Positions 1-64,000 of a DNA stretch of 64,000 nucleotides are shown here, one piece after another (position 1 is the stretch's first letter; each line of letters begins with the position of its first letter). The DNA lies in contig NZ_JARDUB010000008.1 of the NCBI RefSeq assembly GCF_029360665.1, forward strand, positions 1-64,000. The letters are read 5' to 3'. The notes under the pieces were generated by a model. That model was not told where the DNA came from and did not search any database. It saw only the letters and a list, made by a program, of their open reading frames with translations. The stretch is from Eudoraea chungangensis (GTDB taxonomy: Bacteria; Bacteroidota; Bacteroidia; Flavobacteriales; Flavobacteriaceae). A program made the translations under genes and the position numbers.

Positions 1-606
1 TGTAGTTGGTTGGGGTAGCGGTAACCGGTACCAGGGCTGCTGTCTGTTCATCTGTATCATCCAAATAGATAGAAAGGTCGATTGGTGTTGCCGCGGGATT
101 GTTACTAATCGTCAGGGTGTTAAGGGCAAGACTTAGGTCCTGAATTTCATCGGTTGGATTACCCCCTCCGCTGGCAAGCGCTGCATCAATTCCTTGTAAA
201 TGCGCTTCCACATCTGCCGTGGTGGTGCTGTAGTTGGTTGGGGTAGCGGTAACCGGTACCAGGGCTGCTGTCTGTTCATCTGTATCATCCAAATAGATAG
301 AAAGGTCGATTGGTGTTGCCGCGGGATTGTTACTAATCGTCAGGGTGTTTAGGGCAAGACTTAGGTCCTGAATTTCATCGGTTGGATTACCCCCTCCGCT
401 GGCAAGCGCTGCATCAATTCCTTGTAAATGTGCTTCCACATCTGCCGTGGTGGTGCTGTAGTTGGTTGGGGTAGCGGTAACCGGTACCAGGGCAGCTGTC
501 TGTTCATCTGTATCATCCAAATAGATAGAAAGGTCGATTGGTGTTGCCGCGGGATTGTTACTAATCGTCAGGGTGTTTAGGGCAAGACTTAGGTCCTGAA
601 TTTCAT
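1..606. repeat. 228-bp tandem repeat, at least 2.65 copies
   Basis: Copies start at 1, 229 and 457. The third stops matching after about 606, so it is about 150 bp long. Copies 1 and 2 differ at two positions I can see (near 122 and 203 against their equivalents), and copy 3 differs from copy 2 at one (agggcagctg against agggctgctg). The period is 76 codons and keeps the reading frame of the surface protein. The array continues past the left edge, so the total copy number is unknown. Confidence 0.95.
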
Positions 607-2281
607 TGATAGGATCGGCGTCGGCATCGTCAATAAAACCATCTAGATTAACAGAATTTCCAGAAGTCGCAGGGTTTGTTAAGCTTAAAATACTTCCTGA
701 GAGTTGTAAATCTTGTAATTCATCAATAGGATTACCTCCGCCTCCGGTGACTATGGCGTCTAATTCGTCCTTTAGTTGAACAAGAGCTCCTTGTACATTA
801 GGTGAAGTAATCGATGTATAGGCTGTAAAAGGTACTTCAGTAGCAATTTGATCATCTGATCCGGCCGCTGCTGCCAGGGCAGAGAGGTCTGCTGTCTGCG
901 TATTGCCTCCTTCAAGGGTAATTGTTATTACATTCGTAAGATCATTAAAAGAGAAATTTGAAATGGTCTGATCGTCCGTATCCATATTGTCCAAAAATGG
1001 ATTTAAATCTACCGTTCCTCCATTTTCGAGGGTTAAAATATTAGAGCCGGTTATGGTTAATTGTTGGTCATCTGTTCCTGCGGCGGTGGCAAGAGCAGAT
1101 AGGTTAACGGTTTCTGTATTCCCATTTTCCAAGCTTATACTTAGGACATTCGATGGGTCATCAAAAGAGAAGTCGGTTATAGTTTGATTATCCGTATTGT
1201 CAAAAAAAGGATTAAGGTCTACACTACCTCCATTTTCGAGAGTTAAAACATTGCCTCCTGTTAATGATATTTGTTGGTCATCACTACCGGTACCGCTGAG
1301 GGAAGACAGGTCTACGATTGCGGAATTACCATCTTCAATATCTATTTGCAAGACATTCGTTGGACTAAGGCTTGCTCCCGTTAGGTTTTGATTATCTGTA
1401 CCAGTTCCGCTTAGAGAAGATAGGTCTACTGAGGCAGAGGCACCATTTTCTATGTCAATTTGTAAAATATTTGTAGGACTTAGAGTAGCTGCGGTTAAGT
1501 CTTGTTCGTCTGAACCTACTCCCCTGAGATCAACGCTATTCGCATTGGTAAGCTGAAGTGTGTTTGCGGTAAGCTGAAGGTTTTGTATTTCATTTGTGGC
1601 ATCTGTATCCTCATCGGCGGCAATGGCAGCCGTATTTGCTGCGATATTGTTCTGTAGTAAAGAATCGTCATAATATGCGCCGTTATTATCAATTATGGAA
1701 TTGTTTAATTCGGAACTTACTATATTGGCGCCTGTAATATAGCCAGCGTCATTTGTAAAGTCATTCAAAGTAACTTCATTGTAATTTATTTCAGCGTCTC
1801 CCACCGTATTATCTTGTAATTCTTCACTGCCAACAGAATCTGCTGAGAGCTTTTCGGCTGAAATGGAATTATTCTGAATATCTATGCCCCCAATACTAAA
1901 ATCAACTATGTTATTCCCTGTTATTTCTCCGACTTCAAAATTTCTATTATTACCATTTTCTGTTATTACTATGGTACTTATCGGGTTAACCAAAGGATCG
2001 GCCGTAAAAGAAAGTCCAAAGGTTTCACATAAGTTTGCCCAAGATATGCCGTCATAAAAAAATACACAGCCTACATCGGTATTATAAACCAAGGCTCCAG
2101 CTGAGGGAATAATAGAATTCATCTGACTCGTATTAATCCTGGTAATTACCAAAACACGCTCGTTACTTTCTAATTCTAAAACCGAACTAGGATTAATATT
2201 TTGAGGATTATCTCCGATTTTTATCTGGCCAGACAAAATATTACAGAGACAAAAACTTACTAGAAATACAACTTTTTTCAT
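1..2281 (-). CDS. Large secreted repeat protein, N-terminal part (gene runs off the left edge)
   Basis: An uninterrupted minus-strand frame runs from an ATG at 2281 to the window edge, giving 760 codons with no stop. Residues 1-19 look like a signal peptide (hydrophobic core, ending LSGQ). The next part carries the motif GCVFFYDGISWANLC, common near the N-terminus of secreted flavobacterial repeat proteins. The rest is built of short beta-type units rich in Asp, Asn, Leu and Thr, such as LTLENGGSVDLNPFFDN and LSSLSGTG. One older pair of units recurs with a period of about 210 bp (near 1021 and 1231), and the final part is a nearly identical 76-residue repeat. The architecture resembles adhesin or tail-fibre-like surface proteins. 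The C-terminus, where a type IX secretion signal would be, is outside the window. Function is inferred only in this broad sense. Confidence 0.85.
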   Translation of the reverse strand, partial: MKKVVFLVSFCLCNILSGQIKIGDNPQNINPSSVLELESNERVLVITRINTSQMNSIIPSAGALVYNTDVGCVFFYDGISWANLCETFGLSFTADPLVNPISTIVITENGNNRNFEVGEITGNNIVDFSIGGIDIQNNSISAEKLSADSVGSEELQDNTVGDAEINYNEVTLNDFTNDAGYITGANIVSSELNNSIIDNNGAYYDDSLLQNNIAANTAAIAADEDTDATNEIQNLQLTANTLQLTNANSVDLRGVGSDEQDLTAATLSPTNILQIDIENGASASVDLSSLSGTGTDNQNLTGASLSPTNVLQIDIEDGNSAIVDLSSLSGTGSDDQQISLTGGNVLTLENGGSVDLNPFFDNTDNQTITDFSFDDPSNVLSISLENGNTETVNLSALATAAGTDDQQLTITGSNILTLENGGTVDLNPFLDNMDTDDQTISNFSFNDLTNVITITLEGGNTQTADLSALAAAAGSDDQIATEVPFTAYTSITSPNVQGALVQLKDELDAIVTGGGGNPIDELQDLQLSGSILSLTNPATSGNSVNLDGFIDDADADPINEIQDLSLALNTLTISNNPAATPIDLSIYLDDTDEQTAALVPVTATPTNYSTTTADVEAHLQGIDAALASGGGNPTDEIQDLSLALNTLTISNNPAATPIDLSIYLDDTDEQTAALVPVTATPTNYSTTTADVEAHLQGIDAALASGGGNPTDEIQDLSLALNTLTISNNPAATPIDLSIYLDDTDEQTAALVPVTATPTNY

Positions 2282-2634
2282 GGAGGTATTTTTTAAGAAT
2301 TAAGATACTAGTATTCTGGATTTTATTGGAAATATTTATGTACTAGTTCAGTCTTTTATTCTGAATTTCAAATGGTTATGTATTGATTATTAGAGGGTTT
2401 ACAAAAATAAGACTATCTAGTGTTATAATTAATTTTATACTCCAAAATACATGAATTGTAGTTGAAAGGCTTAAATAGTATTTAACAAATCAATTATAAT
2501 CATTTGGACCGCACCTCGATTGCACAACTAAGGCAATTACTGCCTAATCTTAAAGAAATTAACAAAAGTTTTAAGGGTGCAAATTTTTTTATCAGGGAAA
2601 CATACATTTTCTTTATAAACTGATATATTTAATA
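2282..2634. other. Intergenic region between divergent surface-protein genes
   Basis: This 353-bp AT-rich stretch separates the minus-strand repeat protein from the plus-strand gene at 2635. It must hold both promoters. A near-consensus -7 box (TATATTTA, 2624-2631) lies 3 nt before the plus-strand ATG. A perfect 10-bp palindrome, ATACTAGTAT, lies at 2305-2314, close to the minus-strand start. A weak hairpin with AGGCA and TGCCT arms lies at 2531-2545. I see no open frame or RNA gene. Confidence 0.5.
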
Positions 2635-3399
2635 ATGAAGATAGTTAATCAAGGTTGTCGTATTTTATTACTATTATTTGTTCTGGGGTCATTTAATCTG
2701 CAATCTCAGGAAGACGAGAGGACATTACTACGTGGCCAGGTACTATACCGTAATGTTAATGTGCCTAATGAGAATGTTATAAACAGTACCTCCCAAAGAG
2801 CAACTATAACTAATGATAATGGGGAGTTTGCTATACGCGTTAAGGTAGACGATGAGCTGGTATTTACTTCTATAAATTATCAAATAGAAATGATAAAAAT
2901 CACACAAGAAATCCTGGATAATAACAGGCTTGTAGTAGAGGTTAATGAAAAAGTCACTGCCCTGGATGAAGTAGTTGTTAGTCCTGAAAACCAAGAAAGG
3001 TTTTTGCAATTACAGAATGAAGAGTTTAAAGGTTATGAATACGAAACAGATCAATCTACAGAGGTTGTGAACATTGCCCAAGATAAGATTTCCCGAGGGC
3101 TTTTAAAAGATGGAATAAATTTCGTAAATATTTTTAAAGCTCTAGTAAATACTGATGGAACTAAAAAAGATAATCCTGATGAGCCATTAAAGACTAGTGA
3201 GGTTTTAAGGCTGGTTTATGAGGATGACTTTTTTACGGAAGATCTTAATATACCAGAAGATAAAATTGATGCCTTTTTGTATTACTGTGACGAGCAGTTG
3301 CCACCCAAATCTTTGTTGAAAAAAGACAATGAGTTTGAACTGATTGATTTCTTGGTGAATCAAAGTAATTCTTTTTTAGAAATGTATGACAAGGATTAA
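2635..3399 (+). CDS. Secreted protein with carboxypeptidase-regulatory-like domain
   Basis: 254 residues. A signal peptide covers about residues 1-25 (ending LQSQ). Residues about 32-115 resemble the CarboxypepD_reg-like beta-sandwich: LRGQVLYRN..., then ATITNDNGEFAIRVKVDDELVF and finally LDEVVV. This fold usually opens TonB-dependent transporters, but no plug or barrel follows. The C-terminal half is unassigned and ends with an LNIPEDKIDAFLYYC motif shared with the next gene, so the two are paralogs beyond the known domain. The gene overlaps the downstream paralog by 14 bp and is probably cotranscribed with it. The role is unknown, probably periplasmic or outer-membrane associated. Confidence 0.8.
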   Translation: MKIVNQGCRILLLLFVLGSFNLQSQEDERTLLRGQVLYRNVNVPNENVINSTSQRATITNDNGEFAIRVKVDDELVFTSINYQIEMIKITQEILDNNRLVVEVNEKVTALDEVVVSPENQERFLQLQNEEFKGYEYETDQSTEVVNIAQDKISRGLLKDGINFVNIFKALVNTDGTKKDNPDEPLKTSEVLRLVYEDDFFTEDLNIPEDKIDAFLYYCDEQLPPKSLLKKDNEFELIDFLVNQSNSFLEMYDKD

Positions 3400-4168
3400 A
3401 TGGTTTATCCTACTATTATTTTTCGTCTGCATTAAAATTCAGGCCCAAACGAGTTATGATACTGAATTATCGGGAAAAGTAACTAATATGGGCGAAGGAG
3501 TCACGGATGTACATGTTTTAAATCTTACACAGAAACGAGCAACTATCACTAATAGTGAGGGAGAATTTTTAATACGTGCAGCCGTGAACGATACCCTGAT
3601 GTTTTCGGCAATTCAACTTCAGAGAAAATCTTTAGTAATTACTCCCGCAATACTCAGTAGTGGTTATATTATAGTGCCACTTGGAGAATTTGTGAATGAA
3701 TTGGATGAAGTAGTATTATTACCTTTTAATTTAACAGGTGACCTAAGCAGAGATATGAATAATATCGAGACTGACAAAGTTGTTGTTGCCTCTACGCTTG
3801 GTTTGCCTAATGCCTATGTAAAACCTATTACACAAGCAGAACGTAAATTGTTCGAAGCTACTACCGGAGGGGGCCTAGTGCCTTTAAATCCTATCTTGAA
3901 TGCCATTACTGGAAGGACTAAATACTTAAAGAAGGTTCTGGCATATCAGGAAAAGTATGCCAGAACAAATAGGGTTCGTGATTTTTATGCGGATTCACTT
4001 TTTGTCCAAAATTTAGGAATCCCTTCAGATAAAATAGAAGATTTTATGTATTACTGTGAGATTGATTCCTCTTTTAGTTCTGTGGTAGACACCAGAGACC
4101 GACTTAAGATTTGGGAGTATCTAAAAAGACGAAGTAGTCAATACTTGGTATTATCGAATGAAGAATAA
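3386..4168 (+). CDS. Secreted protein with carboxypeptidase-regulatory-like domain (paralog of the preceding gene)
   Basis: 260 residues, starting with an ATG inside the 3' end of the upstream gene in another frame. A signal peptide covers about residues 1-20 (ending KIQAQ). The CarboxypepD_reg-like part has the same landmarks as its neighbour (ATITNSEGEFLIRAAVNDTLMF, then LDEVVLLPFN). The C-terminal motif LGIPSDKIEDFMYYCE matches the neighbour's. The middle region (about residues 125-190) differs and is longer. The tandem overlapping arrangement suggests duplication and translational coupling. Function is unknown. Confidence 0.8.
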   Translation: MTRIKWFILLLFFVCIKIQAQTSYDTELSGKVTNMGEGVTDVHVLNLTQKRATITNSEGEFLIRAAVNDTLMFSAIQLQRKSLVITPAILSSGYIIVPLGEFVNELDEVVLLPFNLTGDLSRDMNNIETDKVVVASTLGLPNAYVKPITQAERKLFEATTGGGLVPLNPILNAITGRTKYLKKVLAYQEKYARTNRVRDFYADSLFVQNLGIPSDKIEDFMYYCEIDSSFSSVVDTRDRLKIWEYLKRRSSQYLVLSNEE

Positions 4169-4219
4169 GCATGGGATTTTTTACTAAACCTGAATTTTGG
4201 AATTATTAGAAAGTTTTTT

Positions 4220-4747
4220 ATGTATATAATAGGAAGACTAAAATTTATACCGTATGCGCTTTTAACCATGTTTATTCTGGGGGCATCATCTTTTACATAC
4301 TATCATAAATTTTATGTAAGTGTTTCCCAGGTAGAATATTCTGAAAAAGACAAAGCAATTCAGGTAACTAGCAGATTATTTATTGATGATTTGGAAAAGG
4401 CTCTTCTAGAACGTTACGAGTTGGAAACGTATTTGGCTACGGAGAAAGAAGACATGAATTCTGATACTTGGATTGAAAAATACTTAACCAATAGATTGAA
4501 GTTTTCTATTGACGGGGTTTATACAAAAGCCAATTTTATTGGTAAGAAGTATGAAAATGACATGATTGTCTGTTTTTTAGAAATAGAGGATATTGATTTA
4601 GAAAGGATAAGTAATATCGAGGTAACAAACCTTATTCTTCTTGATGTTTTTCAGGAACAACAAAATATTACTCATCTGAGAATTGAGGATATAAAAAAGA
4701 GCTTCGTATTTAATAGTGACAATAATAAAGGAATGTTAAACTTGTAA
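4220..4747 (+). CDS. DUF6702-family protein
   Basis: 175 residues with one N-terminal hydrophobic segment (about 8-26), then a soluble domain starting HKFYVSVSQVEYSEKDKAIQVTSR. That layout and the position directly upstream of an M1 peptidase match the DUF6702 family of Bacteroidota. It is probably an anchored or exported envelope protein. The gene follows the carboxypeptidase-regulatory-like pair by about 50 bp and precedes the peptidase by about 56 bp, so one transcript is possible. No biochemical role is known to me. Confidence 0.7.
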   Translation: MYIIGRLKFIPYALLTMFILGASSFTYYHKFYVSVSQVEYSEKDKAIQVTSRLFIDDLEKALLERYELETYLATEKEDMNSDTWIEKYLTNRLKFSIDGVYTKANFIGKKYENDMIVCFLEIEDIDLERISNIEVTNLILLDVFQEQQNITHLRIEDIKKSFVFNSDNNKGMLNL

Positions 4748-4803
4748 GTTAGAACTATTATAATTTCTCATTTTTTCTATTTTCGCAGCTAAATTTTGAT
4801 TTT

Positions 4804-7113
4804 ATGTTGCGTAAGTTCTTTTTGGTTTTTTTGATTTCTACGGTTAGTATTACACTTATTAATGCACAAAATAACCAGCCTACTCCCCCCCAAGGACATT
4901 TAAATACTAACAAGTTTAAACAATTGTACGAAGAGTTCGCAACGCCCAATACTTATAGGTCTGCATCTGGGGCACCTGGACCAGATTATTATCAACAACA
5001 GGCAGACTACCAAATATCAATTGAATTAGACGACAAGGATGCCCGAATCTATGGGGAAGAAACTATAACCTATCACAATAATTCTCCGGATAACTTGGAA
5101 TATTTATGGGTACAATTGGATCAGAACAGAAGGGCTAGAGATTCTAAAACTCCGTTACATGATCCCAGTAAAGGTCTTTCTTTGGCATATAGCTCTGATA
5201 AGTATGTGCAAAACATGATGTCAGAGACATTTGATGGAGGATTTAACATAGAATTCGTTAAAGATAACTCTGGAGATAATTTGCCTTTTACAATAAACCA
5301 GACAATGATGCGAATAGATCTTCCGGAAGTTCTTAAGAGCGGAGATCAAGTTAGTTTTTCTATAAAGTGGTGGTATAATATTCCAAATCATACCGTAGAT
5401 AGAGCAAGATCTGGTTATGAATATTTTGAAGAAGACGGCAATAGATCTTATGTAATAGCACAGTTTTTTCCTAGAATGGCGGTTTATAATGATGTAGAAG
5501 GATGGCAAAATTTTCAGTTTTGGGGTGATGGGGAATTTGCCTTGCCTTTTGGGAACTATGAGGTAAGTATTACAGTTCCTGCGGATCATATTTTAGACGC
5601 TACTGGAGAATTAGCGAATAGAAAAGAGGTCTTTTCAAAGGAAATGATGAATCGTTATGAGAAAGCTAAAAAATCCTATGACAAGCCAGTTTTAATTGTT
5701 ACTCAACAGGAAGCTGAAATTGCTGAGAAAGGGTTTTCTAAGGATAAAAAAACTTGGAAATTTAATGCGGAAAACGTTCGAGATTTTGGATTTGCCACGT
5801 CAAGAAAGTTTATTTGGGATATGCAGGCGGTAAAAATTGGAAACAGAGATGTTATGGCGGTTTCCCTGTATCCTAAGGAGGGTAATCCTCTGTGGGAAGA
5901 TTATTCTACGAAGGCAGTTGCGCACACTTTAAAATCTTATTCTTCCCATACTTTTGATTATCCATATCACAAAGCAGTTTCTGTTCATGCCAAAAATCAA
6001 GGGATGGAATATCCTATGATTTGTTGGAATTATGGTAGGCCAGAGAAGGATGGTAGTTATTCTGACAGAGTAAAATTTGGGATGATAAGCGTAATTATAC
6101 ATGAAGTGGGACATAACTTTTTTCCCATGATTGTAAACTCTGATGAGAGACAATGGGCATGGATGGACGAAGGTTTGGATACATTTATGCAATATATGGC
6201 GGAACAGGAGTTCGGAGTGGCTTATCCGGATATTATTGCCCCAAATTTAGCATACCCATCAAGACGCGGGGCTCCGGCAAAGATTGTTCCTTATATGAAA
6301 GGAGAACAGAATACCTTATCGCCAATTATGTCTAATCCGGAAAACGTATTCCAGTTAGGTCCAAATGCTTATGGCAAACCTGCTACCGCCTTGAATATTT
6401 TAAGAGAAACCATTATGGGGCGCGAATTGTTTGATCATGCTTTTCGCGTTTATGCCAATAGATGGAAGTTTAAACATCCCTCTCCAGAAGACTTTTTTAG
6501 AACAATGGAGGATGCCTCAGCGGTAGATCTCGATTGGTATTGGAGAGGCTGGTTTTATTCAACAGATTATGTAGATATAGGAATACAATCTGTGAACAAA
6601 TTCTATGTTAGTGATAAGCCCAATAAGAAAATGCAGGAGTATTTAAATTCTCGCGGATATTCAGAGGATAATTATCCTTCTTTTGTCTATCTCATGGATG
6701 AACAAGATGAGGATTTTAATGAAGAGCTTAAGGGAAAAGAAGCTTTTGAGACCGTCCCCACTTTAAATGAATATGTATTGGATAATTTATCAGTTCAGGA
6801 GCGAACTACTCTAAAGAACCCAAAGTATTTCTATGAAATAGTTTTTCAGAAGCCTGGAGGAATTCCAATGCCCATTATCGTAGAATATGCCTATGCGGAT
6901 GGGACTAGCAAAAAAGTAACTTTTCCTGCTCAGATTTGGCGTTTGAATGATAAGTCGGTTAAACGTGTGATAGCATCTGAAAAGGAAATAATTGCCTTCA
7001 CCATTGATCCGGATTTAGAAACAGCCGATATAGATCTTTCTAATAATAGCTGGCCGGCGAAAGAACAAAAATCAGAATTTGAGCGGTTTAAGAAGGAAAT
7101 CAAAGGGAAATAG
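4804..7113 (+). CDS. M1 family zinc aminopeptidase, secreted
   Basis: 769 residues. A signal peptide ends near residue 21 (LINAQ). The zinc-binding HExxH is present as HEVGH starting at His433, followed 18 residues further by the second Glu in WMDEGLDTF, the classic gluzincin arrangement. The N-terminal beta-domain of M1 enzymes precedes it and an extended C-terminal domain follows. It probably trims peptides in the periplasm or outside the cell. A near-consensus -7 box (TATTTTCG) lies near 4779-4786, so it may have its own promoter in addition to readthrough from upstream genes. Confidence 0.92.
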   Translation: MLRKFFLVFLISTVSITLINAQNNQPTPPQGHLNTNKFKQLYEEFATPNTYRSASGAPGPDYYQQQADYQISIELDDKDARIYGEETITYHNNSPDNLEYLWVQLDQNRRARDSKTPLHDPSKGLSLAYSSDKYVQNMMSETFDGGFNIEFVKDNSGDNLPFTINQTMMRIDLPEVLKSGDQVSFSIKWWYNIPNHTVDRARSGYEYFEEDGNRSYVIAQFFPRMAVYNDVEGWQNFQFWGDGEFALPFGNYEVSITVPADHILDATGELANRKEVFSKEMMNRYEKAKKSYDKPVLIVTQQEAEIAEKGFSKDKKTWKFNAENVRDFGFATSRKFIWDMQAVKIGNRDVMAVSLYPKEGNPLWEDYSTKAVAHTLKSYSSHTFDYPYHKAVSVHAKNQGMEYPMICWNYGRPEKDGSYSDRVKFGMISVIIHEVGHNFFPMIVNSDERQWAWMDEGLDTFMQYMAEQEFGVAYPDIIAPNLAYPSRRGAPAKIVPYMKGEQNTLSPIMSNPENVFQLGPNAYGKPATALNILRETIMGRELFDHAFRVYANRWKFKHPSPEDFFRTMEDASAVDLDWYWRGWFYSTDYVDIGIQSVNKFYVSDKPNKKMQEYLNSRGYSEDNYPSFVYLMDEQDEDFNEELKGKEAFETVPTLNEYVLDNLSVQERTTLKNPKYFYEIVFQKPGGIPMPIIVEYAYADGTSKKVTFPAQIWRLNDKSVKRVIASEKEIIAFTIDPDLETADIDLSNNSWPAKEQKSEFERFKKEIKGK

Positions 7114-7212
7114 AGGTTATTTTCCTATCCTTAATTATTTAGTAGAAATAATGCCTGTTAAATGGACTTATTAGGCTTTTTTACAATAAATCTGTTGGTG
7201 TTTTAGGATCTT

Positions 7213-7965
7213 TTAAACGTTGGTATTTACGAAATCCAAAAGTTTTATTAGATCTTCTTCTTTGTTAAGTTTGATTTTATTCTGTTTTATAAAGGATTTT
7301 ATTTCATCGGTTTTTTCACTGCCAAAAACGGCGCTTAATTCTTTTTTTGACCCTTTAAATAGAACAGGTATTTCCCTATCTACCGAAATAAAATATTCGT
7401 GCTTGTCGTCAAATTTAGGAGGGTAGGAAGGGTGCATGGATGTTGCAGCTTTTCTGCCTTCTATATATAGCTTACTTTTCTTTTCATAAAGGACAAATTT
7501 TGGCCCTTGATTAAGGCGGATTATATAACCCTCCTTAATTTCCCCCTTACCATCAAAATATTTTGAATATAAGTAGCTTTGATTGTCTACTATACATGTC
7601 AAAGAAGTACTCTTGTAAACAGATTCTAAGGGACTATCTTTAGATCTTCTTATTTCAATTTCATCATTGTAGGCGTTGTAACGCATAGGGTAACTATCGA
7701 ATAGTTTATCCAGATAAAAAACATCCCCCTTAATAAATTCATCATTAAAATAGACAGAACCTTCTATGTTTTCAAGAGATATTTTAGAGGCAGAAGTTCT
7801 TATATTATTACTTGCATTATTAAGCCACCTTGTTAGCCGGTCTAAATCTCCAGAACCTCCAATACTTTGTAATCCTGTCGGTGATGCCCCGCCTGGCCCT
7901 GATTGAGCGTTTAGAGAAATGGTGATTATAAGAAAGAGTATTGCGAAACCTAAGGACTTTTTCAT
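7213..7965 (-). CDS. Secreted protein of unknown function (tandem paralog 1)
   Basis: 250 residues with a signal peptide ending SLNAQ (about residue 20). It is clearly homologous along its full length to the protein encoded at 8264-9004. Shared segments include EGSVY(F/Y)N, FIKGDVFYL, LFDSYPMRYNA, ESVYKSTSLTCI, GEIKEGYIIRLN, TSMHP and IKLNKEEDL. The order of short beta-strand-like blocks suggests a soluble beta-rich envelope protein, but I recognise no named family. It has a longer Gly/Ser-rich segment after the signal peptide than its paralog. Confidence 0.75.
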   Translation of the reverse strand: MKKSLGFAILFLIITISLNAQSGPGGASPTGLQSIGGSGDLDRLTRWLNNASNNIRTSASKISLENIEGSVYFNDEFIKGDVFYLDKLFDSYPMRYNAYNDEIEIRRSKDSPLESVYKSTSLTCIVDNQSYLYSKYFDGKGEIKEGYIIRLNQGPKFVLYEKKSKLYIEGRKAATSMHPSYPPKFDDKHEYFISVDREIPVLFKGSKKELSAVFGSEKTDEIKSFIKQNKIKLNKEEDLIKLLDFVNTNV

Positions 7966-8263
7966 TTGATATATTCTTTTGTCTTCATAAGATAAAGAAT
8001 ATTCAGTATTAAAAAAAGGAGTCTCTACAAACTGATAGTTCCCTTAAACAGATAGCTATAGTTAAACCTAAATCAGAATAAACAGAAAAAGACGTTTTTG
8101 CATTGGAATACTTGAAGGAAAATGTTTGGCATCAACTATTCTAAAAGTTTGTAAAGCTCGGGTGAAAGCAAGAAAGTGTTTGTCCTTAAAACAGACGCTT
8201 TTTAGTCCTTGGGCGCAAAAAATCTTGGATTAATTTAGACAATTTGGATGACTACCTTTTTTA

Positions 8264-9004
8264 TTAGGCATTGTCATTTACAAACTCCATAAGCTTAACT
8301 AAATCTTCTTCCTTGTTTAGTTTTATCTTATTTTTTTTGATAAAAGATTTTAATTCAGAAGCTTTTTCATTGCCAAATATGGCGGTTAACTCTTTCTTGG
8401 ATCCTTTAAATTGCACAGGTACCTCGCCGTCAGCTGAAATAAAATAATCGTGCTTATCTTCAAATTTTGGCGGGTAGGTTGGATGCATAGAAGTTGCACC
8501 TTTTCTTCCTTCTTTATAGACTTTGGTTTTTTTCTCAAATAGGACGTACTTGGAACCTTCATTAAGACGAATAATATAACCCTCCTTAATTTCTCCTTTG
8601 CTATCGAAATATTTGGAATACACATAACTTTCATTGTCTATAATACATGTCAAAGAAGTGCTTTTATACACGGATTCTAAAGGACTGCCCTCCGTTCTTT
8701 GTATCTCTATTTCATCACTAAAAGCATTGTACCGCATCGGATAACTATCAAATAATTTTGTTAAATAAAACACGTCACCCTTGATAAAGTTTTCGTTGTA
8801 ATATACAGAGCCTTCAATGGTACTAAGATCGAGTTTGCTTCTGCGGGCTCTATTCATATTATCAGCATTGTTTAACCATCTAAGTGCCATATCTCTGTCT
8901 AGAGGATTACCCTGCGCCCTGACGCTGCCTGGAGCCGTGCTTTGAGCGTTTAATGAGATGGAAATAAATAAAAAACTGAGAAAACTGAGGAGTGATTTTT
9001 GCAT
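8264..9004 (-). CDS. Secreted protein of unknown function (tandem paralog 2)
   Basis: 246 residues from the ATG at 9004. An upstream in-frame ATG would add 25 residues, but the signal peptide (MQKSLLSFLSFLFISISLNAQ) starts at 9004 and an A-rich stretch typical of flavobacterial leaders precedes it. It matches the 7213-7965 protein throughout. The two genes are 298 bp apart in the same orientation, so they arose by tandem duplication and are probably transcribed separately. Function is unknown. Confidence 0.75.
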   Translation of the reverse strand: MQKSLLSFLSFLFISISLNAQSTAPGSVRAQGNPLDRDMALRWLNNADNMNRARRSKLDLSTIEGSVYYNENFIKGDVFYLTKLFDSYPMRYNAFSDEIEIQRTEGSPLESVYKSTSLTCIIDNESYVYSKYFDSKGEIKEGYIIRLNEGSKYVLFEKKTKVYKEGRKGATSMHPTYPPKFEDKHDYFISADGEVPVQFKGSKKELTAIFGNEKASELKSFIKKNKIKLNKEEDLVKLMEFVNDNA

Positions 9005-9260
9005 GATGAATTTTTTTTTTGAAGTTGCCAAATTACAAATAAGATTTAATATGAAAAAACAATTTTTAAAATGGACCACTAAACCAGTTGAAATACCTAG
9101 GCAAAGGGTCCTTTCTAACGAATCTATCTGTTTTAAAGCTTGTAATAACCTGTATTGATTTGAGAATTATTCGTAATACTCCATTCGGTTTAAAATCCAT
9201 CAGAATACCCGAGGATGTTTCTTTTGTTATTTAATTTTTTTAATACGTAACCAACTTAAC

Positions 9261-9268
9261 TATATTTG
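9261..9268 (+). promoter_or_regulatory. -7 promoter box of tatA
   Basis: TATATTTG is a perfect match to the Bacteroidota -7 consensus TAnnTTTG. It ends 4 nt before the tatA ATG, leaving almost no room for a 5' leader. No well-spaced -33 TTTG was found. Confidence 0.55.
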
Positions 9269-9272
9269 TTCT

Positions 9273-9554
9273 ATGCAGGGAATGATTGTTTTATTTATTA
9301 GCGGCGCCGAGATTTTCTTTATTATGTTCATAGTAGTAATGGTTTTCGGTGCAGATAAAATTCCAGGGATAGCCAAGGGACTTGGGAAAGGGATGCGTCA
9401 ATTAAGAGATGCTACGGACGATATTAAGAAAGAAATTCAAAAGAGTGCCGAAAAACAGGGTATAGATACCAGTTTTACCGATGATATTAAAAATGAAATT
9501 GACAAGGTGAAGAAAAATGTTGACGATGTCACGGGGACAATTAAGCGAAAATAA
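9273..9554 (+). CDS. tatA: Twin-arginine translocase subunit, TatA/E type
   Basis: 93 residues. One N-terminal transmembrane segment (about 5-25) is followed by FGADKIPGIAKGLGKGMRQ, the Tat hinge and amphipathic helix, and then a charged tail. This is the pore-forming component that moves folded proteins across the inner membrane. TatC is not in the window. The next gene (PAP2 phosphatase) starts 8 bp downstream and is probably cotranscribed. Confidence 0.9.
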   Translation: MQGMIVLFISGAEIFFIMFIVVMVFGADKIPGIAKGLGKGMRQLRDATDDIKKEIQKSAEKQGIDTSFTDDIKNEIDKVKKNVDDVTGTIKRK

Positions 9555-9562
9555 ATCTATTT

Positions 9563-10123
9563 ATGTTCAAAGATATTTTGATCTGGGACAAGAGAATATT
9601 AATTTATTTAAACAACCTAGGATCGGAGAGCTATGATTTATTTTGGATTAACACAACAGATATAGCTTCTTGGATTCCTCTCATAATTTCCTTAATTGTA
9701 TTTGTGTTTATTAGGTACCCTAAGAAACGCGCTTCCATTATTATATCGGCCTTTGTTATACTTCTTCTATTTACCTTAGGCTTTACTGATCTGACCAAAA
9801 GTTATTTCGAAAGACTAAGACCTAATAACGACATGGATATTAAGCCCTTAATTAGAGTTTTAGTTAACGCACGCGGATTTAGTTTTTTTTCTGGCCATGC
9901 TTCTTCCTCTTTTGCAATGACCTCCTTCGCCATTTTACTTTTTAGGGAGAAAAATAAATGGGTTTGGAGCTTGCTTTTTTGGCCTATTATATTTGCGTAT
10001 AGTAGAATTTATGTCGGTGTTCATTTTCCTTCAGATATTTTAGTCGGAGCGGTGGTTGGAATTTTTTTTGCTTATATCTTTTATGCAATTTTCAACTACC
10101 TTATTGCACTCTACAAAGTGTAA
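9563..10123 (+). CDS. PAP2-family membrane phosphatase
   Basis: 186 residues with about five membrane segments. All three catalytic motifs of the PAP2 superfamily are visible in order: KSYFERLRP, SGHASSSFA and SRIYVGVHFPSD. Substrates in this family include undecaprenyl pyrophosphate, phosphatidate and lipid A phosphates, and the sequence alone does not choose among them. It follows tatA by 8 bp. Its 3' end overlaps the convergent methyltransferase gene by 23 bp. Confidence 0.88.
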   Translation: MFKDILIWDKRILIYLNNLGSESYDLFWINTTDIASWIPLIISLIVFVFIRYPKKRASIIISAFVILLLFTLGFTDLTKSYFERLRPNNDMDIKPLIRVLVNARGFSFFSGHASSSFAMTSFAILLFREKNKWVWSLLFWPIIFAYSRIYVGVHFPSDILVGAVVGIFFAYIFYAIFNYLIALYKV

Positions 10124-10742
10124 GTCCATCTCTTACAGAAAGCATTACTGTGGCCACTCGTGGATCATTTTTAAGATAGTTGTTGTATTCCAAAAGAGCC
10201 TTTGTAGCCTGGTCTTTTTTATTTAAAGGCTTGATAACCTTACCTGACCACAAAACGTTATCGCTGAGTATTAGTCCACCCTTAGCTGTCTTGGAAATTG
10301 CCGACTCATAGTATTTTTTGTATTCTTTCTTTTCGGCATCTATAAAGACTAAGTCAAAAGGTCCTTCTAATTCTGGAATAATAGTTAATGCATCTCCAGT
10401 ATGCTGAATAATCCTATCCTCATTCCCACTTAAGGTAAAATACTTAGTTTGAATATTTAGGAGTTCCTCGTTAATATCAATTGTATGCAGAACACCTTTA
10501 GGAGCTAGTCCTTCTGCGAGGCATATAGCAGAATATCCGGTATATGTTCCAATTTCCAGTATTTTCTTCGGCTGAATAATTTTAGAGAGCATACTTAGAA
10601 CTCTCCCTTGATAGTGCCCGGTAATCATTCTTGGCTGAATTACGGTTAAGTGTGTTTCACGCGTAAGACTTTTAAGGATTTCAGGCTCTTCCTGGCTGTG
10701 ATCCGTTATATAATTCTCTAAAGATTCTTCGAGAAAATGCAT
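10101..10742 (-). CDS. Class I SAM-dependent O-methyltransferase
   Basis: 213 residues with the SAM-binding loop EIGTYTGYSAICLAEGL, an acidic strand end (HTIDINEE) and the metal-site segment DLVFIDAEKKEY of caffeoyl-CoA O-methyltransferase-like proteins. The bacterial branch includes the tRNA hydroxyuridine methyltransferase TrmR (YrrM) and small-molecule methylases, so the substrate is open. Its 3' end overlaps the PAP2 gene on the other strand. Confidence 0.85.
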   Translation of the reverse strand: MHFLEESLENYITDHSQEEPEILKSLTRETHLTVIQPRMITGHYQGRVLSMLSKIIQPKKILEIGTYTGYSAICLAEGLAPKGVLHTIDINEELLNIQTKYFTLSGNEDRIIQHTGDALTIIPELEGPFDLVFIDAEKKEYKKYYESAISKTAKGGLILSDNVLWSGKVIKPLNKKDQATKALLEYNNYLKNDPRVATVMLSVRDGLTLCRVQ

Positions 10743-10801
10743 TTTTACTTTTTGTAAAAATATAGATTAAAACATTATCTTGAATTAAAATATATTTAGA
10801 T

Positions 10802-11269
10802 ATGCTAAAGGATATTGTAGTTAGAAAGGCTACTTTGGACGATCTTCCAACCTTACAAAAGTTTGAGCAAGCTTTGATAAGGGCCGAGCGGCCTTTTGAT
10901 CCCACAATACGAGAAGATCCTCTAAAGTATTATTCGCTTGAAAAAATCTTGACAGACAAAAATGCAGTGGTCTATGTAGCTGAGCATTTGAGTGAAATTG
11001 TTAGTTGTGGCAGTGTAACTATACGTGAGGCAAGACCCTATTTAGATCATGAGGAGTTTGCCAATTTTGGTTTTATGTTCACCTTGAAAAAGTATAGAGG
11101 TTTTGGTATTAATGGTATGATAATGGAGAATTGTAAAGAGTGGACTTCATTAAAAGGATTTAAGGAAATGAGATTAACGGTTTACACTGAAAACCAATCT
11201 GCAATCGCTGCTTATGAAAAAGTAGGCTTTAAAAGACATTTAATTCAAATGAGAATGCCAAGTAAATGA
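10802..11269 (+). CDS. GNAT-family N-acetyltransferase
   Basis: 155 residues with the GNAT acetyl-CoA loop in KYRGFGINGMI and the C-terminal ENQSAIAAYEKVGFKR motif. The acceptor is not predictable. A near-consensus -7 box (TATATTTA, 10791-10798) lies only 3 nt before the ATG. Confidence 0.85.
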   Translation: MLKDIVVRKATLDDLPTLQKFEQALIRAERPFDPTIREDPLKYYSLEKILTDKNAVVYVAEHLSEIVSCGSVTIREARPYLDHEEFANFGFMFTLKKYRGFGINGMIMENCKEWTSLKGFKEMRLTVYTENQSAIAAYEKVGFKRHLIQMRMPSK

Positions 11270-11314
11270 ATTTTTTATACACTAAGCTTAGACAATTGGT
11301 ATCATAAGATATCG

Positions 11315-11322
11315 TATTTTTG
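11315..11322 (+). promoter_or_regulatory. -7 promoter box of kynU
   Basis: TATTTTTG matches TAnnTTTG exactly. It ends 14 nt before the kynU ATG. A TTG at 11296-11298 is the nearest -33 candidate, but its 16-nt spacing is short. Confidence 0.45.
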
Positions 11323-11336
11323 AAGTAAAATGCACT

Positions 11337-12602
11337 ATGATATTTAAGAATTCACTTGAATTTGCGCAAAGTTTAGATAAAAAAGATCCTCTTAATAGAT
11401 TTAAAGAGGCTTTCCATTTTCCCCAGATAGATGGGAAAGATGTTATTTATTTTACCGGAAATTCCTTGGGGCTTCAACCAAAATCTACTAAGAAATTTGT
11501 AGATGAAATAATGGAGGATTGGAAGAATCTTGCAGTAGATGGTCATTTTTATTCAAATAAACCGTGGTGGGATTACCATGAAAGACTGGCACCTCCTTTG
11601 GCAAAAGTAGTAGGTGCAAAAATTACAGAGATTTCAGTTATGAACAGTCTAACCATTAATTTACATCTTTTAATGGTGAGCTTCTACAGACCTAAAGGTA
11701 AAAGGTTTAAAATTCTATGTGAGGAAAAAGCATTTCCGTCAGACCAGTATATGTTTCAGAGTCAGGTTAAATTTCATGGGTATAATCCAGATGATGCTAT
11801 TGTTGAAATAAAGAAGAGAGAAGGAGAGCATCATTGGCATATGGAAGATGTACTTAATAAAATTCAAGAAGTCGGTAATGAATTGGCCCTGGTTTTAATC
11901 GGCGGTGTCAACTATTACAATGGACAGGTGTTTGACATGCAAAAAATCACAAAGGCTGGTCGGGAACAAGGAGCATTGGTAGGATGGGATTTGGCACATG
12001 CAGTAGGCAATGTTAATTTGCAACTTCATTCTTGGGGTGTAGATTTTGCTGCCTGGTGTAGCTATAAATATATGAATAGCGGTCCAGGAAATGCCTCGGC
12101 GATTTTTGTGCATGAGAGGCATCTGACAGATGAGAATATGCCTAGATTTGAAGGTTGGTGGGGAACGAAGAAAGAGTCGAGATTTAAAATGGAACCCCAA
12201 TTTGAACCTATTGGAACGGCAGATTCTTGGCAAATCAGTAACCCGCCAGTGCTGGCCTTAGCACCGTATTTGGCCTCTTTAGAAATGTTTGAAGAAGTAG
12301 GAATGGCTTCGTTGATAGAAAAGCGAGAGATATTGGTGGCCTATTTGGCGTTTATTCTGGAGGAAATTAGCCGGGAATTAGAAACCGATTTTGAAATTAT
12401 TACTCCTGAAGACAGAGGATGTCAGCTATCTGTTTTCTTGCATGGAGAGGGTAAGTCTTTACATAAATATCTACATCAGAATGGGGTTATTACAGATTGG
12501 AGAGAACCTAATGTAATCAGGCTGGCACCGGCACCTTTTTATAGTAGTTTTGAGGATATGTTTAGGTTTGGGCAAATTCTAAAACAAGGAATACTTAACT
12601 AA
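11337..12602 (+). CDS. kynU: Kynureninase
   Basis: 421 residues, the normal length for the family. It is a PLP enzyme that cleaves kynurenine or 3-hydroxykynurenine to (3-hydroxy)anthranilate and alanine. The PLP lysine sits in WCSYKYMNSGPG, and other family landmarks are YFTGNSLGLQP, the VGWDLAHAVGN aspartate segment and the C-terminal DWREPNVIRLAPAPFY. With kmo at 15811 it forms two steps of the kynurenine route, which feeds de novo NAD synthesis or tryptophan catabolism. No 3-hydroxyanthranilate dioxygenase is in the window. Confidence 0.95.
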   Translation: MIFKNSLEFAQSLDKKDPLNRFKEAFHFPQIDGKDVIYFTGNSLGLQPKSTKKFVDEIMEDWKNLAVDGHFYSNKPWWDYHERLAPPLAKVVGAKITEISVMNSLTINLHLLMVSFYRPKGKRFKILCEEKAFPSDQYMFQSQVKFHGYNPDDAIVEIKKREGEHHWHMEDVLNKIQEVGNELALVLIGGVNYYNGQVFDMQKITKAGREQGALVGWDLAHAVGNVNLQLHSWGVDFAAWCSYKYMNSGPGNASAIFVHERHLTDENMPRFEGWWGTKKESRFKMEPQFEPIGTADSWQISNPPVLALAPYLASLEMFEEVGMASLIEKREILVAYLAFILEEISRELETDFEIITPEDRGCQLSVFLHGEGKSLHKYLHQNGVITDWREPNVIRLAPAPFYSSFEDMFRFGQILKQGILN

Positions 12603-12644
12603 ATAATCCTCATTTTTTAATTTTAAAAGCAATTAATTGTACAA

Positions 12645-13046
12645 ATGAAAATAGAACATATTGCACTATGGACCAATCAATTGGAAAAGATGAAAAAATT
12701 CTATGTAAACTGGTTCAGCGGTACTGCCAGTAATAAGTACCTCAATGACAAGACTGGTTTTAAGAGCTATTTCATTGATTTTATGTCTGGTAGTAGGCTA
12801 GAAATAATGCAAAAACAAGATATACCCGAAAATTCTAATGATACAGTCCATAAACAGCATATAGGATTAATTCATATAGCCTTTGGCGTTGATACTATGG
12901 AGGAAGTTGATTCTATGGCAATAAAAATGAAGAGTGCTGGCCTTAGAGTTCTTAGAGGTCCAAGAAAGACAGGAGACGGCTACTACGAATTTGAAACTTT
13001 GGACCCCGATAATAATAGGTTAGAAATCACTTCTGTTTTTAGGTAA
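12645..13046 (+). CDS. VOC-family (glyoxalase/dioxygenase-like) protein
   Basis: 133 residues with paired beta-alpha-beta VOC modules: HIALWTNQLEKMKKFYVNW at the start and DPDNNRLEITS at the end. The metal-ligand pattern (His3, His near residue 72, Glu near the C-terminus) is compatible with a small VOC enzyme. It lies 42 bp after kynU and 32 bp before the MFS gene, so cotranscription with kynU is likely. The reaction is unknown. Confidence 0.8.
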   Translation: MKIEHIALWTNQLEKMKKFYVNWFSGTASNKYLNDKTGFKSYFIDFMSGSRLEIMQKQDIPENSNDTVHKQHIGLIHIAFGVDTMEEVDSMAIKMKSAGLRVLRGPRKTGDGYYEFETLDPDNNRLEITSVFR

Positions 13047-13051
13047 TACTT

Positions 13052-13059
13052 TATATTTG
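13052..13059 (+). promoter_or_regulatory. -7 promoter box ahead of the MFS gene
   Basis: TATATTTG matches the TAnnTTTG consensus exactly. It sits 19 nt before the MFS start codon, just after the stop of the VOC gene. No convincing -33 element was seen. Confidence 0.4.
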
Positions 13060-13078
13060 GCCTTTTCCATAGAAAACT

Positions 13079-14236
13079 ATGAAATCCTTAAGGCTTATCC
13101 TTTCAAATCCAAGATACTTTGGCCCTGCCTGGGTTTTTGCAAGCCTTAATATTCTATTTGGCACATGGGCCATTTATATTCCTTCCGTAAAAGAAGATTT
13201 AGATATCAACAAGGCAACTCTTGGCATCGCTATTTTTTTTCTTTCTCTAGGGGTCTTTACTATTTTCCCAATAGCCTCCCGAATCATAAACAGTCTAGGA
13301 GTAGGAAGGGCAACGGTAATTGGTTTAGCATTAAGCTGTTTCTCCGCTTTGTTTCCTTTAATTGCACCTAGTTTTTATAGCCTGGCTTGTGCATTATTTG
13401 TCTTTGGAGCGGCAAATGGATTTACAGATATTTCTATGAATACTTTGGTAACTGAAATTGAAAAAGAAGACAGGCAGAATTTTATGTCCGCTTCGCATGG
13501 ATTCTTTAGTTTAGGGGGTGTGTTGGCAGGTTTGGGGAGTTTTCTTATTCCAATATTGGCCAATAGATTTTTGCATATGACTATGGCGGTAAGCGTTGTT
13601 TTGCTAGTGAATCTATTATTTTTTAGATTCTATTATAGAATTACTGCTGCACCAATTGAAAAGGAAAAGTTTAGTTTTAAAAACTTTAGACCCTTATTAC
13701 TTTTGGGAGTTATTTCTTTTATTGTCATGGGTAGTGAAGGAGCAATTGTTGATTGGAGCGGGTTATTCTTAAAGGAAGTATCCATGGCTCCGGTGGCGTT
13801 TTGGGGAGCAGGTTTTTTAGGGTTTCAAATATTTATGACCCTGGGCCGTTTTCTCGGAGATGCCATAAGCGCCAGAATAGGTTCTGTAAAGATAGTCGCT
13901 CTGGGATCTGCAATTGCCATATTGGGCTATGGCTTGGTATTAACGACTAGTCTTAACCTAGCCATTATAGGTTTTGCTTTAACCGGTTTGGGATTTTCGG
14001 TAATAGTTCCAGAATTATTTAGAATTGGCGGACATGTAAAAGGAGTGGAATCTTCTCAGGGCGTTGCATTTATTGCAGGAACTGGGTATGCAGGATTTTT
14101 AGTAGGCCCTGTTATACTGGGTTTTATAGCAGAAGAATTTTCATTAAGTTTTAGCTTTGTTTCTTTATTAATTTCTACGGTTGCTATATTACTTACCACA
14201 TTTGTATTAAAGAGGACTGCAGATAAAAGACCGTAG
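13079..14236 (+). CDS. MFS transporter
   Basis: 385 residues with about twelve hydrophobic segments in two halves joined by a charged loop (about residues 185-200). The family is recognisable from the overall pattern and from segments such as FGAANGFTDISMNTLV and SEGAIVDWSGLFLKE, which resemble fucose/YbjJ-like MFS members. The substrate is unknown. Its stop codon directly abuts the convergent stop of the next gene. Confidence 0.85.
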   Translation: MKSLRLILSNPRYFGPAWVFASLNILFGTWAIYIPSVKEDLDINKATLGIAIFFLSLGVFTIFPIASRIINSLGVGRATVIGLALSCFSALFPLIAPSFYSLACALFVFGAANGFTDISMNTLVTEIEKEDRQNFMSASHGFFSLGGVLAGLGSFLIPILANRFLHMTMAVSVVLLVNLLFFRFYYRITAAPIEKEKFSFKNFRPLLLLGVISFIVMGSEGAIVDWSGLFLKEVSMAPVAFWGAGFLGFQIFMTLGRFLGDAISARIGSVKIVALGSAIAILGYGLVLTTSLNLAIIGFALTGLGFSVIVPELFRIGGHVKGVESSQGVAFIAGTGYAGFLVGPVILGFIAEEFSLSFSFVSLLISTVAILLTTFVLKRTADKRP

Positions 14237-14911
14237 TTAATTAACCTTTATATCTGTAAAATAAAGGGCGAAACTACCATCTTCATTTTTATGTCTTTTA
14301 CCAATCTCAAGATTTTGGATAGCTTCATAGTCTTCCCATGTAGTAACTAAAGAATTCTCTTTTTGATTTCCTTTTCGAAATACCCATTCCCTTAGCAAAT
14401 AATTATCTCCAAAATAAAAGTCATAGGCGTCGCCGGGGGTATACCCTCCGGAACCTCCATATACTATGGTTAGTTTTTGCATAGGACTTTTACTTATTGG
14501 AGCTATTTCCTCTGTACTATGGTCAAAGGAGTAAGCAGCCTGGTCCCAAATTAGATTGAAGGGAGCAAGTAGCCAATATTTATCATTTATAAAACCTGCA
14601 TCCACCTTGGCGGTTAGAGAGTCTATTTCGGATCTGCTATAAGTCGTTGTGTCCAATTCGGTGATGGAAGTGACTTGGTTTTGTTTTAGATCCCAGATCC
14701 AAGTCCGCTGGAAATGCGAGGTGTCTCTATCAACATTAAAAGTAAACCTAATCTTGTCAACCTTTTTCCAATAATCTATACCATGAGCATGGGCGATTTT
14801 TTCCGGAATGCTTTTTTGAGGTTCCGGAGCTGTTTTTTCTTTTTTTGGCTCTGTTTTACAACTGAATATTAATAAGCAGGCAACTAATGGAATTAGGATA
14901 GATAATTTCAT
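14237..14911 (-). CDS. Lipoprotein of unknown function
   Basis: 224 residues with a clear lipobox (LLIFSC, Cys at about residue 18), followed by a Lys/Glu/Pro-rich linker. The mature part contains W-rich beta-strand-like segments (FQRTWIWDLKQNQV, DYWLLAPFNLIWDQ-like). I do not recognise a named family. It converges on the MFS gene with no intervening base. Confidence 0.7.
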   Translation of the reverse strand: MKLSILIPLVACLLIFSCKTEPKKEKTAPEPQKSIPEKIAHAHGIDYWKKVDKIRFTFNVDRDTSHFQRTWIWDLKQNQVTSITELDTTTYSRSEIDSLTAKVDAGFINDKYWLLAPFNLIWDQAAYSFDHSTEEIAPISKSPMQKLTIVYGGSGGYTPGDAYDFYFGDNYLLREWVFRKGNQKENSLVTTWEDYEAIQNLEIGKRHKNEDGSFALYFTDIKVN

Positions 14912-15002
14912 CTAAGTGTTTTTTTCAAAGATAAGTGGTTTTAGAATTTAATGGAAGTATAATACTTGGAATAATGAAGGTTCGAAATCCCAATAAAATG
15001 AT

Positions 15003-15010
15003 TAATTTTG
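15003..15010 (+). promoter_or_regulatory. -7 promoter box of clpP
   Basis: TAATTTTG matches TAnnTTTG exactly and lies 21 nt before the ATG used for clpP. It also argues against the in-frame TTG at 15008, which lies inside the box. Confidence 0.5.
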
Positions 15011-15031
15011 GTTTTTATCAAATCAGAAAAA

Positions 15032-15580
15032 ATGAGTAAGAAAAAAGGAAAAGTTCAAGAAGCTATAGAGGATAAACTATTAAGTGAGCGTAAGGTCTTC
15101 TTATGGGGCATGGTCGATGACGATTCAGCAAAACATGTAATTGACAGATTATTATTTCTAGATTCTGAAAATAATAAAGAAATACAATTAATTATTAATA
15201 GTCCAGGAGGATATGTAACCTCGGGCTTTGCCATATACGATACTATTACATCTCTAAAAAGTCCTGTTTCTACGGTTTGTTCGGGCTTAGCGGCATCCAT
15301 GGGTTCTATTTTATTGTCGGTTGGAAAAAAAGGACGTCGTTTTATTCAACCACATGCAAGAGTAATGATTCACCAGCCAAGTGGTGGGGCAAGAGGCCAG
15401 GCCTCGAATATAGAAATTCAGGCAAAAGAAATTATAAAGACGAAGGAAATTGGAGCACAGATTTTGGCAGATAATTGTGGTCAGTCTTTTGATAAAATCA
15501 TGAAAGATTTTAATCGCGATTATTGGATGGATGCGGAAGAATCTGTCGCATATGGAATAGTAGATGGAGTTTTGGAATAA
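15032..15580 (+). CDS. clpP: ATP-dependent Clp protease proteolytic subunit
   Basis: 182 residues from the ATG at 15032. An in-frame TTG at 15008 is rejected because it overlaps the promoter box and would add an atypical N-terminus. The serine-protease triad is visible: Ser89 in GLAASMGS, His114 in MIHQPSGG and Asp163 in NRDYWMDAEE. ClpP forms the tetradecameric chamber that degrades substrates delivered by ClpX or ClpA/C, neither of which is in the window. No processed propeptide is evident. A strong terminator follows. Confidence 0.95.
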   Translation: MSKKKGKVQEAIEDKLLSERKVFLWGMVDDDSAKHVIDRLLFLDSENNKEIQLIINSPGGYVTSGFAIYDTITSLKSPVSTVCSGLAASMGSILLSVGKKGRRFIQPHARVMIHQPSGGARGQASNIEIQAKEIIKTKEIGAQILADNCGQSFDKIMKDFNRDYWMDAEESVAYGIVDGVLE

Positions 15581-15603
15581 CCCCAATATTAATCTATAAA
15601 GGG

Positions 15604-15638
15604 AAGGCCTTCTTAAATATAAAGAAGGCCTTTTTTAT
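15604..15638 (+). terminator. Intrinsic terminator after clpP
   Basis: The arms AAGGCCTTCTT (15604-15614) and AAGAAGGCCTT (15622-15632) form a perfect 11-bp stem with a short AT loop, followed by a run of T. Confidence 0.9.
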
Positions 15639-15688
15639 ATATAGACGCCGTAGCGGATGGTGTAATAGATACGAGTTATTGAGATCAA

Positions 15689-15707
15689 TTGGATTTTTAG
15701 AATCCAA
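15689..15707 (+). repeat. Short inverted repeat upstream of kmo
   Basis: TTGGATT and AATCCAA form a perfect 7-bp stem around a 5-nt loop about 100 bp before the kmo start. It could be an operator or a weak attenuator. No leader ORF with a telling codon run accompanies it. Confidence 0.35.
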
Positions 15708-15810
15708 ATTTCTTAAACCCACAGTTATGTGTACTTTGAGATGTCCTAAGACTACCTGAAGATTAATTTTAGTACATTTACTCTTAAACCCCGGCATCAC
15801 TTTTTTAATT

Positions 15811-17172
15811 ATGACGCAACTAACTAAGAATATTGCCATTACTGGTTCGGGACTTATTGGCTCACTTTTGGCCATATACCTTAGACGGCATGGTCATCAG
15901 ATTACCGTTTTCGACAGAAGACCAGATATTAGAACTATAAAGTTTTCCGGGCGCTCTATTAACCTAGCAATGAGCAACAGAGGTTGGAAAGCCCTAAAAG
16001 AAGTAGGTCTTGAAAAAGAAATAAAGGAAATCGCTATACCCTTATATCGCCGAGCGATGCATGTAAAAGGAAAGCCAATCTATTATCAGAATTACGGAAA
16101 AGAAAATGAAGCTATATGGTCTATTTCCCGAGGCTTACTGAATAAAAGAATGATTGAGCTTTCAGAGGCCGAAGGGGTTGAATTTCGTTTTAATGAAAAG
16201 GTCTGGGATATTGATTTACCAGACGCCCAGATTTTCACTGGTGACACGGAAAAGGGCGCTTGGAAAGAGTATGCATTTGATTTGGTTTTTGGCTGTGATG
16301 GGGCTTTTTCAAGAATCCGGCATAAAATGCAAAGGAGGAGCAGATTTGATTATTCACAAGACTTTATAGATGTAGGGTACAAAGAACTCACTATTGCTCC
16401 TAATGCAGATGGTTCGCATAAACTTGACAAAAATTCTTTTCATATATGGCCTAGAGACACGTTTATGTTTATCGCCATGCCTAATCTAGACGGAAGTTTT
16501 ACCTGTACATTGTTTTTACCGTTCGAGGGGGATATAAGTTTTGAGCAGCTTCAAGAAAAGAAAGATGTTATACGGTTTTTTAAGGAATACTTTCCAGATG
16601 TCAAAGACCAAATTCAGGATTTGCAAGAAGACTTTTTTAAGAATCCCACAAGTGCCATGGTTACTATGAAATGCTACCCATGGACTTACTGGGATAAGGT
16701 AGCCTTAGTTGGTGATTCTGCCCATGCAATAGTTCCTTTTTACGGACAAGGTATGAATGCCGGTTTTGAAGATATTTATGTGTTAAATCAGTTAATCTTA
16801 GAACATGGAGATGAATGGGAGACAATTTTTCAAGCCTATCAGAAAAGTAGAAAGCCCAATGCAGATGCCATTGCAGAATTGAGTTATAGAAATTTCATTG
16901 AAATGAGCAGCAAAACTGCAAATCCCAGCTTTTTACTTCAAAAGAAAATTGAAAAGTCTTTCACAGAAAAGCACCCGGATAAGTGGATTCCAGTTTATTC
17001 AAGAGTAACATTCTCTGATCAACCATATGCCGAAGCCATGGCGATTGGTGATAAGCAAGAAAAAATTATGCAAAAAATAATGGCTATAGAAAATATAGAA
17101 GAAATTTGGGATAGTAGAGAAGTAGAAAACCAATTGCTTCAGTACCTGGCAGTGGAAGAAATAGCAGTTTAA
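15811..17172 (+). CDS. kmo: Kynurenine 3-monooxygenase
   Basis: 453 residues, full length for the FAD-dependent hydroxylase that makes 3-hydroxykynurenine. The dinucleotide fold GSGLIGSLLAIYLRRHG opens the protein, and the second FAD motif GDSAHAIVPFYGQGMNAGFED is near residue 305. RSINLAMSNRG is characteristic of KMO. The product is the preferred kynureninase substrate, so the gene links functionally to kynU 3 kb upstream. Its 3' end overlaps the convergent DUF4174 gene by 4 bp. Confidence 0.95.
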   Translation: MTQLTKNIAITGSGLIGSLLAIYLRRHGHQITVFDRRPDIRTIKFSGRSINLAMSNRGWKALKEVGLEKEIKEIAIPLYRRAMHVKGKPIYYQNYGKENEAIWSISRGLLNKRMIELSEAEGVEFRFNEKVWDIDLPDAQIFTGDTEKGAWKEYAFDLVFGCDGAFSRIRHKMQRRSRFDYSQDFIDVGYKELTIAPNADGSHKLDKNSFHIWPRDTFMFIAMPNLDGSFTCTLFLPFEGDISFEQLQEKKDVIRFFKEYFPDVKDQIQDLQEDFFKNPTSAMVTMKCYPWTYWDKVALVGDSAHAIVPFYGQGMNAGFEDIYVLNQLILEHGDEWETIFQAYQKSRKPNADAIAELSYRNFIEMSSKTANPSFLLQKKIEKSFTEKHPDKWIPVYSRVTFSDQPYAEAMAIGDKQEKIMQKIMAIENIEEIWDSREVENQLLQYLAVEEIAV

Positions 17173-17585
17173 TTAGGCTTGTTTCGTATTTCCGATTGTC
17201 TCATGGGCATTTGATCTATTATCATGTATATTTCCCTAGGTTCTACGGGTAGCGGACTTCTGTATTTTACATAACCGTCTTTGCCTAGGAGAACAAGTTC
17301 TGAATTGGTTCGAAAAAATCCCTCAGGGAGAACAAGACTTTCATAAAAACCCTCCGTATCTTTCAATGTTTTACCATTGTAGAATAGTACGAGAATGTCT
17401 CTATCTTCAGTTTTTTCAAAGCTCTCTTTAAAAAGTGCAATCTGAGGACAGGAACTAGCGTCCTCATAAGCTGTATCTGCTATTACAACCAATCTTTTTT
17501 TCCATTTAAAACCAGCTAATTCCTGACTGCTCATAATAGAGGTACATAAGGTTAAAAATAGGCTAATAAGTATTCTTTGTACCAT
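17169..17585 (-). CDS. DUF4174 domain protein, exported
   Basis: 138 residues from the ATG at 17585. The longer frame begins with a GTG inside a terminator hairpin and is rejected. A signal peptide (MVQRILISLFLTLCTSIMSSQ) precedes a thioredoxin-fold-like domain: KRLVVIADTAYEDASSCPQ, LVLFYNGKTL and LVLLGKDGYVKYRS, as in DUF4174 proteins. There is no CxxC active site, so a redox role is not supported. Confidence 0.75.
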   Translation of the reverse strand: MVQRILISLFLTLCTSIMSSQELAGFKWKKRLVVIADTAYEDASSCPQIALFKESFEKTEDRDILVLFYNGKTLKDTEGFYESLVLPEGFFRTNSELVLLGKDGYVKYRSPLPVEPREIYMIIDQMPMRQSEIRNKPN

Positions 17586-17598
17586 AAAGTAAAGAATC

Positions 17599-17623
17599 AA
17601 AAAAGCCACCCCATGGGTGGCTT
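17599..17623 (-). terminator. Intrinsic terminator for the zinc-ribbon-family gene
   Basis: On the minus strand, AAGCCACC and GGTGGCTT pair as an 8-bp stem with a small loop, followed by TTTTTTGATTC. It lies just downstream of the gene at 17644-18423. Confidence 0.85.
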
Positions 17624-17643
17624 AAGTTGTGTATAATAAATGC

Positions 17644-18423
17644 TTAAATCTTTTTAAACAATTTGTGCATTTTCTCTTGTTCTTCTTCCGCCAAAACAGG
17701 ATCTACTAAAATACGACCACTATGCTCATCGGTGATGATCTTTTTTCTAGATGCTATTTCCACCTGCACCTGGGGAGGTATAGTAAAAAAAGAACCTCCG
17801 GAAGCACCCCTTTCAATTGGTACAACTGCAAGACCATTTTTAACATTATTGCGAATTCTTTTATACGCTAGCACCAATCTTTCTTCAATTTGTTTTTCGT
17901 AATCTTCAGATTTAGCTAAAAGGGCCTTTTCTTCTTTATCTGTTTCGGCAAGAATAGCATCTAATTCACTCTTTTTGTGCTTTAAATGAGCATCTCGTTC
18001 GCTAAGCCTTTCTTTAGTTTCACTAATGACTTCCTTCTTTTGGTCTATCTGAGCCTTGAATTCTTTAATGTTTTTCTCGGCTAGTTCAATTTCTAATTCC
18101 TGAAATTCTACTTCCTTAGCTAAGGAATTAAATTCCCTGCTGTTTCTTACGTTTTTTTGTTGTTCGGCATATTTTTTAATTAGCACTTTCGATTCTTCGA
18201 TTAGATTCTTCTTTGCGCTAATTTCGTAGTTGATAGTTTCCAAATCGGTTTTAAGCTTGTCCAATCTAGTTTTAAGACCAAGTACATCATCTTCAAGATC
18301 TTCTACTTCAAGAGGTAATTCCCCTCTTACATTTCTTATTTCATCTACCCTTGAATCAATTAGTTGTAAATCATACAATGCTCTTAGTTTTTCCTCAACG
18401 GTCGTTTCTGCTTTTGCTGCCAT
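17644..18423 (-). CDS. Zinc-ribbon (DUF164) family coiled-coil protein with the cysteines replaced
   Basis: 259 residues. Residues about 35-185 are highly charged and heptad-like, a long coiled-coil hairpin. The C-terminal part matches the C4-type zinc ribbon of this family in sequence and spacing (GGSFFTIPPQVQVEI, then RKKIITDEHSGRILVDP). However, the four expected cysteines are Ser208, Ser211, Asp232 and Ser235. Zinc binding by this site is therefore probably lost while the fold is kept. It is encoded 2 bp after the Nif3-like gene, a common pairing in Bacteroidota, so both are likely cotranscribed. Molecular role is uncertain. Confidence 0.85.
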   Translation of the reverse strand: MAAKAETTVEEKLRALYDLQLIDSRVDEIRNVRGELPLEVEDLEDDVLGLKTRLDKLKTDLETINYEISAKKNLIEESKVLIKKYAEQQKNVRNSREFNSLAKEVEFQELEIELAEKNIKEFKAQIDQKKEVISETKERLSERDAHLKHKKSELDAILAETDKEEKALLAKSEDYEKQIEERLVLAYKRIRNNVKNGLAVVPIERGASGGSFFTIPPQVQVEIASRKKIITDEHSGRILVDPVLAEEEQEKMHKLFKKI

Positions 18424-18425
18424 AT

Positions 18426-19520
18426 TTAATAATACTTGATAGGATTTGTTATACTCTCCGATAAAGAGATTGCAAAATTAGGTAATTTTTTTGTAAGATA
18501 CTCAACCAATAGATTTTTTGTAAACTGCTCAGTTTCATAGTGTCCAATATCCGCTATAATAATCTTCCCTTCAGCTTGATAAAACTGATGGTATTTAATA
18601 TCTGAGGTGATAAAGATGTCGGCCCCAGCTTTTTTGGCATCTTCGATAGCAAAAGCTCCACTACCTCCTAGTACAGCTACTTTAGAGATTTTTCTATTAA
18701 TAAAATCGCTATGTCTTATCAGGGCAACATGCATTTTTTCTTTAAGTATGTCAAAGAACTCCTTTTCTTTTAAGGCAGGAGACAATTCTCCAAGCATGCC
18801 CATCCCAATGGTCCCTGTTGTATTGTCCAAAGTACTAATTTCATAGGCGACTTCCTCGTAAGGATGATGTTCTAATAGTTGCTTTATAATATTATTTTCT
18901 TTTTCTCTGGTAAAAACCACATTTATTTGGACTTCTTTTTCATAATGCTGTTTCCCAATGTCCCCTTTAAATGGTTTGGCATTACTGACTGGCAAATAGC
19001 TGCCCGTACCTTCTAGCAGAAAACTACAATTACTGTAATTACCCACCTTTCCGGCTCCTTCGGCATACAGTTTATTAAGGATAAATTCGGCCTGTTTTTC
19101 AGGCACATAGGTTATGAGTTTCTTTAGAGAAGCTTTCTGAGGAATAAGAACTTTGGTATTTGTTAATCCTAAAACTTCGCAAATTTTGGCGTTTACCCCG
19201 TCCTTGGCATTATCCAAGGCGGTATGCAGGCAATAAATGGCAATGTTATTTTGAATTGCTTTTATAATGGTTCGTTCCACATAGGTCTCTCCGTTTAACT
19301 TTTTAATACCCTTAAAGACAATCGGATGAAAACTGATAATTAAATTACAATCTTTAGATATTGCCTCCTCAACTACATTTTCTAAAGAATCTAAAGTCAC
19401 CAAAATGCCATTAATTTCTTTATCCATATTGCCTAATAGTAAGCCAACATTATCAAAGTCTTCTGCAAAGGATAAGGGAGCCAGTTCTTCTAGGATCGTG
19501 GCTATTTCTCTTATAGTCAT
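18426..19520 (-). CDS. Nif3-like dinuclear metal-centre protein
   Basis: 364 residues. The N-terminal Nif3 half has FDNVGLLLG, SFHPIVFKG and CLHTALDNAKDGVN, and the C-terminal half has the metal ligands in DIGHYETEQF. It is longer than the shortest members because of a middle insert (about residues 130-235, KKLITYVPEKQAEFILNKLY and so on) of the PII-like type seen in long Nif3 proteins. The family was often labelled GTP cyclohydrolase I type 2, which is not well supported. It forms an operon with the downstream zinc-ribbon-family gene. Confidence 0.88.
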   Translation of the reverse strand: MTIREIATILEELAPLSFAEDFDNVGLLLGNMDKEINGILVTLDSLENVVEEAISKDCNLIISFHPIVFKGIKKLNGETYVERTIIKAIQNNIAIYCLHTALDNAKDGVNAKICEVLGLTNTKVLIPQKASLKKLITYVPEKQAEFILNKLYAEGAGKVGNYSNCSFLLEGTGSYLPVSNAKPFKGDIGKQHYEKEVQINVVFTREKENNIIKQLLEHHPYEEVAYEISTLDNTTGTIGMGMLGELSPALKEKEFFDILKEKMHVALIRHSDFINRKISKVAVLGGSGAFAIEDAKKAGADIFITSDIKYHQFYQAEGKIIIADIGHYETEQFTKNLLVEYLTKKLPNFAISLSESITNPIKYY

Positions 19521-19594
19521 ATTTTAAGCAAATATTTATGTGGTTTATTGCCATGAGGGTTTTATCAAAGATAAAATATTATATTTTCGTTCTT

Positions 19595-20593
19595 ATGCAA
19601 CTTCTTCGAAAATTGACTTGGCCGCTTTCGCTTCTTTATGGAGCAATAGTTTATGGTAGAAATTTGTTATATGATAAGGGATACTTTAAATCCAATACTT
19701 TTCTAACACCAACCTTGTGTATTGGAAATCTGTCTGTAGGTGGAACTGGCAAAACCCCAATGGTTGAATGGGTGTTAAATCAACTTCTAAATAAGAAGAA
19801 GGTTGCCGTTTTAAGTAGGGGATATAAGCGGAAGTCTAAGGGGTTCGTTTTAGCTCAGCCTTCTAGCAGTGCAGAAGATATTGGTGATGAGCCCTTACAG
19901 ATATACAACAAATTTCCAAAGGCCACAGTTGCCGTTGATGCAAATAGGACTAATGGAATTGAGAAATTAGAAGATATATGTAAACCGGATCTTATATTGT
20001 TAGATGATGCATATCAGCATAGGAGGGTACAACCTACTGCATCGGTATTGCTTACTTCATTTGGAGATCTTTACACAGATGATATGTACTTGCCCGCGGG
20101 CAACCTAAGAGATAGTAAGAAGGCTGCTAATCGTGCAGATTTGATTATTATAACCAAATGTCCTCCTTTACTCGATAAATCAATTAAAACGTCTATTCGT
20201 GAAAAGTTAAGCCCCCAAAATAAGCAAAGAGTTATTTTTTGTAAGTTTTTATATAGTTCGGAGGTAAAAAATGAGCAAAAAGAATTAAAGATAGAATCTT
20301 TGTTAACAAAAAAGGTAACTGTGGTTACGGGAATCGCTAATCCCAATCCCCTGCTCGGATATTTGGCGTCCCAAAATATTTCTTTTACACATTGGCCTTA
20401 CCCGGACCATCATTTCTATTCCGAAAAGGAAATTACCCTCTTTAATATGCAAGAATTGGTTTTAACTACGGAAAAGGATTTTATGCGACTTAAAGGGAAG
20501 GTCAAGAATTTATATTATTTAGAAGTCCAACATCAGTTTTTAGGAGATGGAGCTACACATTTTAGGCGGCTCTTGGAAAACCTAGGAAACTGA
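19595..20593 (+). CDS. lpxK: Tetraacyldisaccharide 4'-kinase
   Basis: 332 residues from the ATG at 19595. The longer frame from 19538 adds 19 residues that run across a -7-like box (TATATTTTCG near 19580-19589). LpxK phosphorylates the lipid A precursor at the inner membrane. A short N-terminal membrane helix (LLRKLTWPLSLLYGAIVYGRN) precedes the Walker A motif in LSVGGTGKTPMVEWVL, and LLDDAYQHRRV is the family signature. Its 3' end overlaps the convergent kinase gene by 12 bp. Confidence 0.93.
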   Translation: MQLLRKLTWPLSLLYGAIVYGRNLLYDKGYFKSNTFLTPTLCIGNLSVGGTGKTPMVEWVLNQLLNKKKVAVLSRGYKRKSKGFVLAQPSSSAEDIGDEPLQIYNKFPKATVAVDANRTNGIEKLEDICKPDLILLDDAYQHRRVQPTASVLLTSFGDLYTDDMYLPAGNLRDSKKAANRADLIIITKCPPLLDKSIKTSIREKLSPQNKQRVIFCKFLYSSEVKNEQKELKIESLLTKKVTVVTGIANPNPLLGYLASQNISFTHWPYPDHHFYSEKEITLFNMQELVLTTEKDFMRLKGKVKNLYYLEVQHQFLGDGATHFRRLLENLGN

Positions 20594-22804
20594 TTTGTTA
20601 ATTTTATGCTCTAGGATATTTTCACCAATTTTTTGATAAAAAACTTCTGGTTTGAACGGTTTGGTTACTACATCATTACAACCAGCAGCATAAAAACCTT
20701 CCAAACTATCGTCAAGAGATATTGCGGTAAGGGCTATAATAGGAATGTTTTTATTGAATTTCCTGATTTCAATTGTGGCTTCTACACCACTAATACCAGG
20801 CATATGAATATCCATTAAAATACCATCGTAGGTGTTTTTTTCTGCCATTTCAACGGCGAGAGTACCATTCCCTGCAATATCGCAGCTGATTCCTCTTTTA
20901 AGTAGCATTTTCTTGGTTATCACCTGATTAATTTTGTTATCCTCTACTACTAAAACATGCAGGTCGTTTAAATCGTAATTATTCTCTGTAATTTCAAAAC
21001 TCAGATCGTCTACAACGCTGTCTTTTGATTTAAGATCCAGTTCAAAAAAGAATGAACTTCCTTTTCCTAAAACACTTTGCAATTGAATCTGACTATCAAA
21101 TAAACCCAGTAGACTTTTTACAATAGTTAATCCTAAGCCCGTTCCTCCGTATTCTCTGTTTATTTGAATAGAACCCTGTTCAAAACTATCAAAGATGTTT
21201 TGCTGTTGCTCGTTAGAAATACCAATGCCATTATCCTTTACTTCAAAATAAATTTTTACATCTTCTTCTTGTTGCTTTAATAATTTAGCAATTATTTCTA
21301 CCTGCCCACCCCGGGTAAATTTAATGGCGTTACCCACCAAATTCATAAAGATTTGAGAAATCTTTAAGGGATCGCTCATCAAATGCTTTGGAATCTCTTC
21401 ATCATAATCCAGAATTAATTTTGTCTTGTTCTCTTTAGCACTTTGTTGTAAGGAACTAATAACATCTGCCAACACCTTTTTTAGACTAAACTCCATGCTT
21501 AAAGGCTCTAATTTATCCGCATCAATTTTATTTATTTGTAGAATATCGTTAATGAAATTTAATAAATAGTCTCCAGAGAATTTTAAGGATTTCAAGTGTT
21601 CTTTTTGATGTTCACTTGGATTTTCTTCGAGTAAAAGGTGTGCAAGACCAGTAACGGCATATAGAGGTGTTCGTAATTCATGACTAACTGTAGATAAGAA
21701 ATTCGTCTTGGCATCCATAGCTTGTATGGCGGCATCCCGGGCAGACTGCAGTTCCCTGTTCTTTGTCTGGAGCAGATCGTTAGTCTTGAGCTTTATTTGG
21801 TTATTTCTAAAAAGTGATACTGCCAGTAAGGAGATAATGGTTAAGAAGGCAGAAGTTAAAATAGCAGTAATTTCTGATCTGTTCGCTGACTCATTTAAGT
21901 CTTCGATCTTGGCATCCTGACGGCTTATTTCATCGGCCATGAATTCAAACTGAATTCTGTCTGCCGCCTTTGATTCTGCCTTAACCTTTTCAATAGTAAA
22001 TACGGAATCCTTTAAGGAAAGCAGATTTCTATTGTATACTAGCGAAAGATCGTATTTTTCTTGGGTTTCGTATGCTTTTCCTAGTAACTCATTAGCCTCA
22101 AAGATTTCCTTGGTAAACTGATTGGCCTCGGCAACCTCTAATGCCATAAGCCCGTTTTTAATACTCTCTTCAAGGTTGTTATTCTGTAAATAGAGGCGGG
22201 TAAGTCCCAGATAGGCTTGAGTTTGTAAATAGTCTTTTTCAAAAATATCCTGATTTACCACTAGCGAATTGTAACTCAATTCTGCACTTTCGAACTTCTC
22301 GATGCTCACAAAAATCTTGGCCTCGAGCAACAAAATATTGTTAAGTAGGTTTCTGTCATTCGAAAGTCTTTTGGCCTCATTTAACATAAAAATAGCCTGA
22401 AAAAACAAACCGCTGTCATACAACAAGGTAGCTTCAATGTATTTATGTACGGCATACCCATATGGATATGCTAATTCATTTAAAATAACCGTAGAACGAT
22501 CCCAGTAAAAAATAGTGGTTTCTCTTTTGTCTAATTCTAAATACAGAAGAGCAAATTTGTGATAACAGTCTACCAGTGCCTTAGCATTATTGGTGTCTTC
22601 TGCTAATGCGGCTGCTTTATCTAGGGATTCCAGAGCAAGATTAATTTTATTCTGATTTTTAAATTCTCTGGTTTGGGTAAAAAAGGTCTCAATTCCCGCT
22701 TCAGGATTAGTTCTTTCCTGTGCGGGAGACCTATTACTAATTAAAAAGATAATGCAAATTAGTATTAGATGGAAATACTTCCTATGTAGAAATCTTGGAT
22801 TCAA
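20582..22804 (-). CDS. Hybrid sensor histidine kinase / response regulator with TPR-like sensor
   Basis: 740 residues. A signal sequence covers about 1-29, a helical TPR-like region about 35-275, and a membrane segment about 312-333. HisKA has the phospho-His375 in STVSHELRTPLY, followed by HATPase_c (NLVGNAIKFT, DNGIGIS, GGTGLGLTI). A C-terminal receiver domain begins at about 618, with its phospho-Asp in GILMDIHMPG. The TPR region is probably periplasmic. The only upstream start I find is TTG at 22804, since a stop lies nine codons further up, so this gene appears to use a TTG start. The target is not evident from neighbours. Confidence 0.9.
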   Translation of the reverse strand: MNPRFLHRKYFHLILICIIFLISNRSPAQERTNPEAGIETFFTQTREFKNQNKINLALESLDKAAALAEDTNNAKALVDCYHKFALLYLELDKRETTIFYWDRSTVILNELAYPYGYAVHKYIEATLLYDSGLFFQAIFMLNEAKRLSNDRNLLNNILLLEAKIFVSIEKFESAELSYNSLVVNQDIFEKDYLQTQAYLGLTRLYLQNNNLEESIKNGLMALEVAEANQFTKEIFEANELLGKAYETQEKYDLSLVYNRNLLSLKDSVFTIEKVKAESKAADRIQFEFMADEISRQDAKIEDLNESANRSEITAILTSAFLTIISLLAVSLFRNNQIKLKTNDLLQTKNRELQSARDAAIQAMDAKTNFLSTVSHELRTPLYAVTGLAHLLLEENPSEHQKEHLKSLKFSGDYLLNFINDILQINKIDADKLEPLSMEFSLKKVLADVISSLQQSAKENKTKLILDYDEEIPKHLMSDPLKISQIFMNLVGNAIKFTRGGQVEIIAKLLKQQEEDVKIYFEVKDNGIGISNEQQQNIFDSFEQGSIQINREYGGTGLGLTIVKSLLGLFDSQIQLQSVLGKGSSFFFELDLKSKDSVVDDLSFEITENNYDLNDLHVLVVEDNKINQVITKKMLLKRGISCDIAGNGTLAVEMAEKNTYDGILMDIHMPGISGVEATIEIRKFNKNIPIIALTAISLDDSLEGFYAAGCNDVVTKPFKPEVFYQKIGENILEHKINKSVS

Positions 22805-23016
22805 ATAGCTGTCTTTACTAATGCCAAGCTAGTTAGCCGTTATTTTGTGGCTAAAACTAACTTTTTCATCTCTTGTTAACAATCTCTTTATAAACGACGC
22901 AATATAGTAACTATTGCTTTTTGGTCGACGAAGTGTTTTTTATCAAGACAAACACCATTCAGATTTAAGCTTTGCCTATTCTTATACTAAAAAAATTTAT
23001 TTGGGTGATAAGTGTC

Positions 23017-23892
23017 TTATTTTATATGTTTATGTGCTTTGTAGGAGGATCTCACCAAGGCACCACTTTCTACATGCCTAAAACCCATTTCTAGTCCTAA
23101 AACCTCATATTTCTTAAATTGCTCCGGTGTTATAAACTCTTTAACAGGCAAATGTTTCTTTGAAGGTTGTAAATATTGTCCTATAGTAACCACATCTACT
23201 TTAGCCTCTCTTAAATCAACAAGGGTTTCAATAACTTCTTCTTCGTTCTCTCCAAGACCTAGCATTATGCCAGACTTAGTTCTATTTGCCCCATTATCTT
23301 TTAAATACTTCAAAACCCCAAGGCTTCGCTCGTATTTTGCTTGTATTCTAACCTCTCGTGTTAGTCGTTTTACAGTTTCCATATTATGGGAGATAACCTC
23401 TGGTGCCACTGCCAATATCCTATCCAAATGACTCTCAATTCCTTGAAAATCTGGGATTAGAGTTTCCAAGGTAGTATTGGGATTCATGCGCCTTACTGCT
23501 TTTACGGTTTCAGACCATATAATGGATCCCATATCTTTTAAATCGTCTCTATCAACGGAGGTTAAAACGGCATGTTTTATTTCCATAATTTTTATAGAAC
23601 GTGCTACTTTTTCTGGCTCTTCCCAATCTACGGTTTCAGGGCGTCCTGTTTGTACGCCGCAAAAACCACAAGAGCGAGTACAGATATTTCCTAAGATCAT
23701 AAAGGTAGCGGTACCTTCTCCCCAGCATTCTCCCATATTGGGGCAACTGCCAGAAGTACATATAGTGTGTAAATTATATTTGTCTACTAACCCCCTTAGC
23801 TGTGTATATTTTTTACCTGTGGGTAATTTAACCCTAAGCCATTTGGGTTTGCTTTTTAAAGCTGTATTGGGGGTAATTGTTTCTATGGCCAT
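23017..23892 (-). CDS. lipA: Lipoyl synthase
   Basis: 291 residues from the ATG at 23892. A TTG extension of 8 codons is rejected because it runs into the promoter box. LipA is a radical SAM enzyme that inserts two sulfurs into octanoyl groups on lipoyl domains. Both iron-sulfur clusters are visible: [12 protein letters not shown] for the auxiliary cluster and CTRSCGFC for the radical-SAM cluster. The C-terminal SSY of RSSYKAHKH is present. Confidence 0.96.
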
Positions 23893-23905
23893 ACCTATTT
23901 TTCTA

Positions 23906-23913
23906 CAAATATA
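23906..23913 (-). promoter_or_regulatory. -7 promoter box of lipA
   Basis: On the minus strand TATATTTG matches TAnnTTTG exactly, 13 nt before the lipA ATG. A TTGA lies about 17 nt upstream as a weak -33. Confidence 0.5.
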
Positions 23914-23964
23914 CAATCTATAGATCGAATCAATTGCGAGTCGTTTTAACTTTTTGGTCTAAGT

Positions 23965-24534
23965 CTAATTATTTTTATGACGAATTATTTCTGCCAATAA
24001 CTTTTTTGCCCTAAGAAGCTTAACCTTAATATTATTTATTGGTTCTCCGAGTTCATTGGCCATTTCCAAATAGGTGAGCTCATTAAAATAACGAAGGTTA
24101 ATTACCTGTTGGTAATGTGGCTTCAATTGTTTTATATCCTGAAGAAGTTTGGCTAAGTTTTGATCTGTTATTAATTGATCTTCTGCAGAAGGGGCATCGT
24201 CTAGTACTTTCTTAATTGCCTCGTGATTTCCTTTATCTGTACTATCCAATATGTTTCTTTTTCTTTTCCGAATAAGGTCTACATGAAGATTTTTGGAGAT
24301 AGTTATTAGCCAGGTTTTAAACTCGTAATTATCGTTATAGGTTGATAATTTGTCGAAGGCTTTGGAAAAGGTCTGAATGGTGATATCTTCCGCATCATTC
24401 TCATTTTGAGTTCTAACTAATTGAAAGCCATAGACATCATTCCAAAATGCGTCTAGTAAATTACTAAAAGCGATTTGATTACCATCCTTCGCGAGCTTGA
24501 TGGTGTTTTGCAGATTTTCCTGAAATTTATCCAA
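23965..24534 (-). CDS. ECF-type RNA polymerase sigma factor
   Basis: 189 residues with sigma region 2 (NDAEDITIQTFSKAFDKLSTY, then FKTWLITISKNLHVDLIRKRKR) and region 4 (LRYFNELTYLEMANELGEPINNIKVKLLRAKKLL). The start is a TTG at 24534: no ATG occurs before region 2 and an in-frame stop lies six codons upstream. No anti-sigma gene is adjacent. The next gene downstream is lipA. Its regulon is unknown. Confidence 0.88.
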   Translation of the reverse strand: MDKFQENLQNTIKLAKDGNQIAFSNLLDAFWNDVYGFQLVRTQNENDAEDITIQTFSKAFDKLSTYNDNYEFKTWLITISKNLHVDLIRKRKRNILDSTDKGNHEAIKKVLDDAPSAEDQLITDQNLAKLLQDIKQLKPHYQQVINLRYFNELTYLEMANELGEPINNIKVKLLRAKKLLAEIIRHKNN

Positions 24535-24576
24535 TGCGGGGGTTTTATTCTAATAAGAAGCGCTGCATTTAAAGTA

Positions 24577-24780
24577 TTAAACCATAGGCTTATCGTTTGC
24601 ACAGTCTTGTTCCCCAGGCATTTTACCACAGAAACCGCAGGCTTCTCCCTCCGAGTTCAAGTATGGATTTTGGCTTGCACAAGTTCCAGCAAATTTACCG
24701 TTCTTTTTAGACCATATTTTTATAGCTATACCAGCAAAAGCAAGCGCTAAAAGTCCAATAGTAAGAATAAGCAACTTCAT
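24577..24780 (-). CDS. Small membrane-anchored protein with four cysteines
   Basis: 67 residues from the ATG at 24780. The in-frame GTG at 24819 lies in a terminator and is rejected. One membrane helix (about 3-22) is followed by KIWSKKNGKFAGTC and a short tail with Cys34, Cys48, Cys51 and Cys60, including CGFC. The cysteines could bind metal or form disulfides. It lies about 40 bp before the ECF sigma factor gene, in the same direction. I know of no function. Confidence 0.6.
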   Translation of the reverse strand: MKLLILTIGLLALAFAGIAIKIWSKKNGKFAGTCASQNPYLNSEGEACGFCGKMPGEQDCANDKPMV

Positions 24781-24805
24781 ATTAAAAATTTTCTCAAAGA
24801 TATAA

Positions 24806-24833
24806 AAATAAAGCCCCAATAAAGGGGCTTTTG
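24806..24833 (-). terminator. Intrinsic terminator after the anti-sigma gene
   Basis: AAAGCCCC and GGGGCTTT form a perfect 8-bp stem around AATAAA. T-rich sequence flanks both sides, so it could act on either strand. It lies just past the stop of the minus-strand gene at 24857. Confidence 0.85.
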
Positions 24834-24856
24834 CAATACATTAGCTTTTATACCTT

Positions 24857-25617
24857 TTAATAAGAAATATTAGCAACAATATTTTTTACAGTGGGGGTAT
24901 CTGTACCACCTTGGGATTCGATGGTAATATAGCTTATAGCATTCTCAGCATAAGGTAAAGGTCTTAGTTTATCTTTATTGTCAAGGCTGTTAATAACCCC
25001 TAAGTTTACCATTTCTCCATTAACTTCTGCCCACATCTGGTAGCACTGATTTTCAGGGAGATTAGGTAAATTTCGAACATTTATATAAGAAAGTTTTTTA
25101 ACAGGATTTACATAAGCCACTGCCTTAAGGTCTTTTGCTTTTTTATTGCCATTAACCAAGTACTTTTTTGTCTGTGGGTTATTTAGAACAATAAATTGGT
25201 TTCTTACGTCTTCCAGTTGTTCCTTCATATCTTCTTCCAAGGTTTTAATCTTGGCGTTAACTAGAACATTTTCATCCTGTAAGGACTGATTTTGATTCCA
25301 GAAAAAGTATGAAGATCCCGCAAATAAAAAGGCTGTAATACTAGCCGCAATAGCAAATCTTCTGAATTTTCTTCGCCCCGTGTTTTGGGCCTTAATTCTG
25401 GTTAATATCTTGTCCTTTAATCCCTCTGGTGTATTTAAGGCATATAGATTTGCATAAGCCTGTAGATTGCTCTGTAATTCGTTATAGGACGTTCTTACTT
25501 CCGGATAAAGCGCAATATAACACGTTCTACTTGCAGCGTTTCTTCTTTTGTTGTACTTCCAATCAGATACTTCTCAAGTAAATCTGTCTCTAAAAATAAT
25601 CGAATTTTATCTTTCAT
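24857..25617 (-). pseudogene. RskA-like anti-sigma factor, split by a 2-nt insertion
   Basis: An ATG at 25617 overlaps the sigma factor stop (ATGA). It opens MKDKIRLFLETDLLEKYLIG and then goes out of frame, stopping at 25495 after 40 codons. Moving to another frame at 25520-25523, where a dinucleotide is duplicated (acac on the plus strand), restores YIALYPEVRTSYNELQ. It then stays open through a membrane segment (about 25300-25370) to the stop at 24857. The C-terminal region (CYQMWAEVNGEMVNLGVI) is the RskA-type periplasmic domain. No normal start exists in the second frame before a TTG at 25240. It is either a true inactivating mutation, a phase-variable site or a sequence error. Confidence 0.85.
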
Positions 25618-26180
25618 GTTATTAAACTTAAAAGGACTAATAGTATCGAGTTTTCACCATAAATCTTTTTTAGCTCTCTTAGGCCTATTTTTAATCTAGA
25701 CTTAATAGTGCCAAGTGGAATGTTCAATTCGTCACTAGCTTCCTGCTGTGTCATACCTTGAAAAAATAAGGCATCCAGAACATCACAGTATTTTTTATCA
25801 ATTTTCTCCATATTCTCCTTAACGTCTAAGAAGTCAGGATTGATACTACTAACACCTACATTATATACGTCAGAAACGTCTATTTGGATTTCCTTATCGG
25901 TTTTTGTGTGAACACTTCGCAGTTTATCAATGGCCGTATTCCTAGTAATTCTAAATAGCCAAGTAAATAATTTTGCCTTTGATGAATCGTAGGTGTCTGC
26001 CTTTTTCCATATTTTCACAAAACTTTCTTGTAATACATCCTGTGCTAATTCTGAATCTCTTAGAACCTTAAAGGCCACACCATAGAGGGTGTCGCCATAA
26101 TGCTCATACAATAAGGAAATAGCCTTATCATTTCGTTCTTGAAGTAATTCAACAATATGTTTCTCAAGGAGTATACTCAT
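25614..26180 (-). CDS. ECF sigma factor, SigK-like
   Basis: 188 residues with region 2 (DSELAQDVLQESFVKIWKKADTYD, then LFTWLFRITRNTAIDKLR) and region 4 (LFFQGMTQQEASDELNIPLGTIKSRLKIGLRELKKIYG). Its stop overlaps the anti-sigma ATG by the ATGA arrangement typical of coupled sigma/anti-sigma pairs. With the anti-sigma gene frameshifted, its activity may be unregulated. The upstream region has the palindrome CGTATATACG (26235-26244) and a CGCTAAA direct repeat beside it, possible control sites. Confidence 0.9.
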   Translation of the reverse strand: MSILLEKHIVELLQERNDKAISLLYEHYGDTLYGVAFKVLRDSELAQDVLQESFVKIWKKADTYDSSKAKLFTWLFRITRNTAIDKLRSVHTKTDKEIQIDVSDVYNVGVSSINPDFLDVKENMEKIDKKYCDVLDALFFQGMTQQEASDELNIPLGTIKSRLKIGLRELKKIYGENSILLVLLSLIT

Positions 26181-26302
26181 AAATGACTAGCGTCAAAAAA
26201 AACCACCAAAAGCATCCAATCTGTTTTTTTGACTCGTATATACGCTAAACGCTAAAATATAAAATTGATTGCTAAGAAAGCGTTTTCTCAATTTAAATTA
26301 GA

Positions 26303-26329
26303 AAATATGCAACTGGTTATTGCATATTT
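26303..26329. repeat. Perfect inverted repeat between sigma factor and murB
   Basis: AAATATGCAA and TTGCATATTT form a 10-bp perfect stem with the 7-nt loop CTGGTTA. It could be a weak terminator for murB, a stabilising 3' stem or a binding site in the sigma factor's upstream region. Confidence 0.6.
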
Positions 26330-26354
26330 AATTTTGGTTAGTTTGGTTTGGTAT

Positions 26355-26388
26355 AACCCTCGTATTTAAGTGCGAGGGTTATTTTTTT
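26355..26388 (+). terminator. Terminator-like hairpin at the murB 3' end, U-run on the plus strand
   Basis: AACCCTCG (26355-26362) and CGAGGGTT (26373-26380) pair perfectly and are followed on the plus strand by ATTTTTTTATTT. On the minus strand no T-run follows. The murB stop codon lies inside the right arm. No plus-strand gene precedes it. Confidence 0.6.
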
Positions 26389-27410
26389 ATTTCCCCTATA
26401 ATATTTACTTCGGGGACTATGGTTATGCCATATTTACATTGTACCGAGGCTTGTATTTTTTTTGCAAGCGTTAGGATGTCCATACCACTTGCGCTCCCGT
26501 AATTTACTAAAACCAATGCCTGTTTTTCGTGAACCCCAGCATCTCCATATCTTTTACCTTTATAACCACATTGTTCTATTAACCAGCCTGCGGGAATTTT
26601 ATAAGTATCTTCCGATATTTTGTAAAATGGAGCTTTTGGGTTCTTCTCAATGAACTCTTCAAAAGCTTTTTTAGATATTTCCGGGTTTTTAAAAAAACTA
26701 CCACTATTTCCCAAATTAGCAGGATCAGGAAGCTTAGATTGGCGGATTTTTATTACAGCCTGAGAAACATCTTGTATAGTTGGCTGTGCTGTGTGCCTTT
26801 GCAGTAACTCTGATTCAATAGCGCCGTATGAGGTATTTAATTGATGGGGTATTTTACTTAATTCAAAATCAACGGAGAGAATTATGTATTTGCCTCTTTG
26901 TTCTGTTTTAAATATAGAATTTCGATAACCAAATTGACATTCTTGCTTACTAAACGAAAGGAGTTTTTGAGTACTTATTTCTATCACCTGGCAGCTTATA
27001 AATAAATCCTTTAATTCCACACCATAGGCACCTATATTTTGAATTGGAGCGGTACCCACATTTCCGGGGATTAGGGAGAGATTCTCTAAGCCACCGTAGT
27101 TATTATTTACTGCCCATTCAACAAAACTATGCCAGTTTTCCCCAGCCATAGCCCTGATTTCAACCGTGTGTTCATCTTCTTTGAGGATTTGGATTCCTTT
27201 GAGATTTATACGAATTACTAAGGCATCAATATCTTCTACGATTAAAACATTACTTCCACCGCCTAAAACTAATTTATTGGGAAAATTTGGTAATTCGAGT
27301 ACTGCTATGAGTTCTTCGATAGTATTAACGCAAACAAAATATCGAGCCTTGGCTTCTATCCCAAAAGTATTATATGCTTTTAACGATATGTTTTCTTCAA
27401 TCTTTAACAC
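26379..27410 (-). CDS. murB: UDP-N-acetylenolpyruvoylglucosamine reductase
   Basis: 343 residues, the length of type I MurB. It uses FAD and NADPH to make UDP-MurNAc for peptidoglycan. Visible motifs are LGGGSNVLIVED (FAD loop), NLSLIPGNVGTAPIQNIGAYG, GYRNSIFK and the catalytic serine region NLGNSGSFFKNP. It overlaps the upstream aminotransferase by 7 bp, so the two are cotranscribed. Confidence 0.95.
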   Translation of the reverse strand: MLKIEENISLKAYNTFGIEAKARYFVCVNTIEELIAVLELPNFPNKLVLGGGSNVLIVEDIDALVIRINLKGIQILKEDEHTVEIRAMAGENWHSFVEWAVNNNYGGLENLSLIPGNVGTAPIQNIGAYGVELKDLFISCQVIEISTQKLLSFSKQECQFGYRNSIFKTEQRGKYIILSVDFELSKIPHQLNTSYGAIESELLQRHTAQPTIQDVSQAVIKIRQSKLPDPANLGNSGSFFKNPEISKKAFEEFIEKNPKAPFYKISEDTYKIPAGWLIEQCGYKGKRYGDAGVHEKQALVLVNYGSASGMDILTLAKKIQASVQCKYGITIVPEVNIIGEIKK

Positions 27411-28597
27411 TCTTGGTACTTTTTAAGTCCTTCTTTGAGAATCTTTACAGCCGATTTCAGGTTTTCCTTGTCTAAGACGTAGGCAATGCGGATTTGATTT
27501 TTACCAGCACCCTCCGTGGCATAGAAACCTCCTGCTGGGGCTACCATAACGGTTTTGCCATCTATATGAAAATGCTCTAGCAACCATTGGGCAAAATGAT
27601 CGGCATCTTCAATGGGTAATTCAGCAATGCAATAAAACGCACCCTGAGGTTTGCCAACTAACACTCCTGGGATTTTAGTAATCTCGTCTAGAAGTAAATC
27701 CCGTCTACTTACATATTCCTTTATAACATCATCAAAATATTCCTGTGGGGTGTCTAAGGCAGCTTCGCTGGCAATTTGGGCGTAGGTGGGCGGAGAAAGT
27801 CTAGCCTGGGCAAATTTTAAGGCAGTAGAAATAACTGCTTTATTTTTACTTACCAGACAACCTATTCTTGCACCACACATACTATATCTTTTAGACACAG
27901 AATCTATTACGATTGCATGGTCTTCCATACCTACTTCTCTTAATATAGAATGGTGTTTGTGTCCTTCGTAGGTAAATTCTCTATATACCTCGTCTGCGAC
28001 TAAAAACAAATCGTACTTTTTTACTAAAGAAGCTAGTTTTTGAATTTCTTCATGAGTATATAGATACCCTGTAGGATTGCCTGGATTGCATATTAAGATG
28101 GCCTTTGTTTTATTTGTGATTAGTTTTTCAAATTCGCTAATGGGGGGCAGGCTAAAATTATTTTCAATTTTAGACATTACAGGAACTACTTTTAATCCCA
28201 TGGCGGTAGCAAAACCATTATAGTTTGCATAAAAAGGTTCTGGGATAATAAGCTCGTCTCCACTATCCGCTATGCTGCCCATTGCAAAAGATAGTGCTTC
28301 CGATCCGCCAGTGGTTACCAATATATCATGGAGACTAACGAATATTTCTTGCGACTTGTAGTAATTACTAAGCTTTTCTCGATAGGCATCAGACCCTTCC
28401 GTTCTGCTATAGGCTAAAACTTCTAGGGAATTATTTTTTACTGCGTCTAGTGCCTGTTTTGGGGTCTTTATATCTGGCTGACCAATGTTTAAATGAATGA
28501 CTTCTATCCCCTTTTTTTTAGCTTCTTCAGCATAAGGTACAAGTTTCCTTATGGGAGATTGTGGCATATTGACACCCTTTTTTGAAATAGTAGGCAT
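27404..28597 (-). CDS. PLP-dependent class I/II aminotransferase
   Basis: 397 residues from the ATG at 28597, where the family N-terminus MPTISKKG begins. The 15-codon extension is rejected. The PLP lysine lies in IDSVSKRYSMCGARIG and the cofactor contacts NPGNPTG and DEVYREF are present. It resembles aspartate or aromatic aminotransferases of subgroup I, but the substrate is not fixed by sequence. It overlaps murB by 7 bp. Confidence 0.88.
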   Translation of the reverse strand: MPTISKKGVNMPQSPIRKLVPYAEEAKKKGIEVIHLNIGQPDIKTPKQALDAVKNNSLEVLAYSRTEGSDAYREKLSNYYKSQEIFVSLHDILVTTGGSEALSFAMGSIADSGDELIIPEPFYANYNGFATAMGLKVVPVMSKIENNFSLPPISEFEKLITNKTKAILICNPGNPTGYLYTHEEIQKLASLVKKYDLFLVADEVYREFTYEGHKHHSILREVGMEDHAIVIDSVSKRYSMCGARIGCLVSKNKAVISTALKFAQARLSPPTYAQIASEAALDTPQEYFDDVIKEYVSRRDLLLDEITKIPGVLVGKPQGAFYCIAELPIEDADHFAQWLLEHFHIDGKTVMVAPAGGFYATEGAGKNQIRIAYVLDKENLKSAVKILKEGLKKYQEC

Positions 28598-28607
28598 AGT
28601 GGTAAAT

Positions 28608-28625
28608 TTTAGCAAAAATGCTAAA
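28608..28625. repeat. Inverted repeat upstream of the aminotransferase
   Basis: TTTAGCA and TGCTAAA form a 7-bp perfect dyad with AAAA between, 10 bp before the aminotransferase start on the minus strand. It is a plausible operator or leader hairpin. Confidence 0.35.
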
Positions 28626-28737
28626 TCATAATGACAAATCAATACAAAGTGTATTATTATCTTTTCATCTGTTTGAATGTTAAAGTCTGGGGATGCTCTT
28701 GTTTTTTTTAATATCTTTAAAAGAGATAGTACTAATT

Positions 28738-30081
28738 ATGAGGAGGTTGCACTTACTTTTTATACTAATTTTTATTTTGAGCTTTTGCCTGCCACAACCG
28801 GCGAAAGGTCAAGGTTTTTCTTTGCCGGAAGGAGAAGAGGTAGAAAAAGTAAGATTTGAATTGATTAACAACCTCATTATAATTCCGATAGAAGTTAATG
28901 GAGCGAAATTGTCATTTATATTAGATTCTGGTGTTAGTACCCCCATATTGTTTAATGTTTCTGATCAGGATTCGGTTTTTTTGAAAAATGTATCCGAAAT
29001 TACAATTAGAGGTTTAGGGGACGGAGATCCTATAAAAGCTTTAAGCTCTAAGGGCAACTCGTTTAAATTAAAAAACATAAAAAATTCAAATCAGAATCTT
29101 TACGTAGTCATGGATAAAGAGATGAATTTTTCACCAACTCTTGGAGTGCCTATTCACGGTATTATTGGGTATGATCTGTTCCGCGACTTTGTAGTAGACA
29201 TCAATTATAATTCGGGTCTTATAAAGTTTTTTAATCCAGATGAGTATGTCCCTAAGAAATATAAGGATGAGGAACGGCTTCCTTTGATTATTCAAAAAAA
29301 CAAAGCCTATGTTCAGGGTAATGTAGATTTGAATGATAAAAAGGATGTTCCTGTTAATCTTCTTATAGATACAGGTAGTAGCGACGCTGTATGGCTGTTT
29401 CCTGATAAGTACAAGGGCCTAGACGTGCCTGAAAAATATTACGATGATTTTCTTGGCAAAGGCTTAAGTGGAACCATTTTTGGCAAACGTACCAAGGTTA
29501 AGAGTATTCGTCTGGGATCTTATCGCTTAAAAGATGCCAAAACTGCCTTTCCTAACATGGATGCCTTTGGAAACGATGTTGATTTGGGTAATAGAAATGG
29601 GAGTATAGGTGGAGAACTTCTAAGGAGATTTAATATTACGGTAGATTACTCTACCAATGAAATTAGACTGAGAAAAAATCCCTATTTCAAAAAACCATTT
29701 CAGTATAATATGAGCGGTTTGCAAATAAAGCATAATGGATTAAGGTATATTGCAGACAGGATTGCCGATAAACGAGGAGTTGTTCATAGCAGCCAGAAAT
29801 CTTTTGGTGATGTACAAATTTTAATGGAGGGATCTACCAGACTTAGTCTGGTTCCTGAAATAGTGGTTTCTGCCATTAGAGTGGGTAGTCCGGCTGAAGT
29901 GGCAGGATTGAAAGAAGGAGATATAATTTTGGCAGTAAATGGAAAGAAGGTACACAGTTATAAGTTGCAGGAGGTGCTGAAGATGATGAATGAAAAAGAA
30001 GGGAAGCGGATACGTGTATTAATTGAACGCTACAATAAAGATCTACTGTTTTCTTTTGTCCTTAAGAAGGTATTTGAATAA
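28738..30081 (+). CDS. Secreted two-lobe aspartyl protease with C-terminal PDZ domain
   Basis: 447 residues from the ATG at 28738. The 15-codon extension is rejected because the signal peptide starts here and ends at about residue 24 (PAKGQ). Two retropepsin-like lobes follow. The first has LDSGVSTPILF, with Ser-Gly instead of Thr-Gly at the active loop, and an IIGYDLF flap partner. The second has the canonical IDTGSSDAVWLF and IGGELLRRF. A PDZ domain (about residues 355-445; GSPAEVAGLKEGDIILAVNG) ends the protein. The combination suggests a periplasmic protease with peptide-binding regulation. Confidence 0.85.
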   Translation: MRRLHLLFILIFILSFCLPQPAKGQGFSLPEGEEVEKVRFELINNLIIIPIEVNGAKLSFILDSGVSTPILFNVSDQDSVFLKNVSEITIRGLGDGDPIKALSSKGNSFKLKNIKNSNQNLYVVMDKEMNFSPTLGVPIHGIIGYDLFRDFVVDINYNSGLIKFFNPDEYVPKKYKDEERLPLIIQKNKAYVQGNVDLNDKKDVPVNLLIDTGSSDAVWLFPDKYKGLDVPEKYYDDFLGKGLSGTIFGKRTKVKSIRLGSYRLKDAKTAFPNMDAFGNDVDLGNRNGSIGGELLRRFNITVDYSTNEIRLRKNPYFKKPFQYNMSGLQIKHNGLRYIADRIADKRGVVHSSQKSFGDVQILMEGSTRLSLVPEIVVSAIRVGSPAEVAGLKEGDIILAVNGKKVHSYKLQEVLKMMNEKEGKRIRVLIERYNKDLLFSFVLKKVFE

Positions 30082-30112
30082 AAAAACCCGATTCTATAGA
30101 ATCGGGTTTGAT
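30082..30112. terminator. Bidirectional terminator between convergent genes
   Basis: AAACCCGATTC and GAATCGGGTTT form an 11-bp stem around TATA. On the minus strand the stem is followed by TTTTTTTATTC and on the plus strand by TTTGATTT, so it can end both the protease and the DUF1573 transcripts. Confidence 0.9.
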
Positions 30113-30131
30113 TTAAATTGTTAGGGAATTT

Positions 30132-30518
30132 CTATTTTCCTTCAACCGCCTTTACTTCTCCCTTTATTTTTAAGATTTTTGTAGGCGTATCCGCATTCGA
30201 AATAACCGTAATGGCCTTTCTAATTGGACCTACTCTCTTGGTGTCGTATTTCACTTGAATTTCCCCAGTTTTCCCTGGTAAAATTGCTTCTTCTGGTTTT
30301 TTAGGAATTGTACAACCACAGCTAGAGCTTACTTTGCTGATGATTAAAGGTGCAGATCCCGTGTTAGTGAATTCAAATACTCGAATGCCGTCACTTCCAG
30401 CTTCAATTACACCGTAGTCTACTGTCTCTGTTTTAAACTCTATTTTTGCAGCTTTATCTTGAGCAACAACATTTAAAGCAAGTAGGCCTACAAACATTAA
30501 TAATACTACTTTTTTCAT
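30132..30518 (-). CDS. DUF1573 domain protein, exported
   Basis: 128 residues from the ATG at 30518. The 18-codon upstream extension is rejected because it crosses the promoter. A signal peptide (MKKVVLLMFVGLLALNVVAQ) precedes an Ig-like beta-sandwich with FEFTNTGSAPLIISKVSSSCGC and VKYDTKRVGPIRKAITV, the DUF1573 signature with its conserved CGC motif. It is probably periplasmic. Function is unknown. Confidence 0.88.
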   Translation of the reverse strand: MKKVVLLMFVGLLALNVVAQDKAAKIEFKTETVDYGVIEAGSDGIRVFEFTNTGSAPLIISKVSSSCGCTIPKKPEEAILPGKTGEIQVKYDTKRVGPIRKAITVISNADTPTKILKIKGEVKAVEGK

Positions 30519-30541
30519 ATTTTTTAGTTTTGGGTGAACCT

Positions 30542-30573
30542 CAAATGTAGATGATTTGTCATCAACATCCAAA
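30542..30573 (-). promoter_or_regulatory. Promoter of the DUF1573 gene
   Basis: On the minus strand a -33 TTTG (30570-30573) and a -7 TACATTTG (30542-30549) are separated by 20 nt, matching the Bacteroidota consensus. The leader to the ATG is about 23 nt. Confidence 0.7.
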
Positions 30574-30717
30574 ATTCTTTTGTTATCTACTAACGTTACT
30601 TATTTTTGTTTCGTATTTATGCAAGGGCAAAATAGAAGTTTATTTTAAAGATTTAACACTATCTTAAAATAGGCTCTGCCAGCCCTTAATTTATTTGTTC
30701 AAAAACTATACCAAAAT

Positions 30718-33348
30718 ATGGATATCCCCTCAAAATATGAGCCTCAAATTGTTGAAGATCAGTGGTACAACTTCTGGATGGAGAACAATTTTTTTCAATC
30801 TAAACCAGATAGTAGAAAGCCATATACTATAGTTATTCCACCGCCAAATGTTACAGGAATATTGCATATGGGGCATATGTTAAACAATACTATTCAGGAT
30901 GTACTTATAAGAAGAGCTCGTTTATTAGGCTATAACGCCTGTTGGGTACCTGGAATGGATCATGCCTCCATTGCTACCGAGGCAAAAGTGGTTAATAAGT
31001 TAAAAGAGTCTGGAATTCAAAAGAAAGACATAGGACGAAGTGCTTTCATGGAACATGCATGGGAATGGACCAACGAATATGGCGGTGTGATTTTAGAACA
31101 ACTAAAAAAACTTGGTTGTTCCTGTGATTGGTCCCGTACTAAATTTACGATGGATGAAGATATGTCAGCCTCGGTAATTAAGGTATTTGCAGATCTTTAC
31201 GAAAAAGGTCTAATTTATAGGGGATACAGAATGGTAAATTGGGATCCTGAGGCCAAAACTACCTTGTCTGATGAAGAAGTTATCTACGAAGAAAAAAACG
31301 GACAACTTTACTATTTATCGTATGCTATAGAAGGTTTTGACGAAAAAGTTACTATAGCAACTACACGACCCGAGACTATATTAGGGGATACGGCCATCTG
31401 TATTAATCCTGAGGACGAGCGCTATTCACATCTAAAGGGTAAAAAGGCCATTGTGCCCATTGCTAACAGAATTATTCCCATAATTGAAGACGAATATGTT
31501 ACCATGGAATTTGGTACTGGTTGTTTAAAGGTTACTCCCGCTCATGATGAGAACGATAAATTATTAGGGGAGAAACACAATTTGGAGACTATTGATATTT
31601 TTAATGAAGATGCCAGTCTAAATTCTTTTGGATTGCATTATCAGGGTAAAGATAGGTTCGTGGTTAGGAAGGAAATTTCTAAAGAACTCAAAGAAAAAGG
31701 ATTTCTTACTAAAGTTGAGGATTATGTAAATAAAGTAGGCACTTCGGAACGAACTGGCGCTGTGATTGAACCTCGACTATCAGATCAATGGTTTTTAAAA
31801 ATGGAAGAATTGGCAAAACCAGCTATTGATGCCGTTCTTAAAACGGAAGAAGTAAGACTTTTTCCTAAAAAGTTTGAAAATACCTATCGCCATTGGATGG
31901 AAAATATTCGTGATTGGAATATTTCTAGACAATTGTGGTGGGGCCAGAGGATACCGGCCTATTACTACGGGGATGGGAAGAATGACTTTGTTGTTGCCGA
32001 AAATCCGGAAAAAGCTCTTTTAAAAGCTAGAGAAAAAGCCACTAATAACCAACTTCAATTAGCTGACCTGAAGCAGGATGAGGATGTTTTAGACACTTGG
32101 TTTTCTTCTTGGCTATGGCCCATAAGCGTATTCGGAGGGGTATTAGAACCAGAGAACGATGAAATAAATTACTATTATCCAACAAGTGACTTGGTGACAG
32201 GACCGGATATTTTGTTCTTTTGGGTGGCAAGGATGATTGTTGCTGGCTATGAATTACGAGATACAAAACCCTTTGAAAATGTCTATCTCACTGGCCTTGT
32301 AAGAGACAAGCAGGGACGCAAAATGTCTAAATCACTTGGAAACTCCCCTGATGCACTAGAATTAATGAAAGACTATGGGGCGGATGCCGTACGCGTTGGA
32401 CTACTTCTAAGTTCTGCTGCTGGGAATGACTTGCTTTTTGATGTATCGCTCTGTCAGCAAGGGAAAAATTTTGCTAATAAAGTATGGAATGCTTTCCGTC
32501 TTTTTAAGGGTTGGGAAATAGCGGATATACCTCAGTCTGAGGCTGCCAAAATTGGAATTGATTGGTATACAAACAGGTTTCAGGAGGTTTTGGCGGAGGT
32601 TGAAGATCATTTCAAAAAATACCGAATATCAGACGCCTTAATGGCTATCTATAAACTAGTTTGGGACGATTTTTGTTCCTGGCTTCTAGAAATTGTAAAG
32701 CCAGCATACCAACAACCAATTGACAGAATCACCTATGACAGTATATTGCATATTTTTGAAAAAAATCTCAAGCTCTTGCATCCATTTATGCCGTTTCTTA
32801 CAGAAGAGATTTGGCAGCGGATTGGTCAGAGGAGACCTATGGAGGCTCTTATAGTATCCAAATGGCCGGAAAATGAGTCATTTGACGATTCTTTAATAAG
32901 GGAATTCTCTTTTGCCAAAGAGGTAATTGCTGGTATAAGAAATATTCGTAAAGAAAAGAATATCTCCTATAAAGAGTCTTTAGATCTATTTGTTTTAAAC
33001 AAAGAAGGTTTTTCAAAGGATTTGGATGTAATTATTTCGAAACTTGCCAATATAGCAGTGATCAAAGATACCCAAGAACCGGTAGCTGGCACATTGACAT
33101 TCAGGATAAAAAGTAACGAGTATTTTATTCCTGCTTCTGAACAAATAGATGTAGCTGAAGAAGTTAAAAAGCTAGAAGAAGAATTGCGATATACCAAGGG
33201 CTTTTTACAAGCGGTGAATAAGAAACTTGCAAACGAAAGGTTTGTTGCAAATGCTCCCGAGAAGGTAGTATCTATTGAACAAAAGAAAGCGGCAGATGCC
33301 CAGGCTAAAATAGCCACCTTGGAGCAGAGTTTACAAAGTTTAAAATAG
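30718..33348 (+). CDS. valS: Valyl-tRNA synthetase
   Basis: 876 residues, full length. The class I motifs are present: [17 protein letters not shown] (HIGH) near residue 42 and [13 protein letters not shown] near 535. The editing domain ([13 protein letters not shown]) is intact, as is the C-terminal coiled-coil arm (about 805-876) that contacts tRNA. The [15 protein letters not shown] motif is typical of ValRS. Confidence 0.97.
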
Positions 33349-33365
33349 GGTTTTTTTGATGTAAC

Positions 33366-33393
33366 AAATACAATTAAAAATTTGCTTGTATTT
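33366..33393 (+). terminator. Possible terminator after valS
   Basis: AAATACAA and TTGTATTT pair over 8 bp with a 12-nt loop, 18 bp past the valS stop. The stem is AT-rich and the following T-run is short, so it is weak. Confidence 0.35.
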
Positions 33394-33555
33394 AGAATCA
33401 ATAATACTTGTTTTACAATAAGTCTATCTCTTAACCGTACTAAGATATTCCCTTACCCGAAGTAAACAGTAGGTTGTACACTTCTCATGGAACTGTAATT
33501 TTATACAATAAGATCTCTTGATGTTGTTAGGGTAGTGATTTTGTTTTATGGTTTG

Positions 33556-33586
33556 TTTGAGGATCAAATATGGATTCTTATCTTTA
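33556..33586 (+). promoter_or_regulatory. Promoter of the gene at 33603
   Basis: TTTG at 33556-33559 and TATCTTTA at 33579-33586 are separated by exactly 19 nt, close to the TTTG/TAnnTTTG consensus, with a 16-nt leader. Confidence 0.6.
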
Positions 33587-33602
33587 AAAGAAAGTAGAAA
33601 TT

Positions 33603-34196
33603 ATGTTATACAGAAGTTTATTTATTCTTTTATTACTCCCATTTATGGGATTCTCACAGAATTCGGAAGTTAAGATATTGCCAGAAGACATACAGATCAA
33701 AACGGCAGTATTACCTGCTCCAGAAGATCAGAAAGACGGGGCTATGGTTTACGGTTATAACAAGGAAGGCACACTTGTTGTTTTAAGAGAAGGTTTCAAT
33801 AATTTGGTTTGCCTGGCAGACGATCCCAATAAAGAAGGCATTAGTGTAAGCTGTTATTACAAGAAATTGGATCCGTTTATGGCCAGAGGCAGAGAGCTTT
33901 CTTTAGCGGGAAAAGATGTAAAAGAAAAGAGAGAGATTCGTGCTCAGGAAGTGGCTTCAGGAAAATTAAAAATGCCCTCAGAACCAAGTATGATGTATAT
34001 CTTTTTTGGAAAGGATGAAAATTACAATCCGAAAACTGCCGAGCTCAAAGATGGGAAGTACAGATATGTAATATACACGCCTTTTGCGACTACGGAATCT
34101 ACAGGTTTGCCAGATAAACCGCACGCCAATGGCATGCCCTGGTTAATGGATCCAGGGACACATCGGGCCCATATAATGGTTGGGCCTTTTAAGTAA
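33603..34196 (+). CDS. Secreted protein of unknown function
   Basis: 197 residues with a signal peptide ending MGFSQ. The mature protein has conserved-looking segments such as ILPEDIQIKTAVLPAP, LVCLADDPNKEGISVSCYYKKLDPFMARGRELSL and GMPWLMDPGTHRAHIMVG. The pattern looks like a single globular domain. I do not recognise a named family. It has its own promoter and stands 83 bp before another envelope gene. Confidence 0.7.
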   Translation: MLYRSLFILLLLPFMGFSQNSEVKILPEDIQIKTAVLPAPEDQKDGAMVYGYNKEGTLVVLREGFNNLVCLADDPNKEGISVSCYYKKLDPFMARGRELSLAGKDVKEKREIRAQEVASGKLKMPSEPSMMYIFFGKDENYNPKTAELKDGKYRYVIYTPFATTESTGLPDKPHANGMPWLMDPGTHRAHIMVGPFK

Positions 34197-34279
34197 GTTT
34201 AACTATACCTCTAGGTTTCTATATTCGAATACCTCGCACTATTCTTCCTTAGCCAGCCTTGTTTAGTTGTTTATATAAA

Positions 34280-35149
34280 ATGAAATCTTATCTGATTATT
34301 GTTTTAATTTTTGCCCTTTATTTTATGGGCATTAATACCCTTAATGCACAGGAAAATGGTGAATCTCTCAAGGAAGAAAAACAATTGGAGGATGAAGAGT
34401 TTATTCAGGAAGTAGAGGACTCAAAACAACCTTATAAGGTTTTACATGCCGAACCTTTGTATGTAGACCTCATTCGGGATTTAGGCGCCAGGAAAGGAGA
34501 AAAAGAATGGAATGTTGGTTTTGGTTTATTCGATAAAACGGACTACGAAGAATACGAGCTTTTAGTGGAATATGAGTTTGCTCCGGTTAATAGACTTGGT
34601 TTTGAAATAGAACTTCCTTTCGCTTTTTTTTCATCTGATGTGTCCGTAGATGGAACCCCAAAAAATACTTTAGAAGGACTGCAACTCGCTACGCAGTATA
34701 CTTTTCTAGTGTCTAAAAGGGCGCATACGTCTTTGGCTATTGGTTATTTGCACAAATTTAAATTTATATCATTCGATAGTTTTGGGGATGAGAATATACA
34801 TGAGGGCAATGTCTTTAATCCCTTTTTTGTTGCGGCTAAAAGATGGGGTAGAAGTCTACATACCTTGATATATACAGGCCCGGAATTTGAACGTTTATTT
34901 AATTCAGGAAAGACGGAGACCGTAATGGCAATAAATGCAAATTTCCATTATATGGTTCCGGGTACTACCAACTTTATTGGACTGGAGATGAATATGGAAG
35001 TTGAAGATAATGATTTTGAGATGACTATGAGGCCTCAGATTAGAGTGGAGATAAGTGATAATATATTAATGGGTTTGGTAGCGGGGATACCAATAGATAG
35101 ACAAAATGAGCGACTCAGTATGTTTTGCCGTTTAATTTATGAGCCTTAG
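34280..35149 (+). CDS. Probable outer-membrane beta-barrel protein, unknown function
   Basis: 289 residues from the ATG at 34280. An in-frame TTG seven codons upstream is rejected. A signal peptide ends at about residue 24 (TLNAQ), followed by a Glu/Lys-rich linker and then HAEPLYVDLIRDLGARKGEKEWNVGFG. Alternating hydrophobic strands follow up to a C-terminal aromatic-containing segment. The layout fits an outer-membrane barrel. No specific role can be given. Confidence 0.65.
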   Translation: MKSYLIIVLIFALYFMGINTLNAQENGESLKEEKQLEDEEFIQEVEDSKQPYKVLHAEPLYVDLIRDLGARKGEKEWNVGFGLFDKTDYEEYELLVEYEFAPVNRLGFEIELPFAFFSSDVSVDGTPKNTLEGLQLATQYTFLVSKRAHTSLAIGYLHKFKFISFDSFGDENIHEGNVFNPFFVAAKRWGRSLHTLIYTGPEFERLFNSGKTETVMAINANFHYMVPGTTNFIGLEMNMEVEDNDFEMTMRPQIRVEISDNILMGLVAGIPIDRQNERLSMFCRLIYEP

Positions 35150-35194
35150 AAGATTAGAATTATTAGGCTAAATTTGATATAAGAATTAAAGTAT

Positions 35195-36466
35195 ATGGAA
35201 ACCTATGCTACAACGCTTCTTTATGCAATTCCCTTTTTTGTTTTATTACTGGGGTTAGAAATGGTATATGGGTATTTAAAAAATGATCAAAAATATAAGG
35301 TCTTGGATACGGTTAGCAGCATTAGTTCAGGACTCACAAATATATTGAAAGACGTACTTGGTCTTAGTATATTAATCATAAGTTACCCATTTCTATTAGA
35401 CCATTTAGCCCTTTTTTCTTTCGATTCTTCGCTAATAGTATGGTTAATTGCCTTTGTTGCAATTGATTTTGCGGGTTATTGGAACCATAGATTAAGCCAT
35501 CGAATAAATTTTTTTTGGAACCAGCATATTATTCATCATAGCAGTGAAGAGTTTAATCTTGCCTGTGCTCTTAGACAATCTATTTCCAATGTTTTAGGAT
35601 ACTTTCCCATATTTCTTATTCCTGCTGCCATTTTTGGCGTACCCACTTCCGTAATTGCTGTTATAGCTCCAATTCACCTTTTTGCTCAATTCTGGTATCA
35701 CACACAGCATATTGGAAAAATGGGATGGTTAGAATACATCATAATTACCCCGTCACAACATAGGGTACACCATGCAATTAATCCGGAATATATCGATAAA
35801 AATTTAGGTCAGATACTATGTCTTTGGGATAGGCTGTTTGGTACTTTTCAAGAAGAGCTGGAAGAAATTCCGCCGCAGTATGGAGTACTGAAGCCGGTGA
35901 GAACTTGGAACCCTATACTGATTAATTTCCAGCATCTTGGAAATTTAATTAGGGATGCGTGGAATACGGATAATTATTGGGATAAATTACGAATATGGTT
36001 CATGCCTACAGGCTGGAGACCAGCGGATGTAGTAGACAAATATCCCATTTTGATAATAGAGGACGTATATAGCTTTGAGCGCTATGGTTCAGAGGTTACA
36101 AATTTTTTTAAAAGCTACGTTGTTTATCAGCTTTTGGCAACATTGGCATTAACACTGTTTTCATTCTATAATTATAGTCTAATTGGATATGATGGATTGC
36201 TTTTAACAGGCCTGTTCATATTTTGGACTATTTATGGTTATTCTTCGTTAATGGATCAGAATAAATACGCCGTTTGGATAGAAATAGGAAGATGTCTATT
36301 CGGATTTGGACTAGTGTATTACACGGATAACATTTTTTATAATGGCTCAGAGTTTGGTGTAGTAACTTATATGATAACTTTTTATCTTATCTCAACTTTT
36401 TTTGGAGCCGTGTATTTTACTTTTATGGAACAGCAAGAAATTAATAAACCTTTAGTCAATGAATAA
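35195..36466 (+). CDS. Sterol desaturase / fatty acid hydroxylase family membrane protein
   Basis: 423 residues with an N-terminal hydrophobic segment, a di-iron core and about four further membrane segments after about residue 300. The histidine clusters are visible: HRLSHR (about 100), HIIHHSSEE, HTQHIG and HRVHHA. These are typical of the superfamily that hydroxylates or desaturates lipids using oxygen. The extra C-terminal membrane region is found in a bacterial subgroup. It overlaps the next gene by 8 bp, so it is coupled to the creatininase-like protein. Confidence 0.85.
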   Translation: METYATTLLYAIPFFVLLLGLEMVYGYLKNDQKYKVLDTVSSISSGLTNILKDVLGLSILIISYPFLLDHLALFSFDSSLIVWLIAFVAIDFAGYWNHRLSHRINFFWNQHIIHHSSEEFNLACALRQSISNVLGYFPIFLIPAAIFGVPTSVIAVIAPIHLFAQFWYHTQHIGKMGWLEYIIITPSQHRVHHAINPEYIDKNLGQILCLWDRLFGTFQEELEEIPPQYGVLKPVRTWNPILINFQHLGNLIRDAWNTDNYWDKLRIWFMPTGWRPADVVDKYPILIIEDVYSFERYGSEVTNFFKSYVVYQLLATLALTLFSFYNYSLIGYDGLLLTGLFIFWTIYGYSSLMDQNKYAVWIEIGRCLFGFGLVYYTDNIFYNGSEFGVVTYMITFYLISTFFGAVYFTFMEQQEINKPLVNE

Positions 36467-37229
36467 AATAAGACCCTATATCCTTGCCGAGACCAATTGG
36501 CAGACTCTGAAGGATGCCAGTTTCGATTTGGCTATTTTACCTTGGGGAGCTACAGAAGCACATAATTATCATCTTCCATATGCAACGGATAATTACGAAG
36601 CAGATTATTTGGCCGCCGAAGGGGCTCGTCTGGCCTGGGAGCGAGGTGCCAAGCCGATTGTGTTGCCTACTATTCCCTTTGGAGTTAACACTGGGCAGTC
36701 GGATATATACTTAGATATTAATATTAATCCAACTACCCAGCTTGCTATATTAGAAGACATACTTACAACGCTTAGTAGACAAGGAATTTATAAGTTGATG
36801 ATATTTAATAGTCATGGTGGAAATAATTTTAAGCCCTTAGTCAGAGAACTGGGATTAAAATTCCCTAAAATGTTTATATGTTTTGCGAGTTGGTTTCAGG
36901 CAATGAATAGAGAAGACTATTTTGTAAAGGACGGTGATCATGCGGAAGAGATGGAGACTAGTTTAATATTATACCTTAAACCTCATTTGGTGCTTCCAAA
37001 ATCGTTTTGGGGAAAGGGTTCTTCTAAAAAATTTAGAATAAATGCATTTTCGGAAGGATGGGCATGGGCTGAGAGGAAATGGTCTGAAGTTTCCGAGGAT
37101 ACGGGAATTGGAGATCCAGAATTAGCCACTGCCGAAAAAGGCGAAAAATTTTTTACAGATGTTAGCAAAAAAATGGGAGATTTTATGTTTGATCTTTGTG
37201 AAGCCGACCTAGAAAACCTTTATGAGTAA
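36459..37229 (+). CDS. Creatininase-family amidohydrolase
   Basis: 256 residues. Metal-site motifs of the family are present: LPWGATEAHNYHLPYATDNYEA, then MIFNSHGGNNFKPLVRELG and DGDHAEEMETSLIL. The family includes creatininase, FAPy deformylase and the mycofactocin-maturation peptidase. The substrate here is not predictable. It is translationally coupled to the upstream desaturase-like gene. Confidence 0.85.
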   Translation: MNKIRPYILAETNWQTLKDASFDLAILPWGATEAHNYHLPYATDNYEADYLAAEGARLAWERGAKPIVLPTIPFGVNTGQSDIYLDININPTTQLAILEDILTTLSRQGIYKLMIFNSHGGNNFKPLVRELGLKFPKMFICFASWFQAMNREDYFVKDGDHAEEMETSLILYLKPHLVLPKSFWGKGSSKKFRINAFSEGWAWAERKWSEVSEDTGIGDPELATAEKGEKFFTDVSKKMGDFMFDLCEADLENLYE

Positions 37230-37231
37230 GA

Positions 37232-37492
37232 TTATTGTAAAAGTTCCTTCTTCACTAATTTAATATATAATTTCATCGCTTCATCCCTGTCTATGCTTTG
37301 GGCCTGTATTAAGGCATTGGCCTTAAAAGCATTTATTAAAGGTGTTTTACTTCCAGGATTGTTGTAGTTTTTATTAGCAATCTTATAATAGGCATAAAGT
37401 TTCAAAAGGAGATCGGCGGGTAAAGGGTCGGTATAGTTGTTAACGTACTCAACCGATTTAAGAAAGTCTGTATGTAATTTACTTTTCTTCAT
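37232..37492 (-). CDS. Acyl-CoA-binding protein
   Basis: 86 residues, the standard size of the four-helix ACBP fold. FLKSVEYVNNYTDPLPADLLLKLYAYYKIAN holds the typical LLKLYAYYK segment, and the last helix (AMKLYIKLVKKEL) matches. It would carry long-chain acyl-CoA in the cytoplasm. It overlaps psd by 14 bp, consistent with lipid metabolism. Confidence 0.88.
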   Translation of the reverse strand: MKKSKLHTDFLKSVEYVNNYTDPLPADLLLKLYAYYKIANKNYNNPGSKTPLINAFKANALIQAQSIDRDEAMKLYIKLVKKELLQ

Positions 37493-38150
37493 TTATATCC
37501 AAGGCAGTGGCAATGCAGGTTTTGGCGCCTACAACTTTTTGATTTATTTTCACCGTTATACCACAATCGATGGGTAGGAATAGATCAACTCTTGACCCAA
37601 ATTTAATAAAACCAGAGTCATCTCCCTGATGCACATGATCTCCAGTTTCTGCATAATTTACAATTCTTCGAGCCATAGCTCCTGCTATTTGACGGTATAG
37701 AATATCCCCAAACTTCGGAGTATGTACTACCACAGTTGTTCGTTCGTTTAGCTCACTGCTTTTCGGGTGCCATGCTACCAAATATTTGCCTGGATGGTAT
37801 TTAGAGTATTTTATGACACCACTGGCAGGATACCTGGTTACATGCACATTAATGGGAGACATAAACACTGAGACCTGTATGCGTTTATCGTTAAAATATT
37901 CGGTTTCTTCTACTTCTTCAATGGCTACTACTTTGCCATCTACAGGAGACAAAATATCGTCAAAATTTCTTTTCACAACCCGCTTGGGGTTTCTAAAAAA
38001 TTGAAGGATTGAAACAAGGAATAATAGCGCAGCAAGTTGTAATAACATTCTAAGCCATGAAGTGTCTACAAAAAAATGAGCCACTAATACTATGGAACAA
38101 CAAACAAAAAAGCTAGCTAAAACTATTCTCTGTCCTTCTTTATGAAACAT
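37479..38150 (-). CDS. psd: Phosphatidylserine decarboxylase
   Basis: 223 residues, the short archaeal/Bacteroidota type. It converts phosphatidylserine to phosphatidylethanolamine. N-terminal membrane helices precede FDDILSPVDGKVVAIE and SVFMSPINVHVTRYPASG. The self-cleavage site that creates the pyruvoyl group is the Gly-Ser in IKFGSRVD. It overlaps cdsA by 11 bp. Confidence 0.93.
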   Translation of the reverse strand: MFHKEGQRIVLASFFVCCSIVLVAHFFVDTSWLRMLLQLAALLFLVSILQFFRNPKRVVKRNFDDILSPVDGKVVAIEEVEETEYFNDKRIQVSVFMSPINVHVTRYPASGVIKYSKYHPGKYLVAWHPKSSELNERTTVVVHTPKFGDILYRQIAGAMARRIVNYAETGDHVHQGDDSGFIKFGSRVDLFLPIDCGITVKINQKVVGAKTCIATALDINEEK

Positions 38151-38943
38151 ATGAAAACAACATTAATGTTAAATACGCAAAAGGTGCCGCAAAAATAAGG
38201 CTATCTAACCTGTCTAGCATGCCACCATGACCGGGTAGGATAGCACCACTATCTTTAACACCAGCTTGTCTTTTTAATTTAGATTCTATTAAATCACCCA
38301 GACTTCCCATTAAAACTATTACTCCCGCCAGAATTACCCATTGAGTCGGATTTACAATATGCTCATAATTAGCCATTATGTAGGCAGCGACCAAGGTTGC
38401 AAACAGGCCCCCCAAGCTTCCTTCAATTGTTTTTTTGGGAGAAACAGATGGGAATAGTTTAGTTTTTCCAATAGTCTTTCCAACCAAATAGGCAAATGAA
38501 TCATTTACCCAAATAAGAATAAAAATACCCATTATTAGATATTTGGCAAAGGCATTGTCTTTATAAGGAATCATTGTTAGGAAGATACATCCTCCGCCTA
38601 CATAAAACAAACCAATAATAAACTTTTCATAAGTGTAATGAATTTTCTTCTTTTTAGAAAAAAGATAGTAAAGTAGCATGCAATCCACGAAAATGGTTAA
38701 GAAAACCAGCATGTTAATAAGCACCTTGTCGTTTATTAAATAAATATAGGCCCACCACAGCCCTAAATAGGCAAGAAAGATATAGTAACCTTTTAGATTC
38801 ACCAGTCTTTTATACTCATAGAGACAAGCCAATCCAAAAACCATAAATAAAAAATCAAAGGCGTCTGAACTTAAAAAAACGGCTGATAATAATAGAATAA
38901 CATATACAGCACCCGTTAATAATCTCCGAAGTAGTTCCGTCAT
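38140..38943 (-). CDS. cdsA: Phosphatidate cytidylyltransferase
   Basis: 267 residues with about seven membrane segments. The CDS signature is near the C-terminus (KDSGAILPGHGGMLDRLDSL). It makes CDP-diacylglycerol, the precursor of phosphatidylserine, and so acts two steps ahead of psd, which is encoded immediately downstream. The LUD-domain gene ends 1 bp upstream of its start. Confidence 0.94.
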   Translation of the reverse strand: MTELLRRLLTGAVYVILLLSAVFLSSDAFDFLFMVFGLACLYEYKRLVNLKGYYIFLAYLGLWWAYIYLINDKVLINMLVFLTIFVDCMLLYYLFSKKKKIHYTYEKFIIGLFYVGGGCIFLTMIPYKDNAFAKYLIMGIFILIWVNDSFAYLVGKTIGKTKLFPSVSPKKTIEGSLGGLFATLVAAYIMANYEHIVNPTQWVILAGVIVLMGSLGDLIESKLKRQAGVKDSGAILPGHGGMLDRLDSLIFAAPFAYLTLMLFSYVS

Positions 38944-38944
38944 A

Positions 38945-39556
38945 CTATAGGTCCTCCATCAGTAATAGGTACAAATGCTTTGTGCTACTACCATAGGTTA
39001 GGTAGTCGTCTGCGTTTTCTTCCGTGCTTTGAAAATGCTTTATGGTAGTAATGTTTGTAGGTATACCTTGTTTGTATTTCTTTTTGATGGTTTTTAGTCC
39101 TTCGCCTATAGTCTCTACCAACTGACTGGTGGTAGCAAATACAACAACGTTTACAGGGAGTTCATTGAGTTTCTTTTCTTTTAATTGATTAGAGCAAACC
39201 AATATGGATCCATTTTGAGCTACTAGATGTTCGCAAGTAGTAAAGAAAACTTCACTTTTATGAAGATTTTCCGTAAAGGATATCTGATCTTTTGAAAATT
39301 TATCCTGCAACCTTGGATCTAGAATATAAAAAGGATGGTCTTCCCAAGAATTCTCCTTTACAATATTCTGCAGGGCCTCGGAAACTTCTTTTATGGAGTC
39401 ACAATAGATAAACTTCCCACCATTTTTCTTAAAGTGAATGGTAAATTTTTCGTCTACAGGAATGTTCAGGTCGGGCATATGCATTCCCCTGGTCTCAGCA
39501 GTATCTTTGGAAACCTTTTTTTTACCTCCTCCAAAAAGCTTGTCAAAAATGCCCAT
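38945..39556 (-). CDS. LUD-domain protein
   Basis: 203 residues. The LUD fold is suggested by FYILDPRLQDKF, the central SEVFFTTCEHLVAQNGSILVCSNQLKEKKLNELP and VVFATTSQLVETIGEGL. LUD proteins include LutC of lactate utilisation, but this Bacteroidota branch sits between ftsH and cdsA without lactate genes, so its role is unclear. Confidence 0.8.
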   Translation of the reverse strand: MGIFDKLFGGGKKKVSKDTAETRGMHMPDLNIPVDEKFTIHFKKNGGKFIYCDSIKEVSEALQNIVKENSWEDHPFYILDPRLQDKFSKDQISFTENLHKSEVFFTTCEHLVAQNGSILVCSNQLKEKKLNELPVNVVVFATTSQLVETIGEGLKTIKKKYKQGIPTNITTIKHFQSTEENADDYLTYGSSTKHLYLLLMEDL

Positions 39557-39601
39557 TTAATTATAGCTCCTAAGGTGTTTTTTAAACAACGTTTTGTCTT
39601 C

Positions 39602-41590
39602 TTATTTATTTTCTTCCGCAGATTCCTCAGGAGTCATTTGATCGTCAGATACAACTTCTTGTCCTTTTTTATCAAATTCTATTTCATGAGGGCGCTTACC
39701 GAATATTTTTTCTAAATCTTCTTTAAAGATAACTTCTTTTTCCAATAAGCGCTCGGCGAGAGCGGTAAGTTTATCTTTATTTACTTCAAGAACGTCTATA
39801 GCTCTTCTGTATTCCTCTTCAATAATTTTTGAAATTTCCTGATCTATTACTTGGGCTGTTTCTTCACTATAAGGTTTTGTAAACCCATATTCACTCTGCC
39901 CGGAATCATAATACGTTAAATTTCCAATTTCTTCATTTAGGCCATAAATGGTAACCATGGCCCTAGCTTGTTTTGTAACTTTTTCCAAGTCGCTTAGAGC
40001 TCCGGTAGAAATTTTGTTAAAAATGACTTTTTCGGCTGCTCTTCCTCCTAGGGTGGCACACATTTCATCTTTCATTTGTTCAGGACGGACAATAAGTCGT
40101 TCCTCCGGAAGATACCAGGCAGAACCAAGAGACTGACCTCTAGGGACTATGGTAACTTTTACTAATGGTGCGGCATGCTCTAACATCCAACTTACCGTAG
40201 CATGACCTGCTTCATGGTATGCTATGGTTTTCTTCTCTTCAGGAGTAATAATTTTATTCTTCTTCTCAAGACCTCCAACAATTCTATCCACAGCGTCGAG
40301 AAAGTCTTGTTTACTTACAGCCTTTTTTTCTTTTCTAGCGGCTATCAATGCTGCTTCGTTACATACATTGGCTATATCCGCACCAGAGAATCCAGGGGTT
40401 TGTCGGGCTAAAAAATCCAAATCCAAAGTTTCAGAAGTCTTAATAGGGCGTAAGTGTACTTCGAAAATTTCTTTTCTTTCTCTTATGTCAGGTAAGTCGA
40501 CGTAAATCTGTCTGTCAAATCTCCCTGCTCTCATAAGAGCTTTATCTAATACATCGGCACGGTTAGTTGCTGCTAAAACTATGACATTAGTATTGGTACC
40601 AAAACCGTCCATTTCTGTTAGAAGCTGATTCAGTGTGTTTTCACGTTCGTCATTCGAACCGGTGAAATTATTTTTGCCCCTAGCTCTTCCTATAGCATCA
40701 ATTTCATCTATAAATATGATGGCCGGAGATTTATCTTTTGCTTGTTTAAACAAGTCCCTCACTCTTGATGCTCCGACCCCTACAAACATTTCAACAAAAT
40801 CTGAACCAGATAGAGAAAAGAAAGGAACCTTTGCCTCACCAGCGACTGCTTTAGCCAAAAGTGTTTTACCTGTTCCTGGAGGTCCTACCAATAAGGCTCC
40901 TTTAGGAATCTTACCTCCAAGAGAGGTGTATTTATCGGGGTGTTTAAGAAACTCTACTATTTCTTCTACCTCTTCTTTAGCTCCTTCCAAACCTGCTACA
41001 TCTTTAAAAGAAGTTCTGGTATCTGTTTTCTCATCAAAAAGTTTTGCCTTTGATTTTCCAATATTGAATATTTGGCCTCCAGCTCCGCCTCCAGCGCCCC
41101 CAGACATTCTTCGCATCAGGTAAATCCAAATTCCAATAATAAGAACAAAGGGAAGAATAGAGAATAGTAATTCCATAAACATATTCGATTCCTTATCGAA
41201 CTCAACTATAGTGTCTAGGTTATTCTCTTTTTTAATTTCCGTTATTTCATTTTGAAATATTTGAAGATCACCATAGTCCAAAACGTATTGCGGAACCGTC
41301 CCAGTAGAGGGGAATAATGGCTTTTCCGAAACATCTTTATGAACATCTTTCGCCAATGCTTCATCGGATAAGAAAACTTTCGCCTGATTGGTGTTGGTAA
41401 TGATTAAAATTTTGGTAATATCCCCGTTTCTGAGATATTCCTGTAATTCCGAGGTAGTGGTTTTCTTTGTAGAAGTGAGATTATCACTTCCAAAAAATTG
41501 GAATGCAATTAAGAAAACTGCAATTAAACCATATATCCACCAACTACTGAATTTAGGCTTTTTTTGAGAGTTATTTTTATCTTTTGCCAT
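39602..41590 (-). CDS. ftsH: ATP-dependent zinc metalloprotease FtsH
   Basis: 662 residues. Two membrane segments (about 17-34 and 135-155) flank a periplasmic loop. The AAA domain has Walker A GPPGTGKT and Walker [10 protein letters not shown], and the second region of homology includes [21 protein letters not shown]. The protease zinc site is HEAGH. It degrades misfolded membrane proteins. It is 9 bp after rsfS and likely cotranscribed. Confidence 0.97.
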
Positions 41591-41599
41591 TGTTTTTTT

Positions 41600-41977
41600 T
41601 TACTGATTAAAGCTTTGAACTACCGAAGTTACCTTTGCATCTCCCCAAAGTCCTTCTACATCATAGAATTCACGAATATGCTTTTGAAAAACGTGAACTA
41701 CAACATTTACATAGTCCAAAAGAACCCACTCAGCATTTTCCGAACCTTCTACATGCCAAGGTTTGTCTTTGGTAGTTTTGCTTACCATTTTTTGTATAGA
41801 ATTAACAATGGCATTAACGTGAGTATTAGAAGTGCCATTGCAAATAATGAAGTAGTCGCATACAGTGTTTTCTATTTCTCTAAGATCTAGAAGATTAATT
41901 TCTAATCCTTTTACTTCTTCGATGCCATCTAAGATAGAGGTGATTAACTCATCTGTACTGGCTTTCCCTTTCTGCAT
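41600..41977 (-). CDS. rsfS: Ribosome silencing factor RsfS
   Basis: 125 residues, the usual length. Family motifs are LDLREIENTVCDYFIICNGTSNTHVNAI and VEGSENAEWVLLDYVNVVVHVF. RsfS binds uL14 on the 50S subunit and blocks subunit joining under starvation. It leads the rsfS-ftsH-LUD-cdsA-psd-ACBP run and faces birA. Confidence 0.93.
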   Translation of the reverse strand: MQKGKASTDELITSILDGIEEVKGLEINLLDLREIENTVCDYFIICNGTSNTHVNAIVNSIQKMVSKTTKDKPWHVEGSENAEWVLLDYVNVVVHVFQKHIREFYDVEGLWGDAKVTSVVQSFNQ

Positions 41978-42070
41978 TCAAATAATTTAATTTCTACAAA
42001 GTTATTGTTTTTTTGTTTTCTTAGCTAATGCTTTTCGCATAACATTGCAGTAAAGAAAACAAGATCTGTT

Positions 42071-42802
42071 ATGCAAATAATCAAACTTGATGCCACGGAT
42101 TCAACTAATTCTTACCTGAAGAATCTAATTATGAAAGATTTAAAGGAAGACTTTACCGTTGTTGTTGCAAGATCTCAAAACAAGGGTAGGGGGCAAATGG
42201 GGACTAATTGGGAATCAGAGGAAGGTAAGAACCTGACATTTAGTGTCTTGAAGAATTTCACCGCTTTTAAAATAGTAGACCAGTTTGCTATAAACATTAT
42301 TGTTTCACTTGCAATTTATGATTCTCTAGAAGCCCTTAAAATTCCCAATATTAAAATAAAATGGCCAAACGACATTCTGTCAGGCACTCAAAAAATTTGC
42401 GGTATTCTGCCAGAAAATACTGTTAAAAACGATTTGTTAAGTTCATCCGTGATAGGTATTGGACTAAACGTCAATCAAATTAATTTCAAAGTCCTACCGA
42501 AGGCCACTTCTTTAAAGAATATTACAGGATCAGATTACAATATTGAAGTAATTTTGAGTCTCATTTTAAAGGAAATGCAAAAGGGATTTAGGGCTTTGGA
42601 GGATAATACTATGGCAAGGTTGTATAGAGAATACGAAGCCAAATTATTTCGAAAAGATAAGGTATCTACCTTTAGAAGAAAAAATAAGGAAGTATTTACA
42701 GGAATAATCAGAGGTGTCAAAGCAACAGGTGCAATTCAAATAGAATTGGAAGACCATGTCTTTGAAGAATTTGCTTTTAAGGAAATAGAGTTGTTGTACT
42801 AA
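42071..42802 (+). CDS. birA: Biotin-[acetyl-CoA carboxylase] ligase (monofunctional)
   Basis: 243 residues. Motifs are DSTNSYLKN, RSQNKGRGQMGTNW (biotinyl-AMP loop), KIKWPNDIL and SSVIGIGLNVNQ. It lacks the N-terminal DNA-binding domain of the E. coli repressor-type enzyme, so it only attaches biotin to the carboxyl carrier protein. Confidence 0.93.
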   Translation: MQIIKLDATDSTNSYLKNLIMKDLKEDFTVVVARSQNKGRGQMGTNWESEEGKNLTFSVLKNFTAFKIVDQFAINIIVSLAIYDSLEALKIPNIKIKWPNDILSGTQKICGILPENTVKNDLLSSSVIGIGLNVNQINFKVLPKATSLKNITGSDYNIEVILSLILKEMQKGFRALEDNTMARLYREYEAKLFRKDKVSTFRRKNKEVFTGIIRGVKATGAIQIELEDHVFEEFAFKEIELLY

Positions 42803-42844
42803 TAAAATTGCAAACCAAAATACTGCTGTTCTTGTCTAAAGCAG

Positions 42845-43237
42845 TTAAATTTTAGATAAATTTTCTGTCAGAGCCCCGATAAAATTAGTGATTGGATTCT
42901 TTATCATCATTGCCATCATGGCATTAAATTCTCCTTCAAATACTAGTCCTACTTCGGTTTCACTTTCAGTAATTTCCATTAAATCGGCAGTTAGAGTAAA
43001 TGGAAGCTTGTCACTTGCAGCCCCTAAAACAAGTTTGTTATAAGCCATTTGTTCTTTTCGTTTAAGCACAATTTGCGGCATGCCTTTGAGGGCAAATAGG
43101 AAAGTGTCCTGGTCTATTACCTCGAACTTGTCAATACTCTCTGGCATTAACTTTTCAAAGTTCTTTAAGTCAGTAATAAAAGCGTATACGTCCTTAATGT
43201 TTTTACTTACGATTCTTTTTTCGGATTCTATATTCAT
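42845..43237 (-). CDS. SRPBCC-family protein
   Basis: 130 residues from the ATG at 43237. The 14-codon extension would lie inside pyrE. The START/Bet v1-like fold is indicated by SEKRIVSKNIKDVYAFITDLKNFEKLMPESI and the C-terminal amphipathic helix. It follows pyrE with one base between. Its ligand is unknown. Confidence 0.78.
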   Translation of the reverse strand: MNIESEKRIVSKNIKDVYAFITDLKNFEKLMPESIDKFEVIDQDTFLFALKGMPQIVLKRKEQMAYNKLVLGAASDKLPFTLTADLMEITESETEVGLVFEGEFNAMMAMMIKNPITNFIGALTENLSKI

Positions 43238-43238
43238 A

Positions 43239-43883
43239 TTATTTGGATTCCCATTTAGAGGGGTTATTACGCCAAGCAATTAACGTAGTCATTTGTTCTT
43301 CTTTAATTTGATTTTGATTCGAAGCTTTTTCAATCAATGCGTCATAATCACTAAGTGTGTGGAGCTCTATTTCAGCTTCTTCAAAATTATGATTGGCTAC
43401 TTTAAAACCATAGCTAAAAATTGCAATCATTCCTTTGATAACGGCCCCTTGTTCCTTTAAGGCTTTAACCGCATTTAGGCTACTCTTACCTGTGCTAATT
43501 AAGTCCTCGATGACTACGACGGTTTGGTTTGGATCTAGTTGTCCTTCTATCTGATTTTTTCTTCCATGAGACTTAGCCTCAGGTCTCACATAGACAAATG
43601 GCAGTCCTAAATAATCAGCAACCAACATGCCAATGCCAATTGCCCCTGTGGCTACACCAGCAATGACATCGGGCTTGCCATATAGATGTATTAGCTGTTT
43701 CGCCATTTCTTCACGAACATAGTTTCTTACAGGTGGGTACGATAAAATTATTCGATTATCGCAATAAATTGGGGATTTCCAGCCAGAAGCCCAAGTAAAT
43801 GGATTTTCTGGTTTCAACTTAATTGCATTAATTTGCAGAAGAAGTTCTGCCGTTTGTGATGCGGTGTGCTTATCTAAAACCAT
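43239..43883 (-). CDS. pyrE: Orotate phosphoribosyltransferase
   Basis: 214 residues from the ATG at 43883. An open extension of 49 codons runs through the opposing Nudix gene and is rejected. The PRPP loop VVVIEDLISTGKSS and the KSHGRKNQIEG catalytic loop are present. It makes orotidine monophosphate in pyrimidine synthesis. Only 7 bp separate its start from the divergent Nudix start. Confidence 0.95.
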   Translation of the reverse strand: MVLDKHTASQTAELLLQINAIKLKPENPFTWASGWKSPIYCDNRIILSYPPVRNYVREEMAKQLIHLYGKPDVIAGVATGAIGIGMLVADYLGLPFVYVRPEAKSHGRKNQIEGQLDPNQTVVVIEDLISTGKSSLNAVKALKEQGAVIKGMIAIFSYGFKVANHNFEEAEIELHTLSDYDALIEKASNQNQIKEEQMTTLIAWRNNPSKWESK

Positions 43884-43887
43884 CTCG

Positions 43888-43895
43888 CAAATGTA
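43888..43895 (-). promoter_or_regulatory. -7 promoter box of pyrE, overlapping the Nudix start codon
   Basis: On the minus strand TACATTTG matches TAnnTTTG exactly and ends 4 nt before the pyrE ATG. On the plus strand the same bases contain the ATG of the Nudix gene (43891-43893). No -33 element with normal spacing was seen. Confidence 0.5.
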
Positions 43896-44478
43896 TAAAG
43901 TTTTTGTCAAAGATGCCCCCTTGATTTTAACAAACAAGCTAGCAGAAAATGTAAATGGTGAATACTTTATGTTGAATACTGAGGCTATTGGTATTGCCAT
44001 AGATAAGTTAATTAAGAAAAAGATTGACAAAGCCTTTATATATCATCCAAATAGTGAAGAAATCCTTAAAAAATTTACAAAGAAGATTCCGAAAGAAGTT
44101 GCAGCTGGGGGCGTAGTAACGAATAAGGAAGGTAAGGTTTTGTTTATTTATCGAAATGATAAATGGGATTTGCCAAAAGGTAAATTGGAAAAGGGCGAAT
44201 CTATTGAAGAATGTGCTCTTCGTGAAGTAGAAGAAGAAACCGGGGTAAAGAACTTAAAGCTTGAAAATTTTCTTAGAATTACCTACCATATTTTTAAAAA
44301 AAATGGAGAATATAGATTAAAGGAAGTACACTGGTATGCTATGAGGACCAGCTATAAGGGGAAGCTTACTGGTCAAAAAAGTGAAGGTATTGAAAAAGTT
44401 AAATGGAAAGGGCCGCAAAAAATTCATAAGGCTCTGGAGAACTCTTACACAAATATTAAATTACTCTTCTCGGAGTGA
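43891..44478 (+). CDS. Nudix hydrolase
   Basis: 195 residues from the ATG at 43891. The 9-codon upstream extension lies inside pyrE and is rejected. The Nudix box GKLEKGESIEECALREVEEETGV fits the consensus GX5EX7REUXEEXGU. An N-terminal region of about 65 residues precedes the domain. The substrate is unknown; members near nucleotide genes often clean up modified nucleotides. Confidence 0.9.
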   Translation: MYKVFVKDAPLILTNKLAENVNGEYFMLNTEAIGIAIDKLIKKKIDKAFIYHPNSEEILKKFTKKIPKEVAAGGVVTNKEGKVLFIYRNDKWDLPKGKLEKGESIEECALREVEEETGVKNLKLENFLRITYHIFKKNGEYRLKEVHWYAMRTSYKGKLTGQKSEGIEKVKWKGPQKIHKALENSYTNIKLLFSE

Positions 44479-44490
44479 TTTGATTTATCA

Positions 44491-44949
44491 CTACTTTTTT
44501 ATTCGGACCGTAGAGGGTACCAAAACCGTATAATCGCCCCCATTTCTTATCACATCTCTTACAATTGATGAACTTATATACGACTTTCCCGAAGAGGTGA
44601 GTAGAAAAACCGTCTCAATCTCTGACAGTTTCCGGTTGGTATGTGCAATAGCCTTTTCGAATTCAAAATCTGCAGGATTTCTAAGGCCTCTTAAAATATA
44701 GTCGGCCTCTACCTTTTTGCAAAAATCTATAGTTAAACCCTTGTAGGTTTTTATTCTAATTTTAGGTTCCTTATGGAACGCTTCGTTTAAAAATCCTAGC
44801 CTTTCTTCCAAGGAAAACATGTATTTCTTATCGGCATTCACGCCTATGGCAATGATTATTTCATCAAAAAGAGAAATGCCTCTGGAAATGATATCATAAT
44901 GTCCTAGAGTAATAGGGTCAAACGATCCTGGGAAGATGGCGCGTTTCAT
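44491..44949 (-). CDS. coaD: Phosphopantetheine adenylyltransferase
   Basis: 152 residues. The nucleotidyltransferase motifs are PGSFDPITLGHYDII and the C-terminal SSGKSYISSSIVRDV. It performs the fourth step of CoA synthesis. It lies 32 bp after ddl in the same direction and ends 12 bp from the convergent Nudix gene. Confidence 0.95.
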   Translation of the reverse strand: MKRAIFPGSFDPITLGHYDIISRGISLFDEIIIAIGVNADKKYMFSLEERLGFLNEAFHKEPKIRIKTYKGLTIDFCKKVEADYILRGLRNPADFEFEKAIAHTNRKLSEIETVFLLTSSGKSYISSSIVRDVIRNGGDYTVLVPSTVRIKK

Positions 44950-44981
44950 TTTATAAGGTTTAATGCCTAAAAGTACTGAAT

Positions 44982-45956
44982 TTACTGCAAAGCCTCTTCA
45001 ATTGCACTTTCAAAAAGCTCGGAAAGCGTTATTCCTGCTTTCTGGGCTTGTTGTGGGAGTATACTTTCTTCAGTAAGTCCGGGAGTGGTATTCATCTCTA
45101 ATAAATACGGGGTGTCTCCTAAAAAGATAAACTCACTTCTGGTAAATCCTGTCATTTTTAAAATGGAATAAATTTTCTTCGCACAAGATTTTACATTTTC
45201 TTCCTGAGCCTCTGATATTCTTGCGGGAGTAATTTCTTGAGATTTACCTTCATATTTGGCTTCATAGTCAAAAAAATCATTGTCGGTAACAATTTCCGTT
45301 ACGGGAAGTACTTTAAGTGCTCCCTTATAAGTTATTACCCCAACGGAAACTTCAGTCCCTTCTAAAAAGGACTCTATAAGAATCTCATTATCCTCTTTAA
45401 AAGCCTTTGTAATGGCCTTATTCAGTTCTTCTTTTTTGTAAACCTTTGAAATTCCAAAACTACTTCCGGCTTTATTGGCTTTTACAAAGCAAGGAAGGCC
45501 AACCTTTGTTATAATAGCATCTTCTTTTATACTATCCCCTAAATTTAAATAGTAAGAATCTGCCGTCTTTATCCCATATGGTTTTAGAGTACTGAGAAGA
45601 TCTCTTTTATTAAATGTCAGGGCTGCCTGATAATGTTCACAGGCAGTTTGTGGTATATTTAATAATTCAAAATAAGCCTGTAAGAGCCCATCTTCCCCGG
45701 GCGATCCGTGAATAGCGTTAAATGCGCAATCGAAATAAATAACTTCTCCTTGGTAGTTGATACTAAAATCAGCTCTGTTGACAGGGAACTCTTTATTCTC
45801 TTCGTCTAAATAAAGCCATTTCTCCCTGGTTATTAGAATTCTATAGACATTGAATTTAGCATTGTCTAAATATTTAAAAACAACATTGCCACTTTTAATG
45901 GAAATTTTGTGCTCACTGGAATGCCCACCCATCAGAATAGCAATATTTTTTTTCAT
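44982..45956 (-). CDS. ddl: D-alanine-D-alanine ligase
   Basis: 324 residues with ATP-grasp motifs: LMGGHSSEHKISIKSG at the N-terminus, AIHGSPGEDG, and the C-terminal LEMNTTPGLTEESILPQQ. It makes the D-Ala-D-Ala dipeptide for peptidoglycan. It is divergent from the PASTA gene. Confidence 0.96.
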   Translation of the reverse strand: MKKNIAILMGGHSSEHKISIKSGNVVFKYLDNAKFNVYRILITREKWLYLDEENKEFPVNRADFSINYQGEVIYFDCAFNAIHGSPGEDGLLQAYFELLNIPQTACEHYQAALTFNKRDLLSTLKPYGIKTADSYYLNLGDSIKEDAIITKVGLPCFVKANKAGSSFGISKVYKKEELNKAITKAFKEDNEILIESFLEGTEVSVGVITYKGALKVLPVTEIVTDNDFFDYEAKYEGKSQEITPARISEAQEENVKSCAKKIYSILKMTGFTRSEFIFLGDTPYLLEMNTTPGLTEESILPQQAQKAGITLSELFESAIEEALQ

Positions 45957-46063
45957 ATCATGTTATGATTAACAAATTCTAGTACCTGAAAGACAAATAT
46001 CAAGATTTTACCGTAAATATAAAACGATAGGGTTTTCTATCTTTACAAAATATTAGTAGCGAA

Positions 46064-46654
46064 ATGAGAAATTTTATAAACTTTTTAAAAAGTAAGACCT
46101 TCTTAATAAATATTGGCTTGGCCATATTAGCGGCTGTTGTGATAACATTTGGGGTTCTACAATGGTTAAAAAATTCTACGAATCACGGAGAATTTGTAGA
46201 GGTTCCAGATTTGGCTAAGTTGTCGGTTCAGGAGGTACGTGGCATTGTTAAAGAAGCGAACTTGCGTTATGAAGTTCTAGATTCCGCAAATTTTAATCCT
46301 AATTACCCAAGATTTTCTATAATTGAACAAGAACCCCCTGCGGGAAACAAAGTCAAGGAAAATAGAAAAATCTATATTACTGTAAATCCATCAGGTTATA
46401 AAAAAGTTACCATACCAAAGATTATTCAGGTAACGCAGAGAAATGCAGGATCTATGCTTAAAGCCGTTGGTTTAGACGTGGAACGAATTACTTATATAGA
46501 CGAATTAGGGAAGGACATGGTCTATTATATAAAGTATAAAGGAAAGACTGTGAATCCCGGAGACAAATTGCCCAAAACTTCTAAAATAGAGTTAGTCTGT
46601 GGAAACGGTACAATTCCAGGGCAGGCTAAGGTTAAGGCAGATTCAGAAAACTAG
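46064..46654 (+). CDS. Membrane-anchored PASTA-domain protein
   Basis: 196 residues. A single membrane helix (about 13-32) is followed by PASTA repeats: VPDLAKLSVQEVRGIVKEANLRYEV with IEQEPPAGNKVKENRKI, then IPKIIQVTQRNAGSMLKAVGLDVER. No kinase domain is fused. PASTA domains bind peptidoglycan fragments in some proteins. The gene sits beside ddl and ahead of rluD, 2 bp away. Confidence 0.88.
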   Translation: MRNFINFLKSKTFLINIGLAILAAVVITFGVLQWLKNSTNHGEFVEVPDLAKLSVQEVRGIVKEANLRYEVLDSANFNPNYPRFSIIEQEPPAGNKVKENRKIYITVNPSGYKKVTIPKIIQVTQRNAGSMLKAVGLDVERITYIDELGKDMVYYIKYKGKTVNPGDKLPKTSKIELVCGNGTIPGQAKVKADSEN

Positions 46655-46656
46655 AT

Positions 46657-47685
46657 ATGTCAGAAAAAAAAATAGAAGCTAGCGAAGAGGAACTCTTTGA
46701 ACACTATAGTTTTACAGCTTCTAAGGGACAAGATCCGCTGAGAGTGGACAAGTTTTTAATGAATTTTATTGAGAATGCTACGAGAAATAAAATTCAACAA
46801 GCTGCCAAAGATGGTCATATTTGGGTAAATGACACGATTGTTAAACAGAATTATAAAGTAAAGGCCGGGGATGAGGTAAAGGTACTCTTTGAACACCCCC
46901 CATATGAGTTGTTACTCTCTCCTGAAGACATTCCACTGGAGATTCCGTATGAAGATGATTCTTTGCTTATTGTTAACAAACCAGCCGGAATGGTTGTTCA
47001 TCCTGGGCATGGAAATTATTCAGGAACCTTAATTAATGCCTTGCTATTCCATATTGAAAATTTACCTGCCAATTCAAATGAAAGACCAGGACTTGTACAT
47101 AGAATAGACAAAGATACTTCTGGCTTATTGGTGGTAGCCAAAACCGAAGAGGCCATGACCCATTTGGCAAAACAGTTTTTCGACAAGACGAGCGAGAGAG
47201 AATATATTGCTTTGGTTTGGGGTAATGTAGAGGAAGATGAAGGCACCATCGTTGGTGCAATTGGGAGAAATCCGAAAAACCGCTTACAGATGCAGGTATT
47301 TCCCGAAGGGGAACAAGGAAAGGATGCTGTAACGCACTATAGAGTTATAGAAAGATTGGGCTATGTAACACTTGTTTCTTGTCGGCTAGAAACCGGAAGA
47401 ACACATCAGATAAGGGTGCATATGAAGTTTATTGGACATACCTTGTTTAATGATGAAAGGTATGGCGGAGATAAAATTTTAAAAGGGACTTCGTTTACAA
47501 AATACAAGCAGTTTGTAGACAATTGTTTTAAAATATTGCCAAGACAAGCCCTTCATGCCAAAACTCTTGGCTTTATACACCCGGTTACAGGAAGGACCAT
47601 GCGTTTTAGCTCAGACTTGCCGCAGGATATGACCGACTGTATTGAAAAATGGCGACATTATTCCAAACATTCCTTTTTGTCATAA
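46657..47685 (+). CDS. rluD: Ribosomal large subunit pseudouridine synthase, RluD-type
   Basis: 342 residues. An S4 RNA-binding domain (about 28-90; RVDKFLMNFIENATRNKIQQ) is followed by the RluA catalytic domain with the active Asp in HRIDKDTSGLLVV. Further family segments are EREYIALVWG and LETGRTHQIRVH. It probably modifies 23S rRNA helix 69. RluD rather than RluC is the likely type from the S4 domain and length. Confidence 0.88.
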   Translation: MSEKKIEASEEELFEHYSFTASKGQDPLRVDKFLMNFIENATRNKIQQAAKDGHIWVNDTIVKQNYKVKAGDEVKVLFEHPPYELLLSPEDIPLEIPYEDDSLLIVNKPAGMVVHPGHGNYSGTLINALLFHIENLPANSNERPGLVHRIDKDTSGLLVVAKTEEAMTHLAKQFFDKTSEREYIALVWGNVEEDEGTIVGAIGRNPKNRLQMQVFPEGEQGKDAVTHYRVIERLGYVTLVSCRLETGRTHQIRVHMKFIGHTLFNDERYGGDKILKGTSFTKYKQFVDNCFKILPRQALHAKTLGFIHPVTGRTMRFSSDLPQDMTDCIEKWRHYSKHSFLS

Positions 47686-47776
47686 GAATATTTGATAGGA
47701 GTATTGATAAGTCTTTCTCTAAATGAGGCTAAAATCTAATAAATCCATATTATTTTTATCCTAAACTATAGAACTG

Positions 47777-48538
47777 ATGAAGATTGTTATATCACCGGCA
47801 AAATCTTTAGACTTTGAAAGAGACCTGCCCTTAGAGAGATATTCCGAACCAATGTTTTTAGATCGTTCGGTCAGACTTAATAAGTTATTGCAAAAGAAAA
47901 GTCCCAGGGTACTTTCAAGATTGATGGGTATCTCAAGTGATCTGGCTAATTTGAACTGGGAGAGAAATCAGAAGTTTACACTACCATTTACCCCTGCCAA
48001 CGCCAGACAGGCAGTTTTCGCCTTTAATGGCGATGTTTATCAAGGTTTGGACGCCTATAGTCTTAAGGAGGATGAACTGACTTCCCTCAATGACAAATTG
48101 CTTATTTTATCTGGATTATATGGTGCTTTAAGACCACTAGATTTAATTCAACCTTATCGATTGGAAATGGGCACCTCTCTAAAAGTAGGTCGAGCAAAAA
48201 ACCTATATGAGTTTTGGAAACCAACTTTGACCTCCTTTCTAAATGATCAGCTGGAGGAGGATGAATTGTTTATTAACCTTGCCAGTAATGAATATTTTAC
48301 AGCAATTGATCGTAAGAAATTAAAAGTTCCGGTAATCACGCCTGTATTTAAGGATTGGAAAAATGATAAACTGAAGGTAATTAGTTTTTTTGCAAAAAAG
48401 GCTAGGGGTTCTATGGTTCGATATATAATTACCTCTGATGTACAGTCTTTGGAAGCACTAAAAGGCTTTAATCTGGATGGTTATATTTATAGTAAGGAAC
48501 ATACATTAAAAGAGAACGAACCCGTTTTTATCCGATAG
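47777..48538 (+). CDS. yaaA: Peroxide stress protein YaaA family
   Basis: 253 residues. Family landmarks are MKIVISPAKSLDFE, AFNGDVYQGLDA, LSGLYGALRPLDLIQPYRLEMGT and INLASNEYF. In E. coli YaaA lowers free iron under peroxide stress. The gene stands alone with its own leader. Confidence 0.93.
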   Translation: MKIVISPAKSLDFERDLPLERYSEPMFLDRSVRLNKLLQKKSPRVLSRLMGISSDLANLNWERNQKFTLPFTPANARQAVFAFNGDVYQGLDAYSLKEDELTSLNDKLLILSGLYGALRPLDLIQPYRLEMGTSLKVGRAKNLYEFWKPTLTSFLNDQLEEDELFINLASNEYFTAIDRKKLKVPVITPVFKDWKNDKLKVISFFAKKARGSMVRYIITSDVQSLEALKGFNLDGYIYSKEHTLKENEPVFIR

Positions 48539-48596
48539 AATAAAATGTAATTTGCTCCGTTTATACAGTAAGACAAATACCTTTAAAGCTGTTTAG

Positions 48597-48962
48597 ATGA
48601 AAAGATTTGGTATTCTATATATTGTGATTATTGCTGTATTCTTAAGTTGTACAGATAGAGATGATAACCTAGACTCTATTAACATAAGAATAAAGAACGA
48701 TAGTGATATTCTTTTCAATGAAGTGCAAATTGGGGACAATGAAGAAGTATATGAGAATGTGGAATCAAATTCTTACTCAGACTACCTAATTTATGTGGAA
48801 GGGTTCACTGCGAATACCATCTACATTACCGCAGGAGAAGAAACCTATCGCTTTACCCCCGAAAATATGGATGGGGAGATGGAGCTTCCTATTGGCTTGT
48901 ATACCTACAAGCTAAATCTTAATGCCGAAGGCGAAGTGCTTTTTGAATTTGTCATCGACTAA
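48597..48962 (+). CDS. Small lipoprotein of unknown function
   Basis: 121 residues with a signal peptide and lipobox (VFLSC, Cys about residue 19). The acidic mature part (INIRIKNDSDILFNEVQIGDNEEVYENV) looks like an immunoglobulin-type beta fold. No named family is recognised. Confidence 0.7.
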   Translation: MKRFGILYIVIIAVFLSCTDRDDNLDSINIRIKNDSDILFNEVQIGDNEEVYENVESNSYSDYLIYVEGFTANTIYITAGEETYRFTPENMDGEMELPIGLYTYKLNLNAEGEVLFEFVID

Positions 48963-49081
48963 TTGTACTTGCTTCCGAAATGCTATTTACCTGAATACCA
49001 TATTCAACATTCACTTCTTTCAGAATTTCCGGCGCATTTTTTTATCTTTCTGCTTGATTAGTATTTAAAAGCACCTAGGAG

Positions 49082-49762
49082 TTGTTTCTGCATTCACACC
49101 CATACCCACCTTTTATTGATGAAGATTCTACTAGATTAATAGTGGGGACCTTGCCTCCACCTAGATTTACTACAGGACTTTTAAAGGAAGGAGATGTAGA
49201 TTTCTGTTACGGTAGCAGAGATGGTCAGCTATGGCGGATTCTAGATCGGATATATAGCCTTGAATTAGTATATGAAACCTCTCAAAGAGCGATTAGACAG
49301 CGTAAGGAGTTTTTAAAAAAACAAAAAATTGGAGTTTGTGACATTGTAGAAAGTGCCAAGCGACATAAAATAGATGCTTCTGATCTAGGAATGCAAGATG
49401 TAATTTTGCGCGATATTTTAAGCTATTTAAAGAAATATGAAAAAGTGGATACTTTGATATTTACAGGTGGAAATAGTAAGAATGGACCCGAGTATTTTTT
49501 TAGAAAAATTCTAAAAGAAAAAAGAATACCATTAGAAGTAGTGGATGATCAGGTACCTAGAAAACATAAGTTTCTTTTGGAAGCAAAAAAAAACAGAATT
49601 ATACATACTGTGTCTTTAACTGCACCCTCTGGTGCCGCAAACCGAGCGGTAGGCAGCCTATTGGCCTTTAAAAGGGTAAAATCGGTTAACCCAAATTACA
49701 ATACTTTTGACTTTAGAATAGACCAATACCGGCCAGTTTTCATGGATAAAATGTCGTACTAG
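49082..49762 (+). CDS. Uracil-DNA glycosylase superfamily protein
   Basis: 226 residues. The start is TTG at 49082: an in-frame stop lies two codons upstream and no ATG occurs before the first motif. Motif 1 is in RLIVGTLPPPRF and the C-terminal motif in TAPSGAANRAVGS, both at the positions of UDG-fold enzymes. The central part (GVCDIVESAKRHKIDASDLGMQ) matches the small UDG-like proteins of bacteria. Its base specificity is unclear. Confidence 0.72.
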   Translation: MFLHSHPYPPFIDEDSTRLIVGTLPPPRFTTGLLKEGDVDFCYGSRDGQLWRILDRIYSLELVYETSQRAIRQRKEFLKKQKIGVCDIVESAKRHKIDASDLGMQDVILRDILSYLKKYEKVDTLIFTGGNSKNGPEYFFRKILKEKRIPLEVVDDQVPRKHKFLLEAKKNRIIHTVSLTAPSGAANRAVGSLLAFKRVKSVNPNYNTFDFRIDQYRPVFMDKMSY

Positions 49763-49978
49763 GCGTATTTATCTCCTCTAAGAATAGCCCATCTTTGCTA
49801 TACTTTCCGCAGTAGTAAATCTAAATACTCTTGTTAATTTTCTTTTTGGAGAAAGTTATTTTGTGATTTGACTTTTTTTCTGTGTTTATATTCTGAATAA
49901 TGATGATCTTTGAGAAGAACTGAATAATGTTTCCCAAGAAATTAATATGGCGTTTTCCTGCCTTAAGGCCTTAGTTTT

Positions 49979-52525
49979 ATGCATCAAATTGAAAGACTAG
50001 AAGAGTTTAAAAAATCTGTGACTAATAAGTTTTATGTCTATAATAGCTTATTTCTTAATTTACCATATCGGAATATTGAAAATGTTGGTATTCTTATACC
50101 ACTGCTTTTACATCAGTGCGAAGAAGGCCTAAGCTCTGGTAAGAACCCAGAACAAATCTTGGAGTTATTCTTTCATAAATACGCCAACTTACCCAGCGAG
50201 AAAGAGCAAATAGACTTTATGTTCCGGATAATTCAATATGTAGAAAGGCAGGTTGTGCTTTATGACAGTGTGGAAGATGCTGCTTTTCCGAAATTACATG
50301 AGCATACAAACTCCTTATCCATAAAAGATTATTTCCAGCTGGTTAATAAAAACAAAAGTTGGGATAAAATAGCTAAGAAACTATCTACTTTCAGTGCTAG
50401 GATTGTACTAACTGCCCATCCTACACAGTTTTATACTCCTGCAGTCCTTGATATAATAGAGGAATTAAAAAGACTCATCTTAAAGGATAGTATTAATGAC
50501 ATAGATGTTGTATTGCAACAATTGGGTTTAACTTCTCTTATAAATTCAAAAAAGCCTACTCCTTTAGATGAGGCCAAAAACATTATCTATATTCTTCGAA
50601 ATGTATATTATGATGCGGTAGGTAGCCTTTTTTCGTATATCAAGAGCAATATAGACAATGATTCATTTGATAATTACGATATCATTAAACTTGGCTTTTG
50701 GCCAGGTGGTGATCGTGACGGCAATCCATACGTTACTGCTGAAATAACGGAAAAGGTAGCTGATGAGCTGCGCATCAATCTAATGAAGTGCTATTATAAC
50801 GACCTAAAAAGTCTTCGTAAAAAGTTGACATTTAAAGAGCTTCGACCAAGTTTAAATAGTCTCAGGGATCAGTTGTATGTGGCGATGTTCGACCCCAAGG
50901 CGTTCATAAATTATACTGATATTATTAACCCACTTATAGAAGTAAGGGATCTTCTAAAAGATAGATACAATAGTTTGTATATAAATGATCTGGATATTTT
51001 AATAGATAAAGTAAGAATATTTAAAACACATTTTGCTACCCTCGATATACGGCAAGACCATAGTAAACACTTGTTGGTACTAGAATCTATCCTTAAAAAG
51101 CAGGGTATAATAAAAGAGTCATTGGAGGAAAAATCGCAAGATGAGCTCACCAAGATATTACTTCACTCAGACCTCCAAATTGCTCCAAGGGATTTCAAAG
51201 ACGAATTAGTTAAAGATACATTGATAAATGTTGGGCAATTAAAGAAGATTCAGCAAAAGAATGGAGAGGAAGGTTGTAATCGATATATTATTAGTAATTC
51301 AGAGGATATTTTTTCTGTACTAATTGTATATGCTCTGTTTAGGTGGTGTGGATGGAAAAGTGATGCAATTACCTTCGATATTATTCCCTTATTCGAAACT
51401 ATGACAGGCATGGACCAGGCCGAAGCAACCATGCAAACTCTTTTTAGTTTGCCAGAATACAGGCAACATATAGAGCGTCGGGGAAATAAACAGACCATAA
51501 TGTTAGGTTTTTCTGATGGTACAAAAGATGGAGGCTACTTAAAGGCTAATTGGTCTATTCTAAAGACAAAAGAAGTTTTATCGAAAGTATGTAAAAACAA
51601 TGGAGTACAGGCCCTGTTTTTTGATGGGAGGGGTGGGCCGCCTGCCCGGGGAGGTGGAAAGACTCACAGGTTTTATGCTGCACAGACAAAAGATATAGCT
51701 AATAATGAGATTCAGTTAACAATTCAGGGCCAGACCATTACGAGTACCTATGGCACCAAGGAACAGTTTATGCACAATTCCGAACAGCTACTAACTGCTG
51801 GTCTATCTAATAATTTGTTTGGAAAAGAAAATGTTATTTCCAAAGACTCCAGAAAGCTCTTAGAAGAATTAGCTGCGCTTAGTTTTGAAAAATATGATGC
51901 CTTAAAACAGCATGAAAAATTTATCTCTTATTTAGAGAACAGAAGTACTTTAAAGTATTATACCAAGGCAAATATTGGTAGTAGACCAGGAAAACGGGGG
52001 AAAAAGGCTAAACTAGAACTCACGGATCTCCGGGCTATTTCATTTGTGGGTTCATGGAGTCAGTTAAAGCAAAATGTGCCAGGGTATTTTGGTCTTGGTA
52101 CGGCAATCCAAACCCTTAAAAATGAAGGTAGATTAAAAGAGGTTAAAAAGTTGTACAGAGAAGTTCCGTTTTTCCAAACCCTTATGCTTAATAGTATGAT
52201 GTCTCTATCGAAGTGTTATTTTGAACTTACTTCCTATATGAAAGAGGATGCTGAATACGGAGATTTTTGGAATATATTACATGATGAGTATTTATTATCT
52301 AAAAAAATGCTGTTAGAAATAAGTAGCTCAAAAGTACTGATGGAGAATGAGGCCGTTTCTCGTGAATCTATAAAGATAAGGGAGAGTATTGTATTACCAT
52401 TATTAGTAATACAGCAATACGCTCTTTTTCAGATTAGTCAAGATTCACCACATAAAGCCGAATATGAAAAAATAGTAACCAGATCTTTATATGGGAATAT
52501 TAATGCGAGTAGAAATTCGGCTTAA
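49979..52525 (+). CDS. ppc: Phosphoenolpyruvate carboxylase
   Basis: 848 residues, slightly short for the family. Catalytic landmarks are VLTAHPTQ, the FFDGRGGPPARGGGKTHRF loop and NIGSRPGKRGKK. It makes oxaloacetate to refill the TCA cycle. The C-terminus ends SRNSA in place of the usual RNTG, and the FVGSWSQ segment differs from the FAWTQ of enteric enzymes, marking it as a divergent class. Confidence 0.92.
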   Translation: MHQIERLEEFKKSVTNKFYVYNSLFLNLPYRNIENVGILIPLLLHQCEEGLSSGKNPEQILELFFHKYANLPSEKEQIDFMFRIIQYVERQVVLYDSVEDAAFPKLHEHTNSLSIKDYFQLVNKNKSWDKIAKKLSTFSARIVLTAHPTQFYTPAVLDIIEELKRLILKDSINDIDVVLQQLGLTSLINSKKPTPLDEAKNIIYILRNVYYDAVGSLFSYIKSNIDNDSFDNYDIIKLGFWPGGDRDGNPYVTAEITEKVADELRINLMKCYYNDLKSLRKKLTFKELRPSLNSLRDQLYVAMFDPKAFINYTDIINPLIEVRDLLKDRYNSLYINDLDILIDKVRIFKTHFATLDIRQDHSKHLLVLESILKKQGIIKESLEEKSQDELTKILLHSDLQIAPRDFKDELVKDTLINVGQLKKIQQKNGEEGCNRYIISNSEDIFSVLIVYALFRWCGWKSDAITFDIIPLFETMTGMDQAEATMQTLFSLPEYRQHIERRGNKQTIMLGFSDGTKDGGYLKANWSILKTKEVLSKVCKNNGVQALFFDGRGGPPARGGGKTHRFYAAQTKDIANNEIQLTIQGQTITSTYGTKEQFMHNSEQLLTAGLSNNLFGKENVISKDSRKLLEELAALSFEKYDALKQHEKFISYLENRSTLKYYTKANIGSRPGKRGKKAKLELTDLRAISFVGSWSQLKQNVPGYFGLGTAIQTLKNEGRLKEVKKLYREVPFFQTLMLNSMMSLSKCYFELTSYMKEDAEYGDFWNILHDEYLLSKKMLLEISSSKVLMENEAVSRESIKIRESIVLPLLVIQQYALFQISQDSPHKAEYEKIVTRSLYGNINASRNSA

Positions 52526-52571
52526 GCTGTTATTAATTATACCTCTATCTCAATTGCCTTTTTGCTAAGAT

Positions 52572-54065
52572 TTAATTCATATTTGTGCTAAGAATGCTAT
52601 AGAAAGCCTCAATGCCATAGGCTATTTGTGCAATCTTTAGGTTCTCATTTGGGCTATGTTGGTTATTATCCGGATTTACCATTGGTACCAGAAAAGCCGG
52701 AATATTAAGTTCGTTAATGAATGGCGCTATTGGCACCGTACCTCCCATGATTCTTATTTGAACTACTTCTTCTGAGAAAGCTTGTTGAAGAGTATTTGCA
52801 ATGAAAACCCCATATGGGTTGTCTAGATTAGTTCTAAAGGCACTGGTAACAGAACCTTCTGTTATAGTAACAATACGATCGTATTTAAGCCTGTCTGCCT
52901 TATTTGGCACCCTATCTAATACTTCATATCCTTGCTTTTCCACATGCGTTTTTACTAATGCCTTAAGTCTATTTCCATCTGTTTCCGGAACTAAGCGAAT
53001 ATCAATTTCTGCGGTGGCACTGGCCGGAACTATAGTTCTAGCCTTATCACCAACCCAACCCGAAGAAAGACCTCTGACATTTAAAGAAGGATATTGCAAA
53101 GACTCCTGATAAAAACTACCTACTTTCTCGGCCCTTTTAATTTGTAATTTTTCATTTATTTCGGCCGTGTTATCGGGAACATTTTGAAGAACTTTTAGTG
53201 TTGGACCATTGACTTCTATTCCATCGTAATATCCGTCTATCAATACCCTGCCATTTGAATCTTTCATGCTCGCGAGAATCTGCGATAATTCAAATCCAGG
53301 ATTTGGCGCATAGTTTCCATAGTGGCCGCTGTGTTGCGGAAGTATAGGACCATAAGTAGAAAGGGTCAAGGTAGTTATTCCTCTACATCCATAAACTATG
53401 GTGGGTTTTCCAGAACTGTGCACCGGGCCGTCTGAAATAATCAAAAAATCTGCACTGAGAAGCTCTCTGTAATCTTTCACCGCCTGGGGTAAAGGAGCAC
53501 TGCTTCTTTCTTCTTCACTATCTAAAATAATTTTAATATTAAAAGGTAATACTACTTCGTTTTTTTGGAGTAAGTCAATCGCATTTAAAAACATTACAAT
53601 AGGACCCTTGTCATCTGAGGTAGACCTACCAAACAAACGCCAATCGTAGTTGATGTCATCCTTAAGACTATTAAATGGTATGGTCTTCCATTCACCTTCT
53701 TCTTCGGTTTTTAATACCACTTCATAGGGATTGGGTTGGTCCCACCGGGCGGGGTCTACAGACTGTCCGTCAAAATGCATATAGAACAAGATAGTAGGTT
53801 TTTCATCCTCCATAGGTAAGGAGGCAAAGAATAAAGACTCCCCTGAGGTGGGAAGAATAGATGAGTTAAATCCTCTGGCATTGAATTTTTCTGTTAGCCA
53901 AGTCAAATTTCTATTGATATCAGCATGCTGAAGGGCATCATTGGGTATTGCCACAAACTCAACAAGTTCGTCAATACTATGCTTAACCTGTGATTTTAAA
54001 TCTATTTTCTGCGCAAAAAGACTTCCTGAAAATAAAACAATGGCAAGTGTGCTAAAGTATTTCAT
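52572..54065 (-). CDS. Secreted M20-family peptidase (dipeptidase-like)
   Basis: 497 residues with a signal peptide ending SLFAQ. Metal-binding motifs in order are LFYMHFDGQSVDP (His, Asp), GRSTSDDKGP, ILDSEEERSS (catalytic and bridging Glu) and NQHSPNENL (His). The insert between them matches M20 dimerisation domains. It lies 34 bp downstream of a small gene that follows trpA, so it may be at the end of the trp transcript or have its own promoter. Confidence 0.85.
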   Translation of the reverse strand: MKYFSTLAIVLFSGSLFAQKIDLKSQVKHSIDELVEFVAIPNDALQHADINRNLTWLTEKFNARGFNSSILPTSGESLFFASLPMEDEKPTILFYMHFDGQSVDPARWDQPNPYEVVLKTEEEGEWKTIPFNSLKDDINYDWRLFGRSTSDDKGPIVMFLNAIDLLQKNEVVLPFNIKIILDSEEERSSAPLPQAVKDYRELLSADFLIISDGPVHSSGKPTIVYGCRGITTLTLSTYGPILPQHSGHYGNYAPNPGFELSQILASMKDSNGRVLIDGYYDGIEVNGPTLKVLQNVPDNTAEINEKLQIKRAEKVGSFYQESLQYPSLNVRGLSSGWVGDKARTIVPASATAEIDIRLVPETDGNRLKALVKTHVEKQGYEVLDRVPNKADRLKYDRIVTITEGSVTSAFRTNLDNPYGVFIANTLQQAFSEEVVQIRIMGGTVPIAPFINELNIPAFLVPMVNPDNNQHSPNENLKIAQIAYGIEAFYSILSTNMN

Positions 54066-54099
54066 ACTTTTAATTAGTTGGTTTTTAAATGTAGGGATT

Positions 54100-54327
54100 C
54101 TATTTGTGGGAAGCTCTTTTTATTCTAAAAAAAATAAATAATAAAAGCAAAAGAAATGGGAGCCCATGGAAAAGCAAATCAAACCAATCCATTGGTTGCA
54201 TTCCAACAGCCCCTCCTGCAAGCCATTTTAATTTTCCCCAAAGATGAGGTTCAGGAAAATAGGGGGCAAGTCCTAAGGTAAGACATAAGATTAAAATCAG
54301 CTTTCCATACTCTAATATTTTAGCCAT
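54100..54327 (-). CDS. Small membrane protein of unknown function
   Basis: 75 residues with two hydrophobic helices (about 8-22 and 51-67) and conserved-looking LGLAPYFPEPHLWGKLKWL and GMQPMDWFDLLFHGLPF between them. It starts 2 bp after the trpA stop and so is probably on the trp transcript. I know of similar short flavobacterial proteins but no proven function. Confidence 0.65.
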   Translation of the reverse strand: MAKILEYGKLILILCLTLGLAPYFPEPHLWGKLKWLAGGAVGMQPMDWFDLLFHGLPFLLLLLFIFFRIKRASHK

Positions 54328-54329
54328 TT

Positions 54330-55094
54330 TTACCTGATCTTCTTTATAAAATCTGCAATTCCTATAACACCATCGTTGTTTAACATTTTAATAAATGCAG
54401 AACCTATAATGGCTCCTTTGGCATATGTTGTTGCTTGTTTAAACGTCTCCGCATTACTTATTCCAAATCCTACTATTTGTGGATTATTCAAATTCATTTC
54501 TTGAATACGATGGAAGTATTTCGCCTGCTTATCTCCGAACCCATCCTGTGCCCCTGTGGTGCTGGCAGAACTTACCATGTATATAAATCCCTTCGAAGCA
54601 GCGTCTATTTCGTTGATTCGTTTCACACTAGTTTGTGGTGTAATAAGAAACATATTTAGAAGGTTGTATTTCTTAAAGATAGATTCATATTCGTTCTTAT
54701 AAACATCTAAAGGAAGGTCGGGCAGAATTAAACCATCAATTCCAATATCTGCACAGTTTTTGCAGAATGCTTCAACACCATATTGCAAAACGGGGTTAAA
54801 ATATCCCATAATGATAAGGGGTATTGAAATGGTATTTCGAACGGTTTTTAGTTGCTCGAATAAAACTTCTGTATTCATACCATTTCTTAAAGCCTTTGTA
54901 GAACTCTGTTGGATAGTAGGTCCGTCTGCCAAAGGATCGCTAAATGGCAGTCCAATTTCTATCATATCAACTCCTGCTTTTTCTAAAGCTTCCATAATAG
55001 GCACGGTATCGTTTAATTGTGGATAACCCGCTGTGAAATAAATAGAAAGAAGATCTTGTTTTTCTTGTAGTTTAAGCTGTATTCTATTATTCAT
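54330..55094 (-). CDS. trpA: Tryptophan synthase alpha chain
   Basis: 254 residues. It cleaves indole-3-glycerol phosphate. YFTAGYP, the catalytic Glu/Asp region MIEIGLPFSDPLADGPTIQ and SSASTTGAQ are present. It is the last biosynthetic gene of the operon, 5 bp after trpB. Confidence 0.96.
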   Translation of the reverse strand: MNNRIQLKLQEKQDLLSIYFTAGYPQLNDTVPIMEALEKAGVDMIEIGLPFSDPLADGPTIQQSSTKALRNGMNTEVLFEQLKTVRNTISIPLIIMGYFNPVLQYGVEAFCKNCADIGIDGLILPDLPLDVYKNEYESIFKKYNLLNMFLITPQTSVKRINEIDAASKGFIYMVSSASTTGAQDGFGDKQAKYFHRIQEMNLNNPQIVGFGISNAETFKQATTYAKGAIIGSAFIKMLNNDGVIGIADFIKKIR

Positions 55095-55099
55095 TCTAT

Positions 55100-56281
55100 T
55101 TATAATTTAAAATAATCAATATAGGTTTGCAGGTCTTTATCTCCTCTTCCAGAGAGATTTACCACAACGACGTCTTCCGGTTGAAATTTTTTGTGCTCAA
55201 AAACTGCAAATGCATGAGAAGTCTCAATGGCAGGGATAATTCCTTCCAACTGGGAGACCAGAAGTCCGGCCCGCATAGCTTCTTCATCGTCAATAGAAAT
55301 AAATTCTCCTCTGCCGGAGGTATAGAGATGTGCATGCATAGGTCCTACACCGGGATAATCCAGTCCGGCCGAAATAGAATAGGGTTCTGTTATTTGACCG
55401 TCTTTTGTTTGCATCAATAGTGTCTTACTGCCATGAATGATACCAATTTTTCCCAGAGCCGAAGTTGCTGCGCTTTCTCCTGAATGAATTCCTTTACCTG
55501 CGGCTTCAACAGCAATAATCCCAACTTCTTCATTGTCTAAAAAATGGTAATATGCCCCGGCTGCGTTACTACCCCCGCCAACACAAGCTACAACATAATC
55601 GGGATCGGTTCTTCCTTCTTTCTCTTGTAATTGTATTTTAATTTCCTCAGAAATAATAGATTGAAACCTAGCTACCATATCTGGATAGGGATGAGGTCCA
55701 ACTACCGAACCAATTATATAGTGTGTGTCCTCTGGATTATTGATCCAGTCCCGTATGGCCTCATTGGTTGCGTCTTTAAGTGTTTTACTGCCAGATTTTG
55801 CCGCCCGTACTTCTGCCCCTAACATTTTCATTCTTGCTACATTTGGTGCTTGCCTTTTGATATCAATTTCCCCCATATAGACGACACATTTAATACCCAT
55901 AAGCGCACAAACTGTGGCTGTTGCCACACCGTGCTGGCCAGCTCCAGTCTCAGCGATGATTCGATTTTTTCCTAGTCTTTGCGCCATTAAAATTTGGCCT
56001 ATTGTATTATTTACTTTATGAGCTCCTGTATGGCACAAATCTTCTCTTTTGAGATAAATTCTGGCATTGTAATTTTCAGAAAGTCGTTTGGCATAATATA
56101 GAGGAGTAGGTCTGCCAACATAATCTTTTAATAAAGCCTCAAAATCCTTCCTAAAGGATGGCTCATTCATGATTTTAATGTAATTCTCTCTTAATTCTTC
56201 GGTATTAGGATAGAGCATTTCGGGAATATAGGCTCCTCCAAACTCTCCGTAATATCCTTTATTATCTGCATTATAACTCAT
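55100..56281 (-). CDS. trpB: Tryptophan synthase beta chain
   Basis: 393 residues. The PLP lysine is in [23 protein letters not shown] and the [11 protein letters not shown] motif are present. It condenses indole with serine. It is 3 bp after trpF and 5 bp before trpA. Confidence 0.97.
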
Positions 56282-56284
56282 AGC

Positions 56285-56929
56285 TTAATTTTTATGTATT
56301 GCGGATATTTTATTTATAAAACTTTCTATTTCTGCTATCTTTTTTACTCCTGGTTGTTTTTCAAATTTACTGTTTATGTCTAAGGCATAACAGTATTTTG
56401 CCATGGGAGATTTTAAAAAGCCATCTATTTTTTCCAAGTCATTCGGACCAATCCCTCCACTAAGGAAAAAGGGTTTTTTAGAGGGGTAATTTTGCAGTAA
56501 TGACCAGTTAAATTGTGAACCATTTCCACCGGGTAATTTCCCTTTGGTATCAAAGAGAAAGAAATCACAAACCCTTTCAAAGGGAAGCAATTTGTCAAAA
56601 TTAAAACTGTCTTTCAGTTGGAAGACTTTTATGATATTAATTTCCAACTTTCTCTCAAGGATTTCCTCTTTTAGGCTTTTGCAAAATTGAGGGGATTCTT
56701 TCCCGTGAAGTTGTATGGCTTGTAAATCATAGAGACTAATTTTTGAAAGAATCTCGCCAATGGACGCATCTACGAAAACACCAACTTTTTCAATGTTCTG
56801 ATTTAAATCCGGTAATGGGAGATTAAAAAATCTTGATGATGGTTCCCAGAAGATAAAGCCCAAGTAATCAGGCAATAGACCAGCTACTTCCAGAACATTT
56901 TCTCCCATTCCGCAAACTTTTAATTTCAT
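56285..56929 (-). CDS. trpF: Phosphoribosylanthranilate isomerase
   Basis: 214 residues, TIM barrel. The catalytic Cys lies in MKLKVCGM and the phosphate loop in FLSGGIGPNDL. ALDINSKFEKQPGVK is the family C-terminal motif. It overlaps trpC by 4 bp. Confidence 0.95.
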   Translation of the reverse strand: MKLKVCGMGENVLEVAGLLPDYLGFIFWEPSSRFFNLPLPDLNQNIEKVGVFVDASIGEILSKISLYDLQAIQLHGKESPQFCKSLKEEILERKLEINIIKVFQLKDSFNFDKLLPFERVCDFFLFDTKGKLPGGNGSQFNWSLLQNYPSKKPFFLSGGIGPNDLEKIDGFLKSPMAKYCYALDINSKFEKQPGVKKIAEIESFINKISAIHKN

Positions 56930-57711
56930 TTGTTTAGTTCCTTAATAAATTGATAGGCATTTTCTCCAGGATTTTTGGTGCGCATAAAATTTTCACCAAT
57001 TAAAAAACCTTTAAATCCTGCTGCTTTAAGTCCATTAATTGCGTCTATGGAACTAATACCACTTTCGGAGACTTTAATATACTCTTCAGGAATATGTCTG
57101 GCCAACTCATAACTGGTTTTTAGATCTACTCGAAAGGTTTTTAAATTCCTATTGTTAACACCTATCATGTCTATTTCCGGAAGAATAGACTTCTGTAATT
57201 CTTCTTGGTTGTGCACCTCTAAGAGAACATCCATTTCTAAACTCTTTGCCGTTTTAGAAAGTTGTTCTAGTTCTTTTTTATCCAGAATAGCCGCGATTAG
57301 CAAAATAGTGTCTGCTCCAAAAGACTTCGCTTCAATTAATTGGTATTCATCAATAATAAATTCCTTTCTTAAAAGAGAGGTGTTTACAGAGGCCCTAGCT
57401 AGGACTAAGTCGTCCAAGGAGCCACCAAAGTACTGCCCATCAGTTAAGATAGAAATTCCGGATACTCCGGCTTTTTCATAGGCCTTAACTACTTCAGAAA
57501 CACTTAAACTCTGATTGATAACCGACTTTGACGGCGATCTTCTCTTGTGTTCTGCTATAATCCCGGAGGTACTTTTATTTAGTTCCTGGGACATTGATAT
57601 TGTCTTCCGTTCAAAAAGTCTGGAAGCCTCCAAGGTTTTAATTGGGACTACTTCTTTTTTAAGAGCTACTTCAACTTTTTTACTCTTTACTATTTTATCC
57701 AGTATATCCAT
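56926..57711 (-). CDS. trpC: Indole-3-glycerol phosphate synthase
   Basis: 261 residues. The motif IIAEHKRRSPSKSVI carries the catalytic lysine, and IGVNNRNLKTF and VSESGI follow. It overlaps trpF by 4 bp and shares one base with trpD. Confidence 0.96.
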   Translation of the reverse strand: MDILDKIVKSKKVEVALKKEVVPIKTLEASRLFERKTISMSQELNKSTSGIIAEHKRRSPSKSVINQSLSVSEVVKAYEKAGVSGISILTDGQYFGGSLDDLVLARASVNTSLLRKEFIIDEYQLIEAKSFGADTILLIAAILDKKELEQLSKTAKSLEMDVLLEVHNQEELQKSILPEIDMIGVNNRNLKTFRVDLKTSYELARHIPEEYIKVSESGISSIDAINGLKAAGFKGFLIGENFMRTKNPGENAYQFIKELNK

Positions 57712-58703
57712 TATAAACTTAGTTCTTGTAATTTTTTTAAGGCTTGTAGGGCTTTCTTGCTTTCTAGCGATTCTTTAGCCTTTTCAAATCCTTCTAAAGG
57801 ACTTATTTCTTCGGCAGTGGCAATCGCCATTCCCGCATTGGCACAGACAACATTATTCTGAGCCTCCGTACCTTTTCCTTGTAGAATATTCAGAAAAATT
57901 TGAGCGGATGTGTCCACACTGTTTCCTCCTTCTATATCTCTAGAACTTACTTTTTTTACTCCAAAATCAATAGGCTCTAGCATACTCTCTGTAGCATTGG
58001 AAATTGTTTTGGTGCTACCTGTTAAGGAGATCTCATCGTATCCATCCAAGGCGTGAAGTATGGTGAACTTTTTATCTGTATTCTGATAGAGGTAGCCGTA
58101 TATCCTAGCCAGCTCTAAGTTAAAAACACCTACTATTTGATTTTTTGGAAAGGCCGGATTAACCATTGGTCCCAGCATATTAAAAAAGGTTTTCACTCCT
58201 AATTCCCTTCTAATCGGGGCAACATTTTTCATAGCCGGATGAAATAAAGGAGCGTGTAAAACACAGATCCCAGCCTCTTCTATAGATTTTTTGAGAAAGT
58301 CTTGGTCTTTGCTAAACTTTATGCCCAAAAACTCCATAACATTACTGCTTCCACAGGCAGAAGAAACTCCATAATTTCCATGTTTGGTAACTTTTATTCC
58401 GGCACCTGCCGTTACAAAGGAGGCCAGCGTGGAAATGTTAAAAGTATCTTTTCCATCTCCGCCAGTTCCGCAAAGGTCAATAGGATTAAATTCGGATAAG
58501 TCTACAGACAGACATAATTCTAGAAGTGCATCCCTAAATCCTTCTAATTCTTCAATTGTGATACTTCGCATCATATAAACCGTCAGGAAAGCAGCTATTT
58601 GGCTGTTGTTATAATTTCCTTTCGCAATGTTCACCAATACCTGTTTGGCATCTTCTTTGGAGAGAAGATCGTGGTTTATTAATTTGTTTAATACGGTTTT
58701 CAT
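57711..58703 (-). CDS. trpD: Anthranilate phosphoribosyltransferase
   Basis: 330 residues. Motifs are DLCGTGGDGKDTFNIST, KHGNYGVSSACGSSNVME and RRELGVKTFFNMLGPMVNP. It joins anthranilate and PRPP. It is not fused to trpG. Confidence 0.96.
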   Translation of the reverse strand: MKTVLNKLINHDLLSKEDAKQVLVNIAKGNYNNSQIAAFLTVYMMRSITIEELEGFRDALLELCLSVDLSEFNPIDLCGTGGDGKDTFNISTLASFVTAGAGIKVTKHGNYGVSSACGSSNVMEFLGIKFSKDQDFLKKSIEEAGICVLHAPLFHPAMKNVAPIRRELGVKTFFNMLGPMVNPAFPKNQIVGVFNLELARIYGYLYQNTDKKFTILHALDGYDEISLTGSTKTISNATESMLEPIDFGVKKVSSRDIEGGNSVDTSAQIFLNILQGKGTEAQNNVVCANAGMAIATAEEISPLEGFEKAKESLESKKALQALKKLQELSL

Positions 58704-58733
58704 ATTTCTATGTTTATAGCTAAAGGATTAAAA

Positions 58734-59297
58734 TTAAGAGTCTAACCAGTTTTTTAGTAGTTGTTTTCCCAGAGGGGTTAAAACCGATTCTGGATGAAAT
58801 TGAACCGCTGTAATATTATGGGTACGATGTCTTAGGGACATTAGTTGACCATTTTCATCAAAGGCAGTAGCAATAAGTTCCTTGGGAAGCTTGGGGTCAA
58901 CAACCCAGGAATGGTATCTTCCTACGGTTATTTCATTGGGCATTCCTTTATAAATAGGATCATCCGCGGCGATACTGATTTGAGTTGCAACCCCATGATA
59001 AACTTTATCCAGATTAATTAATTTTCCACCAAACACTTCGCCGATCGCCTGTTGCCCAAGACAAACACCAAATATTTTTTTTGTTTTGGCGTACTTTTTA
59101 ATAATTGTTTTAAGCAAGCCAGCCTCCTCGGGAATACCGGGCCCAGGGGACAATACTAAATTGTCAAAATCTTCTACCTCCTCCAGCCTTAATTGATCAT
59201 TTCTCTTAACTTCTACTTCACAGCCTAAGTCTTCCAGGTAGTGAACCAGGTTATAGGTGAAACTATCGTAATTATCTATTACCAGTACTCTTTTCAT
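58734..59297 (-). CDS. trpG: Anthranilate synthase component II (glutamine amidotransferase)
   Basis: 187 residues, class I glutamine amidotransferase. LSPGPGIPEEAG, the nucleophile in GVCLGQQAI and the His-Glu pair in VQFHPESVLTP are present. It supplies ammonia to TrpE. Confidence 0.96.
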   Translation of the reverse strand: MKRVLVIDNYDSFTYNLVHYLEDLGCEVEVKRNDQLRLEEVEDFDNLVLSPGPGIPEEAGLLKTIIKKYAKTKKIFGVCLGQQAIGEVFGGKLINLDKVYHGVATQISIAADDPIYKGMPNEITVGRYHSWVVDPKLPKELIATAFDENGQLMSLRHRTHNITAVQFHPESVLTPLGKQLLKNWLDS

Positions 59298-59306
59298 TGT
59301 TTTTAT

Positions 59307-60704
59307 TTAAATAGTTTCAGCTAATTCCAAGGCCTTATTAAGGGCACCAAGTTTATTATAAGTTTCTTCTAATTCTTTGTCGGGATCAGAAGCGGCAACC
59401 AAACCGGCTCCAGCCTGGAAATAGAGTAAATGATCTTTACTTAGAAAGGTTCTAATCATTATGGCATGATTAAAGTTTCCTTCAAAATCCATAAAACCTA
59501 TCGCTCCTCCATAATAGGCCCTGTTGGTGACTTCATATTTGTCAATTAGTTGCATTGCCATATGTTTAGGAGCTCCACTCAGCGTTCCTGCGGGAAACGT
59601 ATCTGCCACGACATTCATTGTTGGTATTTCACCCTTTTTCTGACCGGTTACCTTCGAAACCAAATGAATTACATGTGAAAAATATTGAACCTCTCGATAG
59701 TTCTCTACATTAACTAGGTTGCCGTTTCTGCTCAGATCATTCCTGGCTAGGTCTACCAGCATTACGTGTTCGCTATTTTCTTTATCGTCTTCTGTAAGTT
59801 GTTTTGCTAATAGGGCATCTTCTTCATCATTTCCGGTTCTTTTAAAGGTACCGGCAATAGGATGGATTTCTGCTCGATTGTCTTTTACGATTAATTGTGC
59901 TTCGGGCGAACTTCCAAAAATTTTAAATCCACCGTAGTCAAAGTAGAATAGATATGGAGAGGGGTTTATGGATCTCAGCGCTCTATAGACATTAAATTCA
60001 TCTCCTTTAAATCCTTGTTCAAATCTTCTGGACAATACAAGTTGAAAAACATCTCCTCGTTTGCAGTGTTTCTTGGCAAAACGTACATGTTCTTTATACT
60101 CCTCATCTCTAAGATTGGAGCTTAGCTCGCCGTCTCTCTCAAAAGAATAGGTGGCAAAATTTCTAATATTTAATAATTGTTCTATTTCACTGATGTTGTT
60201 TTCGGTATTATAGCAATGCGCAAAAATGTAGGCTTCATTTTTAAAATGATTAATGGCAATGATATTTTGATATACTGCATAATATATATCAGGGATGGCT
60301 ATTTTCTCTTTTTTTGGGGTAATTTCAATATCTTCAAAATAACGGACTGCATCATAGGAAAGATAGCCAAACAAACCATTATTGATGAATTTAAACTCAT
60401 TTGCCGTTGATTTGAACAGCAAACTGAAGTCATGAAGTTCCTTTACCACAGTGGTTTTATCCTTTATGTCAGATTCCGAAGAGGTATGGTCAGGAAAGGT
60501 TTTTGAGATTTGTTCATTTTCTACCTTAATTGAAGCAATAGGATTACAGCAGATATATGAAAAAGTGTTATCGTTTGCTCTATAATCACTACTTTCTAGT
60601 AAAATACTGTTTGGAAATCTATCTCTAATTTTTAAATAGACACTTACAGGCGTAATAGTATCGGCAAGTATTTTTTTATAATGCGTTTTTAATTTATAGG
60701 CCAT
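59307..60704 (-). CDS. trpE: Anthranilate synthase component I
   Basis: 465 residues with the chorismate-binding C-terminal domain: FGSSPEAQLIV, IHPIAGTFKRTGNDEEDALL, LVDLARNDLSRNG and AGTLSGAPKHMAM. An N-terminal regulatory part includes LLESSD, the usual tryptophan feedback segment. It is the first structural gene, 39 bp downstream of the attenuator hairpin. Confidence 0.97.
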   Translation of the reverse strand: MAYKLKTHYKKILADTITPVSVYLKIRDRFPNSILLESSDYRANDNTFSYICCNPIASIKVENEQISKTFPDHTSSESDIKDKTTVVKELHDFSLLFKSTANEFKFINNGLFGYLSYDAVRYFEDIEITPKKEKIAIPDIYYAVYQNIIAINHFKNEAYIFAHCYNTENNISEIEQLLNIRNFATYSFERDGELSSNLRDEEYKEHVRFAKKHCKRGDVFQLVLSRRFEQGFKGDEFNVYRALRSINPSPYLFYFDYGGFKIFGSSPEAQLIVKDNRAEIHPIAGTFKRTGNDEEDALLAKQLTEDDKENSEHVMLVDLARNDLSRNGNLVNVENYREVQYFSHVIHLVSKVTGQKKGEIPTMNVVADTFPAGTLSGAPKHMAMQLIDKYEVTNRAYYGGAIGFMDFEGNFNHAIMIRTFLSKDHLLYFQAGAGLVAASDPDKELEETYNKLGALNKALELAETI

Positions 60705-60743
60705 AATGGGTTTTTATTTCAGCGAACAATTCGTTTAAAAAGT

Positions 60744-60775
60744 AAAAAGGCTTGTCGTGATAGACAAGCCTTTTT
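60744..60775 (-). terminator. trp attenuator terminator
   Basis: On the minus strand AAAAAGGCTTGTC and GACAAGCCTTTTT form a 13-bp perfect stem around a TATCAC loop, followed by a second T-run. It sits between the leader peptide and trpE. Confidence 0.92.
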
Positions 60776-60810
60776 AAATAGTATAACTACAATGGTGCTT
60801 AGATCACGAC
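60754..60810 (-). promoter_or_regulatory. Antiterminator pairing of the trp leader
   Basis: The leader sequence GTCGTGAT (60803-60810, spanning the leader stop codon) is perfectly complementary to ATCACGAC (60754-60761). The latter covers the terminator loop and the start of its 3' arm. An adjacent AAGC (60797-60800) can pair with GCTT in the terminator 5' arm (60766-60769). A separate CACCA (60793-60797) can pair with the Trp codons. The two main structures are mutually exclusive. Confidence 0.8.
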
Positions 60811-60860
60811 GTTTGACGTAATAAGTTCCACCACCAAGTATTTACTATTGTTTTTTTCAT
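60804..60860 (-). CDS. trpL: trp operon leader peptide with three consecutive Trp codons
   Basis: The 18-residue peptide is MKKTIVNTWWWNLLRQTS, with ATG at 60860 and TGA at 60804-60806. Three TGG codons in a row (60828-60836) sit in the middle. Such a run is very unlikely by chance ahead of trpE and is the hallmark of ribosome-mediated attenuation. The stop codon lies within the antiterminator arm, so a ribosome finishing the peptide would block antitermination. One stalled at the Trp codons, ending at least 17 nt away, would leave it free. The ATG follows the -7 box by 5 nt. Confidence 0.93.
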   Translation of the reverse strand: MKKTIVNTWWWNLLRQTS

Positions 60861-60865
60861 TGAGT

Positions 60866-60896
60866 CAAATATATAAAGGAATTTGATAATTGCAAA
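60866..60896 (-). promoter_or_regulatory. trp operon promoter
   Basis: On the minus strand a -33 TTTG (60893-60896) and a -7 TATATTTG (60866-60873) are exactly 19 nt apart, a perfect Bacteroidota promoter. The leader ATG begins 5 nt after the -7 box, so transcription probably starts at or next to it. Confidence 0.85.
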
Positions 60897-60961
60897 TGAA
60901 TTTTAAGGAAATATAAGTCTTGGGGGTTTTAGTTTACAAATACCTGTATTGTGTTTTTGCA

Positions 60962-62521
60962 TTAGAACTTTAGCTCTAACCTTTCGGATCTGTACAAGAT
61001 ATCTGTTTGTCCCCAATTACCCGTTTGCCCATAATTCCGAACTTCAGTACTATTTTCGTTTTTGAAATACAAAGAGGCTTCAAAAACTTCTTCCCTTGTA
61101 GCATAGTCTACCTCTACAATTTTGCCATGAAGAACTGCTCCCCTAGTTAGGTATCCCGAGGTAATTAAGATATTATTTTCTTCGGCAAGATAATCTACAT
61201 CTCCAATAATGGTTGAGAAGAATTCTTCCCCTCTTTGTTTTCCATATTGCCAAACCTGTTCTACTGTTTTGTCTGCTTCGTTTATTTTGTATTCTACTGC
61301 CCGCGAGTAGTGTACCTCATTGTTGTAATTTCGATACGTACCATTGTCAAAAACCAATAGATTGTCATTTGGTAGTATAACAGGCGCATGCATACCCCAA
61401 GGAAAATCGAAACTCTCACTACTTTCGGTACCTTCCTGAACATTTTTGGGATAGGCAACTCCTTTAGAATTTACTGCGGTTAATAAAAAGGATTTGGTTT
61501 CAAAACCATCTCCATTTCTACCAGATTTACCCCATTTTCTATTTGGAGCTATGATCCATTGAAGAGAATCTTTCCATGAGAGCTTAATCAATCCTTGATT
61601 TTTTCCTGAAACTATTATAGAGTTATCTTTATCATCAAATGCCAGGCCATTCATGTGCAACCAATCCCCGGGTCTAAAAAAGTTTAGTTCATTTCTGCTT
61701 ACATCCAAATTTTTGCCCAAATCCCAAACTTTGACAATTTTGGATTCTTTACGATTGAACACCATTACAAAATCACTGTCCGATTGTACCATCTTATCGT
61801 CTAATCTAATAAACTGCCTTCTAATTCCCACACAAATCAGCAAATTGCCATCCGGTAACTCAACGACATCGTGATGCATCCCAAAGTTATTGTCTATCTC
61901 GGTTTCCTTTAATAGTTTTCCCAACATGTCGAATTCGTAAATAACATGCCTGCTAACCATTAGTATCGTACCATCTTTTAGGCGCTGAAACGGGCTTACC
62001 ATTTTTCCTGCAAAGCTTAAATCCAAATACCATCTTACCTCTCCTTCATCATCAAAAAATAAGGGTCCCGATTTAAACTTTCCATTGTTTGCAAAATGAA
62101 TATCGCAGGCGTGTATTCCTGGAGCCATTTTATCTCGATTAATCTTATTTATTTTAATATCGGGAAAATAACTTGGGGTTTTCTCCGTCTTTATTTCTAT
62201 GGTGTCTAAAACTTGTCCTCCCTCAAAATCTAGAGTAATCGCGACTTTATTTAATCGGTCTGGATAGAGTCCTAATACTGGGATTTCTAATTTTTTTGAG
62301 TTTAAATTAAAACTATGTTCTATTGGATTATTACCCAAAACCTTTATCGTGGCATTACAAGGTTTATCTGCATCCACTGTCACTAGTGCCGTCAATGGAG
62401 ATATTTTATAAGGATTCAAGGTAGAGTCTATGGAGTATTCGAGTTGAGATCCGCAACTACTTAATATTAGTAGTGCCAAAATTAGCGAATACCATGTAAA
62501 AGGTATTGTTTTTAAGGACAT
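60962..62521 (-). CDS. Arylsulfotransferase (ASST)-family lipoprotein
   Basis: 519 residues from the ATG at 62521. A TTG two codons upstream is rejected. A lipobox (LILSSC) gives an outer or inner membrane lipoprotein. An N-terminal beta domain (about 30-115) precedes the beta-propeller with MHHDVVELPDGNLL, DWLHMNGLAFDDKDNSIIVSG and WGMHAPVILPNDNLLVFDNG, histidine-bearing blade motifs as in aryl-sulfate sulfotransferases. Substrates would be aryl sulfates. It ends 66 bp before the trp promoter. Confidence 0.8.
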   Translation of the reverse strand: MSLKTIPFTWYSLILALLILSSCGSQLEYSIDSTLNPYKISPLTALVTVDADKPCNATIKVLGNNPIEHSFNLNSKKLEIPVLGLYPDRLNKVAITLDFEGGQVLDTIEIKTEKTPSYFPDIKINKINRDKMAPGIHACDIHFANNGKFKSGPLFFDDEGEVRWYLDLSFAGKMVSPFQRLKDGTILMVSRHVIYEFDMLGKLLKETEIDNNFGMHHDVVELPDGNLLICVGIRRQFIRLDDKMVQSDSDFVMVFNRKESKIVKVWDLGKNLDVSRNELNFFRPGDWLHMNGLAFDDKDNSIIVSGKNQGLIKLSWKDSLQWIIAPNRKWGKSGRNGDGFETKSFLLTAVNSKGVAYPKNVQEGTESSESFDFPWGMHAPVILPNDNLLVFDNGTYRNYNNEVHYSRAVEYKINEADKTVEQVWQYGKQRGEEFFSTIIGDVDYLAEENNILITSGYLTRGAVLHGKIVEVDYATREEVFEASLYFKNENSTEVRNYGQTGNWGQTDILYRSERLELKF

Positions 62522-62651
62522 TGTCAATTTTTCATCAAAAATAAAACTTTAGATCCTATTTAGTTACTCTTTTACATCGAAAATAGTTTCCTTGGCCGAA
62601 AACATATACTGGTTTAATAGGTAATAGCAAGACGCAAGTACTTTTAAAAAC

Positions 62652-62686
62652 AAAAAATCCTGAATACAATTTCTGTATCCAGGATT
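62652..62686 (-). terminator. Intrinsic terminator after the YceI gene
   Basis: On the minus strand AATCCTGGATACA and TGTATTCAGGATT pair with one mismatch around GAAAT, followed by TTTTTTGTTTTT. Confidence 0.85.
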
Positions 62687-62706
62687 AATATGCATAAGGG
62701 GGTGAC

Positions 62707-63285
62707 TTAGAATTCTAAGTCGACTACCAAGTCAAATTCATCGTAAATAGTTTTGTCGCCCAAATCATCAAAGAAACTTCCAGAACCATATTTTACATCA
62801 TACTGTGCTCTGTCAACTTTTAAAGTTGCAGTTGCCTTGCTTCCATATACAGAAACATCAAAGGTTACAGGCTTTGTAATTCCTTTCACTGTTAAGTCTC
62901 CGGTTACTTCATAGGAATTTTTTCCAGTAGCTTTTATATTTTTAAACACAATAGAAGAGGTTGGAAATTTTTCAACACCAAAGAAATCATCCGACTTTAA
63001 GTGACCTTCCAGTTTTCCCTTGTATTCTCCTTCTAAATCGGTAGATACCAATGAAGTCATATCTACTTCAAATTCTCCGCCACTTAATTTTCCATCTTCG
63101 AACATTAGGGCACCAGATTTTAGGTCTACAGTTCCGGTATGTGAGCCAGTAACTTTGTAGGCCTTCCAGGTCACGGTGCTTTCACTAACTTTTACATCTT
63201 TCTTTTCTTCTTTTACGGGGTTGTTAGCTATAGCCAAACCACTAAATACAACAGTCATTGCAATACTTAATATACTCTTTCTCAT
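62707..63285 (-). CDS. YceI-family protein, exported
   Basis: 192 residues from the ATG at 63285. The 37-codon extension overlaps the nitroreductase gene and is rejected. A signal peptide ends near residue 21 (AIAN). The YceI lipocalin-like barrel shows VTGSHTGTVDLKSG, FPTSSIVFKNI and DLTVKGITKPVTFDV. It probably binds isoprenoid lipids in the periplasm. Confidence 0.93.
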   Translation of the reverse strand: MRKSILSIAMTVVFSGLAIANNPVKEEKKDVKVSESTVTWKAYKVTGSHTGTVDLKSGALMFEDGKLSGGEFEVDMTSLVSTDLEGEYKGKLEGHLKSDDFFGVEKFPTSSIVFKNIKATGKNSYEVTGDLTVKGITKPVTFDVSVYGSKATATLKVDRAQYDVKYGSGSFFDDLGDKTIYDEFDLVVDLEF

Positions 63286-63313
63286 TTTTCTTGTTTTTAA
63301 ATTTGTTAAAGGT

Positions 63314-63952
63314 TTATATATGTGTAAATAATTCTTCTTTGGGAGCACGTACTTTTTTATAGTGTTGTGTCTCGTCTTCTTGTGCTCTATAACCAAGAGC
63401 TACCACTACAGAGGCGTTCAAGCCTTTTTCGTCGAGATTCAGTAGCTTGTTATAAGCTTCCGGTTCAAAGCCCTCTAATGGACAGCTATCTATCTTCAGG
63501 GACGCTGCGGCAGAGAGTAAATTTCCCACGGCCAAATAGACTTGTTTAGCTGTCCATTGGGCTTTTGTGTCCTTTGGAAGCTGCAGGAGTTTGGATTTCA
63601 TGAAGTCTCCATAACCCTCCAATCCCTTTGCGGGAATATTTCTCGTTTCACTTACATTGTGAAGATAGCTGTCTATAAGCTTGGAATTAAAATCAACTTG
63701 ATTTGCAAATACAATTAGATGGGATGCGTCGGTGATTTGACTTTGACCCCATGAAGACGGTTTTAATTGTTTGCGTAAATCCTTATCGGTAATTACAAAA
63801 ACATGATAGGGTTGTAGTCCATAGGAGGATGCACTTAGCCTTATGGCTTCTAAAACCTCTTCTAGGTCGTCCCTAGAAATTTGACGTTCACTATCAAACT
63901 TTTTAGTGGCATACCGCCATTTTAGGTTGTTATTATATTCGTTCATTTTCAT
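63314..63952 (-). CDS. Nitroreductase-family NAD(P)H oxidoreductase
   Basis: 212 residues with FMN-binding motifs: WRYATKKFD at the start, LSASSYGLQPYHVFVI and the C-terminal VVALGYRAQEDETQHYKKVR. It resembles NfsB/dihydropteridine reductase-like enzymes. It shares one base with the preceding gene (TAATG), so it is coupled to it. The in-frame ATG at 63946 is an alternative start. Confidence 0.9.
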   Translation of the reverse strand: MKMNEYNNNLKWRYATKKFDSERQISRDDLEEVLEAIRLSASSYGLQPYHVFVITDKDLRKQLKPSSWGQSQITDASHLIVFANQVDFNSKLIDSYLHNVSETRNIPAKGLEGYGDFMKSKLLQLPKDTKAQWTAKQVYLAVGNLLSAAASLKIDSCPLEGFEPEAYNKLLNLDEKGLNASVVVALGYRAQEDETQHYKKVRAPKEELFTHI

Positions 63953-64000
63953 TAAAATTTATCTAATAAATTATTCAATTCTTGTAATTCGTTGTGGGTG
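63952..64000 (-). CDS. C-terminal end of an upstream gene, possibly a MarR-family regulator
   Basis: The last 15 codons are THNELQELNNLLDKF followed by TAA, overlapping the nitroreductase ATG by one base. The helical LNNLLDKF ending resembles MarR-family C-termini and MarR genes often precede nitroreductases, but the evidence is thin. Confidence 0.4.
   Translation of the reverse strand, partial: THNELQELNNLLDKF

Follow-up and report, generated by a model that had tools for sequence, protein, structure and literature searches.

In the trpL leader of Escherichia coli, the antiterminator is built with the 5′ arm of the terminator, and the leader start is led by a Shine-Dalgarno sequence. A trp element described for the Bacteroidota is Bacteroid-trp (RF01692), which entered the literature in 2010 as a cis-regulatory RNA predicted for Bacteroidetes (Weinberg et al., PMC2864571) and was named as conserved 5′ of the trp operon of Flavobacterium psychrophilum (PMC6414381), an organism in which leader-peptide attenuation before amino acid operons has been suggested (PMC9723704). 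The accessible parts of PMC2864571 and PMC6414381 describe neither an antiterminator nor a start for Bacteroid-trp, and no worked-out mechanism for the family was found in the literature searched. A leaderless leader ORF is known from trpL of Sinorhizobium meliloti (PMC7298713), and leaderless polycysteine short ORFs serve as attenuators in mycobacteria (Canestrari 2020, cited within PMC13236596), and the principle of a leaderless leader is therefore not new. For the Bacteroidota, no report of a leaderless leader ORF was found in those parts of the literature that the search could access.

The window analyzed here is a stretch of 64,000 nucleotides from Eudoraea chungangensis. An Rfam scan of the window gave a single match above cut-off, to RF01692 at positions 60880 to 60763, with a score of 75.1 bits against a gathering cut-off of 49, an E value of 1.3e-7 and coverage of the full model (1 to 131), and the matched site lies before trp genes and carries a leader with three consecutive Trp codons (WWW). 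An earlier note on this DNA had known of no characterized trp attenuator of such design in Bacteroidota, a claim that did not hold as the element is RF01692 and has been on record since 2010 (PMC2864571, PMC6414381). The reading of the locus as an undescribed element was dropped because of the same match. Matches to RF01692 came from at least 47 of 296 genomes in the order and at least 30 of 296 in the phylum, counts that are lower bounds because filters lose weak matches. The element resembles Bacteroid-trp in its position before trpE, its leader and its protector hairpin, and it differs in that the model as aligned stops at the terminator 5′ arm, GGCUUGUC, such that the model contains neither the terminator pairing nor an antiterminator between the stop region and the terminator loop. 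We conclude that the class of element is ordinary and already catalogued and that its wiring is unusual.

Sequence inspection of the window placed the whole attenuator on the minus strand, 5′ of trpE, and a TTTG-N19-TATATTTG promoter, an ATG 5 nucleotides later, an 18-codon leader ORF with three consecutive Trp codons, a 13-bp intrinsic terminator and an 8-bp pairing of the stop-codon region with the terminator loop and 3′ arm were all found where the earlier note had put them. The -33 element TTTG (60893 to 60896) is separated by 19 nucleotides from the -7 element TATATTTG (60866 to 60873), for which the consensus TAnnTTTG and the position -12 to -5 were taken from PMC9723704 and PMC6847099. 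The -7 box is followed by ACTCA and then by the ATG (60860 to 60858) of the leader peptide ORF MKKTIVNTWWWNLLRQTS (60804 to 60860), which has 18 sense codons and a TGA stop and in which codons 9 to 11 are the Trp codons (60836 to 60828). The antiterminator 5′ arm GTCGTGAT (60803 to 60810) begins 26 nucleotides after the first Trp codon, contains the TGA stop and is the perfect 8-bp complement of the antiterminator 3′ arm ATCACGAC (60754 to 60761). The latter consists of the last 5 nucleotides of the loop and the first 3 nucleotides of the 3′ arm of the terminator (60744 to 60775), which is composed of 5′ arm AAAAAGGCTTGTC (60775 to 60763), loop TATCAC (60762 to 60757) and 3′ arm GACAAGCCTTTTT (60756 to 60744). 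Two hallmarks of a ribosome-mediated trp attenuator, a short conserved ORF with consecutive Trp codons and an intrinsic terminator placed ahead of the structural genes, are present in the window.

The genes behind the attenuator, all on the minus strand, are in the order trpEGDCFBA. They are trpE, the first gene of the operon (59307 to 60704; TIGR00564, E value of 1.1e-131, below its cut-off), trpG (58734 to 59297; TIGR00566), trpD (57711 to 58703; TIGR01245), trpC (56926 to 57711; NF001377), trpF (56285 to 56929; matches below cut-offs), trpB (55100 to 56281; TIGR00263) and trpA (54330 to 55094; TIGR00262), with the matches of trpG, trpD, trpC, trpB and trpA above cut-off. The names of trpE and trpF rest partly on operon order because their scores fall below curated cut-offs. 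The gene upstream of the attenuator on the same strand (62527 to 60962) is an arylsulfotransferase (PF05935 and PF17425).

For comparison, trpE was located in 277 of 299 genomes of the Flavobacteriaceae, and 110 loci, the window's own included, were combined with 100 further trpE regions to give, after removal of 10 duplicates, 200 distinct regions, which are related sequences and not independent samples. An ORF of 6 to 45 codons that starts with ATG and has two or more TGG codons in succession was found 5′ of trpE in 187 of the 200, the window's own among them, and such an ORF turned up once in 200 reverse strands and never in 200 shuffled sequences. At least three consecutive Trp codons were present in the ATG-started leaders of 184 regions. 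The 13 regions that lacked an ATG-started leader comprised six with GTG or TTG starts, two contigs that were cut off and five in which additional sequence separates leader from trpE; four of these five carried an ORF of 71 to 101 amino acids, and one (L111) had similar sequence with no such ORF. When other start codons were allowed, leader and terminator were found together in 196 of the 200 regions, and the four misses were L013 (element present, overlooked by the terminator scan), L041 and L093 (leader further upstream) and L105 (truncated locus). Among the 196, the Trp run was three codons long in 193 and two codons long, which was the search criterion, in 3. The run started 8 codons after the start codon in 179 of 192. 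An alignment of the region 5′ of trpE in flavobacterial relatives had been proposed by the earlier note as a check, and it returned both the Trp run and the paired arms as conserved.

Two further arrangements were observed among the loci collected. In six of them (L041, L046, L061, L062, L093 and L173), a small ORF of 71 to 101 amino acids, which looks GIY-YIG-like, sits between attenuator and trpE and would therefore be under trp control. One locus of another family (L254) has two WWW leaders in tandem, with Trp runs at 122 and 258 and a terminator for each, and is possibly a double trp attenuator.

The core of the antiterminator arm, CGTGA, was found at a nearly fixed distance from the first Trp codon, at 28 nucleotides in 151 regions and 29 nucleotides in 36 (187 of 196 in total). 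CGTGA provided the leader stop in 141 of 190 regions and did not in 49, in 37 of which, including several Aquimarina, it lay in another frame. Because distance and letters are constant across frames, CGTGA is kept as RNA and not as peptide, and because 49 regions end the leader at a codon other than this TGA, the stop codon is not essential to the arm. The earlier note had the antiterminator arm include the leader stop codon itself, which is correct for the window and fails as a requirement. The longest pairing between the stop region and the loop and 3′ arm, with G-U pairs allowed, was 5 to 8 bp with a mode of 7 in the 196 regions, compared with a mean of 4.0 when the stop region was shuffled. 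Moreover, all 196 Flavobacteriaceae regions had the loop and 3′ arm as the best partner of the stop region, with ties counted as loop, and the classical layout was found in none.

Covariation was assessed in a 115-member alignment, the selection of which favored unusual members. The terminator stem showed changes on both sides among relatives in 6 of 12 counted pairs. The antiterminator pairing was formed in 85.2% of cells, compared with 16.8% and 42.8% when the register was slid by +1 and +3; the inner six pairs were formed in at least 112 of 115 members, and the outer two were formed in less than half (failing in 63 of 115 and 66 of 112). Seven antiterminator cells had changed on both sides, compared with 1.2 in shuffles, and 0 of 500 shuffles reached as high. 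Only two antiterminator pairs had changed on both sides, a number that 65 of 500 shuffles reached, and 187 of 500 equaled the pair types. The covariation score was 0.030 in the true register, 0.054 when slid by +1 and 0.052 when slid by +3, and RNAalifold on alignment A1 predicted the terminator alone. Two members had exchanged the letters of both arms: L242 has the arm pair GTCGTAAG:CTTACGAC with a TAA stop, and L106 has GTTGTGAC:GTCACGAC. Covariation within the Flavobacteriaceae is thin, and the evidence for the antiterminator there is mostly conservation with a few telling exceptions.

Other families had other letters in the arms. In a family of the same class, f25, GTCGTAAG:CTTACGAC and similar pairs were found, and the best partner was the loop and 3′ arm in 25 of 26 elements and the 5′ arm in 1. 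In a family of the same order, f5, the arm pairs included GTTGGTTC:GAACCGAC, GTTGATTC:GAATCGAC and ATTGTGAGT:ACTCACGAT; the loop and 3′ arm, with ties counted as loop, were the best partner in 20 of 30 elements and the 5′ arm (AAAGTC:GACTTT) in 10. Own partners outscored partners borrowed from other families in 6 of 6 comparisons. Own partners also scored above partners from the same family, by small amounts in f1 (16.88 versus 16.6) and f25 (17.0 versus 16.75) and by a larger one in f5 (14.33 versus 11.67). Four elements of one Flavobacteriaceae genus (g131), outside the 196, were assigned by the automatic score to the 5′ arm (one), a tie (one) and the loop in another register (two), and by eye GTGAG is visible close to their stops and CTCA(C/T) in their terminator loops. 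As judged from these sequences, we conclude that outside the Flavobacteriaceae the pairing is kept with other letters, arm and loop changing together.

The earlier note had listed the terminator and the antiterminator, both of which stood, and had missed a third structure, a protector hairpin. RNA of the window that is free of ribosomes was predicted to fold as one long hairpin (60849 to 60777, minus strand) that hides GTCGTGAT, in agreement with the Rfam structure, in which the same region is paired. Within this hairpin, the protector arm TTACG (60817 to 60821, minus strand) has CGTGA as its partner. As RNAalifold had given the terminator alone, the protector was assessed by pairing in each sequence relative to shuffles and by masked folding. 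The longest helix between the Trp-codon region and the stretch after the stop averaged 7.68 compared with 6.33 in shuffles (n = 193), and that between the stretch before CGTGA, most often TTACG, and CGTGA averaged 4.72 compared with 3.84 (n = 190). TTACG is similar to TCACG in the terminator loop, and the arm would therefore choose between two nearly identical partners.

Folding of alternative states was predicted for 181 regions at 25°C, with 31 nucleotides masked for the ribosome and with RNA that ended just after the loop and GAC. A ribosome on the first Trp codon gave the antiterminator a probability above 0.5 in 173 of 181 regions, and one on the third did so in all 181. With the ribosome at the stop, 0 of 181 regions passed that value, and among naked RNAs 49 of 181 did, the latter being an exception to the rule that stalling is needed. 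In the window itself, geometry and masked folding point to a second pairing, incompatible with the terminator and accessible only on stalling. With full-length RNA, the terminator won in every state in at least 175 of 181 regions, and in the stalled states of the window the antiterminator was ahead from nucleotide 103 or 104 to nucleotide 111 to 113, beyond which the terminator was more stable. Because full-length RNA favors the terminator in every state, the switch must be kinetic, as is trp attenuation in E. coli. The stalling logic put forward in the earlier note, in which a ribosome on the Trp codons frees the arm and one at the stop hides it, gains support from the masked folding and from the conserved geometry.

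From the sequence, its conservation, some covariation and the predicted folds, we infer a dependence on tryptophan, translation of the leader and the following order of events. A leader mRNA would start at the AUG or 1 nucleotide before it. In the absence of a ribosome, the Trp-codon region and TTACG would be paired to the stop region and the nucleotides after it, such that the protector hairpin, and then the terminator, would form and transcription would stop. When Trp-tRNA is ample, the ribosome would reach the stop codon and cover GTCGTGAT, and the terminator would form. When Trp-tRNA is scarce, the ribosome would wait on the WWW codons, open the protector hairpin and free GTCGTGAT, which would capture ATCACGAC as the loop emerges and before the 3′ arm of the terminator is complete, and RNA polymerase would read on into trpEGDCFBA. 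We conclude, with a probability of roughly 0.8, that the element is a transcription attenuator that controls the trp operon by way of the ribosome and belongs to Bacteroid-trp, with three alternative structures and a leader mRNA that starts at or 1 nucleotide before the AUG.

One way in which that reading could err is if the same attenuator were transcribed from a start further upstream with an ordinary 5′ untranslated region, the box next to the ATG being incidental or a second promoter. Long leaders are the norm in related organisms, as 87% of predicted leaders in Flavobacterium johnsoniae exceed 10 nucleotides (PMC6847099) and leaderless mRNAs make up just 5.5% in F. psychrophilum (PMC9723704). 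Probable promoters of F. johnsoniae have the -7 box 4 to 5 nucleotides before the transcription start (PMC6847099), which, together with a CA step, would put the start in the window on the A before the ATG (60861, minus strand) or on the ATG itself. TAHHTTTG was present 5′ of the Trp run in 186 of the 196 Flavobacteriaceae regions, with a TTG located 19 or 20 nucleotides before it in 156 of 185, and its distance from the start codon was exactly 5 nucleotides in 63 of 186, 4 to 9 in 111 and, as an upstream start would have it, 14 to 22 in 68. The spacing was likewise 5 nucleotides in 24 of 30 elements of f5, and it was at least 16 nucleotides in all 26 readable elements of the 30 of f25. CA occupied the fourth and fifth bases after the box in 42 of the 63 leaders with 5-nucleotide spacing and in 31 of the 68 with 14- to 22-nucleotide spacing, where a second peak of 20 appeared at the seventh base, and the step was weaker at spacings of 7 to 9 (8 of 36) and of 4 or 6 (2 of 12). 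Moreover, an A at -3, which acts positively in F. johnsoniae and is favored in leadered genes, was nearly absent from short-spaced ATG leaders (6 of 71) compared with long-spaced ones (44 of 66). An upstream start is unlikely given the conserved TTG, the 5-nucleotide spacing in the Flavobacteriaceae and f5 and the -3 context. Promoter spacing, start-site letters and the -3 position agree in predicting a leaderless mRNA and support the near-zero 5′ untranslated region proposed in the earlier note.

The attenuation reading must also be weighed against two accounts of the conserved letters themselves. If TCGTGA were conserved for its pairing with TTACG or for translation termination, its complementarity to the loop would be without function, an account that would fit the above-shuffle pairing of TTACG with CGTGA, the prediction of the terminator alone by RNAalifold and the higher covariation scores of the slid registers. 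It is improbable because loop and arm change together, TTAC loops occurring with TAA stops and GAAC loops with GTTGGTTC, because CGTGA persists in the 49 of 190 regions where it is not the stop and because the loop, otherwise free to vary, is TCAC in nearly all 115 aligned members. Less probable still is that the RNA senses tryptophan itself, uncharged tRNA or a TRAP-like protein with an incidental Trp-rich ORF: apart from the principle that a ligand could bind to the conserved hairpin, nothing was found in favor of such sensing, whereas leaders with consecutive Trp codons occur in 187 of 200 regions compared with 1 and 0 in the controls, the start codon precedes the Trp run by 8 codons in 179 of 192, and no second Rfam family exceeded its cut-off in the window.

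The novelty of a leader-peptide attenuator at this locus reduces to its antiterminator layout and its probable leaderless start, neither of which was found described in the accessible portions of the literature searched, which lay mostly outside subscription journals. Beyond the window, we lean, with some reserve, toward the idea that the Bacteroidota evolved an attenuator architecture of their own, in which the leader stop region captures the terminator loop so that the antiterminator begins a few nucleotides ahead of the terminator, the protector arm TTACG mimics the loop TCACG, the leader is leaderless in two families with the Trp run 8 codons from the 5′ end, and one sub-lineage switched to the classical 5′-arm layout. 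The three-structure model gives a testable scheme to a catalogued RNA family for which no mechanism was found. Moreover, the element offers a natural case of an attenuator that would have neither Shine-Dalgarno initiation nor, probably, a 5′ untranslated region to rely on.

Compared with described leaderless leaders, the element is in a different phylum from the trpLE(G) attenuator of S. meliloti (PMC7298713), and it resembles the mycobacterial polycysteine attenuators, as far as their title tells, in that a leaderless short ORF acts as an amino acid attenuator, the difference being that the amino acid there is cysteine. Within its own genome, the his and pheA leaders are likewise short ORFs, rich in His (HHH) and in Phe/Tyr, before terminators, and they differ in that their stop regions pair best with the terminator 5′ arm, the classical layout (scores for 5′ arm versus loop and 3′ arm of 15 versus 7 for his and 16 versus 12 for pheA). 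The hisG leader (L260, 1200 to 1253) is MKNKSIHHHLYTGTQAR, with a near-consensus -7 box, TAATTTTA, 6 nucleotides before the ATG and a 5′-arm antiterminator, and the pheA leader (L261, 1346 to 1417) has the ORF MTRNYFWNSFYFYFFFKEVRGLF, a strong terminator and a 5′-arm antiterminator. A layout common to all amino acid leaders of the genome was rejected on the basis of these two; the check covered hisG, pheA, one of four aspartokinase matches, preceded by an ORF that is doubtful as a leader, and one of two ilvD matches, in front of which no clear leader was seen. Loop capture and use of the 5′ arm can thus be compared naturally inside a single order and, through the his and pheA leaders, inside a single genome. 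With trpL of E. coli, the window shares a Trp-coding leader, a protector, an antiterminator, a terminator and the logic of stalling, and it differs in that its antiterminator is made with the loop and 3′ arm of the terminator and includes the leader stop, whereas that of E. coli is made with the 5′ arm.
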